NCBI GenBank assembly: GCA_017651265.1 | Contig: JAGCDO010000049.1 | Span: 1 to 64,000, forward strand | Reading direction: 5' to 3' | Origin: Prevotella sp. | GTDB lineage: Bacteria; Bacteroidota; Bacteroidia; Bacteroidales; Bacteroidaceae | DNA: 64,000 nt | Shown: piece by piece, positions 1 to 64,000 of the stretch | Numbering within the stretch: position 1 is the stretch's first letter | Layout: every line of letters begins with the position of its first letter | Made by a program: the position numbers and the translations under genes | Notes under the pieces: generated by a model | What the model was told of the DNA's origin: nothing | The model's input: only the letters and a program-made list of their open reading frames with translations | Databases searched by the model: none

Positions 1-675
1 CTCAGGCAGTACTACCTCGACCACCTGAACCTGTCGAACAAGTTCGACAAGGAGATGGCGCTGACGAACAACCTGCTGGTGAACCTGGATGAGCTGGATG
101 CCATAAGACCGAGTCAGCATCCTGCCCTGAAGCAGACGCTGTCGAAGAGCAAGGTGAACGGAAGACCCATCTTCGGCTGCAGTCAGGAGGACAGGTCCCG
201 CTATGCCTCGTTCGTGGCCACGACGAACAATCCGCACCCCTTGACCGATGCCACGGGCAGCAGACGATACATCTGTCTGACGGTGCCCAAAGACCAGTTG
301 ATTGACAACACAGGGGAGATCGACTACGGGCAGCTGTATGCCCAGGTGCTCCATGAGCTGATAGAGCTGAAGGCGCCCTATTGGTTCACTCCTGCGGAGG
401 TGAAGCGAATCCAGGAACTCAACCTGAACTACATGGAACAGAAGGACATTGCCGAGATCGTAAAAGCTAGCTTCCGTCTGCCGAAGGAAGGAGAGAGGCC
501 GAAGTACATGAACTGCGGGGATATCCTCAAGGTCATTCAGCAGGAGTATCCTTCAGTAAAGAGCGATAGGAGCACCAGAGTTCACTTAGGACTAACCATG
601 AGGGAACTGGGTTACGACCATGTGGTTCGAGAACATCTTTCCTATTACAAGTTGATTCCCCTAAAAGCTGCGTAG
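1..675 (+). CDS. VapE/DUF3874 family protein, 3' part
   Basis: The reading frame is open from base 1, so the gene begins before the window; 224 codons remain. The visible part resembles the C-terminal half of the virulence-associated protein E family, a P-loop helicase/primase-like ATPase found on phages, satellites and integrative elements, followed by a DUF3874-like tail. A Walker B-like VNLDELDA sits near the start, and a conserved GSRRY arginine follows about 60 residues later, after FVATTNNP. The Walker A motif would lie upstream of the window. The 3' flank carries an 11-bp direct repeat array and a perfect hairpin. In Bacteroidales such genes often mark the edge of a mobile or capsule-associated region. 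Family call is fairly sure; the replication role is inferred from the family. Confidence 0.75.
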   Translation, partial: LRQYYLDHLNLSNKFDKEMALTNNLLVNLDELDAIRPSQHPALKQTLSKSKVNGRPIFGCSQEDRSRYASFVATTNNPHPLTDATGSRRYICLTVPKDQLIDNTGEIDYGQLYAQVLHELIELKAPYWFTPAEVKRIQELNLNYMEQKDIAEIVKASFRLPKEGERPKYMNCGDILKVIQQEYPSVKSDRSTRVHLGLTMRELGYDHVVREHLSYYKLIPLKAA

Positions 676-684
676 GGGGAGATG

Positions 685-717
685 TACGGGAAATCTACGG
701 GAAATCTACGGGAGATG
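685..717. repeat. Three 11-bp direct repeats after the VapE-like gene
   Basis: TACGGGAAATC occurs at 685, 696 and, with variation (TACGGGAGATG), at 707; a further partial copy (TTTACGGGAAATG) lies at 772-784. The 11-bp period equals one helical turn, as in iteron-type binding arrays. No protein partner can be named from the sequence. Confidence 0.8.
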
Positions 718-735
718 TTAGAGCAACATCTCCCG
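709..735. other. Perfect 11-bp hairpin
   Basis: CGGGAGATGTT (709-719) and AACATCTCCCG (725-735) pair perfectly around a 5-nt loop. The left arm is also the third 11-bp repeat. No T-run follows, so it is not a classical terminator; it could stabilise the 3' end of the upstream transcript or be part of an origin-like structure. Confidence 0.7.
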
Positions 736-806
736 TCCCTCAAACCCTTTATACATCGGTGTTTCAAGAGGTTTACGGGAAATGTTGGCCTTTTTGTGCA
801 TTTATT

Positions 807-870
807 CGACCACGGATTGAACAGATTAAACGGATGATTATCAAATCCGCAATCCGTGTGATCCGTGGTC
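807..870. repeat. Palindromic element, copy 1 of a flanking direct repeat
   Basis: The outer arms GACCACGGAT (808-817) and ATCCGTGGTC (861-870) are perfect inverted repeats. The first 45 bases (807-851) recur at 2208-2252 with one mismatch, so the ATPase gene between them is bracketed by direct repeats. Elements with CCACGGAT ends are common between Bacteroidales genes (general knowledge, not searched here). Confidence 0.8.
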
Positions 871-886
871 AGTTAAATAATATATG

Positions 887-2083
887 TTAGTATAGCAGTC
901 CGAACATCCATAGGGGGATCTTGTTGCCATATCCGATTTCTATTTCATCAGCTATGACATAACTGTCAGGGATATCCTTGATCTGGGAGAATCCTTTACC
1001 CTTGCCTCCCACCTCAAACAAATACTTGCCTTCAACCGACAGGTCGCCCTGCTTGGGGTATTGGATGCTATGACTATGTGCAAGCATAGCGGCAAAAAGA
1101 GATTCGCGAACAGTGCCCGTGTCAGCAGGCTGGACCAATGCCTGCATGATGTTTGGATTGTTGAAAAGAATCTTCTCGGGTTTCCCTAATGATTTTAAAT
1201 CTTTCCTGTCTGCATACAGCAGTCTTAAAAGGGCTGCACGATGGAGTAGCGCCAGCAGTCGAATGAGCTGATTACGAGTGGTGTCCAAAGCTGAGCAAAG
1301 TGATGAGATGTTCGGCGTAAAAGGCTTCATCTGAGCCAAAAGGACCAAAAGACGCTTCGCTTTCTGAAGGGTCTCAAACTCTATGCTTTCAACAGCGGGG
1401 ATATCATTCTCTATGATTGTTGTGACAATGCTCTGTATCCTCTCATAATAGCTGACAGTGGATGATGTCTCAAGAAAGAATGGATAGTACCCCTGCTGAA
1501 TATATCGCTCAAAATGAGGCAGAACTTTCAGCTTTCCTGCAATTTCTGTCGCTATCTGCTGGTGACGGGTAAGAATGTCATTGAGTGATAGTGGTTCAAA
1601 TGTGGCTATACCATTAATGGCAAGGTATTCTCTGAAAGAAAGTCCTTCGAGGTGATAGGTGCGGAGACGACGGGATAAGTCAGCCTCTGCTCCATTAAGC
1701 TCAAGCAGGGAAGAACCTGTGAATACTATATGAAGTGAAGGATAACTATCGTAGATGTTTTTGATTTCTTTTATCCAGTTAGTATAACGGTGTACTTCAT
1801 CAAGGAAGATATGAGTAACGCCATGGGTGTATAGATATTCCGTGAGTTCCAAAAGGGTGTGTGTACTGAACCAGATGTGGTCAAGCGAAACATAGAAAGC
1901 CTTTGACCAGTCTGGAAAGGTGAGCTTGATATGCTGAAGGAGCATCGTGGTTTTACCAACACCTCTTGCTCCTTTGATACCAATTAGGCGTTCATTCCAT
2001 TCTATCTGAGAGTATAGATAACGCTGGTATTTACAATCAATCTCTTCCAACCGGCGGCTATATGCCAAGAATAATGCTTCCAT
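887..2083 (-). CDS. AAA family ATPase (AAA_14/DUF4143-like)
   Basis: A 398-residue P-loop protein of the prokaryotic AAA_14 type. Walker A GARGVGKT is at residues 38-45, Walker B HIFLDEVHRY near residue 93, and a sensor-like VFTGSS follows. The C-terminal half resembles the DUF4143/winged-helix region usual in this family. These ATPases occur in many copies in Bacteroidales genomes; their cellular role is not established. The gene stands alone on the minus strand with its own promoter at 2110-2117 and lies between two 45-bp direct repeats, so it looks like an independently acquired cassette. No transposase or toxin partner is visible next to it. The start ATG at 2083 is 27 bp downstream of the minus-7 box. 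Family sure, function unknown. Confidence 0.85.
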   Translation of the reverse strand: MEALFLAYSRRLEEIDCKYQRYLYSQIEWNERLIGIKGARGVGKTTMLLQHIKLTFPDWSKAFYVSLDHIWFSTHTLLELTEYLYTHGVTHIFLDEVHRYTNWIKEIKNIYDSYPSLHIVFTGSSLLELNGAEADLSRRLRTYHLEGLSFREYLAINGIATFEPLSLNDILTRHQQIATEIAGKLKVLPHFERYIQQGYYPFFLETSSTVSYYERIQSIVTTIIENDIPAVESIEFETLQKAKRLLVLLAQMKPFTPNISSLCSALDTTRNQLIRLLALLHRAALLRLLYADRKDLKSLGKPEKILFNNPNIMQALVQPADTGTVRESLFAAMLAHSHSIQYPKQGDLSVEGKYLFEVGGKGKGFSQIKDIPDSYVIADEIEIGYGNKIPLWMFGLLY

Positions 2084-2109
2084 ATCGATTACATTATAAA
2101 TTCTCGGTG

Positions 2110-2117
2110 CAAAGATA
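2110..2117 (-). promoter_or_regulatory. Promoter minus-7 box of the AAA ATPase gene
   Basis: On the minus strand this reads TATCTTTG, a perfect match to the Bacteroidales minus-7 consensus TAnnTTTG, placed 27 bp before the ATG. Confidence 0.7.
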
Positions 2118-2118
2118 T

Positions 2119-2200
2119 AAAAAGTTTCTTTTCAAAGAAAGAAATACTTAAAAAAGTTTCTTTGAAAAGAAAGAAAATGACAAGAAAAGCTTCTTTTAAA
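2119..2200. repeat. AT-rich AAGTTTCTTT repeats
   Basis: Two near-copies of AAAGTTTCTTT followed by AAAGAAAGAAA (2121-2144 and 2152-2177) and a related AAGAAAAGCTTCTTTT (2182-2197) form overlapping imperfect palindromes upstream of the ATPase promoter. They explain the lack of coding sequence here; function unknown. Confidence 0.6.
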
Positions 2201-2207
2201 AGAATAA

Positions 2208-2252
2208 CGACCACGGATTGAACAGATTAAACGGATAATTATCAAATCCGCA
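2208..2252. repeat. Copy 2 of the flanking direct repeat
   Basis: Matches 807-851 at 44 of 45 positions (G to A in the middle). It lacks the second palindrome arm found at 861-870, so it is a half element. Confidence 0.85.
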
Positions 2253-2272
2253 TGACTTTTATTTGGCTACAA

Positions 2273-2305
2273 AACAAAAAAACCGCTGAACCTGAGGTCC
2301 AGCGG
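2273..2305 (-). terminator. Rho-independent terminator of the small lipoprotein gene
   Basis: On the minus strand the stem CCGCTG/CAGCGG (2283-2305), with an inner ACC/GGT pairing, is followed by a T-rich run (2282 down to 2273). It lies 28 bp past the stop codon at 2333. Confidence 0.85.
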
Positions 2306-2332
2306 CATTTCTCTCAATTGCGTTCGTGCTAA

Positions 2333-2506
2333 TTACTCAGCAACAGCAGCTGTGTCAACGGGAGCAGCAGCAGTGTCAACAGCAGTTGTATCAACAACCA
2401 TAGTGTCAACCGGCTCTTCTACTGCGGGAGCAGCAGGCTTGTTCTCAACACAAGAAGCGAATGAGATAGCTGCAACAGCTACGAACATCAAAACTAATTT
2501 CTTCAT
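2333..2506 (-). CDS. Small VDT-repeat lipoprotein, 57 aa
   Basis: A complete short gene reading MKKLVLMFVAVAAISFASC at its start: a lipoprotein signal peptide with lipobox FASC and acylated Cys19. The mature part is only about 38 residues, acidic and low in complexity, made of P-A-A and V-D-T motifs (VDTTAVDTAAAPVDTAAVAE). It should be an outer-membrane or inner-membrane anchored peptide; its role is unknown. A promoter box (2557-2564) lies 51 bp upstream and a strong terminator follows, so it is a monocistronic, well-delimited gene. Short Ala/Pro/Val/Asp/Thr-rich lipoproteins of this kind recur in Prevotella and Bacteroides genomes. That it is a real gene is supported by signal peptide, promoter and terminator together. 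Confidence 0.85.
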   Translation of the reverse strand: MKKLVLMFVAVAAISFASCVENKPAAPAVEEPVDTMVVDTTAVDTAAAPVDTAAVAE

Positions 2507-2556
2507 TTTCTTTGCTTTTTAAATCTGTAAAACAATCATTGTTTATTAAAACGCTG

Positions 2557-2564
2557 CAAAGGTA
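2557..2564 (-). promoter_or_regulatory. Promoter minus-7 box of the small lipoprotein gene
   Basis: Minus strand TACCTTTG, a full TAnnTTTG match, 51 bp from the ATG at 2506. Confidence 0.7.
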
Positions 2565-2732
2565 AGCATTTTTTTGATAGCTTGTACTTTTTTTAGCGTT
2601 TTTTTTTAGGTCGTTTTGTAACTTTTTTGTAAGTGATTGAAAATCAATATAATGCAAATTATTAATAACTGTTAAAGTTTTAAGCCGTATCAATAATGAG
2701 GGGAATTTGCATTGTATTTCATTATTTTTTTG

Positions 2733-2740
2733 TACCTTTG
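2733..2740 (+). promoter_or_regulatory. Promoter minus-7 box of mtaB
   Basis: TACCTTTG, with a TTTG at 2706-2709 as a possible minus-33 element (23-bp spacer, slightly long). It lies 51 bp before the ATG at 2791, which supports that start over the longer open frame. Confidence 0.65.
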
Positions 2741-2790
2741 GCTTCTCAAACAAGGGTTGTTTTATCTCCCTATTATATATAATAAGGTGT

Positions 2791-4302
2791 ATGATTGACA
2801 GTGCCGCTTTTCAAGGTAAGAAGGCTGCCTATTTCACATTAGGCTGTAAGCTGAACTTTTCTGAGACATCCACATTCGGACGGATGCTTCAGGAGATGGG
2901 TGTGACCACCGTGGGCAGGGATGAGCAGGCAGATATCTGCATCATCAACACCTGTTCCGTGACGGATGTGGCCGACGCTAAGTGCCGTCAGGCTATACAC
3001 CGCATGGTGCGAAACCATCCTAATGCCTTTATCGTGGTGACTGGTTGCTATGCGCAGCTGTCGGCCGATGAAGTGAGCAAGATACCAGGTGTGGATCTGG
3101 TGCTGGGCAGCGATGAGAAAGCTCAGTTGGTACAGTTCCTTTCGGAAGCGTGGAGTGAGGAAGGTCAAAGGGACTCGGTTAAAGGCCATGCGGCTGTTCA
3201 AGAGCAGCAAGCTGCGTTCAAGAGCGCTGACGCGCGTTCAAGGGTTCAAGGTCAAAGGGACACGGTCAAAGGCCATGCGGCTGTTCAAGAGCAGCAAGCT
3301 GCGTTCAAGAGCGCTGACACGCGTTCAAAGAATGGGGAAAGGGCGAAGGTGTTCAGGAAGGAGAAGACCAAGGATATACAGTCGTTTGCTCCCAGCTGCT
3401 CCCGTGGAAACCGCACACGCTTTTTCCTGAAGGTGCAGGATGGTTGTAGCTATTTCTGTACCTATTGTACCATACCTTACGCCCGTGGCTTCAGTAGGAA
3501 CCCCACGATATCCTCGCTGGTGCAGCAGGCTGAGCAGGCTGTACGCGAAGGCGGTAAAGAGATCGTGCTGACCGGTGTGAACATCGGCGATTTCGGTCGT
3601 TCAACCGGTGAGCGGTTCATCGATCTCGTCAAGGCACTCGATCAGGTGGAGGGTGTGGAACGCTACCGCATCAGTAGTTTGGAGCCCGATTTGATAGACG
3701 ATGAGCTGATAGCCTATTGCGCCCAGAGTAGGGCCTTCATGCCGCATTTCCATATTCCGCTTCAGAGCGGATCGGATGCTGTACTGAAGCTGATGCACCG
3801 TCGTTACGACACGGCTTTGTTCGCACATAAGATAGAGAAGATCAAGGAGATGATGCCCGATGCCTTCATCGGCGTGGACGTGATGGTGGGAACAAGGGGA
3901 GAGCTGGACGAGTATTTCGAGGAGTGCTATGCCTTCTTGGACCGTCTGCCTGTTACGCAACTGCATGTGTTTCCGTATTCCGAGCGTCCGGGTACTGCTG
4001 CCCTGCGTATTCCCCATGTGGTGAGTGCTGCGGATAAGAAACTGCGTTCCAAACGACTGCTGGAGCTGTCGGATAAGAAGACCGAGGCGTTCTATGCCTC
4101 GTATATTGGTAAGGAGGCGGAGGTGCTGTTCGAGAAGGCTTCACGGGGCAGGGCCATGCACGGCTTCACAAGGAACTATATCCGTGTGGAGCTGCCACCG
4201 GCAGAAGGAAATAACGCGCTCGATAACCAGATTGTACAAGTTACACTGGGTGACTTCAACCACGACCGTACGGCGCTGAAAGCGCTGATAAGTGATAAGT
4301 AA
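2791..4302 (+). CDS. mtaB: tRNA t6A37 methylthiotransferase MtaB
   Basis: A radical-SAM methylthiotransferase that turns t6A into ms2t6A at position 37 of ANN-decoding tRNAs. The N-terminal UPF0004 domain begins with YFTLGCKLN (Cys19), which binds the second 4Fe-4S cluster. The radical SAM motif is C219-x3-C223-x2-C226 in CSYFCTYC, and a TRAM-like C terminus follows. The protein is 503 residues, some 60 longer than usual; the surplus is a repeated segment at residues 125-180, exactly in the linker between the UPF0004 and radical SAM domains. That segment is two copies of an 87-bp unit with the texture of intergenic repeats. Upstream in-frame codons exist, but the promoter at 2733 places the start at 2791. 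The last codons (ISDK) run into a heptamer repeat. Confidence 0.9.
   Translation: MIDSAAFQGKKAAYFTLGCKLNFSETSTFGRMLQEMGVTTVGRDEQADICIINTCSVTDVADAKCRQAIHRMVRNHPNAFIVVTGCYAQLSADEVSKIPGVDLVLGSDEKAQLVQFLSEAWSEEGQRDSVKGHAAVQEQQAAFKSADARSRVQGQRDTVKGHAAVQEQQAAFKSADTRSKNGERAKVFRKEKTKDIQSFAPSCSRGNRTRFFLKVQDGCSYFCTYCTIPYARGFSRNPTISSLVQQAEQAVREGGKEIVLTGVNIGDFGRSTGERFIDLVKALDQVEGVERYRISSLEPDLIDDELIAYCAQSRAFMPHFHIPLQSGSDAVLKLMHRRYDTALFAHKIEKIKEMMPDAFIGVDVMVGTRGELDEYFEECYAFLDRLPVTQLHVFPYSERPGTAALRIPHVVSAADKKLRSKRLLELSDKKTEAFYASYIGKEAEVLFEKASRGRAMHGFTRNYIRVELPPAEGNNALDNQIVQVTLGDFNHDRTALKALISDK
3163..3330. repeat. 87-bp in-frame tandem repeat inside mtaB
   Basis: Copy 1 at 3163-3249 and partial copy 2 at 3250-3330, nearly identical. 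87 is a multiple of 3, so both copies read the same peptide (GQRD, then VKGHAAVQEQQAAFKSAD). The start of each copy has a degenerate 7-bp texture (AAGGTCA, AAGGGAC, TCGGTTA, AAGGCCA), like the intergenic heptamer runs elsewhere in the window. Confidence 0.9.
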
Positions 4303-4324
4303 CAAGTGATAAGTGATAAGTGGA
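4290..4324. repeat. AAGTGAT heptamer run
   Basis: AAGTGAT, AAGTAAC, AAGTGAT, AAGTGAT and a variant fifth unit span the last codons and stop of mtaB, the 17-bp gap and the GTG start of the next gene. Both gene ends are thus written in repeat sequence. Confidence 0.85.
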
Positions 4325-5342
4325 TAAGGTTGCGATTGTTATACTGAACTGGAACGGCGTGAAGATGCTGTCGAAGTACATGGATACACTGCTGGAGCAT
4401 TCCCGTGGTGAGGCTGTGGTGTATGTAGCCGACAATGCCTCGACGGATGAGTCGGTTCCCTTCCTCAAGGAGCACTATCCTGAGGTGCGACTGATTCAGC
4501 TGGAGAAGAACTGGGGCTTTGCCGACGGCTATAACAAGGCGCTGCAGCAGGTGGAGGCTACCTATTACGTCATCTTGAACAGCGATGTGGAGGTGACACC
4601 CCATTGGCTGGAACTCCTCATCAGCTTCATGGACAGTCATGAGGAGGTGGCAGCCTGTCAGCCGAAACTGCTGTCGGTGGCCAACAGGAATGCCTTTGAA
4701 TATGCAGGTGCCTGCGGTGGCTTCATCGACAAATACGGCTATCCATTTTGTCGGGGCCGACTCTTTGACAGTGTGGAAGATGACCACGGACAGTATGATT
4801 ATACCTGTGAGGTGATGTGGGCCACGGGAGCCTGTTTAGTAATCCGCGCCGACGACTATTGGAAGGCGAAAGGTTTCGACGGACGGTTCTTCGCGCATAA
4901 CGAGGAGATTGATCTGTGCTGGCGCCTGCGGATGATGGGACGGAAGGTGTATTGCATTCCAGAGAGTAAGGTGTTCCATGTAGGCGGCGGTACACTACCC
5001 AAGGGAAATCCGATGAAGACCTACCTGAATTTCCGCAATAACCTGACCATGTTGTTTAAGAACTTGCCCGACAAGGAGTTGCGACATGTGATGCGCTGGC
5101 GGTGGGTGCTCGATTATGTGGCGGCCTACGAAACGCTGCTGGTGAACAGGAACGTGGGCGACTTCAAGGCCATCTACCGGGCACGGCGTGATTTCAAACG
5201 TTGGAAGAAAGACTTCAAGGCCGACCGTGATGAACTGCAGCAGAGCAGGGTGATGCCCGTGGTGGCTGAACGCAGACCGATCAGTTTGCTGTGGCAGTAT
5301 TATATCAAAGGTAAACGACGGTTCTCGGAGCTGCCCAGATAA
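4320..5342 (+). CDS. Glycosyltransferase family 2
   Basis: A GT-A fold transferase of 340 residues that would add a sugar from a nucleotide sugar to a cell-surface glycan acceptor. It opens with VAIVILNWNG, has the metal-binding NSDVEV near residue 88 and the family's WATGACLVIR and HNEEIDLCWR motifs, typical of rhamnosyltransferase-like GT2 enzymes. The start is a GTG at 4320 inside a heptamer repeat, 17 bp after mtaB, so it is probably in the mtaB transcript. No membrane segment is seen. It is the first of four glycosyltransferases in the first 10 kb. The sugar and linkage cannot be told from sequence. Confidence 0.88.
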   Translation: MDKVAIVILNWNGVKMLSKYMDTLLEHSRGEAVVYVADNASTDESVPFLKEHYPEVRLIQLEKNWGFADGYNKALQQVEATYYVILNSDVEVTPHWLELLISFMDSHEEVAACQPKLLSVANRNAFEYAGACGGFIDKYGYPFCRGRLFDSVEDDHGQYDYTCEVMWATGACLVIRADDYWKAKGFDGRFFAHNEEIDLCWRLRMMGRKVYCIPESKVFHVGGGTLPKGNPMKTYLNFRNNLTMLFKNLPDKELRHVMRWRWVLDYVAAYETLLVNRNVGDFKAIYRARRDFKRWKKDFKADRDELQQSRVMPVVAERRPISLLWQYYIKGKRRFSELPR

Positions 5343-5406
5343 CGTTTCTATAAGGGTGTTGTTGGCACACTTTTTGCTGTCATCCTTTTAGAAAGGAGAA
5401 ACGATT

Positions 5407-6072
5407 ATGGCATTTATTGACTATTACAAGATTTTAGGTGTTGCGAAGGATATTCCGCAGAAGGATGTGAAGAAGGCTTATCTGAAAAGAGCTAAGCAGT
5501 TCCATCCCGATCTGCATCCTGACGATCCCAAGGCCAAGGCGAAATTCCAGGCCTTGTCGGAGGCGTATGATGTGATAGGCGATCCTGAGAAACGAAAGAA
5601 ATACGACCAGTACGGCGAGCGCTGGAAAGAGATGGATGCGATGAACCAGCAGGGTGGAGGTTTCAACTGGTCGCAGCAGGGCGGCTCACCCTTCGAGGGC
5701 TTCGACTTCAGTACCTTCAATGGTAGCGGTGGCTTCAGCAGCTTCTTCCAGGATCTGTTCGGCGGAGGAAGGAAAACACGGGCCCAAGGCTTCAGTCGTC
5801 AGAGCAGCGGCGAGATGAACGCCACGGTGAACATCGATCTCTATACGGCCCTGCTCGGTGGTGAGGTGATGCTTCAGTTGAGTACGGGTACGAAGATCAA
5901 ACTGAAGGTAAAGCCAGAGACACAGCCTGGAACGAGAGTACGACTGAGAGGGAAGGGATACGACCGCGGTGACGGTACGTTTGGCGACCTGATCATTACC
6001 TATCAGGTGCAGTTGCCCACCCATCTTTCCGACCGTCAACGGGACCTGTTGCGGCAGATGCAGGCGGGATAA
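5407..6072 (+). CDS. Short J-domain co-chaperone (CbpA-like)
   Basis: A 221-residue Hsp40-type protein that should stimulate DnaK. The J domain covers residues 4-70 with the HPD motif at 33-35; a Gly/Phe/Ser-rich linker follows (90-130), then one substrate-binding beta domain (about 137-215) with the LRGKGYDRGDGTFGDL signature. DnaJ and CbpA usually have two such beta domains and a dimerisation tail and are 300 residues or more, and this one has no zinc-finger domain, so it is a shortened form. A good ribosome site (AGGAG) precedes the ATG, unusual in this phylum. It is 64 bp after the glycosyltransferase. No heat-shock promoter could be recognised. Confidence 0.85.
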   Translation: MAFIDYYKILGVAKDIPQKDVKKAYLKRAKQFHPDLHPDDPKAKAKFQALSEAYDVIGDPEKRKKYDQYGERWKEMDAMNQQGGGFNWSQQGGSPFEGFDFSTFNGSGGFSSFFQDLFGGGRKTRAQGFSRQSSGEMNATVNIDLYTALLGGEVMLQLSTGTKIKLKVKPETQPGTRVRLRGKGYDRGDGTFGDLIITYQVQLPTHLSDRQRDLLRQMQAG

Positions 6073-6138
6073 GTGTTAAAAATCCTTACGCTTTTCATAA
6101 ATATTCCCCCAATATGCTACTTTCTTCCCGAAAAGTAG

Positions 6139-6146
6139 TACCTTTG
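6139..6146 (+). promoter_or_regulatory. Promoter minus-7 box of rpsP
   Basis: TACCTTTG; transcription would start about 10 bp later, giving a leader of roughly 65 nt before the rpsP ATG. Confidence 0.75.
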
Positions 6147-6151
6147 CAGCC

Positions 6152-6170
6152 GCTATCACGAGATGGTAGC
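6152..6170 (+). promoter_or_regulatory. Hairpin at the start of the rpsP leader
   Basis: GCTATCA (6152-6158) pairs with TGGTAGC (6164-6170; one T-G wobble) around CGAGA. The 13-mer CACGAGATGGTAG of this hairpin occurs again at 6299-6311 within the rpsP coding region, which might allow the ribosomal protein to recognise both its mRNA and itself be autoregulated; this is speculative. Confidence 0.45.
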
Positions 6171-6216
6171 ATGAGATTCAAATTTAATAATTCATTTACA
6201 ATTAAACAATTACAAA

Positions 6217-6750
6217 ATGGCAACAAAAATCAGATTGCAGCGCGGCGGTCGCAAAGGCTATGCTTTCTACAGCATCGTGATCGCTGATGCGAGAGCACCA
6301 CGAGATGGTAGATTTACTGAGAAGATTGGTACTTACAATCCTAACACCAATCCCGCCACAGTAGATTTGAATTTCGACCGTGCACTCTACTGGGTAGAGG
6401 TAGGCGCTCAGCCTACAGACACCGTTCGTAACATCCTGAAGAAGGAAGGTGTTTATATGATGAAGCATCTCCGCACAGGTGTGAAGAAGGGCGCTTTCGA
6501 CGAGGCTGCTGCTCAGAAGAAGTTCGATGCATGGAAAGATGAGAAAGTCAAGGGCTTTGACGCTGTTCGTCAGCAGGTAGAGAAGGCTAAGAAAGAAGCT
6601 GCTGCCAAGGAGCTCGAGGCTGAGAAGAAGATTAACGAGGCTATTGCCCAGAAGGTGGCTGAGAAGAAGGCCGCTGCTGCCGCTCAGGCAGAGGCAGAAG
6701 CACCTGCAGAGGAAGCCGCTCCCGCTGAGGAGGCACCCGCAGAGGCTTAA
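6217..6750 (+). CDS. rpsP: 30S ribosomal protein S16 with long C-terminal tail
   Basis: Small-subunit protein S16, needed for 30S assembly around the 5' domain of 16S rRNA. The conserved core is residues 1-95 ([20 protein letters not shown], then TEKIGTYNP). The rest, to residue 177, is a Lys/Glu/Ala-rich helical extension ending in Glu-Ala-Pro repeats, a normal feature of Bacteroidetes S16. The gene is monocistronic: promoter at 6139, a short structured leader and a terminator at 6774. Codon use is strongly biased, as expected for a ribosomal protein. Confidence 0.97.
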
Positions 6751-6773
6751 TCTTTTTGTAAACAGGAAATGAG

Positions 6774-6806
6774 GAGGCAGGCGTTAGCCATGCCTCTTTC
6801 TTTTTC
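6774..6806 (+). terminator. rpsP terminator
   Basis: GAGGCA (6774-6779) and TGCCTC (6791-6796) form a stem extended by GGC/GCC around GTTA, followed by a T-rich tract. Confidence 0.85.
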
Positions 6807-6807
6807 C

Positions 6808-6835
6808 CTCCACTCTCCACATTCCACACTCCACA
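6808..6835. repeat. CTCCACA heptamer run
   Basis: Four 7-bp units (CTCCACT, CTCCACA, TTCCACA, CTCCACA) fill the gap between the rpsP terminator and the next start codon. Confidence 0.85.
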
Positions 6836-6844
6836 ATCTTTACC

Positions 6845-8002
6845 ATGCACATCGTTGAGATTCCTTCTTTCTTCCCGCCTTATGGGGGTGAGTTCTGTTT
6901 GGAACAGTCGAAGGCCCTCCGTTCCTTGGGACATGAGGTGCGGATTATCAGTAATGTGCAGTTATCCGTAAAAAAGAGTCCGAAAGATTATCTCACATTC
7001 CCGTATCGCCGTCGTTTCACGGAGATGCAGGGCGTTCCGGTCTATCAGTCGTATATGCGCGGTCTTCCGCTGATGATTCGTCCCAATGTGCAACGTTGGG
7101 TGAAGATTGTCAGACAGATGTTCAAGGAATACGAGAAGCAATATGGTCGTCCTGATATCCTGCATGCCCATTGTGCCAAATGGGCTGGGTATGCTGCCAT
7201 GCAGATTGGAGAAGAGGAGGGCATACCGTATGTGGTAACCGAACATTTGTCGTTGATGGCACTGAAAGAGGAATTCGGCGAAGATACCGCCAATGCGTGG
7301 CAGATTCCTTTGCTGCGCTCGGTATATGAGCATGCAGAACGGGTGATTCCTGTTGCTGAGGAAGTGGTGGATGACCTATCCCCGTTATTTGGAAAGGATT
7401 ATCGGTGGACGGCCATTTCGAACATGATTGATGTGGATTTCTTCTCCTATCGTCGTCGCGAAGATAAGAAAGACCGTCCGTTCCGTTTTGTCTGTCTGGG
7501 GAAATTTGTACGTCGCAAGGGATATGATGTCTTGTTCAAGGCCTTCCTGCAGGTTCATGACCTGCATCCTCATACCGAATTGTTTATTGCCGGTGAAGGA
7601 ACAGACGGAAACGCATGTCGCCAGTTGTTCAGTCATCTGTCCTGTGCCCCGCATATCCATCCTTGTGGGAACCTTGACAAACAGGCGGTCAGGGATTTGC
7701 TGTATCAGAGTGATGCCTTGGTACTGGCCACCCGCGATGAAACCCAAGGACTGGTGTTGCTGGAGGCCATGAGTACGGGTATTCCTGTGGTGACGACAGA
7801 GGCTGTACCCCAGAACGTCAGGATCGACAAGGGATGTTATGTAGCTCCCGTAGATGATGCTGAAGCTATTGCTGATAAGATGTGTGAGGTGATGCAGCTG
7901 TCTGATGGGGAAGGGGAGGTTTTCTCAAAAAATGTTGCTGAGAAGGTGTCGCCCCAAGTGATTGCTTCCCAATTGGAAACGGTGTTGCGGGATTGTATGT
8001 AA
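6845..8002 (+). CDS. Glycosyltransferase family 4
   Basis: A GT-B retaining glycosyltransferase of 385 residues. The N-terminal acceptor domain has the glycine motif FFPPYGGEF (residues 9-17); the C-terminal nucleotide-sugar domain has the EX7E motif in RDETQGLVLLEAM followed by GIPVVTT. It probably builds the same surface polysaccharide as its neighbours. It meets the next gene tail to tail with only 2 bp between stop codons, leaving no room for a terminator, so the 3' ends of the two mRNAs must overlap. No promoter box is seen directly upstream. Substrate unknown. Confidence 0.88.
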   Translation: MHIVEIPSFFPPYGGEFCLEQSKALRSLGHEVRIISNVQLSVKKSPKDYLTFPYRRRFTEMQGVPVYQSYMRGLPLMIRPNVQRWVKIVRQMFKEYEKQYGRPDILHAHCAKWAGYAAMQIGEEEGIPYVVTEHLSLMALKEEFGEDTANAWQIPLLRSVYEHAERVIPVAEEVVDDLSPLFGKDYRWTAISNMIDVDFFSYRRREDKKDRPFRFVCLGKFVRRKGYDVLFKAFLQVHDLHPHTELFIAGEGTDGNACRQLFSHLSCAPHIHPCGNLDKQAVRDLLYQSDALVLATRDETQGLVLLEAMSTGIPVVTTEAVPQNVRIDKGCYVAPVDDAEAIADKMCEVMQLSDGEGEVFSKNVAEKVSPQVIASQLETVLRDCM

Positions 8003-8004
8003 TC

Positions 8005-9111
8005 CTACCGTAACAGCGAAGCATAGAACGCCTCGTATTGCTCTGCCACTTTCCGGTAGTCGTGATGGCGCCGCACATATTCCACACTCTGTCGTTTCAG
8101 TTCTGGAATACGCTCCGGATGCATAATGAGATTCTCCACTTCTTGTTCCACACTCTCGGCCGTAGGCAGGACATTGATGATGGGTCGCAACTCATCCTCA
8201 TGAAGAATCTCGTAGTTCTCGGGTTCACCTCCTCCGATGTCGATAATCCCTTTCGACATGGCCAACAGGGAGTTCATGGAGGGCGTATAGCTGTAGAGCT
8301 GATCAAGGATAGCATCGCTACCGTTCATCAGTTGCTGGTATTCGGCAAAGGGAACGCTAACCGCCTTCACCAGTTCCATCTTATCGGGATGTCTCTCCAA
8401 GACCTTTTCTGCAGCAGGAAGCATGATGTCGGTTCCTTTATAGTCGCTTCGCTGCGCATCAATGCCGATGAATATCCGGGTTTTCGGATGGTCCTTTTCT
8501 GTGATGGATGTCTGTTCCGACGGCATCTCTATGGGCAGGGGAATAAAGGTAGTCTTATTAGGGAACAAGGGCTGATAAACCGCCATATACTCATACAGAC
8601 AAGCCACGATACCGTCGCAGTCGTCGGCAATCATTTTCGTCAGTCGTTCGTGCGATGTTCCCACCCATACATCGAGCAGTCGGGTGGAGGCGGGATCGGT
8701 TCTCACCTCATCGCCTATATTATGGTCGCTATACCGTAGCGGTTTTTTCTCCATACAGGTTCTGGCCCAGATGGAATCCTCGCCGAAGGCCCCGAGCACC
8801 ACCTTCTTATTATGTTTGCGCAGATAGCGGTAGATGGGGAACAGACGTTCCGGTCGGACATCAAAGAAAATGGGATTGATGAGCTGCACGATATCATACC
8901 CGCGTAGCTTGGGCAGGGTTGCCCATACATGCATCAGGTATCTGATCCCCTCAAGATGAGAGGATGAATGTCTTACCAATGAGATATCACGGGGGTAGTT
9001 GCGCCATCCGTTACCGTTGGACACCACCGTCACCTCATGTCCCCGTTCCTTCAGTCCTTTGCCCAATGTGGCGTGCAGACCGCTGTAATCGTTGAGCAGC
9101 AGGATTTTCAT
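8005..9111 (-). CDS. Glycosyltransferase, GT-B fold
   Basis: 368 residues, starting MKILLLNDYSGLHATLGKG and containing a helical Rossmann pair typical of group-1 glycosyltransferases; the second half has RSDYKGTD (residues about 238-245) and a GEPENYE segment. An in-frame ATG 12 bp upstream exists, but the ATG at 9111 overlaps the stop of the preceding gene as ATGA (9108-9111), the usual sign of translational coupling, and is preferred. It forms a two-gene unit with the GT2 gene upstream. The expected role is sugar transfer in surface-glycan assembly; the EX7E motif is less clear than in the neighbour, so the exact family is open. Confidence 0.78.
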   Translation of the reverse strand: MKILLLNDYSGLHATLGKGLKERGHEVTVVSNGNGWRNYPRDISLVRHSSSHLEGIRYLMHVWATLPKLRGYDIVQLINPIFFDVRPERLFPIYRYLRKHNKKVVLGAFGEDSIWARTCMEKKPLRYSDHNIGDEVRTDPASTRLLDVWVGTSHERLTKMIADDCDGIVACLYEYMAVYQPLFPNKTTFIPLPIEMPSEQTSITEKDHPKTRIFIGIDAQRSDYKGTDIMLPAAEKVLERHPDKMELVKAVSVPFAEYQQLMNGSDAILDQLYSYTPSMNSLLAMSKGIIDIGGGEPENYEILHEDELRPIINVLPTAESVEQEVENLIMHPERIPELKRQSVEYVRRHHDYRKVAEQYEAFYASLLR

Positions 9112-10097
9112 CTTTCTTTCCATAACAAGGGTAGGATGCGCATGAGGATTTTCCGTCCTGTCTTACTGTTGGTCATCTTGCGGAACCATTTGTATTTCTG
9201 CGTGTAGTCGCGGGCGGGCAAGGGGAACATCCCACATTTCTGCAAACGGGTAAGACGCTCCTCCAGCTGCTGCTCACTGTGGGTGAGCATGATGATGTTA
9301 TAGATATAGTCCATGGTGAGCTGTGCCACACGTCGCTGCAGGGCGATCCTCTCTGACGAAGCGAGGGTGTTGGCCAGGTGGTCGAGCTGCCTGATGACAT
9401 ATTCCGCATCGTCCAGACGCTTGATCTTCCATTGGGTATCATCGTTGTGAACGATGGAATTCTCACGAACACGATAGTAGTAGGCACAAGTGTCGGTACT
9501 ATATATCGTATCGGCACGGAGAATGAGCTGGGGTGTGAACTCCTCATCCTCATGCAGCAAATGGGGCGTGAACCGCAGCTCTCCTAAGGTCTTCCTGCTG
9601 AACACATAACCGCAGGCTGATGCCCGCAGGTTGTTGTGGTGCATATACTCGGTGCCGCTGACGGGTCCTTCGAACAGATAGGGTGTGTCAACATCGGTTC
9701 CTTCACGGGTGAAATTGAAGATCACCATGTCGGGCGATTCCTTCTGTAAGATGCTCAAGCAATGCTCGTAGCCACCCTTGATAAGACAGTCGTCGGCATC
9801 GATGAACTGAATGTACCGGCCCTTGCTGATGTCAACACCTACATTACGGGCCGTGCTGAGTCCTTGGTTATGCTGGCGCAGGTAGATCACCTCGTCGCGG
9901 TAGTCGATAATCTCGTTCAGTGGGGTGATGTCCGACCCGTCATCAATCAGAATAATCTCACGCTCTTCCGACTGTAACGGGAGTTGCATGATGCTCTCGA
10001 TGCATTCGTGGAGCATGTCAACGGGCAGATTATAATAGGTGATGATGAAACTCACCAAAGGTGCCTGGTTTTGATAGTTGGCTGATGACTCGTTCAT
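9108..10097 (-). CDS. Glycosyltransferase family 2
   Basis: 329 residues, an inverting GT-A transferase. It shows PLVSFIITYYN at the start, IDDGSD near residue 52, LSTARNVG and the metal-binding FIDADD near residue 97, followed by a helical C-terminal part. First gene of a two-gene unit on the minus strand (promoter 10117-10124). It is divergent from the flippase gene, and together they resemble the core of an O-antigen or exopolysaccharide locus without its polymerase or priming transferase. Acceptor unknown. Confidence 0.9.
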   Translation of the reverse strand: MNESSANYQNQAPLVSFIITYYNLPVDMLHECIESIMQLPLQSEEREIILIDDGSDITPLNEIIDYRDEVIYLRQHNQGLSTARNVGVDISKGRYIQFIDADDCLIKGGYEHCLSILQKESPDMVIFNFTREGTDVDTPYLFEGPVSGTEYMHHNNLRASACGYVFSRKTLGELRFTPHLLHEDEEFTPQLILRADTIYSTDTCAYYYRVRENSIVHNDDTQWKIKRLDDAEYVIRQLDHLANTLASSERIALQRRVAQLTMDYIYNIIMLTHSEQQLEERLTRLQKCGMFPLPARDYTQKYKWFRKMTNSKTGRKILMRILPLLWKER

Positions 10098-10116
10098 ATG
10101 ACCTTAGCTTTTGTTG

Positions 10117-10124
10117 CAAAGGTA
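10117..10124 (-). promoter_or_regulatory. Promoter minus-7 box of the GT2/GT-B unit
   Basis: Minus strand TACCTTTG, 20 bp before the ATG at 10097; a TTTTGC on the same strand (10143-10148) is a plausible minus-33 element. Confidence 0.7.
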
Positions 10125-10183
10125 CGAATAAACGAGTAAAATGCAAAAGGAAAGATTACTTTTCTTTTCATTTTCGAGTGGAA

Positions 10184-10207
10184 GTACTTTCGGCGTAGCC
10201 AAAGTAC
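10184..10207. other. Hairpin between divergent glycan genes
   Basis: GTACTTT (10184-10190) pairs with AAAGTAC (10201-10207), extended by GGC/GCC around GTA. It lies between the divergent GT2 and flippase genes and could be an operator or transcript-end structure. Confidence 0.55.
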
Positions 10208-10270
10208 GGATAAGTGAGCACAAAACAAAAGAAAATTTATAATAAATCACCAATTGATTCGTTTTATTGT

Positions 10271-11719
10271 ATGAGCATGGACAATAATACCAATAGCAGC
10301 TATCATCATATCCTGAAATACACCAGTCTGTTTGGCAGTATTCAGGCCTTGAACATCTTCATCGGTCTGGTGCGAAACAAGCTGGTGGCATTGATTCTCG
10401 GTCCGGGCGGCATCGGTTTGATGTCGCTCTTCAATAGTGCCATTGCTTTATTGTCGAATGCCACCAACTTAGGGATTGCCACCAGCTCGGTTAAGACCTT
10501 GTCGGAACTGTATGAGAAAGGGGATGAAGAGCAGGTGAAGAGACATGTCCGTGTGATTCGTCAATGGGCCTTGGCAACTGCTGTTATCGGCTTTTTCGCA
10601 TGCGCCCTGGCCGGTCCGCTACTGAACAATTTCTCTTTCACTTGGGGAAACCACGTGAAGCATTTCGTGCTGTTGGCACCTACCGTTGCTATGTTGGCTA
10701 TCACTGGAGGAGAGACGGCTATATTGAAGTCAGCCAGGAGGTTAAGGAATTTGGCTAAGGTTTCTGTTTGGAACGTATTCCTGGCTTTAGTCTTTACTAC
10801 TCCCATTATTTATTTCTATGGACAGAAGGGTATCATCCCCACCATCACGCTGATTACCTTCACGCAGATGCTGTTGACGATACGCTACTCTCACCGGGTA
10901 TTTCCGTGGTCGTTTCATTTTGAACGAAGTCTATGGGGCGAAGGACTCCCCATGATCCGTCTGGGTATAGCCTTTGTGGTAGCTGGTGTCTTCGGTAGTG
11001 GGGCCGACTTCCTGATCCGTGCCTCCCTGAACAACATTGCTTCCCTGAATATGTTGGGCTTGTACAATGCCGGTTTTATGATGACAATAACCTATGCTGG
11101 AATGATCTTCACTTCCATGGAAACCGATTATTATCCTCGTCTGTCGGCCATTGGTAATGATGTGCATCAGATGAGCAACACGGTGAATCATCAGGTAGAG
11201 GTGTCGTTGTTGATGATTTCTCCGCTGTTGGTGGCCTTCAGCATCGGTGCGCCGATCATCGTGCAGCTGTTGTACAGTAAGGAGTTCCTCGACGTGGTGC
11301 CGATGATACAGATTACCGTTCTGGCCATGTACCTCCGTGCCATGAAACTCCCTGTTGCCTATCTTACCTTGGCCAAGGGCGACTCCAAGTCGTACCTCTT
11401 CCTGGAAGCCTACAGCGCCGTGGTGATGGTGATTGCTGTGGTGGGCGGCTATATGCTGTTCGGACTGCCTGGAACGGGTGTGGGATTGCTGGTTACCGGA
11501 CTGATTGATATCATTGTAATCAATATCTTCACACGGTATAAGTACCATTACAAGGTGTCTTCCACCGTATTCCGTTTCGCCAAGTACCAGTTGCCGATAG
11601 CCTTGGCGGTGTATGCCATTACCTGTTGGCTCCATGGCTGGCTGTATTGGGCATCGGGAATCGTCATGGGATTACTGAGTCTGTGGATCTCTTTCCGACT
11701 GTTCCGACAGGCTCGCTGA
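10271..11719 (+). CDS. Oligosaccharide flippase (Wzx-like)
   Basis: A polytopic membrane protein of about 482 residues with the helix pattern of the MOP/MATE superfamily polysaccharide exporters: LGPGGIGLMSLFNS near the first helices and about 12-14 hydrophobic segments. It should flip lipid-linked sugar units across the inner membrane. The frame is open to a GTG at 10214, but the ATG at 10271 (or 10277) gives a start close to the first membrane segment, as is usual; the choice is not certain. Its location beside four glycosyltransferases supports the glycan role. It is divergent from the GT2 gene. Confidence 0.85.
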   Translation: MSMDNNTNSSYHHILKYTSLFGSIQALNIFIGLVRNKLVALILGPGGIGLMSLFNSAIALLSNATNLGIATSSVKTLSELYEKGDEEQVKRHVRVIRQWALATAVIGFFACALAGPLLNNFSFTWGNHVKHFVLLAPTVAMLAITGGETAILKSARRLRNLAKVSVWNVFLALVFTTPIIYFYGQKGIIPTITLITFTQMLLTIRYSHRVFPWSFHFERSLWGEGLPMIRLGIAFVVAGVFGSGADFLIRASLNNIASLNMLGLYNAGFMMTITYAGMIFTSMETDYYPRLSAIGNDVHQMSNTVNHQVEVSLLMISPLLVAFSIGAPIIVQLLYSKEFLDVVPMIQITVLAMYLRAMKLPVAYLTLAKGDSKSYLFLEAYSAVVMVIAVVGGYMLFGLPGTGVGLLVTGLIDIIVINIFTRYKYHYKVSSTVFRFAKYQLPIALAVYAITCWLHGWLYWASGIVMGLLSLWISFRLFRQAR

Positions 11720-11770
11720 CATTTTTTTCTAATAATTCTTAATAATCACTTGTTTTTCTTTTTTCTTTTG

Positions 11771-11778
11771 TATCTTTG
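11771..11778 (+). promoter_or_regulatory. Promoter minus-7 box of nhaD
   Basis: TATCTTTG, with TTG at 11750-11752 about 18 bp upstream, 23 bp before the ATG. Confidence 0.75.
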
Positions 11779-11800
11779 TCGCTAAAACAAGGATAAGGGA

Positions 11801-13147
11801 ATGACACTGATCATTGTAGCGATATTACTCATCGGTTATGTGCTGATAGCTACCAGTAGCATGACGAAGATCAACAAAGCGGCAGCTGCCATCTTTGCTG
11901 GTACGGTGGGGTGGGTGCTCTATATCTGTTATGGCTCTGACTTCGTGATGAGTCAGCACCCCAGCGAGTATATCGACTTCCTGGGCGGTGCCAGTCCTAC
12001 GAGTGTTGCCGTCAAGGAATACATCTCGCAGAACGTCTTCCTGAAGTATGTGGGGCGCGGTGCGGAGATCGTTTTGTTCCTGTTGGCTACCATGACCATC
12101 GTGGAGGTGCTGAACAATAACGGATGCTTCGACTTCCTCAAGCAGATGTTGCGCACACGCAAGAGCAAGAAGCTGCTGTGGGTGATGACGATGATCACCT
12201 TTGTGATCTCGGCCAATCTTGATAACCTTACGGTCACAACAATGATGTTGGTGATGATGCACGAGATCGTGCCGAGTCGCAGGCAACGGATGATCTATGG
12301 CTCGGCCATTGTGATTGCCGCCAGTTGTGGTGGTGCACTGACGGTGATTGGTGACCCGATGGGACTGGTGCTCTGGACGAAGGGGGCAGTAACCGCTACG
12401 AACTTCTCTGTTTCGTTAGCAGTGCCTTGTCTGATCTCGTGGCTGCTGCCCACCTGGTGGCTGTCGCGCATGCTGCCCGAGCGGATTGATTCTCAGTGGA
12501 CATCGATGCCCTACCGTGGCGACGATACGAACCTGAAGGTGTGGCAGCGCCTGCTGATGCTGATTGTCGGCATCGGCGGTCTGTGGTTCATCCCTTCCTT
12601 CCGTGCCATCACCAAGCTCAGTCCGTTCCTGGGTGCCCTATGTGTACTGGCTGTTCTGTGGATCGTGAACGAGGTGGTGAACCGTAAACTGATGAATGTA
12701 GAGCAGATGATTCAACGGCGCACACCGCGGGTACTTCAATATGGTGTTCTCCAGCTGATGCTCTATGTAATGGGAGTTATACTGGCTCTCGGCGTGGTAC
12801 AGGAAACGGGCGCCATTGCCTGGCTGTCACGACAGTGTAGTCAGTATATCCATCATGTATGGGTGTTCGGTATCTTGTCAGGATGTATCAGTACATTGCT
12901 TGATACCTTCGCTACCTCCATGAGCTTCTTCTCGCTGTACCCCTCGTTACCCGAGAACGATTTATTCTATAAGATCGTGGCGTACAGCTCGTCGATGGGT
13001 GGTACTATTCTCCTGTTAGGAAGCGTAAGCGGATTGGCCCTGATGAAGATGGAGCATATTCATGTGGGATGGTATCTGAAGAATGTGGGGTGGGTGGTCA
13101 TCCTTTCCTGGATTCTCGGTACGCTCGCCCTGTGTCTGCTGGGCTGA
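11801..13147 (+). CDS. nhaD: Na+/H+ antiporter, NhaD type
   Basis: A 448-residue inner-membrane antiporter of the ion-transporter superfamily with about 12 hydrophobic segments. The conserved SANLDNLTVTTMM (about residues 132-144) and GGALTVIGDPMGL (about 178-190) are NhaD signatures holding the acidic and polar ion-path residues. It would exchange cytoplasmic Na+ for H+. In this window it complements the Na+-pumping NADH:quinone reductase (nqrABCDEF, 34.9-40.7 kb): Nqr makes the sodium gradient and NhaD links it to protons. It has its own promoter and is followed 37 bp later by pfkA, so the two may share a transcript. Confidence 0.88.
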   Translation: MTLIIVAILLIGYVLIATSSMTKINKAAAAIFAGTVGWVLYICYGSDFVMSQHPSEYIDFLGGASPTSVAVKEYISQNVFLKYVGRGAEIVLFLLATMTIVEVLNNNGCFDFLKQMLRTRKSKKLLWVMTMITFVISANLDNLTVTTMMLVMMHEIVPSRRQRMIYGSAIVIAASCGGALTVIGDPMGLVLWTKGAVTATNFSVSLAVPCLISWLLPTWWLSRMLPERIDSQWTSMPYRGDDTNLKVWQRLLMLIVGIGGLWFIPSFRAITKLSPFLGALCVLAVLWIVNEVVNRKLMNVEQMIQRRTPRVLQYGVLQLMLYVMGVILALGVVQETGAIAWLSRQCSQYIHHVWVFGILSGCISTLLDTFATSMSFFSLYPSLPENDLFYKIVAYSSSMGGTILLLGSVSGLALMKMEHIHVGWYLKNVGWVVILSWILGTLALCLLG

Positions 13148-13184
13148 TAATCGAAACAAAACATAGTATATATATAAAAGGTAT

Positions 13185-14162
13185 ATGGCAAAAATCAAGA
13201 CGATAGGAGTGATGACCTCTGGTGGTGACGCTCCAGGAATGAATGCCGCTATCCGTGCGGTAACCCGTGCTGGTATCTACAACGGCTTCAAGATCAAAGG
13301 TATCTATCGTGGATGGGACGGACTGATCAACAATGAGATCAAGGAGTTCTCCACGGAGAATGTGAGCGGTATCATCAATATGGGTGGAACGATCCTGAAG
13401 ACGGCGCGTTCGAAGGACTTCATGACGAAGGAAGGTCGGCAGAAAGCCTACGACAATATGGTGAAGAACGGCATTGATGCACTGGTCATCATCGGCGGAA
13501 ACGGCTCTCTTACGGGTGCCCGTATCTTTGCTGAGGAGTTTGATGTGTGCTGTATCGGACTGCCGGGAACCATCGACAACGACCTCTATGGAACGGATTC
13601 CACGATTGGCTATGACACAACGATGAACACCATCATGGAGTGTGTTGACCGAATCCGTGACACGGCACAGAGTCATGAGCGTATCTTCTTCATCGAGGTG
13701 ATGGGGCGCGATGCTGGCTTCCTGGCACAGAACAGTGCAATTGCCAGTGGTGCCGAGGCTGCCATTATACCAGAGGATTCTACCGATGTGGACCAGCTGG
13801 CACGGTTCATGGAGCGTGGTATTCGTAAGTCGAAGAAGAGCTGTATCGTCATCGTGTCGGAGAGTCCTAAGTGCGGTGCTCTCTACTATGCCGACCGTGT
13901 GCGGAAGGAGTTCCCCAACTACGATGTGCGTGTTTCCATCTTAGGACATCTGCAGCGTGGCGGACGACCAACAGCGCACGACCGTATTCTGGCGGGACGT
14001 ACTGGTGTGGGAGCCATCGAGGCTATCTTGCAGGGACAACGCAACGTGATGATCGGTCTGCGTTACAACGAGGTGGTGTATGTTCCGTTCTCTGAGGCCA
14101 TCAGAAGTGACAAGCCGTTTGATAAGAAACTGATCAAAGTGCTTGATGAACTTAGCATTTAA
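13185..14162 (+). CDS. pfkA: ATP-type 6-phosphofructokinase
   Basis: 325 residues; phosphorylates fructose 6-phosphate to the 1,6-bisphosphate. It is the short bacterial form with [14 protein letters not shown] at residues 8-21 and the catalytic PGTIDND at 127-133. Gly after the GG-x motif and Gly in PGTID are the residues that mark ATP rather than PPi use. Odd points: the magnesium-binding loop reads GGNGS (Asn106), where the family and the E. coli enzyme (Asp103) have GGDGS, and the later QRGGSP motif reads QRGGRP. Both changes are single and lie in otherwise well-kept motifs. A PPi-type PFK is encoded 7 kb away. A hairpin overlaps the stop codon. Confidence 0.93.
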
Positions 14163-14186
14163 TCGGTTTTGATCATCAAAACCGAT
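14162..14186 (+). terminator. Perfect palindrome at the pfkA stop
   Basis: ATCGGTTTTGAT (14162-14173) and ATCAAAACCGAT (14175-14186) are perfect inverted repeats beginning in the pfkA stop codon. It is AT-rich without a long T-run, so termination efficiency is uncertain. Confidence 0.65.
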
Positions 14187-14214
14187 AATTGATAATTGAA
14201 AATTGAAAATTGAA
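14187..14214. repeat. AATTGAA heptamer run
   Basis: AATTGAT then AATTGAA three times, directly after the pfkA hairpin. The same unit family appears between nqrB and nqrC and, as AATTGTC, inside the resB-like gene. Confidence 0.85.
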
Positions 14215-14271
14215 CTTTCGGAGCAGCGAGCGCCAACAAACTTGTTTGATTGGCCGAGTCGTGACGAAAGT
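14214..14271. other. Nested-hairpin intergenic element
   Basis: ACTTTCG (14214-14220) pairs with CGAAAGT (14265-14271); inside, GCCAACAAAC pairs with GTTTG and TTGGC with one bulge (14232-14254). It lies upstream of the rubrerythrin gene and could be a transcribed structure or a dispersed repeat. Confidence 0.5.
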
Positions 14272-14316
14272 CAACGAAGTTAAAATTGAAGCTATTTGTA
14301 CCTAAAACCAAGAATT

Positions 14317-14871
14317 ATGAAGAAAAAGTTTATTTGCGCCGTTTGTGGATATATCTATGAAGGCGATGCTGCACCTGAGAAGTGCCCGATTTGTAAGGCT
14401 CCTGCTTCCAAGTTCTCTGAACTGAAGGAGGATGGTGATGTTACCTATGCTACCGTTCATCGTATCGGTGACGGCAAACCCGAGGGTGTGAGCGAGGAGA
14501 TGATTAACGACCTCCGTAACCATTTCAATGGGGAGTGCGGTGAGGTTGGTATGTATCTGGCCATGGCTCGTCAGGCTGACCGTGAGGGCTATCCTGAGAT
14601 TGCTGAGGCTTTCAAGCGTTATGCTTTCGAGGAGGCCGACCATGCCAGTCGTTTTGCTGAACTCCTGGGCGAGTGCGTTTGGGATACCAAGACCAATCTG
14701 GAGAAGCGTGCAGCTGCTGAGGCTGGTGCTTGCGAGGATAAGTTCCGCATTGCCAAGAATGCCAAGGCTGCCGGCTTTGATGCCATCCACGACACGGTTC
14801 ATGAAATGGCCAAGGATGAGGCTCGTCATGGAGCAGGCTTCGCAGGTTTGCTGAAGCGCTATTTCGGATGA
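14317..14871 (+). CDS. Rubrerythrin with N-terminal rubredoxin domain
   Basis: 184 residues. An N-terminal rubredoxin-type iron site ([10 protein letters not shown], then CPICKAP; residues 6-27) is followed by a ferritin-like di-iron domain with [14 protein letters not shown] and DEARHGAG. This order, rubredoxin first, is that of reverse rubrerythrins. The protein should reduce hydrogen peroxide using electrons from NADH via a reductase, a key oxygen-protection route in anaerobes. The start at 14317 (MKKKF) is chosen because the two frames before it have no other sense as coding; a 7-codon longer version exists. No clear TAnnTTTG box is seen. Two hairpins follow the gene. Confidence 0.9.
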
Positions 14872-14890
14872 TGACATGAACATGTTCGCC

Positions 14891-14939
14891 TAAGATAACC
14901 CCAGAATGTTGACCAAAAACATTCTGGGGTTTTATCTTA
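14891..14939. terminator. Hairpin 1 between rubrerythrin and ygiQ
   Basis: A long stem (TAAGATAA + CCCCAGAATGTT with AACATTCTGGGG + TTATCTTA) around GACCAAA. It is 20 bp after the rubrerythrin stop and probably terminates that transcript. Confidence 0.7.
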
Positions 14940-14967
14940 AGCAAACATACGATGGTACGGTGGCGCG

Positions 14968-15026
14968 GTGTGTATGAGATAAATCAGAATGTTTTTGGTC
15001 AACATTCTGGGTTATCTTATACACAC
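14968..15026. terminator. Hairpin 2 between rubrerythrin and ygiQ
   Basis: GTGTGTAT/ATACACAC outer stem, AGATAA/TTATCT and CAGAATGTT/AACATTCTG inner stems. Its central 25 bp (14985-15009) is the exact reverse complement of 14902-14926 in hairpin 1. It lies 15 bp before the ygiQ stop and would terminate ygiQ transcription from the other side. Confidence 0.7.
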
Positions 15027-15040
15027 TCAAAAAAGTACTT

Positions 15041-16873
15041 TTACTTTCCCTTACTGTATAGCTTTGAAATCAGGTCGGGACGACCGATGCGCTTGAGTTC
15101 CTGTTCGATATGGCGGCGTTCTTCGCGCTTATACCAGAAGAAGAACATGCGCTGGGCAAGTTTCTCACGGGCCGTCTTGGCTGAGAAGACGGGTTCTAAG
15201 GTGTAGGGATCATAACCGGAATACCACATCTCCGTGGCAATGGTCATGGGCGTCGGCGTGAAGTCCTGCACCTGCTCCAGATGGAAATCCAGTCGTTTGG
15301 TGATGACCGCCAGCTCGGCCATGTCAGCTTCCTTGCAGCCAGGATGACTGCTGATAAAATAAGGTATGAGCTGCTGTCGCATGTTCTCCTCGCGGTTGAT
15401 ACGGTCGAAGATGCGTTTGAACTGCTCGAACTGCTGGAAGGAAGGCTTTCGCATTAGGTATAACACCTTGTCGGAAGTGTGTTCAGGCGCCACCTTCAGT
15501 CGACCGCTCACATGTTTGCAAATCAGTTCGCGGGTATATTGCCTTGCTGCCTCATTACTCTTCTCATCCTTGCTGTGGTGCAACAGAAGGTCGTAGCGCA
15601 CACCACTGCCGATGAAACTCTTCTTCACCTTCGGCAGGGCATCCACAGCATGGTAGATATCCAGCAGGGCAGAGTGGTCGGTGTTCAGGTTCGGACACAC
15701 CTGCGGATGGATGCAGGAAGGACGCTTGCATTTCTCACAGGCAAGGAGGTTACGACCGTGCATGCCGTACATGTTGGCCGACGGACCGCCCAAATCGCTG
15801 AGGTAGCCTTTGAAGTCGGGCATCTCTGCTACCTGTCTTACCTCTTTTAATATACTCTCCTTACTGCGGCAGGTGATGAACTTACCTTGATGGGCAGAGA
15901 TGGTGCAGAAAGCGCAACCGCCGAAACAGCCACGGTGGATATTCACCGAGTGTTTGATCATCTCATAGGCAGGAATACGCTTACCCTTGTATTTGGGATG
16001 CGGCAGACGGGTGTAGGGGAGATCGAAAGAGGCATCGAGCTCATCGGTTGTCATGGGGGGATTGGGTGGATTAACCACCGCATATACCCCATCCACTTTC
16101 TGCAGGAGGCGCTGCGCATGGTATTTGTTCGACTCCTCTTCAATATGTCGGTAGTTCTCGGCCTCCGCTCTTTTGTTTCGCAGACACTCCTCATGGGAGT
16201 GCAACACGATATCGTCGTTGGTGATTCCTCCGGGAATATCTTTCTCCTTGGCCAGATAGACGGTCTGGGGAAGATCATGTAGCTGTTTGATGTCCTCACC
16301 CTCGGCCAATCGTTGGGCGATGCTGACAACCGTCTTCTCGCCCATACCGTAGCTGATGATGTCGGCACCCGAGTCACAGAGGATACACTTCCTGAGCTTA
16401 TCCTGCCAGTAGTCGTAGTGGGTGAGTCGACGAAGGGAAGCCTCGATGCCGCCCAAGACAATGGGCACGTCGGGGTAGAGCTGACGGAGGATACGACTAT
16501 AGACAATGGTGGGGTATTCCGGACGACAGTCGTGCCTGCCATCAGGACTGTAAGCATCCTCCGACCGTAGTCGTCTGTTGGCTGTGTATTTGTTCACCAT
16601 CGAGTCCATACACCCCGGTGAGATACCAAAGAACAGACGGGGCCGTCCGAGTTTCTTGAAGTCGCGATAGTCACCATGCCAGTCGGGCTGGGGTATGATG
16701 GCCACCCGATAGCCATGGGATTCGAGAACCCGACCGATGACCGCTGCACCAAAAGACGGGTGATCCACATAGGCGTCACCCGAGAACAGGATCACATCCA
16801 CGTAATCCCATCCCCGCAGCTCCATCTCCTTCTTGGTAGTAGGGAGAAAATCAGTCAGGCGGTATTCCTTCAT
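15041..16873 (-). CDS. ygiQ: YgiQ family radical SAM protein
   Basis: 610 residues. Starts with the YgiQ-type N-terminal region (FLPTTKKEMELRGWDYVDVI) and a B12-binding-like fold, then the radical SAM domain with HRGCFGGCAFC (three cluster cysteines near residues 315-322) and the C-terminal APEHTSDKVL region. The family is widely conserved but its reaction is not established. It is the last gene of a five-gene minus-strand run and its ATG overlaps the stop of the preceding small gene by 4 bp (ATGA), so the two are translationally coupled. Confidence 0.93.
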   Translation of the reverse strand: MKEYRLTDFLPTTKKEMELRGWDYVDVILFSGDAYVDHPSFGAAVIGRVLESHGYRVAIIPQPDWHGDYRDFKKLGRPRLFFGISPGCMDSMVNKYTANRRLRSEDAYSPDGRHDCRPEYPTIVYSRILRQLYPDVPIVLGGIEASLRRLTHYDYWQDKLRKCILCDSGADIISYGMGEKTVVSIAQRLAEGEDIKQLHDLPQTVYLAKEKDIPGGITNDDIVLHSHEECLRNKRAEAENYRHIEEESNKYHAQRLLQKVDGVYAVVNPPNPPMTTDELDASFDLPYTRLPHPKYKGKRIPAYEMIKHSVNIHRGCFGGCAFCTISAHQGKFITCRSKESILKEVRQVAEMPDFKGYLSDLGGPSANMYGMHGRNLLACEKCKRPSCIHPQVCPNLNTDHSALLDIYHAVDALPKVKKSFIGSGVRYDLLLHHSKDEKSNEAARQYTRELICKHVSGRLKVAPEHTSDKVLYLMRKPSFQQFEQFKRIFDRINREENMRQQLIPYFISSHPGCKEADMAELAVITKRLDFHLEQVQDFTPTPMTIATEMWYSGYDPYTLEPVFSAKTAREKLAQRMFFFWYKREERRHIEQELKRIGRPDLISKLYSKGK

Positions 16874-17184
16874 ACTTCTTCGTTAGCGGCCTTCTTCTCT
16901 TCCCAGGTTACATAGAGTTGAACCAGGTTGGTCAGACCCAAGGCTTTCATGTTCTTGTGATAGATCACGTCGAGACAAAGATCCATCAGGTCACGGTCCA
17001 CCTCGGGCAACGACTCAAGGATAGCGCGGCAGTTCAGTTTCAGCTTGTCGAGAACGGCCTCGTCGATGATACCATTGCTGTCGATGAGGTTTTTCAGGAG
17101 TGCATATCTCCCGATGGTTTCCAGATGAGCATCCGTTACCTCGATGCTTCTGGTGCCAGATGCGTTTGCTTGTATTTTATACAT
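16870..17184 (-). CDS. Conserved hypothetical protein coupled to ygiQ, 104 aa
   Basis: Not recognised. The frame is open further upstream, but the ATG at 17184 gives MYKIQANASGTRSIEV and falls 18 bp after the stop of the large lipoprotein gene, so it is the likely start. The protein is soluble, mostly helical in look, acidic, with a VYHKNMKALGL-like conserved-looking C-terminal half (VIYHKNMKALGLTNLVQLYV). No cysteine pairs or catalytic motif apart from single residues. The 4-bp overlap with ygiQ suggests a shared function or simply shared expression. Confidence 0.75.
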   Translation of the reverse strand: MYKIQANASGTRSIEVTDAHLETIGRYALLKNLIDSNGIIDEAVLDKLKLNCRAILESLPEVDRDLMDLCLDVIYHKNMKALGLTNLVQLYVTWEEKKAANEEV

Positions 17185-17201
17185 GGTTGTAATGATTGAA
17201 T

Positions 17202-19847
17202 TTACGGTATGAGGAAATTGATGATGGCTTTCATCACCGCCGCCCGTTTCCTTGGCGAGGTGATGCACTCGAAGGGGAAGCCGATGGTGAATGACTTATA
17301 GTCATTCCCGTCGTAGGCCACGCAGGCAGAGGTACCATTGGAGTAGGTGAGTGCGCAGTAGGCGGGCTGCAAGGGGTTCAGCACATCGGTGGAAGTGGCG
17401 GCATAATGCTCTTCATTGAGCATGCGGTAGATGGGTAGGGTGGTGCCCATACCGCTGATGATGGAGTCGTTACTGTTTCGGATGGTTCCACCATAGCTCA
17501 CCTTCAGGATGTTCCGCATAAAGGTGGAGTCGGCCTTTGAACGCATATCACACCCAAGATAAGCACCACTCACCAGTAAGGCACCACCGCTGCGGGTGTA
17601 CTTGGTAAGGATATCCTGCATACGAGAAGGGAAGGTCTTGTACGACCCTAATGCGTTGGGATCGTTCTTCTCCAGTCCGTAGAGCATATCCACGAGATGG
17701 TATTTCATCAGATCCACCTTCCCGCTCTCCACCGAGCTGGCACTGCAGCTGGTGACATTGTACTGCAGCATACTGCGCATAGCCTCGGCATGGGTGGTGG
17801 GGTAGTTGAACTCGTTACCTACCAGGAACTGTCCTTCCCATTCCTGACCGCTATAGCCAAGGGCGCCCGGACCTTCAAGACCGGCCTGACTCTTGTCGAA
17901 ACAAATCTGCTTACCACCCCATCCGGCTGTTGTCCCGTCGCTCACACCTGGGTCGATGTCAAAGTCGAAACCTTGCTCGTTGGTGGTGTTGCGAACGGCA
18001 GGAGGTGCCAGTCGGCGGAATCCGTTGACAATCATGATGGATCGGGTGGCTCCGGCATGATGCAAGGCCGCGAGCGTTTCCGATGGGAAGCTCTCACCAC
18101 CTTTGTTGATGGCAGTAACCTTGAAGTTATAGATGACACCTGGCTGCAGGTTCATCTTGCATGAACGACTCTTGATGACCTGTCCGTTATCGAAGCCGCC
18201 TGCTCCCTTAGAGGTATAGACCACATAGGAAGTGGGCTTGGCCGTTTTCTCCAGCGGGTCGTCCTGATCCTCCCAACTCAGCGTCACCTCATCGGCCCCG
18301 GTGAACTCCACCCGCAGGTCCTGGGGTGGGAGGGGAGCAACAACATAGTTCTTGTCGTGCCTGTTCGAGAGGAACTGAAGAATAGACTTATATACACTGC
18401 GTGCCAATGCGAACCGGAAAGTAGGATCCTGCGCCAGTCGCATATCCGGGAAATTCTGGTGTGACAGGGTTTCCATGATGGCCGAAGGTACTTCAGGAAG
18501 ACGAGTCTCGGAATAGTTCGCATCACGGATATCCCGAACAGGCCAGTCGAGACCGTACAGTTTGTTGAGATCGTTTTTCTGGTTGTTCAACAGTAATGAG
18601 GCAAAGATACGCGACTGGTCTCTGCTGTCGCCGTTGTTCAGCAGACCGTCGTGGAAATTGGTCGTGTAGATGCCTAACGAACCGGTCAGTGAGGCGAAGT
18701 CCTTGGCAAAGCCCGCATCACTATGTACCGCCAACGACAGTTCGATGGGCACATGCTTGCCTTCCAGGGTAGGCATATAACGAGAACCGCCGCCAATCCA
18801 GTTGGTCATGAGCGACCGCACATTAATATCATCGGCATAGTCATCCTGTCCGTTCTTACTGCTATACACCTCATAAGGAGCACCGGCCCACTGGGCATAG
18901 TAACGTGCACCCTCCAAGGCACGGGGCATTCCGCTGACGGAGCCGGAACGGGTGATATTTCCCATTCCTCCGCCGAAGCGGACCGCATCGGAAGTGACAA
19001 CACCTTTCTGATCACTCAGGTTACTTACCACCACGCTGTTGAGACGACTGCAACCGCGGTCGAAATGGAAGGTTCCCAGATATACCCACGTGCTGCCGCC
19101 CATGCGTTGGTTCACGCTGAACACCGAAGCCTGTCCTTGGTGATAGACGGTATATTGCACGTTGTCAACACTGTTCTCCAGGGTGGGATAGCTCACATAG
19201 ACCGCATAACTGCCTGATTCCTCGAACTGAGGCTGGTAGGTAATTAAACTGGGATTGGCATGGGTGGTCTTGACCATACGGGCCGTGCCAGCCAGAAACG
19301 GGTTCTCCCCATCGTGATAGGCTCCCTGATGCAAGGCAAAACCTTTCACATCAGCATCTTTCCATCTGTTCTGGGTGTTTGTCTCCATGTAGTTGGGCGA
19401 CTGTGAGTGGTCGTTATCTACAATCAACTCATGCTTTTGCCAGTCGCGTTCACGGGGAGTGAACACGTTGGCGCCAGCTTTCTCCAGCATCGGAATGAGA
19501 TAGGGAACCACGATGGTCTGCGTGAACAGGTCCTCGGTGGTACCGAACAGGGAAGGGCGCTGCCATTTCCAGGTGCCCTTGGGGATATCATAATAATAGC
19601 CATGACTGGCCCAGAGGGAAACATGTCTGTCTTGTAATCCTTGGGTAATCTCGAAGGGTCTTGACAGGTTCTTTACCCATGGTTCCTTCTCGTACTGAAC
19701 TCTTTTCTCTACTTCTTCTACTTTATCCGTCTTCCCTGTCTGTACAGGAATAGAACCTTGCACTGGTCTGTTATCATTCACAACCCGATGGGTTCCACAA
19801 CTCCATAAAAGCAGACAGGTGAATGCAAAAACAATCTTTTTCTTCAT
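17202..19847 (-). CDS. Lipoprotein with amidase-like and golvesin-like domains
   Basis: 881 residues with a lipoprotein signal (lipobox LWSC, Cys17), so probably attached to the outer membrane. The first half contains an amidase_3-like N-acetylmuramoyl-L-alanine amidase scaffold (LWASHGYYYD; later AVHSDAGF and IMETLSHQNFPDMR, fitting zinc ligands His/Glu) interrupted by a golvesin C-terminal-like beta domain (about residues 220-300, FEESGSYAVYVSYP). A fibronectin type III domain (about 510-590) and a Rossmann-like C-terminal part follow. Bacteroidales homologues are often called xanthan lyase or golvesin-domain proteins; the true substrate, peptidoglycan or another polymer, is not settled. 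It is in a run with a PlsC-like acyltransferase. Confidence 0.75.
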   Translation of the reverse strand: MKKKIVFAFTCLLLWSCGTHRVVNDNRPVQGSIPVQTGKTDKVEEVEKRVQYEKEPWVKNLSRPFEITQGLQDRHVSLWASHGYYYDIPKGTWKWQRPSLFGTTEDLFTQTIVVPYLIPMLEKAGANVFTPRERDWQKHELIVDNDHSQSPNYMETNTQNRWKDADVKGFALHQGAYHDGENPFLAGTARMVKTTHANPSLITYQPQFEESGSYAVYVSYPTLENSVDNVQYTVYHQGQASVFSVNQRMGGSTWVYLGTFHFDRGCSRLNSVVVSNLSDQKGVVTSDAVRFGGGMGNITRSGSVSGMPRALEGARYYAQWAGAPYEVYSSKNGQDDYADDINVRSLMTNWIGGGSRYMPTLEGKHVPIELSLAVHSDAGFAKDFASLTGSLGIYTTNFHDGLLNNGDSRDQSRIFASLLLNNQKNDLNKLYGLDWPVRDIRDANYSETRLPEVPSAIMETLSHQNFPDMRLAQDPTFRFALARSVYKSILQFLSNRHDKNYVVAPLPPQDLRVEFTGADEVTLSWEDQDDPLEKTAKPTSYVVYTSKGAGGFDNGQVIKSRSCKMNLQPGVIYNFKVTAINKGGESFPSETLAALHHAGATRSIMIVNGFRRLAPPAVRNTTNEQGFDFDIDPGVSDGTTAGWGGKQICFDKSQAGLEGPGALGYSGQEWEGQFLVGNEFNYPTTHAEAMRSMLQYNVTSCSASSVESGKVDLMKYHLVDMLYGLEKNDPNALGSYKTFPSRMQDILTKYTRSGGALLVSGAYLGCDMRSKADSTFMRNILKVSYGGTIRNSNDSIISGMGTTLPIYRMLNEEHYAATSTDVLNPLQPAYCALTYSNGTSACVAYDGNDYKSFTIGFPFECITSPRKRAAVMKAIINFLIP

Positions 19848-19852
19848 GCGTC

Positions 19853-20407
19853 TTAAATCTCGCCTATAGTGAACAACTCCGGTTTCTTTCCCTTACAATC
19901 CTTGAAATACAATTTGATTTCCCGCATCTCGTTGTCGATATCACCTGTAGGGATGATGCTGCGGGTGCAGCGGATCAGTTTCTTCTCGTAATCGAGACCG
20001 TACAACAGGATGGGTATCTGCGCCTTGAGGGCAATATAATAGAAACCTTTTTTCCAATCAGGGTTCAACGATCGCGTTCCTTCTGGGGTAATGCACAGAT
20101 GGAACGTCTTTTCCTGCATGGCTGTTTCCGCAAGGTTGTCGGTCATACTCGATTTCTTGGAACGCCACACAGGAATGCCTCCGATGCGTCGGAACAGGTT
20201 TCCCAACGGCCACCGGAACCACTCTTTCTTCATGAGGTAATTAATCGTATAGCCTTCCGCCCGCATGTAGAGTTGTCCAAGAAGGAAATCCCAGTTGCTG
20301 GTGTGGGGAGCTAAACATATGATGTACTTATCGGGGTGGGCAACAGTTATCTCCTTTGTCCACCCCAGACGTTTGTATAATAGCCAACGACAAAAACTCT
20401 GTATCAT
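19853..20407 (-). CDS. PlsC-like acyltransferase
   Basis: 184 residues of the 1-acyl-glycerol-3-phosphate acyltransferase fold. The catalytic HX4D motif is HTSNWD (residues about 35-40) and the phosphate-binding PEGTRS is near residue 109. It is shorter than PlsC (about 240) and lacks a clear N-terminal membrane anchor, a form common in Bacteroidetes and linked to lipid or ornithine-lipid remodelling; substrate not known. It is 5 bp upstream of the lipoprotein gene and 5 bp after a small unknown gene, so it is in the operon. Confidence 0.83.
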   Translation of the reverse strand: MIQSFCRWLLYKRLGWTKEITVAHPDKYIICLAPHTSNWDFLLGQLYMRAEGYTINYLMKKEWFRWPLGNLFRRIGGIPVWRSKKSSMTDNLAETAMQEKTFHLCITPEGTRSLNPDWKKGFYYIALKAQIPILLYGLDYEKKLIRCTRSIIPTGDIDNEMREIKLYFKDCKGKKPELFTIGEI

Positions 20408-20412
20408 ATCTG

Positions 20413-20685
20413 TTAATTCAAGTTGCCTATCTGATCGATAAACTCTGAAACATCCTTGTTGAAATCATTGATCAGGATTCTGAAGTATTGCTTCTGCGGA
20501 ATACCTGGTTCAGGATGTGAGATGCGTTTCACATAGTCGCTTTGAATGTGCAAGATGGAAGATAGAAGAGCTTCTACATTGTCCTGGTTGGGCTTCCCAC
20601 TATACAACGATGCCGCTACACACTCTGCGAATAATTCACTGCAGATGTAATTGATGGTTTTCTTTAATTCTCTTTTGTTCAACAT
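20413..20685 (-). CDS. Small conserved hypothetical protein, 90 aa
   Basis: Not recognised. Starts MLNKRELKKTINYICSELF; the ATG at 20685 has AAGGAG 9 bp upstream and is preferred over a TTG two codons earlier. The product is soluble and predicted helical, with two cysteines in the first 25 residues (CSELFAEC). It is the first gene of the minus-strand run toward ygiQ and has a promoter box at 20729-20736. The combination of a good ribosome site, a promoter and 5-bp spacing to the next gene argues that it is real. Confidence 0.8.
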   Translation of the reverse strand: MLNKRELKKTINYICSELFAECVAASLYSGKPNQDNVEALLSSILHIQSDYVKRISHPEPGIPQKQYFRILINDFNKDVSEFIDQIGNLN

Positions 20686-20728
20686 ATACAATAGCTCCTT
20701 TCATTACCTATTTGTTAACTTCATGTGA

Positions 20729-20736
20729 CAAATATA
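20729..20736 (-). promoter_or_regulatory. Promoter minus-7 box of the five-gene minus run
   Basis: Minus strand TATATTTG, 44 bp from the ATG at 20685; a TTTG 23 bp further upstream may serve as minus-33. Confidence 0.7.
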
Positions 20737-20831
20737 GCAATTTTTCTATATACATGGTGCAAAGAACGATAAAAAATATCTTAAAAACTTGATTTTATTC
20801 AAAAACCTTTCCAAATCTCCGAGAAAAAGCG

Positions 20832-20839
20832 TATTTTTG
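20832..20839 (+). promoter_or_regulatory. Promoter minus-7 box of the PPi-PFK gene
   Basis: TATTTTTG followed by a leader of about 55 nt to the ATG at 20904. Confidence 0.75.
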
Positions 20840-20903
20840 CACTTGATTTTTAAGTAGTAAGGATATACAACAATAAATTTTCAATAAACATTTTAACAGG
20901 ATT

Positions 20904-22541
20904 ATGGAAAAAAGTGCATTGCAGCTGGCAAGGGCTGCTTATCAGCCTAAATTGCCAAAGGCTCTTCAAGGTGCAGTAAAGGTAAAAGAAGGTGCTCCAA
21001 CACAGAGCGTGGATAACCAGGAAGAAATCAAGGCTCTCTTCCCCAACACTTACGGAATGCCGCTTATCGAGTTCGAACAGAGCGACGTTGCTAATACGGC
21101 AAAGATGAATGTCGGTGTCATCCTCAGTGGTGGACAGGCTCCCGGCGGACACAATGTGATTACCGGTCTTTTCGATACCATTAAGAAACTGAATCCCGAG
21201 AACCGTCTCTTCGGCTTCATCCTCGGTCCTGGCGGTCTGGTTGACCATCAGTATCTGGAGATCACAGAAGACTTCATCGACGACTACCGCAACACTGGTG
21301 GTTTCGACATGATCGGTTCCGGTCGTACCAAGCTGGAGAAGGTTGATCAGTTTGAGAAAGGATTGGAGATTATCCGTGAGCTCGACATCAAGGCTATCGT
21401 GATTATCGGTGGTGATGACTCTAATACCAATGCTTGTGTGCTCGCTGAGTACTATGCAGCCAAGAAGTATGGCGTTCAGGTGATCGGTTGTCCGAAGACC
21501 ATCGACGGTGACCTGAAGAACGACCAGATTGAGACTTCATTCGGTTTCGATACTGCTTGTAAGACTTACTCCGAGCTGATTGGTAATATCGAGCGCGACT
21601 GTAATTCTGCCCGCAAGTATTGGCACTTCATCAAGGTGATGGGACGTTCTGCTTCTCATATCGCTTTGGAGTGCGCCCTGCAGTGCCAGCCGAACATCTG
21701 TCTGATTTCTGAGGAGGTTGAGGCTAAGGGTATGAGCCTTGACGATATCGTAGAATATATCGCTAATGCTGTTGCTCAGCGTGCTGCCGACGGTAATAAC
21801 TTCGGTACTGTCATTATTCCTGAAGGTGTCATTGAGTTCATTCCTGCCATTAAGAAACTGATTGCTCAGCTGAACGACGTACTGGCTTTGCCAGAGGCTA
21901 AGGAGATCAGTCGTGACGAGCAGGTTGACTTTGCTAAGAGTCACCTCACCGAGGAGAACCTGAAGGTGTTCAACAGTCTGCCTGTAGGTGTTGCCCGTCA
22001 GCTGGCCCTCGATCGTGATCCTCATGGAAACGTACAGGTTTCTCTGATTGAGACTGAGAAGCTGCTCTCTACCATGGTAGCCCAGAGGCTTGAGAAGATG
22101 AAGAAGGAAGGTAAGTATGTTGGTAAGTTCGGTACTCAGCACCACTTCTTCGGCTATGAAGGACGTTGTGCCGCTCCTTCTAACTTTGATGCTGACTATT
22201 GCTATGCACTGGGTACAAGTGCAGCTCAGCTGATTGCCAACGGTAAGACCGGTTACATGGCTATCGTGAAGAATACCACTGCCAAGACCGATGAGTGGAA
22301 GGCAGGCGGTGTGCCCATCACCATGATGATGAACATGGAGAAGCGTGCTGGTGAGATGAAGCCCGTGATCCGCAAGGCTCTCGTTGAGCTTGACGGTGCT
22401 CCCTTCAAGGAGTTCGCCGCTCATCGTGACGAGTGGGCTCGCAAGACTGCTTACGTATATCCTGGTCCTATCCAGTATTGGGGACCGTCTGAGGTATGCG
22501 ACCAGCCTACCATGACATTGGCCCTGGAGCAGAGCAAATAA
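20904..22541 (+). CDS. pfp: PPi-dependent phosphofructokinase
   Basis: 545 residues, the long clade of diphosphate:fructose-6-phosphate 1-phosphotransferase, a reversible enzyme using PPi instead of ATP. The phosphate-donor loop is GGDDS (residues 169-173) and the catalytic motif is PKTIDGD (197-203): Asp and Lys at these two points define PPi use and contrast with Gly/Gly in the pfkA product of this window. [15 protein letters not shown] and the [11 protein letters not shown] motif fit the family. It is monocistronic with its own promoter and is followed by a heptamer repeat. Codon use is biased as for a highly expressed gene, so this may be the main glycolytic PFK of the cell (inference). 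Confidence 0.95.
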
Positions 22542-22542
22542 T

Positions 22543-22580
22543 GATAGATAATAGATGAGAGATGAGAGATGAGAGGTGAT
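22543..22580. repeat. GAGAGAT heptamer run
   Basis: GATAGAT, AATAGAT, GAGAGAT, GAGAGAT, GAGAGGT, starting 1 bp after the pfp stop. A partly complementary TCTCTCATC at 22595-22603 could fold back on it as a terminator-like stem. Confidence 0.85.
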
Positions 22581-22620
22581 TATTTCATCTTTTGTCTCTC
22601 ATCTTTCGATTATTCTTCCT

Positions 22621-23421
22621 ATGAAAAAGAAATCCTCTCGTCGATCACATAAGAAAAGACATTGGAGCCGCTATCCCAAATGGGCATGGTGGTTGGGAGG
22701 ATTGTTTGCTATAGGATTGTACGTTTGGTTGTTTTATTATTTCTTCGTGGGCCCCTACGGATTCCGATGGAGAGCTGTCTATGGGGATGCGAAGAATCCA
22801 AACGGATATGAGATCAGGGGTATTGATATCAGTCATTATCAAGGTAAAATCGACTGGGATCAACTGCGTAATGCCATGATTGAAAAGTGCCCCATTCGCT
22901 TTGTGGTTATCAAAGCAACAGAAGGTTCCACGCAATTAGACAAACGCTTTAACGATAATTTCCGTAACGCACAGGAATACGGGTTTATACGTGGCGCTTA
23001 TCACTTCTGGAGCAATAAGTCATCTGCCCGTGACCAAGCTTATTTCTTCCTGAAGAAAGTGCATTTGCAACGAGGCGATTTGCCCCCAGTGTTGGATGTG
23101 GAGCATAAGCCAAAGGATATGTCAATCGAAGATTTCCAACGGGAAATCCTTACATGGTTGCATATTGTGGAAGATAAATACCATGTCAAACCGATTATCT
23201 ATACCTATTACAAGTTCAAGATGAACTATCTGGGTACACCCGTGTTTGACGACTATCCTTATTGGATAGCACATTATTATGTGGATAAGGTGGAATACAG
23301 CGGACCGTGGAAGTTCTGGCAGCATACTGATGCCGGGCGTTTGCCTGGTATCAAGGGCTATGTGGATTTTGATATCTACAACGGGAGCTACTACGATTTG
23401 AAACAGCTGTGTATTAATTAG
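22621..23421 (+). CDS. Membrane-anchored GH25 lysozyme
   Basis: 266 residues. A very basic N terminus (MKKKSSRRSHKKRHWSRYPK) and one membrane helix (about residues 24-45) anchor a glycoside hydrolase family 25 domain facing the periplasm. Catalytic motifs: GIDISHYQGKIDW, VVIKATEGST and the acid pair in PPVLDVEHK. It would cleave the beta-1,4 bond between MurNAc and GlcNAc in peptidoglycan. The start at 22621 is chosen because the basic stretch and helix form a proper signal anchor; a longer frame to 22576 runs into repeat-like sequence. No phage genes are near, so it is a housekeeping cell-wall enzyme. Confidence 0.9.
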   Translation: MKKKSSRRSHKKRHWSRYPKWAWWLGGLFAIGLYVWLFYYFFVGPYGFRWRAVYGDAKNPNGYEIRGIDISHYQGKIDWDQLRNAMIEKCPIRFVVIKATEGSTQLDKRFNDNFRNAQEYGFIRGAYHFWSNKSSARDQAYFFLKKVHLQRGDLPPVLDVEHKPKDMSIEDFQREILTWLHIVEDKYHVKPIIYTYYKFKMNYLGTPVFDDYPYWIAHYYVDKVEYSGPWKFWQHTDAGRLPGIKGYVDFDIYNGSYYDLKQLCIN

Positions 23422-23572
23422 AGGCAAGAAGCAAGAAGCAAGAGGCAAGAAGCAAGAGGCAAGAGGCAAGAAGCAAGAGGCAAGGAGCAAGAGGCAAGGA
23501 GCAAGAGGCAAGGAGCAAGAGGCAAGGAGCAAGAGGCAAGAAGCAAGAGGCAAGAAGCAAGAAGCAAGATAC
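23422..23572. repeat. Heptamer array GCAAGAG/GCAAGAA/GCAAGGA, about 21 copies
   Basis: About 150 bp of unbroken 7-bp units between the stop codons of two convergent genes. Units vary only at the last two bases, and in the middle GCAAGAG and GCAAGGA alternate to give a 14-bp higher-order period. It starts right at the GH25 stop and ends 3 bp from the prmA stop. Both strands read as long open frames only because the units lack stop codons. Confidence 0.97.
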
Positions 23573-23575
23573 AAG

Positions 23576-24454
23576 CTATTCTATACGGAACTGGAGCATG
23601 CACCAGTTGTTCTCACTATTGGCACAGATTAACGACATTCCTAATTTACCCGCTTTCTCAGCCAGTACCATGGAGTCTTCCTCGTAGAACCCGCTGATAA
23701 TTAAGATAGAACCATGTGTCATCACCTCCTTGAACCGGGGCATGTCAGCTAATAGGATGTTCCTATTGATGTTGGCCAATACCACATCGAAAACACCGGA
23801 TACATGCGACAGTACATGGGCATCGCCTAACAACACCTCCAGGTTCTTTACATCATTCAGCTGCGCATTATGCTCAGTGTTCTGTGTGCACCAGTCATCG
23901 ATATCATAACTCACCACTTCTTTCGCACCGCATTTGGAGGCAACGATGGAGAGAATACCAGTACCGCATCCGCAGTCGAGAACGCGCTTTCCCTCCAGAT
24001 CCATGTCCAGCAGGGTTGATACAATCAGACGGGTTGTCTCGTGTGTTCCTGTGCCGAACGACTGCTTGGCATCAATCACGATGTCGTAGGGGAATTCTTT
24101 CTCCGCAGGTCTTGACAGGTTATGAATCACACACCGGTCACCGATATAAATAGGTTCGAATCCCTCCTGTTCCCAAGTCGCATTCCAATCAGCGTCTTCC
24201 AACTCTTCCGTCTCACAGGTAATCTGCAGGGAATCGATGGGGAAGTCCTCCAAGCATTCATCCAGTGTTTCCTGATGAAAGATATCGGCAGGCACATAAC
24301 CGTTCAGACCTGTATCCGTCTCCTCGAACGATTCGTAACCTACCTGAGCGACAAGTGCTGCCAGGATATCACGTGCTGCCTGTAGGCGTTCGGAAAGATC
24401 ATCACCTTGAACGTCTGGGGCAGAAATACGGAACTTCGTTACGTAATATTTCAT
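23576..24454 (-). CDS. prmA: Ribosomal protein L11 methyltransferase
   Basis: 292 residues; trimethylates L11 using S-adenosylmethionine. The N-terminal substrate-recognition domain (1-120) has DADWNATWEQEGFEPI; the Rossmann domain has DAKQSFGTGTHETT, motif I LDCGCGTGILS and motif IV NINRNIL. Length and order match PrmA. It is transcribed from 24475-24482 and ends against the heptamer array, which therefore forms part of its 3' untranslated region or the convergent boundary. Confidence 0.94.
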   Translation of the reverse strand: MKYYVTKFRISAPDVQGDDLSERLQAARDILAALVAQVGYESFEETDTGLNGYVPADIFHQETLDECLEDFPIDSLQITCETEELEDADWNATWEQEGFEPIYIGDRCVIHNLSRPAEKEFPYDIVIDAKQSFGTGTHETTRLIVSTLLDMDLEGKRVLDCGCGTGILSIVASKCGAKEVVSYDIDDWCTQNTEHNAQLNDVKNLEVLLGDAHVLSHVSGVFDVVLANINRNILLADMPRFKEVMTHGSILIISGFYEEDSMVLAEKAGKLGMSLICANSENNWCMLQFRIE

Positions 24455-24474
24455 GCTCAGTGTTAAATTTGATG

Positions 24475-24482
24475 CAAAAGTA
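24475..24482 (-). promoter_or_regulatory. Promoter minus-7 box of prmA
   Basis: Minus strand TACTTTTG, 20 bp from the prmA ATG. It is back to back with the regulated promoter of the 24585 gene. Confidence 0.7.
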
Positions 24483-24490
24483 TAAAAAAA

Positions 24491-24526
24491 TAGGGAAAAT
24501 CCTATCTTTGATTAGGGAAATTCCTT
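24491..24526 (+). promoter_or_regulatory. Paired TAGG operator, site 1 of 3
   Basis: Two copies of TAGG-N6-CCTA/T: TAGGGAAAATCCTA (24491-24504) and TAGGGAAATTCCTT (24513-24526), starts 22 bp apart. The nearer TAGG begins 36 bp before the minus-7 box at 24549. The same layout occurs before the genes at 47964 (+) and 42224 (-). A TATATTTG overlapping the nearer site (24526-24533) is a less likely minus-7 box. Confidence 0.7.
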
Positions 24527-24548
24527 ATATTTGCAGTAAAATATGTCG

Positions 24549-24556
24549 TATTTTTG
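24549..24556 (+). promoter_or_regulatory. Promoter minus-7 box of the aromatic-repeat protein gene
   Basis: TATTTTTG, 28 bp before the ATG at 24585. Chosen among three TAnnTTTG matches (also 24503 and 24526) because its distance to the TAGG pair equals that in two other promoters. Confidence 0.7.
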
Positions 24557-24584
24557 CACTGAATTTAAAATATATGTGAGCGAT

Positions 24585-25568
24585 ATGAAAAAATTAATCT
24601 TATCAGCACTCCTTTTCGGAGCCGTATCTTTGGGCGCAATGGCTCAGGATGATGTTTACTTCACCCCCAGTAAGAGCGTGAAGAAATCAATGAGCTCTTA
24701 CGAGGTGATCAATGATTCTCCCGCTCCTCTTAGCGGCAGCAACCGCGACGTGGACGAGTACAATCGTCGTGGTAAGTCAAGTAGCTATTTCAAGAAGATA
24801 GGTACTGACTCTCTGGGCAATGATATCATTGAATTCCATTCGAGTGCAGAGGATATAACGGATACATTGGCTGTCTATCCGGGCACGAAGGTGGAATACT
24901 CGGTGGAAGATGACTATAAGTACAGTCGCCGGTTGAGTCGTTTCGACGACTACTACTGGTACGACCCCTGGCTCTATGGTTATTATGGATTTGGTCCGTA
25001 CTGGCGTTACCGCTATACAGGATTCTGGTATGATCCCTGGTTTGGCTATTATGGCGGCTGGTACGATCCTTGGTACTATGGCTACTATGGCATTTACGAT
25101 CCCTGGTACTATGGCTATTACGGCTGGGGCTACCCCTATAGCCGTTGGGGATACGCTTACTATGGTACTACATGGTATGTACCTGGCGGTCGCCGTTATT
25201 CCAGCAGCGGGGTGACAGGTACCAGCAACCACGGAACGGTTGGTCGTCCCGGTACGACTATCGCGAAAGGTGGTAACTACGGAGGCTATCGTGGCAACGG
25301 TCAGACAACCCGCGCCTATGATGCATCCCAGAACCGTAACAGCAATAGGACAACGGCCACATCTCCGGGACGTTTCGGTAATAATCGTAACACCAACGTG
25401 AACACCAACAACAACCGTACCTATACACCTACTCCTGTAACCACCAGCAGAAGTACTGGTAGCAATGGCGGCGGTGGCGGTTTCAGCGGCGGTGGCGGCG
25501 GTGGAACCCGTAGCAGCGGCAGCACTGGCGGCGGTGGTGGCGGCGGTCGTTTCGGTGGCAGAAGATAA
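24585..25568 (+). CDS. Exported aromatic-repeat, Gly-rich protein
   Basis: Not a known family. 327 residues: a signal peptide (MKKLILSALLFGAVSLGAMA, cut before QDD), an N-terminal polar part (21-120), a block of Tyr/Trp-rich repeats (about 125-195) built on YDPWYYGYYG, and a disordered tail rich in Asn/Thr/Ser that ends in long Gly runs and RRR-like charge (GGRFGGRR). About two thirds of the 70-residue repeat block is aromatic or Gly. The block and tail suggest an adhesive, phase-separating or glycan-stacking surface material rather than an enzyme. No cysteine chemistry. It is controlled by a paired TAGG operator shared with two other exported proteins. The start at 24585 is set by the signal peptide. 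Confidence 0.85.
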   Translation: MKKLILSALLFGAVSLGAMAQDDVYFTPSKSVKKSMSSYEVINDSPAPLSGSNRDVDEYNRRGKSSSYFKKIGTDSLGNDIIEFHSSAEDITDTLAVYPGTKVEYSVEDDYKYSRRLSRFDDYYWYDPWLYGYYGFGPYWRYRYTGFWYDPWFGYYGGWYDPWYYGYYGIYDPWYYGYYGWGYPYSRWGYAYYGTTWYVPGGRRYSSSGVTGTSNHGTVGRPGTTIAKGGNYGGYRGNGQTTRAYDASQNRNSNRTTATSPGRFGNNRNTNVNTNNNRTYTPTPVTTSRSTGSNGGGGGFSGGGGGGTRSSGSTGGGGGGGRFGGRR

Positions 25569-25577
25569 GCGTTTAGC

Positions 25578-25593
25578 CCCTCTACGGAGGGGC
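25578..25593 (+). terminator. Stable UACG hairpin after the aromatic-repeat gene
   Basis: CCCCTC and GAGGGG close a TACG loop, a very stable tetraloop type in RNA. No T-run follows, so it may be a stability or attenuation element rather than a full terminator. A related CCCTC..GAGGG stretch lies inside the ccsA-like gene (53170-53200). Confidence 0.6.
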
Positions 25594-25644
25594 ACGCTCT
25601 CATAAGTCTTTCATTATTAACAAATATATTTTCAGGAAATGATT

Positions 25645-27213
25645 ATGAAGAAGATTTTTACTATAGCTGCACTCGCTTTGGCTGTAATGCCACTGGCAGC
25701 ACAAGAAACGTATGAGAATGCTAACATCGCTACAGAAGATCTCAATGGAACCGCTCGCTATGTAGGTATGGGTGGTGCCATGGAGGCACTGGGAGCCGAT
25801 ATTTCAACCATTGGTACGAACCCCGCAGGTATCGGACTCTTCCGTCATACCATGGCCAGTACCTCACTGAGCGGTCTTGAGTTGCAGGATGCAGAGGACT
25901 TCAGCATCGGTAAGAAGTCAAAGGTGAGCTTCGACCAGATCGGTTTCGTCTATGCACACCGCTCCGGAGAGAGATCGTTCCTGAACTTCGCATTCAACTA
26001 CCACAAGAGTCGTAACTTCAACGATCTGACCGATGTCAGCGACGGACTCCATGGTGCATCGCAGAACAAACTCTCTTATGCCAAGGGCTTTGAGCAGTTG
26101 TTCGATCTGAATTTCGGTAATACGGTCACCGGAAACTCCAACGCCTTCTCGCAGGTTGACTACCTCTATTATAATGGTCTTCTGAGTGATGACGAAGGTA
26201 ACCTGTTCTACAATGAGGCCAATGGCTATCTGATGCGCAAGGCCTCCAAAGGACATATCGGTGACTATAACTTCAACCTGAGCGGCAATATCAACGACCG
26301 TGTTTATCTGGGTTTGACATTAGGCATCAAGGACGTGAACTATAAGTCGTACAGTGAATACACCGAGCAGCTGCTGGACTATAACAACAGGGGTATCGGT
26401 AGTACCACACTGGCTGACGAGCGTCGTATCGACGGATCGGGCTTCGACATCAAGGCCGGTATCATCTTCCGTCCGATCGAGACCTCTCCGTTCCGCATCG
26501 GTCTGTATGTGAATACACCGACATGGTACGACCTGAAGACTTCCAACTACACGGAGTTAATCAATAACACCAATGTGGGTCTCTACAAAAGCTTCAACAG
26601 TAGCGAGGTGTACGAGTATAAGCTCTATACCCCATGGAAATTCGGTGCTTCATTGGGACACACCGTTGGTAACTGGCTGGCACTGGGATTCACCTATGAG
26701 TATGCTGACTACAGTAATCTCGACAGTCGTTACAATACCGGCGGTACCTACGACTGGTATTACGATAACTACTACGAAGACAGCGAGAGCGACTACGTGA
26801 TGAACAATCACACTGAGTCATCGCTCAAAGGTGTTCATACCCTGAAGGTAGGTGGTGAGTACATGTTTGAAGACGGTCTTTCCCTGCGTGTAGGCTTCAA
26901 CTATCTGTCTCCTATGTATAGCAAGGACGGCTACAAAGACGGTTCACTCGACAGTCCTGGATCCTACTATGCATCAGCCACCGACTATACCAACTGGAAG
27001 GGAACAACCCGTGTAACGATTGGTGCTGGCTACCGCATCGGTAAGATGTGTGTTGACTTAGCCTACCAGTATAGTCAGAAGAGCGGTGACTTCAGTCCGT
27101 TCATGAGCTATTGGACCGCAGATGGCCAGAATATGTCAGACAATATCTGCAATCCCGTGAAACTTGACAAGGAGCGCCATCAGGTGTTGTGCACCCTCGG
27201 TTACCATTTCTAA
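25645..27213 (+). CDS. OmpP1/FadL-type outer membrane protein
   Basis: 522 residues; a signal peptide (MKKIFTIAALALAVMPLAAQ) and a beta-barrel with the FadL-like N-terminal hatch (GTARYVGMGGAMEALGADI, then TIGTNPAGIGLFR). It should let hydrophobic compounds through the outer membrane. The barrel ends in a C-terminal aromatic (GYHF), as needed for insertion by BAM. An ATG 6 bp earlier is also possible. The gene follows the aromatic-repeat gene by 76 bp with a hairpin between. Next gene overlaps nothing but begins 11 bp after its stop. Confidence 0.86.
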   Translation: MKKIFTIAALALAVMPLAAQETYENANIATEDLNGTARYVGMGGAMEALGADISTIGTNPAGIGLFRHTMASTSLSGLELQDAEDFSIGKKSKVSFDQIGFVYAHRSGERSFLNFAFNYHKSRNFNDLTDVSDGLHGASQNKLSYAKGFEQLFDLNFGNTVTGNSNAFSQVDYLYYNGLLSDDEGNLFYNEANGYLMRKASKGHIGDYNFNLSGNINDRVYLGLTLGIKDVNYKSYSEYTEQLLDYNNRGIGSTTLADERRIDGSGFDIKAGIIFRPIETSPFRIGLYVNTPTWYDLKTSNYTELINNTNVGLYKSFNSSEVYEYKLYTPWKFGASLGHTVGNWLALGFTYEYADYSNLDSRYNTGGTYDWYYDNYYEDSESDYVMNNHTESSLKGVHTLKVGGEYMFEDGLSLRVGFNYLSPMYSKDGYKDGSLDSPGSYYASATDYTNWKGTTRVTIGAGYRIGKMCVDLAYQYSQKSGDFSPFMSYWTADGQNMSDNICNPVKLDKERHQVLCTLGYHF

Positions 27214-27224
27214 AAGATTATACA

Positions 27225-28712
27225 GTGATACATTATAAAAGGACTCTATTCATTAGCTGCATGCTTTTCTTAGCATGCAGCTATGTTTGTTCTCAGAACA
27301 AGCGTGAGTTTCGTGGTGCCTGGATACAGGCAGTGAACGGACAGTGGCTCGGAGTAGGAAAGCAGAAGATGCAAGAAACGCTGACCTATCAGTTGAATGA
27401 ACTACAGAAAGATGGGGTGAACGCCATCATCTTCCAGGTACGTCCGGAATGTGATGCGCTCTACCAGAGCAGTATAGAGCCATGGAGTCGTTTCCTGACA
27501 GGTAAGCAGGGTGTAGCCCCGTCACCTTATTGGGATCCGCTGCAGTGGATGGTCACGGAGTGTCATAAACGAGGCATGGAACTGCATGCCTGGATCAATC
27601 CTTACAGGGCCAAGACAAAAACTACCCATGAGCTCGACAGTCGTCATGTAGCCATCAGACATCCGGAGTGGGTGTTCGAGTATGACGATCAGTATATCCT
27701 GAATCCCGCCATTCCCGAGTGCCGTAACTTCATCTGTCATGTGGTGGGCGACATCGTGCGCCGTTATGATGTGGATGGTTTGCATATCGACGATTACTTC
27801 TATCCTTATCCTGCTGCCGGTCAGACCATCCCTGACGACCAGTTGTTCCGCAGCAATCCCAGAGGATTCACCAACAAAGGCGACTGGCGCCGTGATAACG
27901 TGAACCTCTTCATCCGTCAGCTCAGCGATACCATCCACCAGAACAAGCCGTGGGTGAAATTTGGTGTTTCGCCGTTCGGCATCTACCGCAACAAGAAGAA
28001 CGATCCCAACGGTAGTAATACCAATGGCTTGCAGAACTACGACGATCTCTATGCCGATGTTCTTCTCTGGGTGAACAAGGGATGGGTGGACTATAATGTA
28101 CCGCAGCTGTATTGGGAGATCGGTCATAAATCAGCCGACTACCAGGAACTGATAGGGTGGTGGAACAGATATGCTTCCAACCGTCCGCTGTTCATCGGTG
28201 AGGATGTGGAACGCACCGTGAAGAATGCTGATCTGCGCAATCCCAATGTGCACCAGCTGGCCGCTAAGGTACAGCTGCGCTCACAGATGAGGAACGTACA
28301 AGGTGCTGTTCTTTGGTATGCCAAGGCCGCAGTGGATAACATCGGTAACTACGGTACGTCACTTCGCAGTACCTATTGGAGGTATCCTGCCCTGCAGCCG
28401 AAGATGGACTTTATCGACGGCAAGGCACCCAAGAAGGTGCGTAAACCCAAGGTTATCAATACCCAAGAAGACGGTAATGTGATTTTCTGGCGCGAGCCGA
28501 AGGGTAAGGGCTGGAAGAACCAGGCTGTGCGCTATGTGGTGTATCGCTTCAACAACGGAGAGCGTATCAATATCGACGATCCCTCGCATATCGTTGCCAT
28601 CACCCCCAACACCTTCTACCGTCTGCCAGCCCGCAGTCAGCACTCCACCTATGTCATCACTGCCCTCGACCAACTAAGTAACGAGAGTAAGATCAAGAAG
28701 GTGAAGTACTAA
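27225..28712 (+). CDS. Family-10-like glycosyl hydrolase (GHL10/DUF187)
   Basis: 495 residues from a GTG start at 27225, which gives a proper signal peptide (VIHYKRTLFISCMLFLACSY, cleavage near SQ); there is no ATG in a suitable place and the longer frame overlaps the porin gene. The catalytic barrel shows REFRGAWIQAVNG, VDGLHIDDYFYPYP and WINPYRAK. Members are thought to act on bacterial glycans, including peptidoglycan-derived sugars; the substrate here is unknown. A C-terminal fibronectin-like segment is likely (from about residue 415). It joins the phosphoesterase gene with the stop and start codons adjacent (TAA then ATG). Confidence 0.85.
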   Translation: MIHYKRTLFISCMLFLACSYVCSQNKREFRGAWIQAVNGQWLGVGKQKMQETLTYQLNELQKDGVNAIIFQVRPECDALYQSSIEPWSRFLTGKQGVAPSPYWDPLQWMVTECHKRGMELHAWINPYRAKTKTTHELDSRHVAIRHPEWVFEYDDQYILNPAIPECRNFICHVVGDIVRRYDVDGLHIDDYFYPYPAAGQTIPDDQLFRSNPRGFTNKGDWRRDNVNLFIRQLSDTIHQNKPWVKFGVSPFGIYRNKKNDPNGSNTNGLQNYDDLYADVLLWVNKGWVDYNVPQLYWEIGHKSADYQELIGWWNRYASNRPLFIGEDVERTVKNADLRNPNVHQLAAKVQLRSQMRNVQGAVLWYAKAAVDNIGNYGTSLRSTYWRYPALQPKMDFIDGKAPKKVRKPKVINTQEDGNVIFWREPKGKGWKNQAVRYVVYRFNNGERINIDDPSHIVAITPNTFYRLPARSQHSTYVITALDQLSNESKIKKVKY

Positions 28713-29807
28713 ATGAACAAAATGGCAATGATCATATTCATGTTGTTGCCCCTCTTGGGCAATGTGTATGTGCTATGGCATGTATGGCGCATTCTGCCGC
28801 TTCCCACCTGGGCGAAAATCGTGGTGGTATCGGTGATGCTGTTCGCCTTCCTGCTGTTGTTCGTCGGGTTCTCCCGTCATATACACCTGAGTATGCCCCT
28901 TGCCACGGTGGTCTATGAGATCGGCACCTCGTCGCTGTTCATCCTGCTCTACCTGTTCATGGCTTTCCTCTTGTTGGATATCGGGCGCGTTTTACACCTG
29001 GTACCAGCACACTTCCTGAAGAACAGCTGGGCAGGTACGCTCACGGTTACGATAGCCATGCTGGTGATCTTCATCTATGGCAATATCCATTATCATCAGA
29101 AGTACAGACAGCCGTTGACGCTGACCACCCAGAAAACCCTCAGTCGCCCGATGAAGGTGGTGATGTTGAGCGATTTGCACCTTGGCTATCATAACCGAAG
29201 AGGCGAATTGGCCAAGTGGGTGAACCGCATCAATGAAGAAAAAGCTGATTTGATTCTGGTGGCTGGTGATATCATCGACAAGAACATTCAGCCGCTTGAA
29301 GAGCAGGAGATGCACCAGGAGTTCCTTCGTTTGAATGCTCCCGTTGTAGCTTGTTTAGGTAATCATGAGTATTACGGAGGCGAGTCGAACGCACTGCTGT
29401 TCTATAAGAAAGCCGATATCACCTTACTGCGTGATAGCATGATAACGGTAGGTGATGTGTGTATCATTGGCAGGGACGACCGTACGCATCCCAAACGAAA
29501 GACACTCAAGGAGTTGATGAATGGTGTTGACCGTTCTAAATACCTCATTCTGCTCGACCATCAGCCCTATCATCTTGAGGAGGCAGAGCAGAACGGCATT
29601 GATTTCCAGTTGAGCGGGCACACCCATCACGGTCAGGTATGGCCCATCTCTTGGATTACCGATCGGATCTACGAGTGTGCCTTCGGCGAATGGCAACGAG
29701 GGAACACCCGCTATTATGTAACCAGCGGCATGGGCCTTTGGGGTGGAAAGTTCCGAATCGGTACCCGTTCAGAGTATGTGGTGGCAGAGATTACACCCGA
29801 CAGGTAG
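28713..29807 (+). CDS. Membrane-anchored metallophosphoesterase
   Basis: 364 residues. Four membrane segments occupy the first 135 residues; a calcineurin-like domain follows with SDLHLG, GDIID, GNHEY and GHTHHGQ, the complete metal and phosphate ligands. This is the YkuE/YaeI-type arrangement, in which the enzyme acts on lipid-linked phosphates such as UDP-diacylglucosamine-like substrates; the actual substrate is not shown. The ATG follows the previous stop codon directly, so translation is coupled. A terminator overlaps its end. Confidence 0.88.
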   Translation: MNKMAMIIFMLLPLLGNVYVLWHVWRILPLPTWAKIVVVSVMLFAFLLLFVGFSRHIHLSMPLATVVYEIGTSSLFILLYLFMAFLLLDIGRVLHLVPAHFLKNSWAGTLTVTIAMLVIFIYGNIHYHQKYRQPLTLTTQKTLSRPMKVVMLSDLHLGYHNRRGELAKWVNRINEEKADLILVAGDIIDKNIQPLEEQEMHQEFLRLNAPVVACLGNHEYYGGESNALLFYKKADITLLRDSMITVGDVCIIGRDDRTHPKRKTLKELMNGVDRSKYLILLDHQPYHLEEAEQNGIDFQLSGHTHHGQVWPISWITDRIYECAFGEWQRGNTRYYVTSGMGLWGGKFRIGTRSEYVVAEITPDR

Positions 29808-29818
29808 TTGCCTGTCGG
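29797..29818. terminator. Bidirectional terminator
   Basis: CCGACAGG (29797-29804) and CCTGTCGG (29811-29818) around TAGTTG, with TTATTT after it on the plus strand. The loop holds the phosphoesterase stop codon, and the stop of the convergent lipoprotein gene begins at 29819. Confidence 0.85.
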
Positions 29819-30226
29819 TTATTTCGTGTAGTCTTTCGGTGTGAACAGGTAGTCGTACAGTTTCTTTCCTTTGTCCTTCGACGAGAAGTAAATATAACGG
29901 AAGTTATACTTTGCCTCCTTGTAGCGTATCAGGGTAGGGGCGTTCATCACATCGCTGAGCAATGCCTTATGGATATCCTTCTCAGCATCACCCGTCAGCA
30001 GCGTATCGGCTTCACCCCGCAAGGAATAGTAATAACAAATGGTCTTACTCCCGCGATCGAAGGTCATACTATCGGAGATAACGTTTGCATCAACAGGTGC
30101 AGGACAGTATTTCTCCGTATATTCCTTACATTCCCGTTCCGTCCTTTCGTCCAGGTTCTCATGACAGGCACTGAGTCCTGCCCCCAAAATCATTGCCATC
30201 ATCATGGCCCGCATTAATCCTTTCAT
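29819..30226 (-). CDS. Small lipoprotein of unknown function, 135 aa
   Basis: A lipoprotein signal (MKGLMRAMMMAMILGAGLSAC, Cys21) precedes a mature part of about 115 residues with two further cysteines (REC and KYC) that could form a disulfide. The rest has no motif I know; it resembles DUF-type single-domain lipoproteins of Prevotella. No promoter box is visible upstream; it lies 84 bp downstream, on the same strand, of the large tamB gene and might be read through from it. Confidence 0.8.
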   Translation of the reverse strand: MKGLMRAMMMAMILGAGLSACHENLDERTERECKEYTEKYCPAPVDANVISDSMTFDRGSKTICYYYSLRGEADTLLTGDAEKDIHKALLSDVMNAPTLIRYKEAKYNFRYIYFSSKDKGKKLYDYLFTPKDYTK

Positions 30227-30229
30227 ATT

Positions 30230-30258
30230 TCACAATTTGACAATTTCACAAATTCACG
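30230..30258. repeat. ACAATTTG octamer run
   Basis: CACAATTTG, ACAATTTC, ACAAATTC, ACG: three degenerate 8-bp units between the lipoprotein start and the 7-bp array that follows. Confidence 0.6.
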
Positions 30259-30272
30259 ATTATAGCACTAAT

Positions 30273-30314
30273 CTCTCACCTCTCACCTCTCACTTCTCAC
30301 CTCTCACCCCTCAC
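30273..30314. repeat. CTCTCAC heptamer run (GTGAGAG on the minus strand)
   Basis: Six units: CTCTCAC three times, TTCTCAC, CTCTCAC, CCCTCAC. On the tamB strand it begins in the stop codon (TGA at 30313-30311) and reads GTGAGAG downstream. Confidence 0.9.
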
Positions 30315-33300
30315 TTCTTAATTCCAAACAAGTCACGCCAGTTATTAAAGTCCTTCTTCATGATCAGACCCACACCCTGTGTGGTAAGACTGTTTCGGGT
30401 GAAATACCTGTCGTTAGTCTGGTTATACACCTTAATGGCCAGGTTACCGCTGGGGAACAGCAGGTAGCGCACATCGAAGTCACCGATGAACGATGTGGTG
30501 GCATTGGCATTATCGCGGTAGCCGAACTGTCCGTTAATCAGTAATCGGTTGTTCAGCAGTCGTCCGCTGAGCAGACCCTCGTATTCGGCATTGTTCCATC
30601 CCTCATCACCTGTAGAGATATTTGCGCCGAAGTTCCAGTTACTGGTGTTGACGAACGAGCTCAGCACCGAGTTGATCTGCTGACTGATGGTGCCGCTAAG
30701 TAACGACTGCATGGCCAGACTGGTCTGACTCTGGGTGTTGTTCTCCCCGGCGTTGTTGGTGTTCTGCGTATAGAAACGACCGATGCTGAGCAGGTATATC
30801 ACCTGTTGGTTCATCTCCTCCTCGCCGTTGATGAGTGCCCTTACCATTTGCTTGGCATCGGTATTGACGGTAGGCAGGTCGAGGTCGAACTCCACATGTG
30901 GCTCCTGCGGTGTTCCAGTGATATTCATCAGACAGTCAACACGGATATTATTACTACTGAAACTCCTACCGATCTGCAGGTCGGAAAGGGGAACGCCACT
31001 GACGGTGTATAGCGCCTTCAAGTTCAGTACGGCATCATAGGGATCACCGCCAAAGACGATGGTGCTGCCCTGCTGGAACTGGAAGTCCTTCTTGATGATG
31101 TTCTGGATGGTGAGCTTATAGACACCATGGTCCACATTATAGTTTCCGAACATATCGAACGCTCCCTTATTAAAATAGGTAGCATGGATGGCCCCGTTAC
31201 CGTTCAGTGCGATATAGTCGCCACTGGTCTGATCCATCAGCACCCGCAGGGTGAAGTCGGGCGTGGTATTGATCAGGAAGTTGATATGGATATCCGAAGG
31301 AATATCCGGTCGTTCTACGATTTCCCCTGACACTTTCTGCACCGTCTCCGATTCGTTCTTATCTCTCCACGTGATGAACTCCTGTTTAGAGATGGCATCC
31401 GGACTCGCTGCATTGTATTCAATGAACGAGTTACGTTCAGGTGTTCCGCTGATGTCGAAGTCAATCCGTCCGCTTCGTCCTGTGATGGCGCAGTTTCCTG
31501 AAGCAATGACCGTGCCGTAGAACGTGTTATCGCCGTAGGTGGGGAAGTCGTAGCACAGCAAGTGTTGCGCCTGAATATCCAGGTCGAAAGTGAGTCGGGT
31601 GAGATGTTTATGGTGCAGAGCTCCGCTGAGGATACCAATGTTTCCATTCCTGTCGCGTATGGTATCAGCCCGGAAGATAATCTCGTCGGGAATCAGTCTG
31701 ACGGTATCGTTCTGCATCACATAATGCGTATTCAGTGTGGTGATGTCGAAGCCGCCGTTACCCACGATCATACCAGTGAGGTTGATCTCACTGAGGTCGC
31801 CAGCCAACCGCAGGTCGCCCGTACCCCTTGCCTCCACATTGTCCATGAAACTCCCGCAGAACGACTCCAGGAACTCCAGTCGTGTGTTCCTGGCACCAAT
31901 GGCCAGATCGATCTCATGTCGGGCAGGCGACACGAAGCCTTTGACGAGCGTCTGTGCCTGATCCGTTTCATCGGCATGGGCATCGATATCGATCTGCTTG
32001 TCCTCCTCGTTCCAGTTCACTGCTGCATAGAGCGTTCCCATTCTTCCTTCCTGGAAACGGAACTCGCCTACCGACAGGTTGGCGTAGGCCTGGGGATGAT
32101 GGAAGACCGACTTGACGCAAGCCTTACCCGAGGCCTTACCGCTGAATTCCACCGAATGGAAGTTCACGAGGTTCAGGATATAGTTCACGTCCACATCCTG
32201 TAAGTCGGCCACGAGTGAGTCGGCCGCCGATTCCGTGCCCTTACCAGTGATGATGATATGCTGTTTGTTATGCTCGATGGCGAAGTAGTCAACCAGCAGG
32301 TTCTTTTCGCTATAGATGATATCCGAGGGCTGCACGTGCCATACGGTGTCGTTCACCAGCACTTCCGAGGGGTGGATACGCATGTGTGCCGCTGCCTTCC
32401 CCTGGTCGGTCTTGAAGAACTCCGTGGTACTGTTGAATGTTCCCTTGATGGGGTGGGGCTGGTTGTTGTTCCAGTTCAGACTGGTGATGAGCTCGTTATT
32501 CGCGGCGTTGGCATTGAGGTTGATGTCCAGTCGCTGACCGTTATCCATCAGTTTGCGCAGATGACTGCTCACGAGGAGCTCGTTCACATCCGATGTGTGC
32601 AGACTCACAATGCCGTCTTCATAGCTTCCGCCATCGTAGGTGAAAGCCGGTAACCGCATGGTCATATCCATCTTCTGCGCCTGGTCGTTCATGGTTCCTT
32701 CCACATGCATCGGCTGGTTCAGCGTCACGGGGATATGGAGGAAGGTGTTGAGCCAGTCAGACCGTGTGATATCTGCGTTGATGGTAAAGTTGTTATGACG
32801 CACATTGTTGGTCTTGGGCAGACCGGGCAGGGTGGGGAGCTTCGAGCCGATGAAGTTGATGATGCTCTGTGGCAGCGAAGCATAGTCGTACTGACCTTGG
32901 ATATTCACATTACCGAAGTCGCTCTGCATGTTCAGGTACCGCACGTCTCCGTCATTGGCCGCCAGCAGGTGAAGGTCGTTCAAAGCGTAACTTTCCTCCG
33001 AGGAGGTCATTGAGAAATTGCTGATGTCGAGCGTACCGTTCATGTTACTGAGCGAGTTACCGGTGAAGTCGGCATCGATGTCGGCATCGAAAGAAGCATC
33101 CTTGAACTGGTTCGACAGATGCAGGGCCTGCGGATTGAAGTGGCGAACGGTACCGGTGAGGTTGGCTTTCGACTGCTGACCGTTTAATAGAATCATACCT
33201 GAAACATCAATGTCGCCATTGGGATCCGTCAGGGTCAGCTGACCGTTAAAGGTGTTCTTCTGATAATCACCATCAATGGATAAGTCGTTGTATACGTAGT

Positions 33301-34690
33301 TGTTATACTGAAATTTCTGAATGTTTCCTTTGAGTGCAATACGTTGGTCGTTACCCTTGCGTAGCGTACCATCGACATCCAGGTTCGCCGAGATGTTTCC
33401 GAACCGTTCATCATCGAGCACACGTCGCAGGTTGAAATCGTTCGTCACGATATTCGCATGCATTTGCTGGTGCTGCTTGGCCAGTTGCAGTTTCGCATTA
33501 CCCGCATCTGAGAGGAGTGATCCGTTCAGGGCAATCTCGTCCGTACCCGTACCATGCGCCTCCCCTTGGAAATCCACATCGCCCAGTCGTACAATCTCTG
33601 CCGGTATGTCCATGTTCTTCCCATGCAGGTTCTTCGAGAGTACATCGATGGTGTGGCCGCTGAGTCGTAGGTTATCTACCTTGGTATACCAACGCGGAAT
33701 ACTATTGATATGACTCATGCTGCCGCTTACCTTCAAGTCGATGTCATCTTGATCGCCATGGAGCAGCAGGTGGTTCACTTGCAGTAATGAATGTGTTCCT
33801 GTGCCTGAAACGGTGAGCTGCATGGGGTTGGTGAACGACTGCAGCATGGGCTCGAAGCAGGCTATGTCGCTGGGTGTGATGGTTGAGCGGGGTATCTGGA
33901 AAGCGTACTGTAGCGAACCCTCCTTCAACCGTTTGTCCTCCAGCTGGTAGGTTGCTCCGATGCTGTCAACCAACACACGACTGTTCGGCAGTCTGAGGGA
34001 GAAATCCTTCAGGTACGCCTGTTGCTTGTCGGCTTTCAAACGGAACGACAGGTTCTGGATATCCAGTCCCGACGCCTCCTTGAAGGAGATCTTCTTGACG
34101 GTAGCCTCCAGGTTATCATCCGTGAGCGTGGGCAGAAGGATGTGCGCACTGATGTCATTGACATGTAAATGATTGGTGTTGAACCGTCCGTGGGTTACGG
34201 GTATGTCGTACCGGTCGTAGTCGATACTGCCATGACGCACAATCAACGAACCAATACTGATATCGAGCGGCTGATGTTGCGTAGTGTCTTTCGAGGCCAG
34301 CGAATCCAGCATGAACTGGTAGTTGGCAGGCGTGTGCGCATCTTTTTGATAGAAATGCCCCTGCAGTCCGAACAGCTGAGCCGATGAGATGGAGATCTTC
34401 CCCTGCGGAATGGAAAGCAGACGAACCTTAGCCGACAGTCGTGAGGCATGGATCATGGTGTCGCCTTGCTGATCGTTAATAACCACATCATCGATGATCA
34501 GACGGTTCAGAATACCCAGGTTCACCTTCCCTACACGCACCTCAGTACCTAACTTATTCGAGAGAACCTTACTGGTTTGACGACCCATATACCCCTGTAC
34601 TGCTGGGATGTGCAGCAGTATAATCAGCAATAGGTACAGACCTGCCAGGGTCCATACTATGCCGCTGATGATGTGTGTCAGTCGCTTCAA
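30311..34690 (-). CDS. tamB: TamB-like translocation/assembly protein
   Basis: 1459 residues: one N-terminal membrane anchor (about 8-30, IVWTLAGLYLLLIILLHIPA), a very long beta-rich, repetitive middle, and the conserved C-terminal DUF490/TamB domain (about 1030-1459). TamB-type AsmA-like proteins bridge inner and outer membrane and are thought to carry phospholipids outward or help barrel assembly. No TamA/BamA partner is in the window. It has its own promoter (34706) divergent from nqr. Its stop codon lies in a heptamer repeat. Length and domain order are normal for Bacteroidales. Confidence 0.9.
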   Translation of the reverse strand: MKRLTHIISGIVWTLAGLYLLLIILLHIPAVQGYMGRQTSKVLSNKLGTEVRVGKVNLGILNRLIIDDVVINDQQGDTMIHASRLSAKVRLLSIPQGKISISSAQLFGLQGHFYQKDAHTPANYQFMLDSLASKDTTQHQPLDISIGSLIVRHGSIDYDRYDIPVTHGRFNTNHLHVNDISAHILLPTLTDDNLEATVKKISFKEASGLDIQNLSFRLKADKQQAYLKDFSLRLPNSRVLVDSIGATYQLEDKRLKEGSLQYAFQIPRSTITPSDIACFEPMLQSFTNPMQLTVSGTGTHSLLQVNHLLLHGDQDDIDLKVSGSMSHINSIPRWYTKVDNLRLSGHTIDVLSKNLHGKNMDIPAEIVRLGDVDFQGEAHGTGTDEIALNGSLLSDAGNAKLQLAKQHQQMHANIVTNDFNLRRVLDDERFGNISANLDVDGTLRKGNDQRIALKGNIQKFQYNNYVYNDLSIDGDYQKNTFNGQLTLTDPNGDIDVSGMILLNGQQSKANLTGTVRHFNPQALHLSNQFKDASFDADIDADFTGNSLSNMNGTLDISNFSMTSSEESYALNDLHLLAANDGDVRYLNMQSDFGNVNIQGQYDYASLPQSIINFIGSKLPTLPGLPKTNNVRHNNFTINADITRSDWLNTFLHIPVTLNQPMHVEGTMNDQAQKMDMTMRLPAFTYDGGSYEDGIVSLHTSDVNELLVSSHLRKLMDNGQRLDINLNANAANNELITSLNWNNNQPHPIKGTFNSTTEFFKTDQGKAAAHMRIHPSEVLVNDTVWHVQPSDIIYSEKNLLVDYFAIEHNKQHIIITGKGTESAADSLVADLQDVDVNYILNLVNFHSVEFSGKASGKACVKSVFHHPQAYANLSVGEFRFQEGRMGTLYAAVNWNEEDKQIDIDAHADETDQAQTLVKGFVSPARHEIDLAIGARNTRLEFLESFCGSFMDNVEARGTGDLRLAGDLSEINLTGMIVGNGGFDITTLNTHYVMQNDTVRLIPDEIIFRADTIRDRNGNIGILSGALHHKHLTRLTFDLDIQAQHLLCYDFPTYGDNTFYGTVIASGNCAITGRSGRIDFDISGTPERNSFIEYNAASPDAISKQEFITWRDKNESETVQKVSGEIVERPDIPSDIHINFLINTTPDFTLRVLMDQTSGDYIALNGNGAIHATYFNKGAFDMFGNYNVDHGVYKLTIQNIIKKDFQFQQGSTIVFGGDPYDAVLNLKALYTVSGVPLSDLQIGRSFSSNNIRVDCLMNITGTPQEPHVEFDLDLPTVNTDAKQMVRALINGEEEMNQQVIYLLSIGRFYTQNTNNAGENNTQSQTSLAMQSLLSGTISQQINSVLSSFVNTSNWNFGANISTGDEGWNNAEYEGLLSGRLLNNRLLINGQFGYRDNANATTSFIGDFDVRYLLFPSGNLAIKVYNQTNDRYFTRNSLTTQGVGLIMKKDFNNWRDLFGIKK

Positions 34691-34705
34691 TTCTTAATTT
34701 GGGAA

Positions 34706-34713
34706 CAAAGTTA
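34706..34713 (-). promoter_or_regulatory. Promoter minus-7 box of tamB
   Basis: Minus strand TAACTTTG, 15 bp before the ATG at 34690, a very short leader. Confidence 0.65.
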
Positions 34714-34807
34714 CGAAAAAACGAGAGCAATACAAAGATTACATCAAATAATTTGCATTTTAGAAGAATTCGTTCCCTTTTTTGTGCTGAATATGCAAAA
34801 AAATCCT

Positions 34808-34815
34808 TAATTTTG
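34808..34815 (+). promoter_or_regulatory. Promoter minus-7 box of the nqr operon
   Basis: TAATTTTG with TTTG at 34781-34784 as a possible minus-33 element; 47 bp before the nqrA ATG. Confidence 0.75.
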
Positions 34816-34862
34816 CAGCATCTTTGTGTAGAGCAACCAATAATCTCATTTAAATAAATGCT

Positions 34863-36212
34863 ATGGCAAGTGTAATTAAGCTATCAAAAGGCTTGGACAT
34901 GAACCTGAAAGGCAAGGCTGTAAAGGAGAAAACCAACATCGTACGGGGCAGTGAGCTGGCGCTTACACCCGATGCGTTTGTGGGCATGACTCCCAAGGTC
35001 GTTGTCAAGGAAGGCGATATGGTCAAAGCCGGGGATGCCCTGTTTGTCAACAAACAGTATCCCGATGTGAAGTTTGCCTCACCCGTTAGCGGACAGGTTT
35101 CTGCCGTGATACGTGGTGAACGGCGCAAAGTGCTATGCGTGAAGGTGAAGGCTGATCAGGAACAGCAGTATGTTGATTATGGCAAGAAGGATGTGGCTCA
35201 GCTCGATGGCGAAGCTGTTAAGCAGGCGCTCCTCGAAGCTGGTCTCTTCGGTTATATCGACCAGCTGCCTTATGCTGTTTCCACCAACCCCGAAACCCAA
35301 CCGAAAGCAATCTTCGTCAGTGCCCTTCGCGACAAACCGTTGGCAGCCGACTTCGAGTTCGAGCTGGAGGGTAACGAGAATGATTTCCAAACTGGACTGA
35401 CAGCACTGTCAAAGATGGCCAAGACCTATTTAGGTATCGGCAGTCAGCAGACAGCTACTGCGTTGACTCAGGCAAAGGATGTGGAAGTGAACATCTTCGA
35501 CGGTCCTTGTCCTGCTGGTAACGTGGGTGTGCAGGTGAATCATCTGGATCCCGTAAACAAGGGAGAGACGGTGTGGACCGTTGACCCCAGTGCCGTGATC
35601 TTCTTCGGTCGTTTGTTCAATACCGGTAAGGTGGATCTGCGTCGCCTGATTGCCGTTGCTGGCAGCGAGGTGGAACGCCCTGCTTATGTGGAAGCAGTGG
35701 TCGGCGACCGTGTCGGCGACTTGTTAGCAGGAAACCTGAAGGAAGGGAAGAACCTGCGCATCATCAATGGTAATGTGCTGACAGGTAAGCCCTGTTCGCT
35801 CGATGACTATGTGGGTGCTCATACCTCAGAGATTACGGTCATCCCCGAAGGTGATGACGCTGATGAGTTCCTGGGTTGGATCCTCCCGCGTTTCAAGCAG
35901 TTCTCTGTGAACCGCAGCTATTTCTCCTGGCTCTGTGGCAAGAAGAGTTACGCCCTTGATGCCCGCATCAAAGGTGGCGAGCGCCACATGATCATGAGTG
36001 GTGAGTACGACAAGGTACTGCCGATGGATATCTATGGTGAGTACCTCATCAAGGCCATCATCGCTGGCGATATCGACCGTCAGGAGGCTTTGGGTATCTA
36101 TGAGGTGAGTCCTGAGGACTTCGCCCTGGCTGAGTTCGTTGACTCCTCTAAACTTGAGTTGCAGCGTATTGTTCGTGAAGGTCTGGATGTTTTACGTAAA
36201 GAAAACGCATAA
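34863..36212 (+). CDS. nqrA: Na+-translocating NADH:quinone reductase subunit A
   Basis: 449 residues, the cytoplasmic ubiquinone/menaquinone-side subunit. It begins with the barrel-sandwich-like ASPVSGQVSAVIRGERR segment and has GPCPAGNVGVQVNHLDPV and the KSYALDARIKGGERH region typical of NqrA. Subunit A carries no cofactor in Vibrio Nqr and helps bind quinone. It opens a six-gene operon (A-B-C-D-E-F with gaps of 2-20 bp) that pumps Na+ outward while oxidising NADH, the main respiratory entry in Bacteroidales. Confidence 0.97.
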   Translation: MASVIKLSKGLDMNLKGKAVKEKTNIVRGSELALTPDAFVGMTPKVVVKEGDMVKAGDALFVNKQYPDVKFASPVSGQVSAVIRGERRKVLCVKVKADQEQQYVDYGKKDVAQLDGEAVKQALLEAGLFGYIDQLPYAVSTNPETQPKAIFVSALRDKPLAADFEFELEGNENDFQTGLTALSKMAKTYLGIGSQQTATALTQAKDVEVNIFDGPCPAGNVGVQVNHLDPVNKGETVWTVDPSAVIFFGRLFNTGKVDLRRLIAVAGSEVERPAYVEAVVGDRVGDLLAGNLKEGKNLRIINGNVLTGKPCSLDDYVGAHTSEITVIPEGDDADEFLGWILPRFKQFSVNRSYFSWLCGKKSYALDARIKGGERHMIMSGEYDKVLPMDIYGEYLIKAIIAGDIDRQEALGIYEVSPEDFALAEFVDSSKLELQRIVREGLDVLRKENA

Positions 36213-36214
36213 CT

Positions 36215-37369
36215 ATGTCAGCATTAAGAAATTATCTCAATAAGATTAAGCCGAATTTTGAAGAGGGAGGCAAGCTACATGCTTTCCGTTCGATTTTCGA
36301 CGGCTTCGAAACGTTCCTTTACGTGCCCAACGACACGTCCAAGAGCGGAGTGAACATCCACGACGCCATTGATTCGAAGCGCATTATGAGTATGGTGGTC
36401 ATCGCCTTGATGCCGGCCATGCTGTTTGGTATGTATAATATCGGCTACCAGAACTATCTCGCTGCAGGCACACTGGCTTCTGCCAGCTTCTGTGAGATTT
36501 TCTGCTATGGCTTCCTTGCAGTATTGCCAAAAATTCTTGTATCCTACATCGTGGGTCTGGGCATCGAGTTCGCCTGGGCTCAGTGGAAAGGTGAGGAGAT
36601 CCAAGAGGGTTACCTGGTATCGGGTATCCTCATCCCGCTCATCATCCCTATCGGCTGTCCGCTGTGGATGCTGGCCTTGGCCTGCGCCTTCAGCGTGATT
36701 TTCTGTAAGGAGATCTTCGGTGGAACGGGTATGAATATCTTCAACCCCGCCATCGCAGCCCGTATGTTCCTGTTCTTCGCTTATCCCTCGAAGATGACCG
36801 GTGATCAGGTGTGGGTGGCAAAGGATTCTATCTTCGGACTCGGTAACACACTGCCCGACGGCTTCACAGCAGCTACTCCGCTGGGACAGATCGGTCAGGG
36901 CATTGCTCCCGACGCTTCTATCTGTGATATGATCTGCGGCTTCATCCCCGGTTCTATCGGTGAGACATCAGTTATCGCCATTGCTATCGGTGCAGTGATT
37001 CTGCTTTGGACAGGTATCGCATCATGGCGCACCATGCTGAGCGTGTTCGTAGGTGGTGCCGTACTGGCATTCATCTTCCAGTCAACAGGCTCTTCCATGG
37101 AGTGGTGGCACCACTTCGTGATGGGCGGCTTCGCCTTCGGTGCAGTATTCATGGCTACCGATCCCGTTACTTCTTGTCGCACATCCTGCGGACAGTATAT
37201 CTATGGCTTCCTGGTAGGAGCCATGGCCATCATCATCCGTGTGATGAATGCCGGCTATCCTGAGGGTATGATGCTTGCCATCTTCTTTGGTAATATGTTT
37301 GCTCCCACGATCGACCACTTCGTGGTGGCCCGTAACATTTCAAAACGCCAGAAAAGATTAAAGAATTGA
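36215..37369 (+). CDS. nqrB: Na+-NQR subunit B
   Basis: 384 residues with about 10 membrane helices. It carries one covalent FMN in known enzymes; the corresponding segment here is DGFTAATPLGQ (about residues 214-224), where the last Thr takes the FMN position although the flanking residues differ from the Vibrio SGAT. MATDPVTSCRTSCG near residue 310 is also family-typical. Starts 2 bp after nqrA. Its last codons (RLKN) merge into an AATTGAA-type repeat that fills the gap to nqrC. Confidence 0.96.
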   Translation: MSALRNYLNKIKPNFEEGGKLHAFRSIFDGFETFLYVPNDTSKSGVNIHDAIDSKRIMSMVVIALMPAMLFGMYNIGYQNYLAAGTLASASFCEIFCYGFLAVLPKILVSYIVGLGIEFAWAQWKGEEIQEGYLVSGILIPLIIPIGCPLWMLALACAFSVIFCKEIFGGTGMNIFNPAIAARMFLFFAYPSKMTGDQVWVAKDSIFGLGNTLPDGFTAATPLGQIGQGIAPDASICDMICGFIPGSIGETSVIAIAIGAVILLWTGIASWRTMLSVFVGGAVLAFIFQSTGSSMEWWHHFVMGGFAFGAVFMATDPVTSCRTSCGQYIYGFLVGAMAIIIRVMNAGYPEGMMLAIFFGNMFAPTIDHFVVARNISKRQKRLKN

Positions 37370-37386
37370 AAAATTGAAGAATTGAA
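37363..37386. repeat. GAATTGAA octamer run inside the nqr operon
   Basis: GAATTGAA, AAATTGAA, GAATTGAA covering the nqrB stop codon and the gap to nqrC. The only visible gap of more than 5 bp within the operon. Confidence 0.8.
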
Positions 37387-37389
37387 ATT

Positions 37390-38142
37390 ATGGCTAAGTT
37401 AAATACTAATAGTAATTCGTACATTATTGTATATAGTGCGATACTTGTAGTGATCGTGGCCTTCCTGCTGGCTTTCGTCTATCAGGCGCTGAAACCCAGA
37501 CAGGATGCTAACGTGGAGCTTGATGTGAAGAAGCAGATTCTCTATTCGCTGAACATCCGCGACTTGGACGGCGCTGCTGCCGAGGCCAAGTATGCTGAAC
37601 TAATCGATGACACGCTGGAATTTGCCAATCAGAAGATTATGATGGCTGAGATTGACGATGAGCCTATCATGGTATTCCAGATGAAAGGTATGGGTCTATG
37701 GGGCGGCATCAGCGGTTATATGTCGGCTCGCTATGATCTTGAGACATCCAACTTCGTGGTCTATGGTGCTTACTTCAACCATGAGAGTGAAACAGCCGGT
37801 TTGGGTGCTGAAATCAAAGATTCTCGTGCTTGGCAGGAGAAGTTCATCGGTAAGAAGATTATCGATGAGGTGGATGGCAAGGACAAGGTGGTGCTCTCAA
37901 TCGTGAAGAAGGTGGAAGATCCAGAGACACAGGTTGACTGTGTGACGGGTGCTACACTGACATCCAACGGTGTTGACGAGATGATCAAGCGTACGTTCGG
38001 CATCTGGACCGGTGAATACGATCTTGACATGGATGAGTCGGAAATGCAGAAACAACTCATCAAGACCATCCTGGGTAATGATTCTATCAGTGATGAAGAA
38101 CTGATGAAGATGATTAAAGTAAAAAAAGTGGAGGAGAAGTAA
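37390..38142 (+). CDS. nqrC: Na+-NQR subunit C
   Basis: 250 residues: one N-terminal membrane helix (about 13-31) and a periplasmic FMN-binding domain. The covalent FMN threonine lies in VTGATLTSNGV (about residues 186-196), matching the S/T-GAT motif that ApbE modifies. No apbE gene is in the window, so the flavin transferase must be elsewhere. The C-terminal tail is extended and charged (DEELMKMIKVKKVEEK). Confidence 0.96.
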   Translation: MAKLNTNSNSYIIVYSAILVVIVAFLLAFVYQALKPRQDANVELDVKKQILYSLNIRDLDGAAAEAKYAELIDDTLEFANQKIMMAEIDDEPIMVFQMKGMGLWGGISGYMSARYDLETSNFVVYGAYFNHESETAGLGAEIKDSRAWQEKFIGKKIIDEVDGKDKVVLSIVKKVEDPETQVDCVTGATLTSNGVDEMIKRTFGIWTGEYDLDMDESEMQKQLIKTILGNDSISDEELMKMIKVKKVEEK

Positions 38143-38145
38143 GCT

Positions 38146-38769
38146 ATGGCACTATTCAGTAAACAAAATAAGGAGGTTTTTACTAACCCGTTGAACCTCG
38201 ACCACCCGATACTCGGACAGGTATTGGGTATCTGCTCGGCATTGGCCGTCACCTCGCAGCTGAAGCCTGCCATTGTGATGGGACTTGCCGTAACGGTGAT
38301 CACCGCCTTTGCGAATGTGATCATCTCTATCATCCGCAACACCATTCCTAACCGTATCCGTATCGTGGTACAGCTGGTGGTTGTGGCTGCTCTTGTAACC
38401 ATCGTTTCTCAGATTCTGAAGGCTTTCGCCTATGATGTGAGCGTTCAGCTGAGCGTGTATGTAGGTCTGATCATCACCAACTGTATCCTGATGGGACGCC
38501 TCGAAGCATTCGCCATGCAGAACAAGCCTTGGCCCTCGTTCCTCGACGGTGTAGGTAACGGCTTGGGCTACGCTATGATCCTGGTCATTGTAGGTGCCGT
38601 TCGTGAGTTCCTCGGCCGCGGTTCGCTCTTAGGTTTTCAGATCATCCCTCAGAGTTTCTACGATTTCGGATATGTCAACAACGGTATGATGACAATGCCG
38701 GCTATGGCGCTCATCCTCGTGGGATGCGTCATCTGGGTACATCGTGCATATTTTTATAAGGAGAAATAA
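38146..38769 (+). CDS. nqrD: Na+-NQR subunit D
   Basis: 207 residues with six membrane helices, one half of the NqrD/NqrE pair that holds the intramembrane iron-sulfur centre; the conserved Cys lies in GICSALAV (about residue 29) and the second in TNCILMGR (about 112). Starts 3 bp after nqrC. Confidence 0.96.
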   Translation: MALFSKQNKEVFTNPLNLDHPILGQVLGICSALAVTSQLKPAIVMGLAVTVITAFANVIISIIRNTIPNRIRIVVQLVVVAALVTIVSQILKAFAYDVSVQLSVYVGLIITNCILMGRLEAFAMQNKPWPSFLDGVGNGLGYAMILVIVGAVREFLGRGSLLGFQIIPQSFYDFGYVNNGMMTMPAMALILVGCVIWVHRAYFYKEK

Positions 38770-38772
38770 GAT

Positions 38773-39399
38773 ATGGAACACGCAATATCATTACTGTTTA
38801 GGTCGATCTTCGTCGACAATATGATCTTCGCTTTCTTCCTTGGCATGTGTTCCTACCTTGCCGTGTCGAAGACCGTGAAGACCTCTTTGGGACTCGGACT
38901 TGCCGTGACCTTCGTGCTCACCGTGACCGTCCCTGTGAACTATCTGTTGCAGACCAAGGTGCTGGGTCCTAACTGCCTCGCTGACGGGGTGGATCTCAGC
39001 TATCTGTCATTCATCCTCTTCATTGCCGTGATTGCCGGTATGGTACAGCTCGTGGAGATGACGGTAGAGAAATACTCTCCTTCGCTCTATGCAGCCTTAG
39101 GTATCTTCCTGCCGCTGATCGCTGTGAACTGCGCTATCATGGGTGCTTCGCTCTTCATGCAGCAGCGCATCCTGATGGATCCCTCCAATTCGCAGGCCAT
39201 CACCTCTATCTGGGACGCCATCGTCTATGGCTTCGGCTCTGGTCTTGGTTGGACACTCGCCATCGTGGCCATGGGTGCTATCCGCGAGAAGATGCAGTAT
39301 AGCGACGTTCCCAAGCCCTTGCAGGGTCTTGGCATCGTGTTTATCACCGTGGGTCTGATGGCCTTGGCAATGATGTGTTTCTCTGGACTTAATATTTGA
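38773..39399 (+). CDS. nqrE: Na+-NQR subunit E
   Basis: 208 residues, homologous to NqrD with opposite topology; conserved cysteines in LGMCSYLAV (about residue 26) and VNCAIMGAS (about 120) complete the intramembrane iron site. Its stop codon is followed 5 bp later by the nqrF ATG. Confidence 0.96.
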
Positions 39400-39404
39400 T
39401 AGGT

Positions 39405-40673
39405 ATGGGACAGTTTATAGCATATAGTATAGGAGTATTCCTCCTGGTGATCATCCTCCTGGTGATCATCCTGCTCGTGGCAAAGAAATATCTTTCTCCT
39501 TCGGGCAATGTGAATATTGAGATCAATGGCGACCGTACCATCTCGGTAGCTCAGGGTAACAACCTGATGGCCACACTGAACGAGAACGGCATCTTCCTTC
39601 CCTCCGCCTGCGGTGGAAAGGCCAGCTGCGGACAGTGTAAGGTACAGGTGCTCGAAGGTGGTGGTGAGATTCTGGATTCAGAGAAGCCTCACTTCACCCG
39701 TAAGCAGATCAAGGACCACTGGCGCCTCGGCTGTCAGTGCAAGGTCAAGGGCGACCTGAAAATCCATGTCGATGAGAGCATCCTCGGTGTGAAGGAGTAT
39801 GAGTGTACCGTGATCTCTAACAAGAACGTGGCTACCTTCATCAAGGAGTTCAAGGTGCAGCTGCCTCCAGGCGAGCATATGGACTTCCTGCCTGGCTCTT
39901 ATGCACAGATCAAGATTCCTAAGTTCGACTGCATCGACTACGATAAGGATTTCGACAAGTCATTGATTGGTGATGAGTATCTGCCCAGCTGGGAGAAGTT
40001 CGGCCTGTTCCCGCTGAAGTGTAAGAACCCCGAAGACACCATCCGTGCTTACTCTATGGCCAACTATCCTGCTGAGGGTGATGTGTTCATGCTGACGGTT
40101 CGTATCGCTACACCTCCGTTCAAGGCCGATAAGAGCGGCTTTATGGATGTGAACCCGGGTATCGCCTCATCCTATATCTTCTCACTGAAACCAGGTGATA
40201 AGGTAATCATGAGCGGTCCGTTCGGTGACTTCCATCCGCACTTCGACTCGAAGAAGGAGATGATCTGGGTTGGTGGTGGTGCCGGTATGGCTCCGCTGCG
40301 TGCGCAGATCATGCACATGACCAAGACGTTGCATACCACTGATCGTGAGATGCATTACTTCTATGGTGCCCGTGCACTCAATGAGGTGTTCTACTTGGAT
40401 GATTTCCTCGGACTGGAGAAGGAGTATCCCAACTTCCACTTCCATCTCGCACTCGACCGTCCTGATCCTGCTGCAGATGCTGCTGGCGTGAAATATACTG
40501 CCGGATTCGTACATCAAGTGATGTACAACACCTATCTGAAGGATCACGAGGCTCCCGAGGATGTAGAGTACTACATGTGCGGTCCTGGTCCGATGTCCAA
40601 CGCTGTCGTTCAAATGCTCGACAGTCTTGGCGTAGAGCCCGAGAGCATCATGTACGATAACTTCGGAGGATAA
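39405..40673 (+). CDS. nqrF: Na+-NQR subunit F (NADH dehydrogenase)
   Basis: 422 residues: an N-terminal membrane helix, a 2Fe-2S ferredoxin domain ([10 protein letters not shown], last Cys in LGCQC), an FAD domain ([10 protein letters not shown]) and an NADH domain ([26 protein letters not shown]). It takes electrons from NADH into the pump. The true start is the ATG at 39405; a longer frame starts at a TTG inside nqrE. Last gene of the operon: a perfect hairpin follows at 40685. Confidence 0.97.
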
Positions 40674-40684
40674 CTCTTTTTGAG

Positions 40685-40717
40685 AGATTTTCTCGAGAAT
40701 AACTCTCGAGAAAATCT
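40685..40717 (+). terminator. nqr operon terminator
   Basis: AGATTTTCTCGAG (40685-40697) and CTCGAGAAAATCT (40705-40717) form a perfect 13-bp stem 12 bp after the nqrF stop. Confidence 0.85.
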
Positions 40718-40719
40718 TT

Positions 40720-40836
40720 CGAGGAAGGAGGAAGGACGAAGGAGGAAGGAGAATAGCTTTGATATTGTGCCACCTTATATAGACACTTTATCTCAGTATC
40801 ATTTCTCCTTCCTCCTTCGTCCTTCCTCCTTCCTCG
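40720..40836. repeat. 34-bp perfect inverted repeat made of GAGGAAG heptamers
   Basis: 40720-40753 and 40803-40836 are exact reverse complements, 49 bp apart. Each arm is a run of 7-bp units (GAGGAAG, GAGGAAG, GACGAAG, GAGGAAG). Each arm lies just downstream of one of two convergent genes (nqrF and greA) and reads GAGGAAG along that gene's own transcription. Confidence 0.95.
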
Positions 40837-40839
40837 TTT

Positions 40840-41307
40840 TTAGGAAAGCTCTATCTTCTCAATCCTCAGCTTCAACAAGCCTGCAGGAACACGCACTTCC
40901 ACTTCATCACCCACCTTTTTATTCAGTAGAGCCTGGGCGATGGGTGATTTAATGGAAATCTTTCCCTCACGTAGATTGGCCTCGTTCGGACTGGCTATGG
41001 TGTAGGTCATCGTTTTGTTATTGGCCAGATTGGTCATCTGCACCTTACTCAGCAACTGCACACTGTCGGTGCCGAGTCGCGACACATCGATTACTCTTGC
41101 ATTGGCCAGCACCTTTTGTTTGAAACGAATCCTACCAAGGAGTCGTGCCTGTTCGCGCTTGGCGGCATGATACTCGAAGTTCTCGCTGAGATCACCCTTG
41201 TCGCGGGCCTCGGCAATCGCCTCCCGAACCTGCGGCAGCTCAACGCTTTCCATTTGATGTAATTCGGCCACGAGTTTGTCGTAACCTTCTTGAGACATAT
41301 ATTCCAT
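40840..41307 (-). CDS. greA: Transcription elongation factor GreA
   Basis: 155 residues. The N-terminal coiled coil has the acidic tip motif around ARDKGDLSENFEYHAAK, which enters the RNA polymerase channel and triggers cleavage of backtracked RNA; the C-terminal FKBP-like domain ends with VPAGLLKLRIEKIEL. The ATG at 41307 gives MEYMSQEGY, the usual start; the longer frame has no support, and the promoter at 41337 would lie inside it. Monocistronic; its 3' end is an arm of the 34-bp inverted repeat. Confidence 0.94.
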   Translation of the reverse strand: MEYMSQEGYDKLVAELHQMESVELPQVREAIAEARDKGDLSENFEYHAAKREQARLLGRIRFKQKVLANARVIDVSRLGTDSVQLLSKVQMTNLANNKTMTYTIASPNEANLREGKISIKSPIAQALLNKKVGDEVEVRVPAGLLKLRIEKIELS

Positions 41308-41336
41308 GACAAAAATTGTTTTCTCAATCGCGTCGG

Positions 41337-41344
41337 CAAAATTA
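41337..41344 (-). promoter_or_regulatory. Promoter minus-7 box of greA
   Basis: Minus strand TAATTTTG, 29 bp from the ATG at 41307. Confidence 0.7.
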
Positions 41345-41401
41345 GCAAAAAAAAACGCAAATACCCCTCTTTCCCTCCATAATTTCTCCACTTAAATTCC
41401 A

Positions 41402-41511
41402 ACCAGCCTTCTAACGCAAAGTTATCAGCCTTATAACGCATAGTTATCAGCCTTCTAACTACCCGTAATCAGCCTTATAACTACCCGTAACCAGCCTTCT
41501 AACTTTAGCCT
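41402..41511. repeat. Five tandem 22-bp repeats
   Basis: Exact 22-bp spacing: starts at 41402, 41424, 41446, 41468, 41490; core A(C/T)CAGCCTT(C/A)TAAC is kept. The base before TAAC alternates C-A-C-A-C, giving a 44-bp super-period, and tails come in pairs (GCAAAGTT/GCATAGTT, TACCCGTA twice). GTTAT and ATAAC can pair across CAGCCTT. It lies upstream of the greA promoter within the 377-bp non-coding gap 41308-41684. Confidence 0.95.
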
Positions 41512-41530
41512 ATAGTTTTTCAATTTACAT

Positions 41531-41653
41531 ATTCCTCCGCTATATTAGTGTAACTACATGATTACCAGAGAATTCGTGGCGGAGGAATTTACTGGAAATT
41601 GCTCCGCTAACAACCTTCTCACTATAAGTTGATTAGGCGTATTAGCGGAGCAA
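41531..41653. other. Two linked inverted repeats with CTCCGC/GCGGAG cores
   Basis: ATTCCTCCGC (41531-41540) pairs with GCGGAGGAAT (41579-41588), and TTGCTCCGCTAA (41599-41610) with TTAGCGGAGCAA (41642-41653). The shared CTCCGC core allows alternative pairings among the four arms. It follows the 22-bp array and ends 32 bp from the DKNYY gene stop, so it may be part of its 3' transcript. Confidence 0.7.
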
Positions 41654-41684
41654 AAAGGAAATGGAGTGAGGAGGTTCAGGAATA

Positions 41685-42224
41685 CTACTTTCCGATCTTT
41701 TTCCCTCTAAAGTAAGCATCGAAAGTGTCTTGACCGTAGCCTTCGCCGGTGTATTTGAAGGTTGAAGCCATGGCACCTTCCACTTTCTCACCGCAGTAGA
41801 ATACGGTGAAGGAATCTTTGGCATAACCACCACCAAGCTCCTTAAACGTGCTGGGCATGGCGTCTATTTTCTTATCGCCGTAATAGACGTTAAAGGTGGT
41901 CTTGAAATATCCCCTGCGTGCAGGAGGTTCAACGGTTTCCACTTGGCTGTCCTCACGATGCCGCCAACTGCCGCTGTGCTTCAGGCGGAACGTGGAAGGA
42001 TCCACATTCTCGAGCACCTGCCCATTCAGATATACATTGTAATGATCTTTGGCGTAGCCGTAGCCCAGATCCTTGAAACTCCGTGCATCAGCGTACATCA
42101 AAAGTTCATTCTCGAAATAAACCTTGCCACGATCCACTTCATACTGCTGTGCGTACCCTGTCATGGCAAACCCTATCATTGCAACCAGCAAGAAGGTTTT
42201 GTGTAAGAAAGCAATCTTTTTCAT
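41685..42224 (-). CDS. Exported DKNYY-family protein
   Basis: 179 residues with a signal peptide (MKKIAFLHKTFLLVAMIGFA, cut near YAQQ). The mature part is three repeats of a beta motif reading roughly Y-x-G-x-x-(I/V)-x-x-x-x-x-x-S-F-K-x-LG-x-GYAKD (for example SFKDLGYGYAKD and TFKELGGGYAKD), the DKNYY domain, thought to sit at the cell surface; function unknown. A spacer in the middle (about 80-105, basic, RHREDS) separates repeats. Its promoter carries the paired TAGG operator found in two other exported-protein genes. The operator overlaps the 3' end of the upstream tlpA-like gene. Confidence 0.87.
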   Translation of the reverse strand: MKKIAFLHKTFLLVAMIGFAMTGYAQQYEVDRGKVYFENELLMYADARSFKDLGYGYAKDHYNVYLNGQVLENVDPSTFRLKHSGSWRHREDSQVETVEPPARRGYFKTTFNVYYGDKKIDAMPSTFKELGGGYAKDSFTVFYCGEKVEGAMASTFKYTGEGYGQDTFDAYFRGKKIGK

Positions 42225-42253
42225 ATTCTTATTCTTTTACTGTTTATCTGTTG

Positions 42254-42261
42254 CAAAGATA
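42254..42261 (-). promoter_or_regulatory. Promoter minus-7 box of the DKNYY gene
   Basis: Minus strand TATCTTTG, 30 bp from the ATG at 42224. Confidence 0.75.
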
Positions 42262-42284
42262 GGGCTTTTTGCTCATAGAACAAG

Positions 42285-42320
42285 TAGGGAAACCCCTATT
42301 CTTGCATAGAGGATATCCTA
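42285..42320 (-). promoter_or_regulatory. Paired TAGG operator, site 2 of 3
   Basis: On the minus strand TAGGGGTTTCCCTA (42298-42285) and TAGGATATCCTCTA (42320-42307): TAGG starts 22 bp apart, the nearer 37 bp from the first base of the minus-7 box (42261). The outer site falls inside the last codons of the tlpA-like gene, so coding and regulatory constraints overlap. Confidence 0.7.
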
Positions 42321-44293
42321 TTAAGGGTTTCTTTGAAGAGCGTCATGTTACTGGTGTGGAGCCATTCCAGGTCGTGGATGTTACCGTGTTTGTCGATGAG
42401 TTTGTAGGTGGGGAAGCTATTGACCTTCAGGAACTCTTCGACGGCACGTTGCTGGGCAGCGGGTAGGTTATAGTGAACACTGTTCTCACCTGTCAGATCG
42501 TACTCCTTGATGGTGTTCTTCCACGATTCCTCAGGACTGCGGTTGGCCAGATACAGGTAAACGATGTCGAAATCCTTCAGCTGACTCTTCACATACGGTG
42601 ACTCTGCCAGTTTCTCCTTGCAGGGTCCGCACCAGGTTCCCCAGATGTCCAGATAGACGATTCGTCCCTTGAAGGGTTCCAGTATCTTTCGCAGGATAGC
42701 CTCGCCGTCAGTCAGACCTTCTACATCTGAGGATGGCCGCAGACTGGCGGGATAGGGCAATACCGTCTGCTGAATGGCGAGAAGTTTGTCGTTATTTGCC
42801 AGAACAGTGTTTCTGATGGCCGGCAGTTGTATCTCGCTGAGCACATTCATATAGGCCTGGTTCAGTGGTAATTTTCTCTCCACGAAGCGACTGCAAAGCA
42901 GCTGTCCCTTGGCTATATCGCGCAGAACAGGGTCTTGATATACAGAATCGATGATCTTCGCCTTGAGATCTATCATGTCAAAGTAGTCGTTCACTATGTC
43001 TTCCACATCAGGTCTTTGCATCAATATGTTCAATTCCTCAATGAGTTCCTTGTTTTGTTCCTCTATCTTTTTGGCTTCGTCGGGTGATGCCTTCTTATAC
43101 TGTTCCATCATATTCTGCCACTTCTTGATGGTGGCCAGATCTTCGGCCGAGGCCTTGAACCGTCCTTGCTCTGACATCTGCAGTAGGGTATTGGCATCGA
43201 AGGTTCTGTTTTGCTGTATCTTTGGATCGTCTTCCACGGCCATCAAGGAATAGTAGTAGATGAGCCAACTCATTTCTCGGGAAATGGTGTAGGGCTTGAT
43301 GACGTTTGACCATAGCGTGGTGTTGACATAGTCCTTGACCGATTGGGGCAGTTTCCCGCTGGCACTATACATCCTGCTCTGTGCCAGTTCCTGAGCCATG
43401 GTGCATAGGTTGCTCATGCGACGATAGTCCTCGTACTTACGGGATAGGGTAGGGTTCGCGTTCAGAACGGAGTCGATCAACCCTTTATTCTTCTCATACA
43501 TGCCAACCCACTGGTCTTTATACGCCAGTAGCTGCTCGTCTGACAAACCGTGCTCGTCGGTCTGATTATACGCCATTCTGAATGTATGGGCAAGCAGCTC
43601 GTTCTGTACCCGGGCATTGCGCCCCATCATCAGTCGCTGGTTCGTCTTCCCGTCCAACAGGAAGAAATAGGTTTCGCCAGGTTCCAAGACGGTTTGCAGA
43701 CGACTTCTCCGCCAGTCGGCATACACCTCCTTGGTATTCTCTACGGGTACCTTGATGATGAAGTGTCCCTCGTCGTCGATTTCGCTGCTGACAGTAGTTG
43801 GGATATTCGTAAAGATGTTATATAGGTTGTTTATCTCAAACTTCCGGTTTCTGTCGAGCACCTCCTTGGGGAGATCCTTCAGCCAGCCAACTATCGTTGC
43901 GGTATCCCCCTCACGATAGCCATTATCCTTGAAGGGCGATAAGTCCTTGGTGGGATAGTTAGGCAGCGTTTCGGTGGTAATGAGAGAATATACTTGTTTC
44001 TTTCCACCACCGATGGTCATCTGTCGCTTCCCGTCTTTCTGCTTTCCTACCGACACTTTCACTGTCTCGTCGGGATTGACCAGCGTCACCTCGAACTTAT
44101 CGTTGATTCGTTTGAGGTTGCCATAGTCCCATAGACGACAGTCGTATATGGCATACTTCTCCGTGAATCCAATGTCCCAGTCGCCTGTTTGTTCGTTGCG
44201 CCACATGGTTCCTGCGAGGGTCCCGATTTTGTTCTGTGCCAGTCCTGTTATCGAGACAAGGGCGAACAGTAAAGTTACAATCGTTTTCTTCAT
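42296..44293 (-). CDS. Exported TlpA-like thioredoxin-fold protein
   Basis: 665 residues; signal peptide (MKKTIVTLLFALVSITGLAQ), a long helical middle, and a C-terminal thioredoxin/AhpC-TSA domain with the redox motif GTWCGPCKE (cysteines near residues 553-556). It should act as a periplasmic thiol-disulfide reductant; the large N-terminal part is of the kind found in Bacteroidales TlpA proteins and may bind a partner. A start 12 bp earlier (MKIYMKK) is also possible. It is the last gene of the TPR / outer-membrane barrel / TlpA unit, 34 bp after the barrel gene. Confidence 0.85.
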   Translation of the reverse strand: MKKTIVTLLFALVSITGLAQNKIGTLAGTMWRNEQTGDWDIGFTEKYAIYDCRLWDYGNLKRINDKFEVTLVNPDETVKVSVGKQKDGKRQMTIGGGKKQVYSLITTETLPNYPTKDLSPFKDNGYREGDTATIVGWLKDLPKEVLDRNRKFEINNLYNIFTNIPTTVSSEIDDEGHFIIKVPVENTKEVYADWRRSRLQTVLEPGETYFFLLDGKTNQRLMMGRNARVQNELLAHTFRMAYNQTDEHGLSDEQLLAYKDQWVGMYEKNKGLIDSVLNANPTLSRKYEDYRRMSNLCTMAQELAQSRMYSASGKLPQSVKDYVNTTLWSNVIKPYTISREMSWLIYYYSLMAVEDDPKIQQNRTFDANTLLQMSEQGRFKASAEDLATIKKWQNMMEQYKKASPDEAKKIEEQNKELIEELNILMQRPDVEDIVNDYFDMIDLKAKIIDSVYQDPVLRDIAKGQLLCSRFVERKLPLNQAYMNVLSEIQLPAIRNTVLANNDKLLAIQQTVLPYPASLRPSSDVEGLTDGEAILRKILEPFKGRIVYLDIWGTWCGPCKEKLAESPYVKSQLKDFDIVYLYLANRSPEESWKNTIKEYDLTGENSVHYNLPAAQQRAVEEFLKVNSFPTYKLIDKHGNIHDLEWLHTSNMTLFKETLNRISSMQE

Positions 44294-44327
44294 ATATATC
44301 TTCATGCTGCTATCTGTTTTATTCTTA

Positions 44328-46604
44328 TTATTCGCTACTGCCATTGCTGCTTCCTCCGCCTTTCACGTCATCGTTACTGATGGTTCGTTCGGCTTTCCTT
44401 ACACTGGCTTTCAGCTCGCCTATGCGATAGCTGATGCTGAGGCTAAAGCGTTGAACAACGCTTTTCGTCCAGTTGTCTGAACGGAAGTAGACGTCTTCCA
44501 TGGAAGATTTATAGTTCTTATATTTCTTCATGAAGTTCGTGGCAGAGAGTGTCAGGTTAAGGCGTTTATTCAGCCATGACTTTTGGATACCCATGGAGTA
44601 GCTGCTATAACTGTTGCTCCTTCCTTGCAAGGTTATGCTAGGCGTAAATGTATAGAAATTAAATGAGAGTTGCCAATCCTTAGGCAGTGTCTGCTGGGCA
44701 CCACCATATGCATAGAAGTCCCAACCGTGGTTTCTCAGCGTTCCGCCATCGTTCATATCCGTATATGAAAGACGATTGTTCATATAAATGCGAGTATTCT
44801 TCGTGGCATTCCAGTTTACGTAGGCGGTCAGGTAGGTTCCTCGAACATGACCGATGTTCTCGTAGGTGGTATAAAGTACTTCCTTACCTGTTGGATTCTT
44901 CAGTCCTGGAATCTGGGTATCAGGTATCAGCTTCGTTACACTCTCTATGCTGTTTCGTGTAAAACTATGAAGCAGGGCGAGATTGATGTTGAACTTTGGC
45001 GTGAAGCTACTGTATCTCAGACTGAACGTATGATTCTTCTCGCTGTCGAGGAATGAGTTTCCCTGCCGGATATTGGTGGGAGTAGTGTCGTCGATATATG
45101 GATTGAGATACCAGATGCCAGGACGATAGATGCGCATATCATAACCTAAGCGCAGATTGGATGTCTCCGCCAGTTTATACCCAATGCTGGCAGAAGGAAC
45201 GAAATCATTGAAGTGTTTTGTGAAATCATCACCACGTCCCAGTATGTATTCCACATCCTGCAGGGTATGCTCGTAGCGCAATCCCAAGCGAGCTGATAGC
45301 TTTTCCAGTTTCAGTCCGTAGCCCAGATACGCTGCAAAGATGTCGTTACGGTGCTTATAGTGCGAAGAGTGCTCTTGATCGTAAGTGTAGTCGCTGGAGT
45401 TATTGACCGGCTGCTCGTAGCGGTCATCTTCCGATTTGTTGTTGCGCAGAATATACTTCACACCCGTTTCCAGCGTATGTATCTTACTGAAGGGGGTGGT
45501 ATAGTCTGCTTGGAAGGTGTGCTCCGTAGTGTTCTGATCGCCATCGTTATGCTGATTCTTCAGTCGTTGCAGAAAGTTTTCCCAACCGTCAACAGCCTGC
45601 ATGTCAGTATAATTGGTATATGCGTCCGTTTTATCGGGCTCAGTAGCGATTCTATACGATAATGTGAACAGGCGCTCTGGTACAGAGAAACTACGCTGAT
45701 AGTCAATGCTACCATAAATAGCAATGTAATTGTTCTTTGAGGTGCCCACGGTATGATAGCTATAAAGCTTGCTTTGTGTAAGCGGTGAGGTGGCTGCTAC
45801 ACTTCTTTCGCTATTGCTTTTGCTTCTACCTCCCCAGAGGTCGAATGTTGCACTAACAAGTCGCAGGGTGTCTATCTCGTAGCTGGCTTCGATTGTTCCG
45901 TATTGGAATTTGCTGTTAACCTTTGACCATCCGTCGTTATCAATATCTGATGACGATTCGCTGAGATTGCCAATCGTCTTCCGACTACCGCCAGAATAAC
46001 TGCGAGGCGAATCTGTGTACTGATAATTGTAATTAGCGCTCATGGTCAGCTTACCACTCTTCACCGTAGCATAGGTACTACCAGCGGCTCCGCGGTTACT
46101 TACGCTTCCACTGAAGGTAGCTGTATAGCCTTCGATACCTTGGTTGTGTGTGATGATGTTCAGGATACCACCCACACCCTCTGCATCATACTTAGGACCT
46201 GGGTTGGTGATTACCTCGATCTTCTTGATGCTGGTAGCGGGCATGCTTTTAAGAACTTCCTTGGGATTATTAGACATCATCTGGTTGGGCTTGTTGTTCA
46301 CATAGATCTTGAACGAACTGGAGCCGTTGACCTGGATGTTGTCCTCACCATCTACTGTTACCATCGGTATCTTACGAAGCATCTCGAGAATGGTGTTCGA
46401 CTTTGAGTCGGGGTCGCTCTCTATGTCGTAGGTTAACTTGTCGATATCCGACTTTACGAGCGATTTCTGTTGCACCACAACAACATCCTGTAATTCCAAC
46501 GACTTGTAGATGCTGTCAGCACGAAGCGAGTCGGCTTTGGTCTGGGCTTGCGTTGTGATGACTGATAAACTGAAAACAATCAATGGTAATACTACTTTTT
46601 TCAT
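44328..46604 (-). CDS. TonB-dependent receptor-like outer membrane protein
   Basis: 758 residues: signal peptide (KKVVLPLIVFSLSVITTQAQ), a plug domain (about 45-155, with MLRKIPMVTVDGEDNIQVNG and AEGVGGILNIIT) and an OMP_b-brl_3-type barrel with a long C-terminal extension. The carboxypeptidase-like repeat domain usual at the N terminus of such receptors is absent, and no SusD partner is nearby. The ATG overlaps the stop of the TPR gene by 4 bp, so the two are co-translated; TPR, barrel and thioredoxin-like proteins together suggest an uptake or envelope-assembly module whose cargo is unknown. Confidence 0.87.
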   Translation of the reverse strand: MKKVVLPLIVFSLSVITTQAQTKADSLRADSIYKSLELQDVVVVQQKSLVKSDIDKLTYDIESDPDSKSNTILEMLRKIPMVTVDGEDNIQVNGSSSFKIYVNNKPNQMMSNNPKEVLKSMPATSIKKIEVITNPGPKYDAEGVGGILNIITHNQGIEGYTATFSGSVSNRGAAGSTYATVKSGKLTMSANYNYQYTDSPRSYSGGSRKTIGNLSESSSDIDNDGWSKVNSKFQYGTIEASYEIDTLRLVSATFDLWGGRSKSNSERSVAATSPLTQSKLYSYHTVGTSKNNYIAIYGSIDYQRSFSVPERLFTLSYRIATEPDKTDAYTNYTDMQAVDGWENFLQRLKNQHNDGDQNTTEHTFQADYTTPFSKIHTLETGVKYILRNNKSEDDRYEQPVNNSSDYTYDQEHSSHYKHRNDIFAAYLGYGLKLEKLSARLGLRYEHTLQDVEYILGRGDDFTKHFNDFVPSASIGYKLAETSNLRLGYDMRIYRPGIWYLNPYIDDTTPTNIRQGNSFLDSEKNHTFSLRYSSFTPKFNINLALLHSFTRNSIESVTKLIPDTQIPGLKNPTGKEVLYTTYENIGHVRGTYLTAYVNWNATKNTRIYMNNRLSYTDMNDGGTLRNHGWDFYAYGGAQQTLPKDWQLSFNFYTFTPSITLQGRSNSYSSYSMGIQKSWLNKRLNLTLSATNFMKKYKNYKSSMEDVYFRSDNWTKSVVQRFSLSISYRIGELKASVRKAERTISNDDVKGGGSSNGSSE

Positions 46605-47698
46605 CTTTTTTTCTGATTGATGGTTTTATAATACTGCAGTACCTCCTCGGATGCAGTGATCATATTAGAGAGTTGTTCATTGGGATTTTCTTCCTTACGG
46701 GCAAGGGTAAGGAACAGCTGATAATAGTCTTTTGCCTGCTCATAGTCTTTCAACAGATAGGCGTAGGCATTGGCTATATTATAATAGGTGGCTATAGAGC
46801 CAGGATTGTAGATAAGGTGTTCCTTCCACGCAGCCACGGCCTCGGGATAATGCTGGGTAAGGTAGTAGCCTTCACCTTGTGAGAGGGTAATGGCCTTCAT
46901 TACAGCAGGGTCGGGAGTCATCAACTCTCTCGCCAACTTGAGGTACAACAAACCTTCTTCGTAACGTTGGGTGTCAACACATACCACCCCTAAACGGTAG
47001 GCGCAGCCGTAGTGCTGCATTTGCTTAAGATAAAGAGCAGCACGCAGTTGTTCGTAAGCACACTCATTTTCTTTTAACTGCGCATGGCACATGCCTGCCG
47101 AGTAGAGGGTGTTAAAGGTAGAGTCGCCTTGCTGCAACAACCGTTCGTACACTTTTGCTGCTGCTGAGAAATCCCTGTTCAGGAAGTAGGCATCAGCTAA
47201 GGCGCGGTTTACAAGGATATTCGTAGAATCCACTTCCTGATTAAACATCAAGGCGCAGACGATTCCGTTCTGTGGCTGATCTTTCAGAGCAAAGGCGTTA
47301 GTTAGTGATGCCACCATCTCGCCGTCATCGGGGTAGTGCGAAAGATAGCATTGTGCCCAATAGATGAAGGAACTGGTGTTATCCTGTTTATGATAGCTGT
47401 AAGCAAGCTGTCGGAAGGCTTCGTGTGTAAGACTATCCTCTTCCAGGTTCTTCAGCAGTTCGGCACACTGGTGATAATTGGCACGTTTGTAGTAACAGTT
47501 AGCGAGTTTCTGTCGTGTAGTACTGTTATCGCAGAGCGCATAAGCCTGCTGGTAGTACTTCTGTGCCTGGTATGTACTATACTGCTCCATGCAACTGTCA
47601 CCATGCTGCAAGAGTAACTGTAGCGGTTCATCTTCAATCTGTGCCCATCCTGTCAGGGCAACAAGGACGAGCATCGTGGTAGTAAATAGTTTCTTCAT
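46601..47698 (-). CDS. Exported TPR-repeat protein
   Basis: 365 residues; signal peptide (MKKLFTTTMLVLVALTGWAQ) followed by about eight tetratricopeptide repeats (for example AQKYYQQAYALCDN, AAKVYERLLQQGDSTFNTLY, EAVAAWKEHLIYNPGS), a protein-interaction solenoid in the periplasm. First gene of the operon; promoter at 47734-47741. The role within the operon is inferred to be a scaffold for the outer-membrane barrel protein. Confidence 0.85.
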   Translation of the reverse strand: MKKLFTTTMLVLVALTGWAQIEDEPLQLLLQHGDSCMEQYSTYQAQKYYQQAYALCDNSTTRQKLANCYYKRANYHQCAELLKNLEEDSLTHEAFRQLAYSYHKQDNTSSFIYWAQCYLSHYPDDGEMVASLTNAFALKDQPQNGIVCALMFNQEVDSTNILVNRALADAYFLNRDFSAAAKVYERLLQQGDSTFNTLYSAGMCHAQLKENECAYEQLRAALYLKQMQHYGCAYRLGVVCVDTQRYEEGLLYLKLARELMTPDPAVMKAITLSQGEGYYLTQHYPEAVAAWKEHLIYNPGSIATYYNIANAYAYLLKDYEQAKDYYQLFLTLARKEENPNEQLSNMITASEEVLQYYKTINQKKR

Positions 47699-47733
47699 GT
47701 CTTGTCAACAATCTATAGGTTTGTTATTGGGCG

Positions 47734-47741
47734 CAAAGGTA
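47734..47741 (-). promoter_or_regulatory. Promoter minus-7 box of the TPR-barrel-TlpA operon
   Basis: Minus strand TACCTTTG, 36 bp from the ATG at 47698. Confidence 0.75.
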
Positions 47742-47840
47742 TTAAAAAACCTGTTCCTGCGCAAGAAATCTATTACATTGTTTTACACAATGCATCATTT
47801 GATGATAGTCACGATGCCCTTCGCATTTCCCTATTCGAAA

Positions 47841-47876
47841 TAGGAAAAACTCCCCTCCGTTTTAGGAATTATCCTT
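47841..47876 (+). promoter_or_regulatory. Paired TAGG operator, site 3 of 3
   Basis: TAGGAAAAACTCCC (47841-47854) and TAGGAATTATCCTT (47863-47876), 22 bp apart, the nearer TAGG 37 bp before the minus-7 box at 47900. An adjoining TTTCCCTATT (47826-47835) makes the outer site part of a larger dyad. Confidence 0.7.
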
Positions 47877-47899
47877 TTGAAAAGCTGCAAATACTGCCT

Positions 47900-47907
47900 A
47901 CCTTTGC
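47900..47907 (+). promoter_or_regulatory. Promoter minus-7 box of the His-rich exported protein gene
   Basis: TACCTTTG, 57 bp before the ATG at 47964. Confidence 0.75.
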
Positions 47908-47963
47908 CGATGTAAAAGAGATACAATCTCAATGTTTAACATTAAAATATAGGAGATACGATT

Positions 47964-48548
47964 ATGAAGAAAATGATGTTCCTGGCAATGATGATGGCGA
48001 TGACCATCACGGCCAACGCAATGAGCTATAGAGCAGCACGCAACGAAGCACTGTTCCTGAGTGATAAAATGGCTTATGAGTTGAATCTGACGGATGCCCA
48101 GTATGAAGCTGTTTACGAGATCAATCTGGACTACCTGATGAGTGTGAACGGACGCGCTGATGTCTTCGGCCCTTGGTGGGATCGCCGCAACGCTGACCTC
48201 CGCTATGTGCTGACTACATGGCAGTATGCAAGGTTCTTGGATCGTACCTACTTCTATCGCCCGGTTACTTGGCGCAACGGAGGGTTGATCATCCATGTAT
48301 ACAGCCACTACGACAGGGCACGTTTCTACAGACATCACCCAACGGTGTATGTAACCTACAGGGGAGGGCACAACCGCAAGCCGAGTCACTTCTATGCCAA
48401 TAGAAGACTGGCAAAGCCAGCACCTGCACCCGCTGTTCGTCACCACAACCCGCCGAAGCACGACAAGGCAGTGAGAGGTTCGCATCACGTGATTGCTAAG
48501 AACACTCCAGCCCACCGTGGTTCAGGTCACGACAGAGGTCGCCGTTAG
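47964..48548 (+). CDS. Exported basic His/Arg-rich protein
   Basis: 194 residues, family not recognised. Signal peptide MKKMMFLAMMMAMTITANA; a conserved-looking N-terminal domain (about 22-110) with LSDKMAYELNLTDAQYEAV and many aromatic residues (FGPWWDRRNADLRY); then a basic, proline- and histidine-rich tail ending in GSGHDRGRR. The tail may bind nucleic acid, metal or acidic glycans (inference). It has no gene partner: a promoter with the paired TAGG operator precedes it and a terminator follows, so it is a self-contained regulated unit. Confidence 0.83.
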   Translation: MKKMMFLAMMMAMTITANAMSYRAARNEALFLSDKMAYELNLTDAQYEAVYEINLDYLMSVNGRADVFGPWWDRRNADLRYVLTTWQYARFLDRTYFYRPVTWRNGGLIIHVYSHYDRARFYRHHPTVYVTYRGGHNRKPSHFYANRRLAKPAPAPAVRHHNPPKHDKAVRGSHHVIAKNTPAHRGSGHDRGRR

Positions 48549-48588
48549 TTTGTACTCCCTCTATATATGCCTCGTAAGAGGACTCAGG

Positions 48589-48611
48589 GGAACTCCAGCA
48601 ATGGGGTTCCC
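48589..48611. terminator. Bidirectional terminator
   Basis: GGGAAC (48589-48594) and GTTCCC (48606-48611), extended by CC/GG pairs around AGCAT, followed by TTTCTTATT; it separates the convergent genes ending at 48548 and 48616. Confidence 0.75.
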
Positions 48612-48615
48612 TTTC

Positions 48616-49563
48616 TTATTGTAGGAAACGGTTGGCTCTGAGCTCCATGTTCTCTTGCAGCTGCTGGCGATAGAGCCAAATCTCGCGGGTATGGTAGTTG
48701 CCCTCAATTCCCAACAACGGCAGCATATAGTCTTTGGCCGTATAGCCTTCTACCATCAGCAAACCTGTAGCCGTGTCAAGATGAATCGTCATGGTGTCTT
48801 TCTTTTGTTCGTATACTGGCAATAGCGGTGAAGGCTCGGTAATCAGCGTGGCCGTTGTACTATCTGTACGCCAGTTTACGGGATTGATGGCCAGGTTACT
48901 TTTTTCCCATCCTCGCATCACACAATCTTTGTTGCGCACTGAATTGTAGCAGATGGTAACACCGGTATCGTCTGCACCCTTGGCAGCCACAATATGTGGA
49001 TGCGTTTCTATTATGGATATACCGATGGCGTAGGCCGCAATCATCCGTTGGAAGGTATCCTCATCCATCTCCTTCAGCAGTTCCATCATGATGTGGGCAC
49101 CCTGACTGAATCCCGCCAGAATGAACGGTCGTCCATGATTGTAGTGCGCCAGATAATAAGCAAAAGCCTGTCGTACATCATCCATTGCCAACGGCATGCG
49201 TATAGCCGCCACGCTGTCGTTCTCGAAACTCTGCAGTGAACACTGTCGGTAGTAGGGAGAATAGTAGTTCAATCTACCGCTCAGTAGTGTATCTACGCCC
49301 AGCATTTCTCCATAGAGTGGAGTCCTCAGACTGTCGTTATGGGTGTCGGCATAATGACAGGTTTCGCCTGTGGACAGCATATAGTCGCCCGTTTCGGTGG
49401 AAATAATGTAGAACACATCGGCCGCAGCATCACGGTTGGTTATATACCACTGCGTTGAATCCTGATAATCAGGTACGGCAGGAATCCATTCGCTCTCCAC
49501 CATCTTCTTATGGCACGAGGCACATAATCCACACGCCACCAGTGCCACCAACAAATACTTCAT
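48616..49563 (-). CDS. DUF3089 alpha/beta-hydrolase lipoprotein
   Basis: 315 residues; lipoprotein signal (lipobox CASC, Cys17). DUF3089 domain with the nucleophile elbow GFSQG (Ser in ILAGFSQGAH). It should hydrolyse an ester on the outer cell surface or in the periplasm; the substrate is not known. The shorter start at 49563 (MKYLLVAL) is preferred because it gives a compact signal peptide; a frame 5 codons longer exists. A promoter at 49601 is divergent from the exonuclease gene. Confidence 0.86.
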   Translation of the reverse strand: MKYLLVALVACGLCASCHKKMVESEWIPAVPDYQDSTQWYITNRDAAADVFYIISTETGDYMLSTGETCHYADTHNDSLRTPLYGEMLGVDTLLSGRLNYYSPYYRQCSLQSFENDSVAAIRMPLAMDDVRQAFAYYLAHYNHGRPFILAGFSQGAHIMMELLKEMDEDTFQRMIAAYAIGISIIETHPHIVAAKGADDTGVTICYNSVRNKDCVMRGWEKSNLAINPVNWRTDSTTATLITEPSPLLPVYEQKKDTMTIHLDTATGLLMVEGYTAKDYMLPLLGIEGNYHTREIWLYRQQLQENMELRANRFLQ

Positions 49564-49600
49564 ATAGCAATTATTCACGATTACTTGTTAAATTTGAGTG

Positions 49601-49608
49601 CAAATATA
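49601..49608 (-). promoter_or_regulatory. Promoter minus-7 box of the DUF3089 gene
   Basis: Minus strand TATATTTG, 38 bp from the ATG at 49563; back to back with the next promoter. Confidence 0.7.
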
Positions 49609-49630
49609 CCGATATTTCCACAATAATCCG

Positions 49631-49638
49631 TATCTTTG
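49631..49638 (+). promoter_or_regulatory. Promoter minus-7 box of the exonuclease gene
   Basis: TATCTTTG, 29 bp before the ATG at 49667. Confidence 0.7.
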
Positions 49639-49666
49639 AACCGAATTTTACAGAGAGGTAATATCT

Positions 49667-50218
49667 ATGATCAGGGATTTCATCGCAATCGACTTCGAAA
49701 CAGCCAACCAGCAACCTTCCAGCGTTTGCTCCGTGGGAGTGGTTATGGTACGCGATGGACAGGTTGTAGATACGTTCTACAGTCTGATACAGCCTGAACC
49801 AAACTACTACACCTATTTCTGTCAGCAAGTACATGGCATCAGTCAACGTGATACAGATGATGCACCCGTGTTCTCCAAAGTGTGGCAGCAGTTGGAGGAG
49901 CGCATTGCTGAAGTGTTCTTCCCTGGTTTACAGGCAATCGATGAAAGAAGGTATAGGATAGCCATGTTGCCCTTTGTCGCCCATAATGCGTGCTTTGATG
50001 AAGGCTGTCTGAAAGCTGTGTTCAGAGTGTACCAGATGGACTATCCCGACTATCGCTTCTACGACACCCTTACCGCCTCCCGACGTCAGTTCGGACGATC
50101 GTTGCCCAATCATCAGTTGCACACCGTGGCCGCTGCCTGTGGTTACGATCTTCAGCATCACCACCATGCGTTGGCAGATGCTGAGGCCTGTGCCGCCATC
50201 GCGTTGTATATTTTGTAG
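49667..50218 (+). CDS. 3'-5' exonuclease, DnaQ/epsilon-like
   Basis: 183 residues of the DEDDh nuclease fold: Exo I FIAIDFETAN, Exo II HNACFDEGCL, Exo III HHALADAEACA. It matches free-standing epsilon-like exonucleases rather than the DnaQ subunit, since there is no polymerase-binding tail. Likely role is in repair or trimming of DNA or RNA ends. Its 3' end is followed by 86 AT-rich bases and a new promoter. Confidence 0.9.
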   Translation: MIRDFIAIDFETANQQPSSVCSVGVVMVRDGQVVDTFYSLIQPEPNYYTYFCQQVHGISQRDTDDAPVFSKVWQQLEERIAEVFFPGLQAIDERRYRIAMLPFVAHNACFDEGCLKAVFRVYQMDYPDYRFYDTLTASRRQFGRSLPNHQLHTVAAACGYDLQHHHHALADAEACAAIALYIL

Positions 50219-50304
50219 CGCTCTTACAAATACTTCATCAATTGCAAATATCACCATTATTAGGTATTATAGCATTTTTATTTGTTTTTGTTCTCATATT
50301 TTCG

Positions 50305-50312
50305 TATATTTG
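50305..50312 (+). promoter_or_regulatory. Promoter minus-7 box of the GNAT/LOG/ResB-CcsA unit
   Basis: TATATTTG, 33 bp before the GNAT start. All following genes to ccsA have gaps of 1 bp or overlap, so this promoter may drive the whole unit. Confidence 0.7.
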
Positions 50313-50344
50313 CAGGTGTTTTGAACAAATAGATACAATCAACC

Positions 50345-50806
50345 ATGATTAGAAAAGCTGAGAAAAGGGATGTAAAACGTATTATTGAACTGTTGCATCA
50401 GGTGAACATGGTGCATCATGTGATACGGCCAGACTTGTTCAAACCATATACGACCAAATATAATGAGCAGGCGTTGGAAGAGCTGCTCAGCGATAGCAAC
50501 AAGCCCATCTTCGTGTTTGACGACGGGGTGGTGCAGGGTTACGCTTTCTGTCAGGTTACTGAAGTGAAGGACGATCAGTTGCTGCAGGACATCAAGAAAC
50601 TTTATATTGATGATATTTGTGTTGATGAAGCCGCACGTGGCAAACATGTTGGTAAGGCCTTGTATGATTATGTGCACGACTACGCGCAGTCGATAGGGTG
50701 TTACAACATCACACTCAATGTGTGGGAGGGCAATGAACCTGCTATTTGCTTCTATAGGAATATGGGAATGCAGGTGCAGAAAACAACCATGGAAACCATT
50801 TTGTGA
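50345..50806 (+). CDS. GNAT N-acetyltransferase
   Basis: 153 residues; acetyl-CoA-binding fold with YIDDICVDEAARGKHVGKALYDY (the pantetheine-binding R-G-K-x-V-G-K is at about residues 99-105) and the C-terminal ITLNVWEGNEPAICFYRNMGM. It would acetylate an amine or amino group on a small molecule or protein; target not known. It ends 1 bp before the LOG-family gene. Confidence 0.88.
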   Translation: MIRKAEKRDVKRIIELLHQVNMVHHVIRPDLFKPYTTKYNEQALEELLSDSNKPIFVFDDGVVQGYAFCQVTEVKDDQLLQDIKKLYIDDICVDEAARGKHVGKALYDYVHDYAQSIGCYNITLNVWEGNEPAICFYRNMGMQVQKTTMETIL

Positions 50807-50807
50807 T

Positions 50808-51791
50808 ATGATATCAAATCCGGAATTAGGCAAGATTGAGGGACTGGGTGAGTGGCTGCAGGCAGTGCCATACGAAGTGCTTCGGCATGATCGACTCTAC
50901 AATGCAGAGGAACTCTACAATGGGTATGAACCGTCGGAGGATGAGGCTGCAGACAAGGAATCGTTTGCCGCTTGCTACGACAGTAGGGTTTACCAACATT
51001 TCATAGAGCAAGGCAAAGATGCTAAGGATGTGAAAGAATCGGTGGCGCGTACCATTCACGACCATGGTGTTCAAACGGCGCTGAAAGCGTTCCTTGCTGA
51101 ACATGATCCTCGAAAATGTATTGGTATCATGGGCGGACATGCCTTGTTGCGAACCGACCCGATGTTCTCTTTTGTGACGATGCTGAGTAAACGACTTACC
51201 GAGGAGGGGTTCTTCATGGTGAGCGGTGGTGGTCCCGGGGCGATGGAAGCCACGCATCTGGGGGCTTGGATGGCTGGGCGCACAAACAAGGAGACGCAAG
51301 AGGCCATACAGATGCTTGCTGCAGCAGCAGTATCGTTCAATGACAGGAAGTGGGTGTCGTCGGCACTTGAGGTGATGCACCGCTTTCCACAATCCCGATA
51401 CGTTAGTCTGGGCATTCCTACCTGGCTCTACGGGCATGAGCCTTCCACTCCCTTTGCCACACATATCGCCAAGTTGTTTACAAACAGCATACGCGAAGAT
51501 ATCATCCTGACTGTTGCCTATGGCGGCATTATCTATACTCCTGGCAGTGCAGGTACCTTACAAGAGGTGTTCCAGAATGCGGTGCAGGATCATTACCTGT
51601 CGTTCGGCTTTGCCAGTCCGATGGTTTTCTTGGGCAAGAAATATTGGTCGGAAGAGGTTCCGGTATATCCGCTGATGCAATTCCTGATGGAAACAGGGAA
51701 ATACAAAAACCTGTTGCTTACGCTCACCGACGACCCCAAGGAAATAGAAGAAGTATTGAAGAATTTCCAAAAGACGATTTCTTATGAGTAA
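50808..51791 (+). CDS. LOG-family (lysine decarboxylase-like) nucleotide-binding protein
   Basis: 327 residues of the Rossmann-fold LOG/YgdH family. GGGPGAMEATHLGAW (about residues 141-155) fits the GGGxxG nucleotide motif. The second family motif, PGGxGTxxE in cytokinin-activating LOG enzymes, is PGSAGTLQE here (about 245-253), with Ser for the second Gly; other catalytic residues (Glu in GTLQE) are kept. It probably hydrolyses a nucleotide monophosphate or acts as a nucleotide-binding partner; the change may alter substrate. The start at 50808, 1 bp after the GNAT stop, is better than a longer frame that overlaps it. Confidence 0.83.
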   Translation: MISNPELGKIEGLGEWLQAVPYEVLRHDRLYNAEELYNGYEPSEDEAADKESFAACYDSRVYQHFIEQGKDAKDVKESVARTIHDHGVQTALKAFLAEHDPRKCIGIMGGHALLRTDPMFSFVTMLSKRLTEEGFFMVSGGGPGAMEATHLGAWMAGRTNKETQEAIQMLAAAAVSFNDRKWVSSALEVMHRFPQSRYVSLGIPTWLYGHEPSTPFATHIAKLFTNSIREDIILTVAYGGIIYTPGSAGTLQEVFQNAVQDHYLSFGFASPMVFLGKKYWSEEVPVYPLMQFLMETGKYKNLLLTLTDDPKEIEEVLKNFQKTISYE

Positions 51792-52695
51792 TCACTGGAC
51801 AATAAAAGAAGGTTTCCTCATCGGAGGAATCCTTATCTTAGCAGGCCTGATACTGCAGCTATGCGTAGGTCCTGTGACGTGGGAGGTTTTTGCATGGCCA
51901 GTTAACGGTATAATGATGGCTGTTCTGGTGGGCGTTATCGTCATGATGTTCCTGTTACGCAAGAAGGTGTATGCCTTTCGTTTCATCGGTACACATCAGG
52001 CGGCGATTCCTGTACTAGTCTATGCCGTTGTGCTGACTATTATCATGGGTCTGATACGACAGGAAACAGATGGCACGTGGCTGAACAATATGCTGACGTT
52101 CTGGCCTTTTGTATTGATCTATGTGTATATGGCCGTGATCCTCGGTCTGGTTATCCTCCGCCGAATTGTCAATTTTCAATTCTCAATTGTCAACTTAAAA
52201 AGAGATTTCCCCTTTTTACTGAACCATCTGGGCTTATTCCTTGCGATGACTACCGCTACATTGGGTAATGCCGACATGCAGCGACTGAAGATGATCACTA
52301 CGGTAGGGGAGCCTGAGTGGCGGGCAATGACGTTAGAGGGAGCTATCCGCGAGATGCCTTTGACCATTGAGCTGAAGAAGTTTATCATGGAGACCTACGA
52401 TGACGGTTCGCCCAAACGCTTTGCTTCGAAAATACAGATTCAGACGAAGACGGGAAAGAATATCGAAACAACCATTGATGTGAACAAACCCTTTGAAGTG
52501 GATGGCTGGAAGATCTATCAATATGGCTACGACACCCAGATGGGTGCCATGAGTCAGATGTCTATTCTGGAACTCGTGAGCGATCCGTGGCTGCCACTGG
52601 TATATACAGGTATCTATATGATGTTGGGAGGTGCTTTTTGTCTCTTTGTATTCGGCAAAAAGACAAAGTTGAAAGTTAAAAGTGAAGCGTTATGA
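51784..52695 (+). CDS. ResB-like cytochrome c biogenesis protein
   Basis: 303 residues with four or five membrane helices and a periplasmic domain, fitting the Bacteroidetes ResB partner in system II cytochrome c maturation, which keeps heme reduced for attachment. It overlaps the LOG gene by 8 bp and the CcsA gene by 4 bp. The usual nrfHA nitrite reductase genes are not beside it. Residues 127-136 (IVNFQFSIVN) come from four AATTGTC-type heptamers and form an in-frame insert between the last N-terminal helix and the conserved DFPFLLNHLGLFLA. Confidence 0.82.
   Translation: MSNHWTIKEGFLIGGILILAGLILQLCVGPVTWEVFAWPVNGIMMAVLVGVIVMMFLLRKKVYAFRFIGTHQAAIPVLVYAVVLTIIMGLIRQETDGTWLNNMLTFWPFVLIYVYMAVILGLVILRRIVNFQFSIVNLKRDFPFLLNHLGLFLAMTTATLGNADMQRLKMITTVGEPEWRAMTLEGAIREMPLTIELKKFIMETYDDGSPKRFASKIQIQTKTGKNIETTIDVNKPFEVDGWKIYQYGYDTQMGAMSQMSILELVSDPWLPLVYTGIYMMLGGAFCLFVFGKKTKLKVKSEAL
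52164..52191. repeat. AATTGTC heptamers inside the resB-like gene
   Basis: AATTGTC, AATTTTC, AATTCTC, AATTGTC in frame with the protein. The reverse complement (GACAATT) is like the AATTGAA intergenic runs. Confidence 0.85.
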
Positions 52696-53495
52696 TTACT
52701 TGGGAACATTTCATATATTTTGCAATAGCAGCCGTGTTGCTGTGGACGGTGGGTGCCTGGGCAGCATGGAAGGATAAGAAAGCGGTGGCCTATACATCGA
52801 CCATTATCGGAATTGCTGTATTTTTTTGTTATATCCTGTTGATGTGGATCTCGTTGGAGCGACCGCCATTGCGGACCATGGGCGAGACTCGCCTTTGGTA
52901 TTCGTTCTTCTTGCCACTGGCGGGTATCATCGTTTACTCTCGTTGGAAGTATAAGTGGATACTAACGTTTTCAACGGTGCTGGCACTGGTGTTTATCTGT
53001 GTGAACCTTTTCAAGCCGGAGATTCATTCCAAGACGTTGATGCCAGCCCTGCAGAGTCCTTGGTTTGCTCCGCACGTCATTGTTTATATGTTCGCCTACG
53101 CCGTCTTTGGCGTAGCCACGCTGATGGCCATCTACCTATTGTTTGTAAGCAATCGGAGATCTTCTTCCACCCTCTCTATGGAGGGATCGGGGGTGGCTCT
53201 TGATAATCTTGTCTATGTCGGACTTGCCTTCATGACCTTCGGCATGCTCTTTGGGGCGCTGTGGGCCAAGGAGGCGTGGGGGCACTACTGGTCGTGGGAC
53301 CCCAAAGAGACGTGGGCTGCCATCACCTGGTTCGCCTATCTCATCTATATCCATTACCGTCAACTGCCCAAGCATAAACCTCGTCTGGCTCTTTGGTTGC
53401 TGATCATCTCATTCGTGTTACTGCAGATGTGCTGGTGGGGTATCAACTACCTGCCCTCAGCCCAAGCAACCAGTGTGCATACATATAGCACGTAA
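52692..53495 (+). CDS. ccsA: CcsA-like heme handling protein
   Basis: 267 residues with eight membrane helices and the tryptophan-rich heme motif in EAWGHYWSWDPKETW (about residues 194-208), typical of CcsA/CcmF. Together with ResB it exports and attaches heme to apocytochromes. Starts by ATGA overlap with resB. A segment at residues 156-172 (RRSSSTLSMEGSGVALD) just before the conserved DNLVYVGLAF reads like an intergenic CCCTC/GAGGG element and is likely an in-frame insert in a loop. Confidence 0.85.
   Translation: MITWEHFIYFAIAAVLLWTVGAWAAWKDKKAVAYTSTIIGIAVFFCYILLMWISLERPPLRTMGETRLWYSFFLPLAGIIVYSRWKYKWILTFSTVLALVFICVNLFKPEIHSKTLMPALQSPWFAPHVIVYMFAYAVFGVATLMAIYLLFVSNRRSSSTLSMEGSGVALDNLVYVGLAFMTFGMLFGALWAKEAWGHYWSWDPKETWAAITWFAYLIYIHYRQLPKHKPRLALWLLIISFVLLQMCWWGINYLPSAQATSVHTYST
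53160..53201. repeat. Intergenic-type CCCTC/GAGGG element inside ccsA
   Basis: CCACCCTCTCTATGGAGGG followed by a G-rich stretch (GGGGGTGG) resembles the hairpin CCCCTCTACGGAGGGG at 25578-25593. It is read in frame as part of the protein. Confidence 0.6.
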
Positions 53496-53550
53496 CAATG
53501 AAAAAGGGTATCTCATAACTTATACGAAGGCCAAACGCATTCATTGAAGT

Positions 53551-53817
53551 ATGCAACAACTCGCACAGATCTACCTCATTGCCATCAATGTGATAACATT
53601 CTTCCTGTATGGCATAGATAAGATGAAGGCAAAACGTTCTAAATGGCGCATCCCGGAGGCTGTGCTACTGGGCTTGGCCGTGATCGGTGGTACCATCGGT
53701 GCGCTATTCGGAATGAGAGTCTGGAACCACAAGACAAAGCACAACTTATTCAAATACGGTCTGCCCCTGATCTTGTTTGTCCAGATTCTACTCCTTTACT
53801 ATATATCATCAACTTGA
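53551..53817 (+). CDS. DUF1294 membrane protein
   Basis: 88 residues with a helix-loop-helix layout: hydrophobic segments at about 6-20 and 66-86, and in between the DUF1294 signature MKAKRSKWRIPE, then GGTIGALFGMRVWNHKTKHNLF. The family is a small inner-membrane protein of unknown role, sometimes fused to cold-shock domains, which is not the case here. It is 55 bp after ccsA with no visible promoter, so it may be the last gene of that unit. Confidence 0.9.
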   Translation: MQQLAQIYLIAINVITFFLYGIDKMKAKRSKWRIPEAVLLGLAVIGGTIGALFGMRVWNHKTKHNLFKYGLPLILFVQILLLYYISST

Positions 53818-53875
53818 AAGATCTATGAATTCAAGTTTGTACGGATTTTAGGTGAAGTCAAGTTGTTTTTCCATA

Positions 53876-54046
53876 AGACCTAACCTATGACCTAACCTTT
53901 GCGCTCTGCAACCCACAAAGGTACGACCTCATAGAAGATCAGCTTGGGCACTTCGACCTCCTTGGAAAGGATGTTTTTTCCAAATAAACGATTTCTTTTG
54001 AAGTGAAATGTTAGGTGTCATGTTAGGTCTTTGGTTAGGTCTTTAA
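53876..54046. repeat. Inverted arrays of 12-bp GACCTAAC repeats
   Basis: Two 12-bp units on the plus strand (AGACCTAACCTA, TGACCTAACCTT; 53876-53899) and three inverted ones (TTAGGTGTCATG, TTAGGTCTTTGG, TTAGGTCTTTAA; 54011-54046), with another TTAGGTCTTT at 54101. They bracket the gene remnant at 53892-54017. Confidence 0.85.
53892..54017 (-). pseudogene. Remnant reading frame without a start
   Basis: A 41-codon open frame on the minus strand, bounded upstream by TGA and downstream by TAG, contains a protein-like stretch (KEVEVPKLIFYEVVPLWVAE, then RKG) but no ATG; a GTG would give only 19 residues. The peptide texture (non-repetitive, balanced) suggests the 3' end of a decayed gene rather than chance, but I do not recognise the family. 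Part of its flanks is 12-bp repeat. Confidence 0.4.
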
Positions 54047-54202
54047 GCACCCTTTGTGGATTTAAGTTGCACAAATTCAGGCATTTAAGTATTAGGGATG
54101 TTAGGTCTTTCGAAAAACGAGAAAATTCTCAAAAAAACTCTCCGTTCAGACGAAATGAATGATGTAAGAACAGAAAGGTTTGTGGTGATCCTCATAATAG
54201 AA

Positions 54203-54261
54203 TTCCCATGTTGGGAATAAGTTGTTCCCAACGTGGGAATAAAGTGTTCCCAACGTGGGAA
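54203..54261. repeat. Three palindromes at 22-bp spacing
   Basis: TTCCCATGTTGGGAA (54203-54217), TTCCCAACGTGGGAA (54225-54239) and TTCCCAACGTGGGAA (54247-54261), starts exactly 22 bp apart, within the 480-bp gene-poor stretch 53818-54297. Each is a dyad and could bind a dimeric protein. Confidence 0.9.
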
Positions 54262-54297
54262 TAAAGGATGAATGTCCGATAAATTGGAAATTAATGA

Positions 54298-55020
54298 TTA
54301 TCTCATCCATCCTTCAACGCGATAGACTTTTTCCAAGAGTTTGCTTTCTCGATTTGTTTCGGCATTTTTGAACCATACCTCTATGCGGGCTGCATAATAA
54401 TCATCCCAGTCACCTTCATAGATAGTAAATGACTGCTTATTCACAACCATCCCGAACTGCTTTTGGGGAGAAATACTTACTCGGCTTTCTTCAATAAGCC
54501 TGTCTTCTGAAAGAGGTATGTTACTTGTGACTTCGTAACAACGGAGAAATACTTCACCCGGTCCTAAGCTGCCATAATAAAAGTCATATTTATACATACC
54601 TCCTTGAGAATCGTTCCAAATCTGCAAATATGTTTTATTGTTCAAACTATCAACAAGTTCAACCTTTTCGGATTCAAAAGGTAATGGCAAGTTGTATTCT
54701 AGACCTTCAGGAATGGGGTGATCCTTACCGAATCCATCAGGACCTGACATTGCACTTAAAGTAAGAGGTATCAATAGAATACAACCTACAACAGCGGAAA
54801 CAATAAAAGATAAAAGGGCCTTTAGCCACTGTTTATTAATGAGCAATAATACCCATGAAGCTAATAACGCAATTATTACCAAAAGAAGAAAGATTCCAAT
54901 AATTGTTTCTAATATGGAAGGTGTTTTAGTAAATAAAACGATCAACGCAATCATTGACAATGCCAACATAATTGGAAACGCCCACCAATACTTTATAAAT
55001 AACCGTATCATTGTTTTCAT
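54298..55020 (-). CDS. Membrane protein of unknown function
   Basis: 240 residues from the ATG at 55020 (MKTMIRLFIKYWW). Three hydrophobic segments in the first 100 residues (about 11-30, 35-62, 66-92) anchor a soluble C-terminal part (about 100-240) that faces one side. No known motif; the sequence EGDWDDYYAARIEVWF and the Ser/Glu-rich part do not point to an enzyme. The gene is visibly more AT-rich than its neighbours, stands alone on the minus strand and is surrounded by repeat-rich non-coding DNA, which suggests recent acquisition. A TAGG at 55102-55099 lies 37 bp before its minus-7 box, as in the three TAGG-controlled genes, but the second TAGG is missing. Confidence 0.75.
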   Translation of the reverse strand: MKTMIRLFIKYWWAFPIMLALSMIALIVLFTKTPSILETIIGIFLLLVIIALLASWVLLLINKQWLKALLSFIVSAVVGCILLIPLTLSAMSGPDGFGKDHPIPEGLEYNLPLPFESEKVELVDSLNNKTYLQIWNDSQGGMYKYDFYYGSLGPGEVFLRCYEVTSNIPLSEDRLIEESRVSISPQKQFGMVVNKQSFTIYEGDWDDYYAARIEVWFKNAETNRESKLLEKVYRVEGWMR

Positions 55021-55057
55021 TACGATATTTGTTATCAATATTTCTATCTATTATACG

Positions 55058-55065
55058 CAAATCTA
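55058..55065 (-). promoter_or_regulatory. Promoter minus-7 box of the membrane protein gene
   Basis: Minus strand TAGATTTG, 38 bp from the ATG at 55020; TAGGTAAAT begins 37 bp upstream (55102). Confidence 0.55.
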
Positions 55066-55196
55066 CGGTTTATATTGCACCTCCGGACGTTAAATTTACC
55101 TAACCACAGGACATAAAGATGGTGCGAGTCAGATATGTTTCTTCAAAACAATCCAAATAATCCGTGCAAATATAGTAGAATTACTCAAAATATCCG

Positions 55197-55204
55197 TAAC
55201 TTTG
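55197..55204 (+). promoter_or_regulatory. Promoter minus-7 box of the CotH/LTD gene
   Basis: TAACTTTG, 46 bp before the ATG at 55250. Confidence 0.7.
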
Positions 55205-55249
55205 CAAACCAAAATGGAATATTGAAAAGTGAATAAAGGATATACAACA

Positions 55250-58200
55250 ATGAAAAAACTGTATTCAGTCCTATTAGCCCTGTTTACCCCATTGACTCTA
55301 TCAACAGTCTATGGTGCAGGTGACAATACGTCAACAACTCTTGTCATCAATGAAGTGATGGCCTCGAATGCGGGCGTAGTGATGAGTCCTGCTACGAATT
55401 TCGACAGCTGGATCGAGATATATAACCCCGATACAAAGAGTATCAACCTGGCAGGTATGTACCTCAGCAATGATGCAAACAATCTGACCAAGTGGAAGAT
55501 GCCCAATGATATAGGTACTGTTCCTGCTAAGGGTTATCTGGTTGTGTGGATGGGATCGGATGACATCAAGAGTAATCAGGCGCCCTTCAAACTCGACTGT
55601 GATGGCGGAACTATCTACCTGAGCGATCGGAACGGACAACTCATCACCAGCGTGGATTATCCCGTAGCGATGAGTCGTACTTCTTGGGCACGTACCACGG
55701 ATGGTGAAGAAGGGTGGAACTGGACTGCCGATGCTACACCTGGTGCAACAAATGCCACGGCAGTCTTTACCAGCAATAGACTCGATGCACCTGTGGTGAG
55801 CGTAGGTAGTCAGTTGATTAACGGTATGCTTACATTTCATGTTGATATCCCCGATGGTGCTACGCTGATGTATTCTACCGACGGCAGTGTGCCCACGTCA
55901 GCCAAAGAAGGTAGTCCTACAAGAAACTGTAAGAAAAGCGCTGACGGAAAATTTACTGTCTCATGGACCACTAATTATGTTTTCCGTCTTTTCAAGGACG
56001 GTTATCTGCCCAGTGTTCCTGTCACCCGCAGCTTTATCCAGACAAGTAACAATTATACCATTCCCATCATCTCTGTCGTGGGTGATGAGCGTTACTTTAC
56101 CGACCCCATGTGGGGTATTGACATAGAGGGTAGCAACGGCATATCCGGTAAAGGCGTGGATAGACCCGTGAACTGGAACCAGCCGTGGGATCGTCCTGTC
56201 AACTTCAGTTATATCAGTCCTACGGAAGGTATGCTCTTCAACCAGGATGTCAACATCAGTGTTTCAGGCGGATGGACACGAAGTATCAATCCCCGTTCCA
56301 TGAAACTCAAGTCGAACAAGATATTTGACGGGCAGAACCGCTTCGACTATTCTTTCTTCCCACAGAAACCGTTCAACCGAGACAAGGCCTTGCTGATACG
56401 TAATGGCGGTAACGATGTATGGAACAACCACGCTCGCTTTACCGACCCTGCTCTGACAACCGTTATTCAGCGTTCTGGCATCGACCTCGATGTGCAGTCG
56501 ACGGTGCAGGTGGCGGAATACATCAACGGAGAATTCAAGGGTATCCTCAACCTGCGTGAGACCAGTAACGACAAGTTCGTGTATGCGAACTTTGGTTACG
56601 ACGACGAGGAAATTGATATGTTTGAGAACGGTGAGTTCAATAATGGCGACGATGAAGCATTCAGTCATCTCTGTCAGTTGGCCCAGCGCATCAACAATGA
56701 AGGTGTCTATGAAGAAGTGAAAAAGTTGCTCGATGTTGATGAATTTGCCAACTATATGGCAGCAGAGTTGTTCCTTGGTAATGACGACTGGCCAGAAAAC
56801 AATATCAAGGCTTACCGCAGTCGTAACGACGGACGGTTCCGCTATATCTGCTTCGACCTTGATTATGCTTTCAATCCATGGAACAGGAACACGTTCAACG
56901 AGGTGCTTGACCAACATGATGATGTGGAAACAGTGAGCTTGTTCCTCAACCTGCTCAAGAACGACAGCTTCCGTAGGAAGTTTATCGACACCTACTGCAT
57001 CATGGCAGGTAGTGTTTTCGAGAAGAACAGAGCTACAGCTATCGTGAAGGAACTGGCCAACACCATGCGTCCTATGTCTGAAATTGACGGACATACACCT
57101 GACAATGCCGCCAATAAGATTATCAACCAGCTGCAGAACCGACTGGAAGAGATGATGACTCGTGCTCAGCAATATGGACCCATGAAGCTTTCAGGAGTCA
57201 ATAAACCCCATGTGACGCTTGCTGCCGATGTGGAAGGAGCCCAGCTTTTCATCAACGACATCGCAGTGCCATACGCTTCTTTTAAAGGCAGACTCTTTGA
57301 TCCTGTCACTTTAGAGGCAAAGGCACCTGCTGGATATACCTTTACAGGATGGAAGAAATCATCAGGAGCTACCGTGCAAGTTATTAAGACCAACGACACA
57401 TGGAAGTATTACGACCGGGGACAACAGCAAGGAACAAGTTGGCGTTCCAGCAGTTTCAATGATGCATCGTGGTCGTCAGGAGCAGCTCCCTTGGGATATA
57501 AGTCACCTGGCGTGAAGACCACGGTTGGTTATGGTAATGACGCCCAGAACAAGAATCCCACCACCTACTTCCGTAAGACGATAACCCTCAACGGCTCACC
57601 AACCTCCAATGACACCTTTACGCTCAACTACGAAGTTGATGACGGTTTCATTATCTGGGTGAACGGTCAGGATGCCGGTCGTATGAACTTACCTAATGGC
57701 AATGTCGATTACAATACGTTCACCACATCTTATGCAGGTGATCAGCCTCTGACAGGTACCATCGAACTGTCTCCCTTGTTGTTTAAGAAAGGCGAAAACA
57801 CCATCGCCGTTGAGGTTCATAACAACAATGCGAACTCCAGCGACTTGTTCTGGACATGCGAACTGGTAACGACAGTAGGTGCCACCACAGGGGAAGCCTT
57901 CTTAACCGATCGCATCATCAGTCTGCCGGAAGGAAACAGAATCTCGTTGGTGGCTTGTTTCACTCCCATGACCGATGGTGAACGCAAGGAACAAGGACTT
58001 ACACCTGTATGTATCAACGAGGTCAGCTCGGGCAACAGTATCTATGTGAATGAATACTACAAGCGTAACGACTGGATAGAACTCTATAACACAACGGATG
58101 CCGGTATCAATGTTGAGGGCATGTATCTGACAGATAATCTGAGTAAGCCCAAGAAGTATCAGATAACGGGCGAAGGGGCATCGACCATCATTCCTCCCCA

Positions 58201-58738
58201 TGGCTATCTGGTTGTATGGTGTGATAAACTGGAACCGCTCACTCAACTACATTCCACCTTCAAACTTGATGCGGAAGGCGGAGACGTCATGTTGACGGCT
58301 GCTGACGAGAGTTGGAGTAACCGCATCACTTATTATATGATGAAGGGAGACGAGACAGTTGGTCGCTATCCCGACGGTAGTAATCAAGTATATCTCATGA
58401 ACTTGCCGACCATAGCAAAGGCTAACATCATTTCATCGTATGCCGTACACCTCTCGGGTGATGATCCGTCAGGTATCAACGAAATGGTGATGACCAATGA
58501 TGCTGAAATCAGTATAAGCTATTTTCGTAATCGTCTGATTATGAGTAGCAACCTGTCTATCGCTGAAGCAAAACTGGGTATCTATAATATCACAGGTCAG
58601 CAGCTGAGTCAGCAGACAGTATCTATTGCCAATGGCTATGCAGAACAGACTCTCGATGCACTGCCATCTGGCTGCTATATCGCTCGTCTGTCAGACGGTA
58701 ACGGTCATCACGCAACCTGTAAGTTCATTAAAAAGTAG
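55250..58738 (+). CDS. Secreted CotH-kinase / lamin-tail protein with T9SS tail
   Basis: 1162 residues. Order: signal peptide (MKKLYSVLLALFTPLTLSTV), lamin-tail domain (about 30-150, VINEVMASNAG and DSWIEIYNP), a chitobiase-like beta domain (180-265, MYSTDGSVPTSA), a CotH kinase domain (about 270-620, with GNDDWPENNIKAYRS and ICFDLDYAFNPW), a jelly-roll-like region (about 700-870), a second lamin-tail domain (about 918-1060), and a type IX secretion C-terminal domain (from about 1085, LGIYNITGQQLSQQ, LPSGCYIARLSDGNG). CotH domains can be protein kinases in spore formers; activity here is not shown. The predicted route is outer-membrane crossing by T9SS and surface attachment. The start is chosen by the signal peptide; a GTG 7 codons earlier exists. 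Confidence 0.88.
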   Translation: MKKLYSVLLALFTPLTLSTVYGAGDNTSTTLVINEVMASNAGVVMSPATNFDSWIEIYNPDTKSINLAGMYLSNDANNLTKWKMPNDIGTVPAKGYLVVWMGSDDIKSNQAPFKLDCDGGTIYLSDRNGQLITSVDYPVAMSRTSWARTTDGEEGWNWTADATPGATNATAVFTSNRLDAPVVSVGSQLINGMLTFHVDIPDGATLMYSTDGSVPTSAKEGSPTRNCKKSADGKFTVSWTTNYVFRLFKDGYLPSVPVTRSFIQTSNNYTIPIISVVGDERYFTDPMWGIDIEGSNGISGKGVDRPVNWNQPWDRPVNFSYISPTEGMLFNQDVNISVSGGWTRSINPRSMKLKSNKIFDGQNRFDYSFFPQKPFNRDKALLIRNGGNDVWNNHARFTDPALTTVIQRSGIDLDVQSTVQVAEYINGEFKGILNLRETSNDKFVYANFGYDDEEIDMFENGEFNNGDDEAFSHLCQLAQRINNEGVYEEVKKLLDVDEFANYMAAELFLGNDDWPENNIKAYRSRNDGRFRYICFDLDYAFNPWNRNTFNEVLDQHDDVETVSLFLNLLKNDSFRRKFIDTYCIMAGSVFEKNRATAIVKELANTMRPMSEIDGHTPDNAANKIINQLQNRLEEMMTRAQQYGPMKLSGVNKPHVTLAADVEGAQLFINDIAVPYASFKGRLFDPVTLEAKAPAGYTFTGWKKSSGATVQVIKTNDTWKYYDRGQQQGTSWRSSSFNDASWSSGAAPLGYKSPGVKTTVGYGNDAQNKNPTTYFRKTITLNGSPTSNDTFTLNYEVDDGFIIWVNGQDAGRMNLPNGNVDYNTFTTSYAGDQPLTGTIELSPLLFKKGENTIAVEVHNNNANSSDLFWTCELVTTVGATTGEAFLTDRIISLPEGNRISLVACFTPMTDGERKEQGLTPVCINEVSSGNSIYVNEYYKRNDWIELYNTTDAGINVEGMYLTDNLSKPKKYQITGEGASTIIPPHGYLVVWCDKLEPLTQLHSTFKLDAEGGDVMLTAADESWSNRITYYMMKGDETVGRYPDGSNQVYLMNLPTIAKANIISSYAVHLSGDDPSGINEMVMTNDAEISISYFRNRLIMSSNLSIAEAKLGIYNITGQQLSQQTVSIANGYAEQTLDALPSGCYIARLSDGNGHHATCKFIKK

Positions 58739-58759
58739 GTTGTCTGATCGCTTGTTACT

Positions 58760-60121
58760 TTACTTCCTGACCACTTCACGCTCAAAGAAGTCCAGGAAGA
58801 AGGGCCAGTTGGGACCAGCTTCATGACCACCATGATGCTGGCGATAGGTGAGGCGACCTTCCATCAGACCGTTGTCCATGCCGGGGAAGAGGTCGGTACC
58901 AACGCCTTTATAGCCAAGCAGCTCATATACAGGCGACGCCTTGGAGGCAGATATAAACGAACCTACCACATCCTGCCATTTATCACCGTTCCAGCTACCG
59001 GTGGAGATAAAACAGGCACGTGGGGCGCAGAGTGCGATCAACTCGTGTTGATCTACTGGCAGGTCGTTTTCTGTCATGGGATCGGTTCCGTATTTGATCA
59101 GGTTGCCGCATACCCAGTGGTACTCCTCATGTGAGACAATGTTTCCGATGCTCTCACCGCAGTCGCGACGCCAGCCTGCTGCGCCAGCCTTACCCGAAGA
59201 GGCGATGAATCCAGCTGCGACACGCTCGTCAAAGGCCATGGCCACGAGTGAGGCCTTGCCATAACGAGAAACACCTTCGATGGCGCACTTCGTAGCATCG
59301 AAGGTCTTGTCGGTTTCAAAATAGTCGATCAGACGGGATAATCCCCAACCCCAGGCACGCAGTGAGCCCCAGTCTGTTGGCTGACGATGCTCTCCCTTGT
59401 TGCAAAGACCGATAATGCCGTTGGTCAGTCCTGATCCAGCATCGGCCTGGATGGACGAGGGGTTGATGGTTGCGGCAGCCCAGCCACGTTCTATCACCAT
59501 CTGCTTCCATGATACGCCTCCGCCAAAGGTGCGGAGGGGATCACCGCCTCCGAATCCGAATTCGATGATCACGGGTATGTTCTGCTTTCCATTATCAGGA
59601 TATACCACATTGGCCTGAATCTCAACCTTGATGGAAGGATAGCTGGAGTTATCGACCGTACCTTTTAGATAACGTACTACCACGGGATTTCCTGCAAAGT
59701 CCTTCTTCTCCTCATTGGTGACTTCCCATGTTACGCCGGGTACATAGTTGGGAATACGGCCATAGACATTGTCCTCGAACAGTCTTACTATCTCCGGCCG
59801 ACGTACCTTATGCCACATCTTGGCGCTGGTGACCTTCTTGCCGCTTTCTGTAACGAGCGGATCAGGATAGAAAGGGTAGGGGTTTGCGATGAGCTCATCA
59901 TAGTTGGGGTGCTTGCTCACATCCTGACTGTTGGGCTGGCGACCTTCACGGGGCTGACCGACTCCCACTTTTGCGAGCATGTCGGCATAATCGGCGGCAG
60001 CAATCTTACGAAGACTGTCCTGGTTCGCGCGGTTCCCACCTCCGAACATGAACTGTGCGTTAGCTGTAAACGGGATGCAAGCCATAAGCATTGCCCCTAA
60101 GAAGAACTTGATAGTTTTCAT
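58760..60121 (-). CDS. Carbohydrate esterase family 15 (glucuronoyl esterase-like)
   Basis: 453 residues; signal peptide (MKTIKFFLGAMLMACIPFTA) and a hydrolase of the CE15 family. The serine motif is EGVSRYGKA (Ser near residue 285), matching the CE15 GxSRxGK with Val where fungal enzymes have a disulfide Cys. The acid-helper region MDNGLMEGRLT and the C-terminal HHGGHEAGPNW (catalytic His) follow. CE15 enzymes cut ester links between lignin and glucuronoxylan; in anaerobes of this group other sugar-acid esters are possible. No xylanase or PUL genes are next to it. It converges with the CotH gene with a 21-bp gap and has a promoter at 60176. Confidence 0.85.
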   Translation of the reverse strand: MKTIKFFLGAMLMACIPFTANAQFMFGGGNRANQDSLRKIAAADYADMLAKVGVGQPREGRQPNSQDVSKHPNYDELIANPYPFYPDPLVTESGKKVTSAKMWHKVRRPEIVRLFEDNVYGRIPNYVPGVTWEVTNEEKKDFAGNPVVVRYLKGTVDNSSYPSIKVEIQANVVYPDNGKQNIPVIIEFGFGGGDPLRTFGGGVSWKQMVIERGWAAATINPSSIQADAGSGLTNGIIGLCNKGEHRQPTDWGSLRAWGWGLSRLIDYFETDKTFDATKCAIEGVSRYGKASLVAMAFDERVAAGFIASSGKAGAAGWRRDCGESIGNIVSHEEYHWVCGNLIKYGTDPMTENDLPVDQHELIALCAPRACFISTGSWNGDKWQDVVGSFISASKASPVYELLGYKGVGTDLFPGMDNGLMEGRLTYRQHHGGHEAGPNWPFFLDFFEREVVRK

Positions 60122-60175
60122 GACTTTATAGTTTAATACTGTACAAAATAACTAATAATGATATCTATTTCTGTG

Positions 60176-60183
60176 CAAAGATA
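60176..60183 (-). promoter_or_regulatory. Promoter minus-7 box of the CE15 gene
   Basis: Minus strand TATCTTTG, 55 bp from the ATG at 60121. Confidence 0.7.
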
Positions 60184-60307
60184 GATAAAATCCCTCATAT
60201 AATGACTGGAATTATAAAAAATCGTATTATTTGGCAAATTCATATTAAATCCGACAATTTGTCAAACATAATCTGGGAATAATCGTCCAACATGTTCAAA
60301 AAAAGTG

Positions 60308-60315
60308 TATCTTTG
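60308..60315 (+). promoter_or_regulatory. Promoter minus-7 box of the beta-helix protein pair
   Basis: TATCTTTG, 26 bp before the ATG at 60341. Confidence 0.75.
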
Positions 60316-60340
60316 CAGCGAATTTCTAAAAACTACATTT

Positions 60341-60715
60341 ATGAAGAAACTACTTCTTTTTTTGATGCTCCTGTTAGGAACATTTACAGCTCATGCAGAG
60401 GATTACCCCTATCTGACCTTTGAGATGACCGATGGGGCGAGGGTATCTGTATTGTCATCGTCGCTAACCATTTCCATCTCAGGAACGACACTGAAAGCTG
60501 GTGATCAGTCGTTCACTGTTTCGAATCTGAGCAAGATGTACTTTTCCGATCATGACGAATCAACAGGCATCGAAACCCTCTGTGTTTCTGACTGGAATGA
60601 AATAACAGACATATACGACCTGAATGGTAAGAAGGTAACGAAAGACCAGATGCAGAAAGGCGTATATGTGGTACGCAGCATGAAAGGAACCTATAAAATG
60701 ACAGTGAACCCATGA
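60341..60715 (+). CDS. Small exported protein with sorting-domain-like tail
   Basis: 124 residues; signal peptide (MKKLLLFLMLLLGTFTAHAE), a beta-rich N-terminal module (YLTFEMTDGARVSVLSSSL, then LKAGDQSFTVSNLSKMYFSD) and a C-terminal IYDLNGKKVTKDQMQKGVYV, like the type A sorting domain of T9SS cargo. Its N-terminal module is similar in pattern to the N terminus of the next protein (KAFKLNDVNSIIV). The ATGA overlap (60712-60715) couples its translation to that of the carbohydrate-binding protein, so the two likely work as a pair. The longer frame from 60305 runs into the promoter and is rejected. Confidence 0.82.
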   Translation: MKKLLLFLMLLLGTFTAHAEDYPYLTFEMTDGARVSVLSSSLTISISGTTLKAGDQSFTVSNLSKMYFSDHDESTGIETLCVSDWNEITDIYDLNGKKVTKDQMQKGVYVVRSMKGTYKMTVNP

Positions 60716-62265
60716 AAAAGATACTGACTCTCTTTGCCGTAATGCTCGTTGTCCTCACGGCATCAGCTCAAACGCTGAACATAACGGTAGGTAATGTAAC
60801 CTATCAGTTCCCTGCTTCTCAAACTGGTGATATGACTTTCTCCGGTGGTAACACGGTAACCATTATGGGAAAGGCTTTCAAACTCAATGATGTGAATAGC
60901 ATCATCGTGGACAACACAGAAGTGACCGATGGTACTGTAGGTGTTGTTTATGAAGGTTCATCTGCCAAGGTGTTCGTGGCTGGTAACATCGCCCAATACA
61001 TAAACCCCTCCATCAGAGGTGCCCATGTTTCTATCGATCAGAGCAGTTCGCTGGAAGAGGAGGTTACCTATACACTATCGGGCTCATCATCCGACGGTGA
61101 GTTCTATGCAACGGGATACTATAAGTCAACTGTCGAACTGAACGGATTGACGTTGACCAACTCTTCTCCTGTCTATAGTGGTGCTGCCGTATGTATCCAG
61201 AACGGTAAGCGCATCAAGGTAAAAGTGATTACAGGTACCACGAATACGCTTGTGGATGCAGCCAACGGTTCGCAGAAGGGCTGTCTATACATTAAGGGAC
61301 ATGCCGAGTTTGCCCAGAAAGGTACGCTTAATGTGAAGGGTAATGTGAAACATGCCATCAAGACCGGTGAGTATTTCTCCATCAAGAATGCCACCATCAA
61401 CGTGACATCTGCTGTAGGCGACGGTATCTCGTGCAACGAATATTTCCTCATGGAAAGTGGCACCATCAACATCAGCGGTGTTGAGGATGACGGTATCCAG
61501 TGTGAGATCGATGGTGATAGCCCCACAGGTGAGACTACCGATCATGAAGATGAAGACAGTGGTAACATCTATATCAGTGGTGGTGACATCAATATTGCTT
61601 GCACTGCTGCATCTACAAATGGCATCAAGAGCGACGGCGCTATCACCATCAGCGATGGTAACATCAATGTTTCCTCAACGGGTAATAAGGGTGAGGGTGT
61701 TGAGTGTGAGAACTCTTTGAAGATCAGTGGTGGTCATGTTACCATCAATAGTTACGATGATGCCATCAACACTGGTCAGGACATCACCATCAGCGGCGGC
61801 TATGTCTTTGCCCGCTCTACTAACAACGACGGTATCGATGCCAACGGCGACTGTTACATCAAGGGCGGTGTGGTATATGCAATTGGTGGAGCTGAACCAG
61901 AGGTGGCTATCGATGCGAACAGCGAGGATCGTAAGAAACTCTACGTGCAAGGTGGTACAGTCATTGCTGTTGGTGGGATAGAGAAAGGAGCCAGCATCTC
62001 CGGTGGGACATGCATGAGCACTACTTCGTGGACTGCCAATAGCTGGCATGCACTGTATAGTGGCAGCAATCTTGCTTTGGCATTCCAAACTCCGAGCAAG
62101 CCGTCTGGTAGAGGTGGTAACCAGCAACTTGTTGTATATACCTCGTCCACTCCTTCGCTGCAGTCGGGTGTCTCCGTCAGTGGTGGTACAGCCTACTTCG
62201 GTGGTATGGCAAACGTCGGTGGTACAGTCAGTGGCGGTTCTTCAGTCAATCTGAACAACTGGTAA
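60712..62265 (+). CDS. Beta-helix carbohydrate-binding protein (Cthe_2159-like)
   Basis: 517 residues: signal peptide (MKKILTLFAVMLVVLTASAQ), an N-terminal module like that of the preceding protein, then a right-handed parallel beta-helix (about 95-450) with repeated ISGGDINI, ISDGNINV, ISGGHVTI rungs and Asp/Asn-rich loops (ANNDGIDANGD) fitting calcium-bound acidic-sugar binding of the Cthe_2159 type. The C-terminal part is Ser/Gly-rich. It should bind pectic or other acidic polysaccharides at the cell surface; no lyase motif is visible. No secretion tail is clear at its own C terminus, which raises the possibility that the small partner supplies it. Confidence 0.83.
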   Translation: MKKILTLFAVMLVVLTASAQTLNITVGNVTYQFPASQTGDMTFSGGNTVTIMGKAFKLNDVNSIIVDNTEVTDGTVGVVYEGSSAKVFVAGNIAQYINPSIRGAHVSIDQSSSLEEEVTYTLSGSSSDGEFYATGYYKSTVELNGLTLTNSSPVYSGAAVCIQNGKRIKVKVITGTTNTLVDAANGSQKGCLYIKGHAEFAQKGTLNVKGNVKHAIKTGEYFSIKNATINVTSAVGDGISCNEYFLMESGTINISGVEDDGIQCEIDGDSPTGETTDHEDEDSGNIYISGGDINIACTAASTNGIKSDGAITISDGNINVSSTGNKGEGVECENSLKISGGHVTINSYDDAINTGQDITISGGYVFARSTNNDGIDANGDCYIKGGVVYAIGGAEPEVAIDANSEDRKKLYVQGGTVIAVGGIEKGASISGGTCMSTTSWTANSWHALYSGSNLALAFQTPSKPSGRGGNQQLVVYTSSTPSLQSGVSVSGGTAYFGGMANVGGTVSGGSSVNLNNW

Positions 62266-62307
62266 GGTGACTGAACGACTATAGTATGTCGCTTAACACT
62301 TCTCTCT

Positions 62308-63477
62308 ATGCATATTGACAGACAAACCTTCGATGGGGTGCAAACCCCGGTATATGTACTGGAAGAGGAACTGCTGCGTAGGAACCTGCAACTGATTGCG
62401 GGTGTGGCAGAAGATGCAGGGGTGGAAATCATCCTGGCATACAAGGCGTATGCGCTGTGGAAGACCTTTCCTATCTTCCGGGAGTATATCCATGCCACTA
62501 CAGCCAGTTCGTTGTATGAGGCAAGACTGGCAGCAGAAGAGTTCGGGGAGAAGGCGCACACCTATTCGCCTGCCTATACCGATAAGGACTTTGATGAGAT
62601 CGTTCGCTGCTCCAGTCATCTTACCTTCAACTCGCTGTCGCAGTATGAACGTTTCCATGAACGTATAGCAGGAAAGTGCTCTATCGGACTGCGTATCAAC
62701 CCTGGCTATTCAGAGGTGGAAACGCTGCTCTATAACCCTTGTGCCCCAGGAACCCGCTTTGGCGTGCGTGCCGACAAGTTGCCGAAACAGCTGCCGAATG
62801 ATTTAGAGGGCTTCCATTGTCATTGTCATTGCGAAAGCGGAGCGGATGTGTTTGAACGCACGTTGGTGCATATTGAGGAACAGTTTTCGCCTTGGTTCGA
62901 ACAACTGAAATGGATCAACTTTGGTGGAGGGCATCTCATGACAAGGAAAGACTATGATGTGCCCCACCTTATTAATATATTAAAAGGATTCAAACAGCGT
63001 TATCCTCACCTGAAGGTCATCCTCGAACCAGGAAGCGCCTTTGCTTGGCAAACCGGTCCGCTGGTAGCTGAAGTGGTGGACATCGTGGAGGACCAGGGAA
63101 TCCGTACGGCCATCCTTAACGTCAGCTTCACTTGTCATATGCCCGACTGTCTTGAAATGCCTTACTATCCCGAGGTAAGAGGTGCTAAACATATAGATCC
63201 TTCTTGTCCTTCCTCCTTCCTCCTTCCTCTTTCCTCCATATACCGATTAGGTGGTAACAGTTGTCTCAGTGGTGACCATATGGGCCTATGGCAGTTCGAT
63301 CATGAATTGAGGGTTGGAGAGCGCATCATCTTCGAGGATATGCTGCACTATACCACCGTGAAGACCAATATGTTCAACGGCGTGCCTCATCCTGCCATTG
63401 CTTTCCTGCATGCCGACGGTGAGCTGGAAATGCTGAGGGAATACAGCTATGAGGATTATAAAAATCGCATGGATTGA
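62308..63477 (+). CDS. nspC: Carboxynorspermidine decarboxylase
   Basis: 389 residues, a PLP enzyme of the alanine racemase/LysA fold that makes norspermidine or spermidine from the carboxy form. PLP lysine is K46 in ILAYKAYALWK; FHCHCHCESGAD and ILEPGSAF line the cofactor and substrate site. Residues about 298-310 (SCPSSFLLPLSSI) between VRGA and YRLGGNSCLSGD come from four CTTCCTC-type heptamers and form an in-frame insert at a surface loop next to a catalytic segment. The partner carboxyspermidine dehydrogenase gene is not in the window. 42 bp after the beta-helix gene, no clear promoter. Confidence 0.92.
   Translation: MHIDRQTFDGVQTPVYVLEEELLRRNLQLIAGVAEDAGVEIILAYKAYALWKTFPIFREYIHATTASSLYEARLAAEEFGEKAHTYSPAYTDKDFDEIVRCSSHLTFNSLSQYERFHERIAGKCSIGLRINPGYSEVETLLYNPCAPGTRFGVRADKLPKQLPNDLEGFHCHCHCESGADVFERTLVHIEEQFSPWFEQLKWINFGGGHLMTRKDYDVPHLINILKGFKQRYPHLKVILEPGSAFAWQTGPLVAEVVDIVEDQGIRTAILNVSFTCHMPDCLEMPYYPEVRGAKHIDPSCPSSFLLPLSSIYRLGGNSCLSGDHMGLWQFDHELRVGERIIFEDMLHYTTVKTNMFNGVPHPAIAFLHADGELEMLREYSYEDYKNRMD
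63209..63236. repeat. CTTCCTC heptamers inside nspC
   Basis: CTTCCTC three times and TTTCCTC once, read in frame. The unit is the reverse complement of the GAGGAAG arms downstream of nqrF and greA, 22 kb away. Confidence 0.9.
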
Positions 63478-63496
63478 AAAAAAAGCGGAGAAAAGT

Positions 63497-63527
63497 TTTG
63501 GTGATTCAGGAAAATGTATTACCTTTG
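63497..63527 (+). promoter_or_regulatory. Promoter of the tRNA cluster
   Basis: TTTG at 63497-63500 and TACCTTTG at 63520-63527 with a 19-bp spacer, the best full match to the Bacteroidales consensus in the window. A short hairpin TTGTTC/GAACAA (63601-63615) abuts the first tRNA. Confidence 0.8.
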
Positions 63528-63615
63528 CATCCGCAATCGAGAGAGATATGCTTTAGACACGGTTCTTCGTGCTAACTGAATAGGTTCAGCCGAAAGCCGA
63601 TTGTTCGAAGAACAA

Positions 63616-63691
63616 GCGGAAATAGCTCAGTTGGTAGAGCACAACCTTGCCAAGGTTGGGGTCGCGGGTCCGAGTCCCGTTTTCCGCTCCA
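63616..63691 (+). tRNA. tRNA-Gly (GCC)
   Basis: Cloverleaf with acceptor GCGGAAA/TTTCCGC, anticodon loop TTGCCAA (anticodon GCC), T-arm GGGTCCGAGTCCC, discriminator T and an encoded CCA. First of at least four tRNAs. Confidence 0.96.
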
Positions 63692-63740
63692 CACATTCTG
63701 AATGACAACGAAGAATAAACATCGTTTGTTCGCGTGTTTG

Positions 63741-63822
63741 CCCAGGTGGCGGAATTGGTAGACGCGCACGTTTCAGGTGCGTGTGCCGCGAGGTGTGCAG
63801 GTTCGAGTCCTGTTCTGGGCAC
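63741..63822 (+). tRNA. tRNA-Leu (CAG)
   Basis: Class II tRNA with long variable arm; acceptor GCCCAGG/TCTGGGC, anticodon loop TTCAGGT (CAG), T-loop GTTCGAGTC. No CCA in the DNA. Confidence 0.95.
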
Positions 63823-63847
63823 TATGTCATTCAGAATGCTTTTTGTT

Positions 63848-63931
63848 GGAGAGGTGGCGGAATTGGTAGACGCGCTACTTTGAGGGGGTAGTGTCAAGTG
63901 CGACGTGGGAGTTCGAGTCTCCTCCTCTTCA
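63848..63931 (+). tRNA. tRNA-Leu (GAG)
   Basis: Class II tRNA; acceptor GGAGAGG/CCTCTTC with one G-T pair, anticodon loop TTGAGGG (GAG), long variable arm. No CCA in the DNA. Confidence 0.95.
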
Positions 63932-63949
63932 CTTTAGTCTGAAAAACAA

Positions 63950-64000
63950 GCGGAAATAGCTCAGTTGGTAGAGCACAACCTTGCCAAGGTTGGGGTCGCG
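63950..64000 (+). tRNA. tRNA-Gly (GCC), second copy, cut by the window end
   Basis: Identical to the first tRNA-Gly over all 51 visible bases, and preceded by a similar AACAAG. Confidence 0.9.

Follow-up and report, generated by a model that had tools for sequence, protein, structure and literature searches.

A predicted activator site of two in-phase palindromes at promoters of exported-protein genes in Prevotella and its relatives

We analyzed a 64,000-nucleotide stretch of a Prevotella sp. contig (JAGCDO010000049.1; hereafter the window), in which three promoters carry paired TAGG repeats. For sites 1 and 3, reading of the sequence showed that the positions given in the initial annotation are right. 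At site 1, on the plus strand, TAGG begins at 24491 and 24513, and the -7 box TATTTTTG occupies 24549..24556. The repeats belong to a distal dyad, TAGGGAAAATCCTA (24491..24504), and a proximal dyad, TAGGGAAATTCCTT (24513..24526), located 22 bp downstream; the pair scored 48.3 bits with a motif model whose training included this site. An extra -7-like box, TATATTTG (24526..24533, plus strand), lies 13 bp past the first base of the proximal dyad, and a reading of the sequence 19–20 bp upstream of the -7 box revealed no -33 element. The target gene, P0001 (24585..25568, plus strand), whose start we set at MKKLIL, that is, 3' of the promoter, encodes an aromatic, Gly-rich exported protein with a signal peptide recognized by reading; it matched no Pfam family at E 0.01. 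The following gene (window 25639-27213) encodes an exported-looking protein of 524 aa and is more conserved than P0001 itself. A relative of this neighbor (E 1e-57 or better) was found beside a P0001 relative in seven of the eight loci tested (L266, L308, L310, L331, L340, L363 and L373; not in L319), so that the two genes look like a conserved operon.

Site 3 lies on the minus strand, with TAGG at 42320 and 42298 and the -7 box TATCTTTG (42254..42261, by reading and pattern match) having its first base at 42261. Its distal dyad, TAGGATATCCTCTA (42307..42320), falls within the last codons of an upstream thioredoxin-like gene, and the TAG of its proximal dyad, TAGGGGTTTCCCTA (42285..42298), doubles as the stop codon of that gene (ORF end 42296). 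A putative -33 TTG (42281..42283, minus strand), judged by the general consensus, is found 19 bp from the -7 box. This is the weakest of the three sites in the window: the pair scored 27.2 bits, and the reverse strand was nearly equal at 26.8. The target gene, P0002 (41685..42224, minus strand), encodes an exported DKNYY-family protein, which passes the cut-off of Pfam PF13644 (DKNYY) with 82.5 bits vs 25 (E 5.8e-23). About 200 bp past this gene (approximately 41410-41500, minus strand) there is a AAGGCTGATAACTATGCGTTAT-like tandem repeat with a period of 22 bp, the sequence of which is unrelated to the dyads.

At site 2, on the plus strand, TAGG was found at 47841 and 47863 as annotated, but the -7 box, which had been put at 47900, is TACCTTTG and starts at 47899 (47899..47906, by reading and pattern match). 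The pair scored 38.4 bits and consists of the distal dyad TAGGAAAAACTCCC (47841..47854), which has a weak right arm, and the proximal dyad TAGGAATTATCCTT (47863..47876, by reading and pattern match); the latter is overlapped by a putative -33 TTTG (47876..47879) located 19 bp from the -7 box. In addition, a right half-dyad, TTTCCCTA, is present at 47820-47833, 21 bp above the distal dyad, which recalls the weaker third dyad found at some other sites (see below). The target gene, P0003 (47964..48548, plus strand), encodes, by reading, an exported His-rich protein with two LTxxQ-like motifs, in which the Q is invariant across seven aligned sequences of the P0003 group. We also considered P0003 as a Spy/CpxP chaperone, but sequence comparison did not support this assignment: no Pfam family at E 0.01 and no PDB sequence match were obtained; the best Pfam match of two short P0003 relatives was DUF4890, under the cut-off. 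The proximal TAGG had been described as lying 36, 37 and 37 bp from the -7 box. We found 36, 37 and 36 bp for sites 1, 3 and 2, respectively; site 2 has the same distance as site 1 because its -7 box begins at 47899.

Each repeat is part of a 14-bp dyad, TAGGGAwwTCCCTA. Alignment of 102 sites, namely those that have a distance of 36 bp and lack the extra P0001-group box, gave the consensus wwTAGGGAwwTyCCYM-N7-wwTAGGrAwwwTCCyTT(T/G), followed after approximately 19–20 bp by TAnyTTTG. Columns outside the selection pattern were conserved in this set, with C at 84% and C at 90% in the right arm and A at 83% at position 5 (one of the 199 loci behind these column statistics was chosen on CC). In 83 of 142 sites, at least four of the five letters of the distal right arm agree with CCCTA, and this agreement has its maximum at a single offset; apart from one site, this arm played no part in site selection. 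The proximal unit retains TAGG-N6-CC and gave a right-arm count of 5/142, and its end merges with the -33 TTTG. Therefore, the dyad TAGG-N6-CCTA/T proposed for most sites holds for the distal unit and is weaker for the proximal unit, because the right arm of the latter runs into the -33 element. The spacing of 22 bp was likewise correct for the three sites of the window, but elsewhere it is either 22 or 21 bp: when any spacing from 10 to 40 bp was allowed, 86 of 88 pairs fell at 21–22 bp (64 with a spacing of 22 bp, 22 with 21 bp), the two exceptions had 10 and 24 bp, and the control pattern gave 1. In some sites a weaker third dyad lies 21–23 bp above the pair (among 248 sites, the offsets 21, 22 and 23 together gave 26 scores above 4 bits, and every other offset tested gave 0–1).

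The housekeeping sigma factor of Bacteroidota, sigma-ABfr, recognizes a -7 TAnnTTTG and a -33 TTG/TTTG. The proximal dyad overlaps the -33 region and begins 36–37 bp before a TAnnTTTG -7 box; among 181 sites this distance was 36 in 138 and 37 in 32. When sites were chosen without regard to the -7 box, 103 of 117 had the box at 35–38 bp, in comparison with a chance of approximately 0.0018 for a four-position slot (73 of 80, with 57 at 36, 15 at 37 and 1 at 35, and 30 of 37; sites too close to a locus end were skipped). T occurs at 80% in each of columns 35 and 36 of the 102 sites, corresponding to the -33 element. The promoters are thus of the Bacteroidota housekeeping type, with the -7 and -33 features of the generally known consensus both present; within the window, the TTG/TTTG approximately 19–20 bp upstream of the -7 box is present at sites 2 and 3 and absent at site 1.

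We compared the frequency of this arrangement with that in control sequences. TAGG-N18-TAGG-N31..34-TAnnTTTG occurs three times in the window and in none of 100 dinucleotide shuffles (mean 0.00). TAGG-N18-TAGG alone is much weaker, with 3 in the window vs a mean of 0.86, and 5 of 100 shuffles reach 3. The whole assembly (3.16 Mb, 69 contigs, 94% complete) has four full-pattern matches, three of them inside the window; the fourth (C13:1457) lies ahead of genes for a Gly-zipper-like lipoprotein and an RlpA-type protein. In 60 genomes of the same genus, with the gap widened to N29..36, there were 180 matches vs 10 for the reversed control pattern, and 55 of the 60 genomes had at least one. Searching the own genome for a single dyad, with as many as two mismatches allowed, gave scarcely more places than the control (36 vs 30 per strand). 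Reading of contexts in this genome also located pairs with a spacing of 21–22 bp before two more P0003-like genes, a DUF4251 lipoprotein gene, a gene for a beta-barrel-like protein and a gene that we take to encode a SIMPL-type exported protein, and a single-dyad arrangement before a presumably TamB/AsmA-like gene. Scored sites of the own genome range from 27 to 48 bits, and shifted or reverse-strand readings of true sites from 11 to 27 bits. An intergenic CAAAACCATAGGTTTTGC-like repeat with a 22-bp period, located at L053 (approximately 548-617, G000:C36) and G006:C93:10579, mimics the search pattern.

Next to these counts stands the conservation of the sites at orthologous promoters. An orthologue of P0001 was found in 37 of 40 same-genus genomes, and all 30 P0001 promoters examined (own included), which were chosen by protein only, carry the twin dyad with scores of 33–48 bits; inside P0001 genes, the motif scan gave -0.6 bits at most. 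DKNYY orthologues occur in 11 of 60 same-genus genomes. Two of these 11 loci were not placeable for scoring; of the remaining nine, own included, seven scored above 18 bits (one of them, L040, with 19.3 bits at 314 bp from the assumed start) and two below 0. These orthologue scores, although not the presence of the sites, are flattered, because the training set of the motif model contains the sites of the window and many of the scored orthologous promoters.

We also investigated the genes that follow the sites. Among the matches listed for the same genus, 151 distinct sites were scored (a number that counts in L056, which came from the phylum-wide sample), and their first ORFs were P0001-like in 37 cases, P0003-like in 31, Gly-zipper-like lipoproteins in 16, another lipoprotein group in 11, a beta-barrel group in 10, a small Asn/Lys-rich group in 6 and DKNYY in 5; the rest were two pairs and 20 singles, and 11 sites had no ORF by the rule used. 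When one example per group was compared with Pfam, DKNYY, DPBB (RlpA-type), OMP_b-brl_2, BamE with DUF4476, and DUF4251 were above the cut-off, and the Gly-zipper example was below it. Export was predicted for 60 of 64 first downstream genes vs 92 of 337 other genes of the same loci (Fisher p 1.3e-24, which is too small because orthologous loci are not independent). This count used a home-made signal-peptide predictor on the first 80 of at least 117 twin-dyad loci, and omitted 13 sites without a properly placed 100-aa ORF as well as two Ignavibacteria loci, one Proteobacteria locus and one 'bacterium' locus. The four first genes scored as non-exported look exported by eye. The contrast between targets and neighbors is plain despite the repeated orthologues. 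Enrichment at exported genes and conservation at orthologous promoters had been named as checks on the earlier proposal of one shared exported-protein regulon, and both support it; a single regulator would serve all of its sites.

To describe the distribution of the motif, the twin dyad alone was scanned over 84,980 species genomes, which gave at least 117 loci. Among the loci listed, 107 are labelled as Prevotella and the genera split off from it, Phocaeicola, Bacteroides, Mediterranea or their kin; some of these are labelled just Bacteroidales, and one (L338), with a P0001-like target, just Bacteroidetes. The other ten comprise two Ignavibacteria loci and one each from Proteobacteria, Limnobacter, Tenacibaculum, Verrucomicrobia, a Bacteroidetes bacterium, Clostridia, Clostridiales and a 'bacterium' record. 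With a stricter pattern, two of 296 phylum-wide genomes matched, both in the family (of which three genomes were sampled), and 54 of 121 genomes of the family matched, spread over 14 of 22 genera. The motif precedes P0001 relatives in Phocaeicola plebeius, P. barnesiae, P. faecalis, Bacteroides caecigallinarum and B. mediterraneensis; these proteins align with residues 1-120 of P0001 at 25–29% identity (E 1e-5 to 1e-9), and the gene following P0001 is also there, at E 4e-75 or better. Bacteroides faecis and Bacteroides sp. GM023 have it before a BamE/OmlA-like lipoprotein gene (named by reading). One Ignavibacteria MAG (JAUYAB01; L306:3639-3738 and L333:6713-6812) has arrays of five near-perfect TAGGGwwwwCCCTA units with periods of 21–22 bp, and one such array sits approximately 250 bp before an exported-looking gene, so that the unit and its period also occur outside the group. 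Perfect tandem dyads with a -7 box at 37 bp are present in a record labelled Clostridia bacterium RGIG331 (L398), perhaps on a mis-binned contig or through transfer.

From the motif, its spacing, its placement at the promoter, its conservation and the exported products of its target genes, we consider it probable that these elements are the activator site of a widely conserved envelope-protein regulon, in which two in-phase palindromes stand beside RNA polymerase. A dimeric regulator would bind two 14-bp palindromes, TAGGG-N4-CCCTA, and the spacing of 21–22 bp, two helical turns, would place both on one face of the double helix. In a standard Bacteroidota promoter (-33/-7, TAnnTTTG), the proximal dimer would cover the -33 region and the distal dimer the next site up; counted from a -7 box centered at -7, the two would sit roughly at -40 and -62. 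Bacterial activator dimers near -40 and -62 contact RNA polymerase. The regulator may in this manner bring the housekeeping RNA polymerase to envelope genes with exported products, and the same protein would act at all sites in the service of envelope upkeep or stress. Its proposed targets are beta-barrels, Gly-zipper-like lipoproteins (with an RlpA-type neighbor in the own genome), BamE-like lipoproteins, and DKNYY, DUF4251 and LTxxQ-like periplasmic proteins; its proposed hosts are Prevotella, Phocaeicola, Bacteroides and their kin.

If this prediction is true, then it introduces the question of which regulator binds the dyads. Reading the N-termini of the first ORFs revealed no regulator-like protein, except for a BlaI-like one after a tandem-repeat match (L113); some other odd first ORFs (for example, RNase HII-like, HU-like) likewise follow weak or tandem-repeat matches. 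Self-control therefore does not help to name the regulator. In genome G355, where ORFs of 100 aa or more were read, an ECF-sigma-like gene lies approximately 1 kb from the C10 site on the other strand, and an AraC-like gene and a PadR-like gene lie approximately 5 kb and 8 kb from two other target sites. A regulator encoded at L053 was rejected, as nine of the 15 motif-bearing genomes, G355, G376 and G461 among them, gave no match to it.

On geometry and distribution, an unproven ranking puts the GerE type first, and either a NarL/LuxR- or a Crp/FNR-type protein fits better than a LytTR protein. Binding by a NarL/FixJ-type regulator (GerE/LuxR HTH) is a tentative idea that we would not expect to hold as it stands. 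The own genome has six GerE-type matches, one of them weak, and the best candidate is an orphan regulator (C36:16.7k) that forms a divergent GerE pair with a hemerythrin-LuxR protein having a similar recognition helix (L050:499-2154, G000:C36). The 14-bp dyad appears to resemble the RcsAB box, and the L050-type protein was found in 27 of 29 genomes profiled, own included (15 motif-bearing and 14 without strict motif matches), with 57–66% identity in G024, G467, G431, G355 and G376. However, it is also present in 13 of the 14 genomes without strict motif matches, G431 among them; it is missing from the motif-bearing G458 and from G358, shows only approximately 30% identity in G427 and G398, and its own locus has no twin dyad. 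RcsB/NarL-type boxes are 14-bp dyads beside or on the -35/-33 element, with envelope-related targets, and in all of these features they are like the sites described here; they differ in sequence, tandem dyads are the rule here, and the Rcs phosphorelay is known from them. We regard it as rather unlikely, although worth stating, that Prevotella, Phocaeicola and Bacteroides maintain their envelope through a previously undescribed response that is Rcs-like and needs no alternative sigma factor. In this reading, an orphan NarL-type regulator would sense the envelope, bind the twin TAGGG dyads and induce lipoproteins, chaperone-like proteins of the periplasm and factors for outer-membrane assembly; among its targets, the P0001 operon would be the most highly conserved.

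A Crp/FNR-family regulator binding the dyads in a 5-4-5 geometry, with dimers near -40 and -62, appears improbable. TAGGG-N4-CCCTA has the half-site spacing of the FNR type, and the arrangement is like that of class I plus class II promoters of FNR/Crp, which have 5-4-5 dyads near -40 and -62. The own genome encodes two clear Crp/FNR proteins, and a Crp-like protein whose HTH is very similar throughout is found in it and in six of seven others. However, the latter is also found in genomes without strict motif matches, and no link to the dyad sites was seen; the half-site here is TAGGG and the targets here are not metabolic, unlike those of FNR/Crp. As a candidate set, the Crp/FNR-like groups were rejected, as none separates genomes with strict motif matches from those without.

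The geometry of site 1 and its same-genus orthologues, with the extra -7-like box and, at site 1, no -33 element at 19–20 bp, would fit repression as well: the dyads would then cover the core promoter, and the regulator would switch between promoters. All 30 P0001 promoters examined in the genus (L452-L481, own included) have boxes both at 13–14 bp after the proximal TAGG and at 36–37 bp. However, the 13–14 bp box is confined to the P0001 group, being present in 37 of 151 same-genus sites, exactly the 37 of that group, and it is rare among sites selected by the twin dyad without the -7 box (1 of 80 and 1 of 37); the box at 36–37 bp is the common one. Mainly repressive sites therefore seem quite unlikely to us.

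The initial annotation had linked the repeats to LytTR-type response regulators, and this link was not supported. LytTR proteins such as HdrR and BrsR bind, in the part of the source available to us, 9-bp direct repeats with 12 (11-13) bp between them before a promoter, which gives a period of 20–22 bp (PMC6193735). The fixed spacing and the period of 21–22 bp observed here fit such direct repeats, and like LytTR promoters the sites have two repeats one double-turn apart just upstream of the promoter, with a predicted activator logic. Among regulators of this type with such repeat promoters are AgrA and ComE. However, the distal unit is a palindrome, a symmetry not required of direct repeats, and the proximal unit lies on the -33 element, unlike the LytTR repeats, which lie several bp above it. 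The two LytTR genes of the own assembly have, by reading, long hydrophobic N-terminal halves and no receiver domain. Their orthologues were not found at E 1e-12 in the motif-bearing G024 and G355, and in 28 other genomes the L049-type was clear in G389 only and the L048-type in G467, G399 and G360, the remaining matches being 25–30% identical; no suitable LytTR gene is thus conserved here. A LytTR gene could be missing from the own assembly, because it is 94% complete. Altogether, AgrA/ComE-like binding is very unlikely. Finally, that the motif is a repeat element or an A/T-rich promoter feature recurring by chance is scarcely credible: some matches are simple tandem repeats (e.g., G045:C1:2973283) and some exact twin dyads outside the Prevotella/Phocaeicola/Bacteroides group have no promoter, but the spacers differ among sites, the GC-specific arms are conserved and the -7 box keeps its position without having been selected for.

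The predicted activator site can also be compared with the known control of envelope genes in gut Bacteroidales. Sigma/anti-sigma pairs govern envelope stress genes, spy among them, in Phocaeicola vulgatus, according to the available part of the report (PMC13114119). As far as that part goes, the EcfO-Reo and CirYZ-spy systems (PMC13114119) are like the predicted one in controlling envelope proteins, with a Spy-like chaperone among the targets, and unlike it in using alternative sigma factors. The promoters described here retain the -7 box of the housekeeping type and have dyads upstream in addition. In the literature, largely that which is freely readable, we found no account of the motif or the regulon, which is no proof of absence, and publications containing the motif letters concern other contexts, judging by their titles and abstract openings. 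The predicted system is, as a kind, a transcription-factor regulon, broad and unusually sharp. It would run parallel to sigma/anti-sigma control while relying on the housekeeping sigma factor. Prevotella, Phocaeicola and Bacteroides are the dominant members of many communities in the gut and rumen, yet little is known of the control of their envelope. The sharp, predictable site yields a list of target genes of unknown function and ties them into one programme; it also provides promoters whose wiring is predictable from sequence, and would reduce the hunt for the regulator to a single pull-down.
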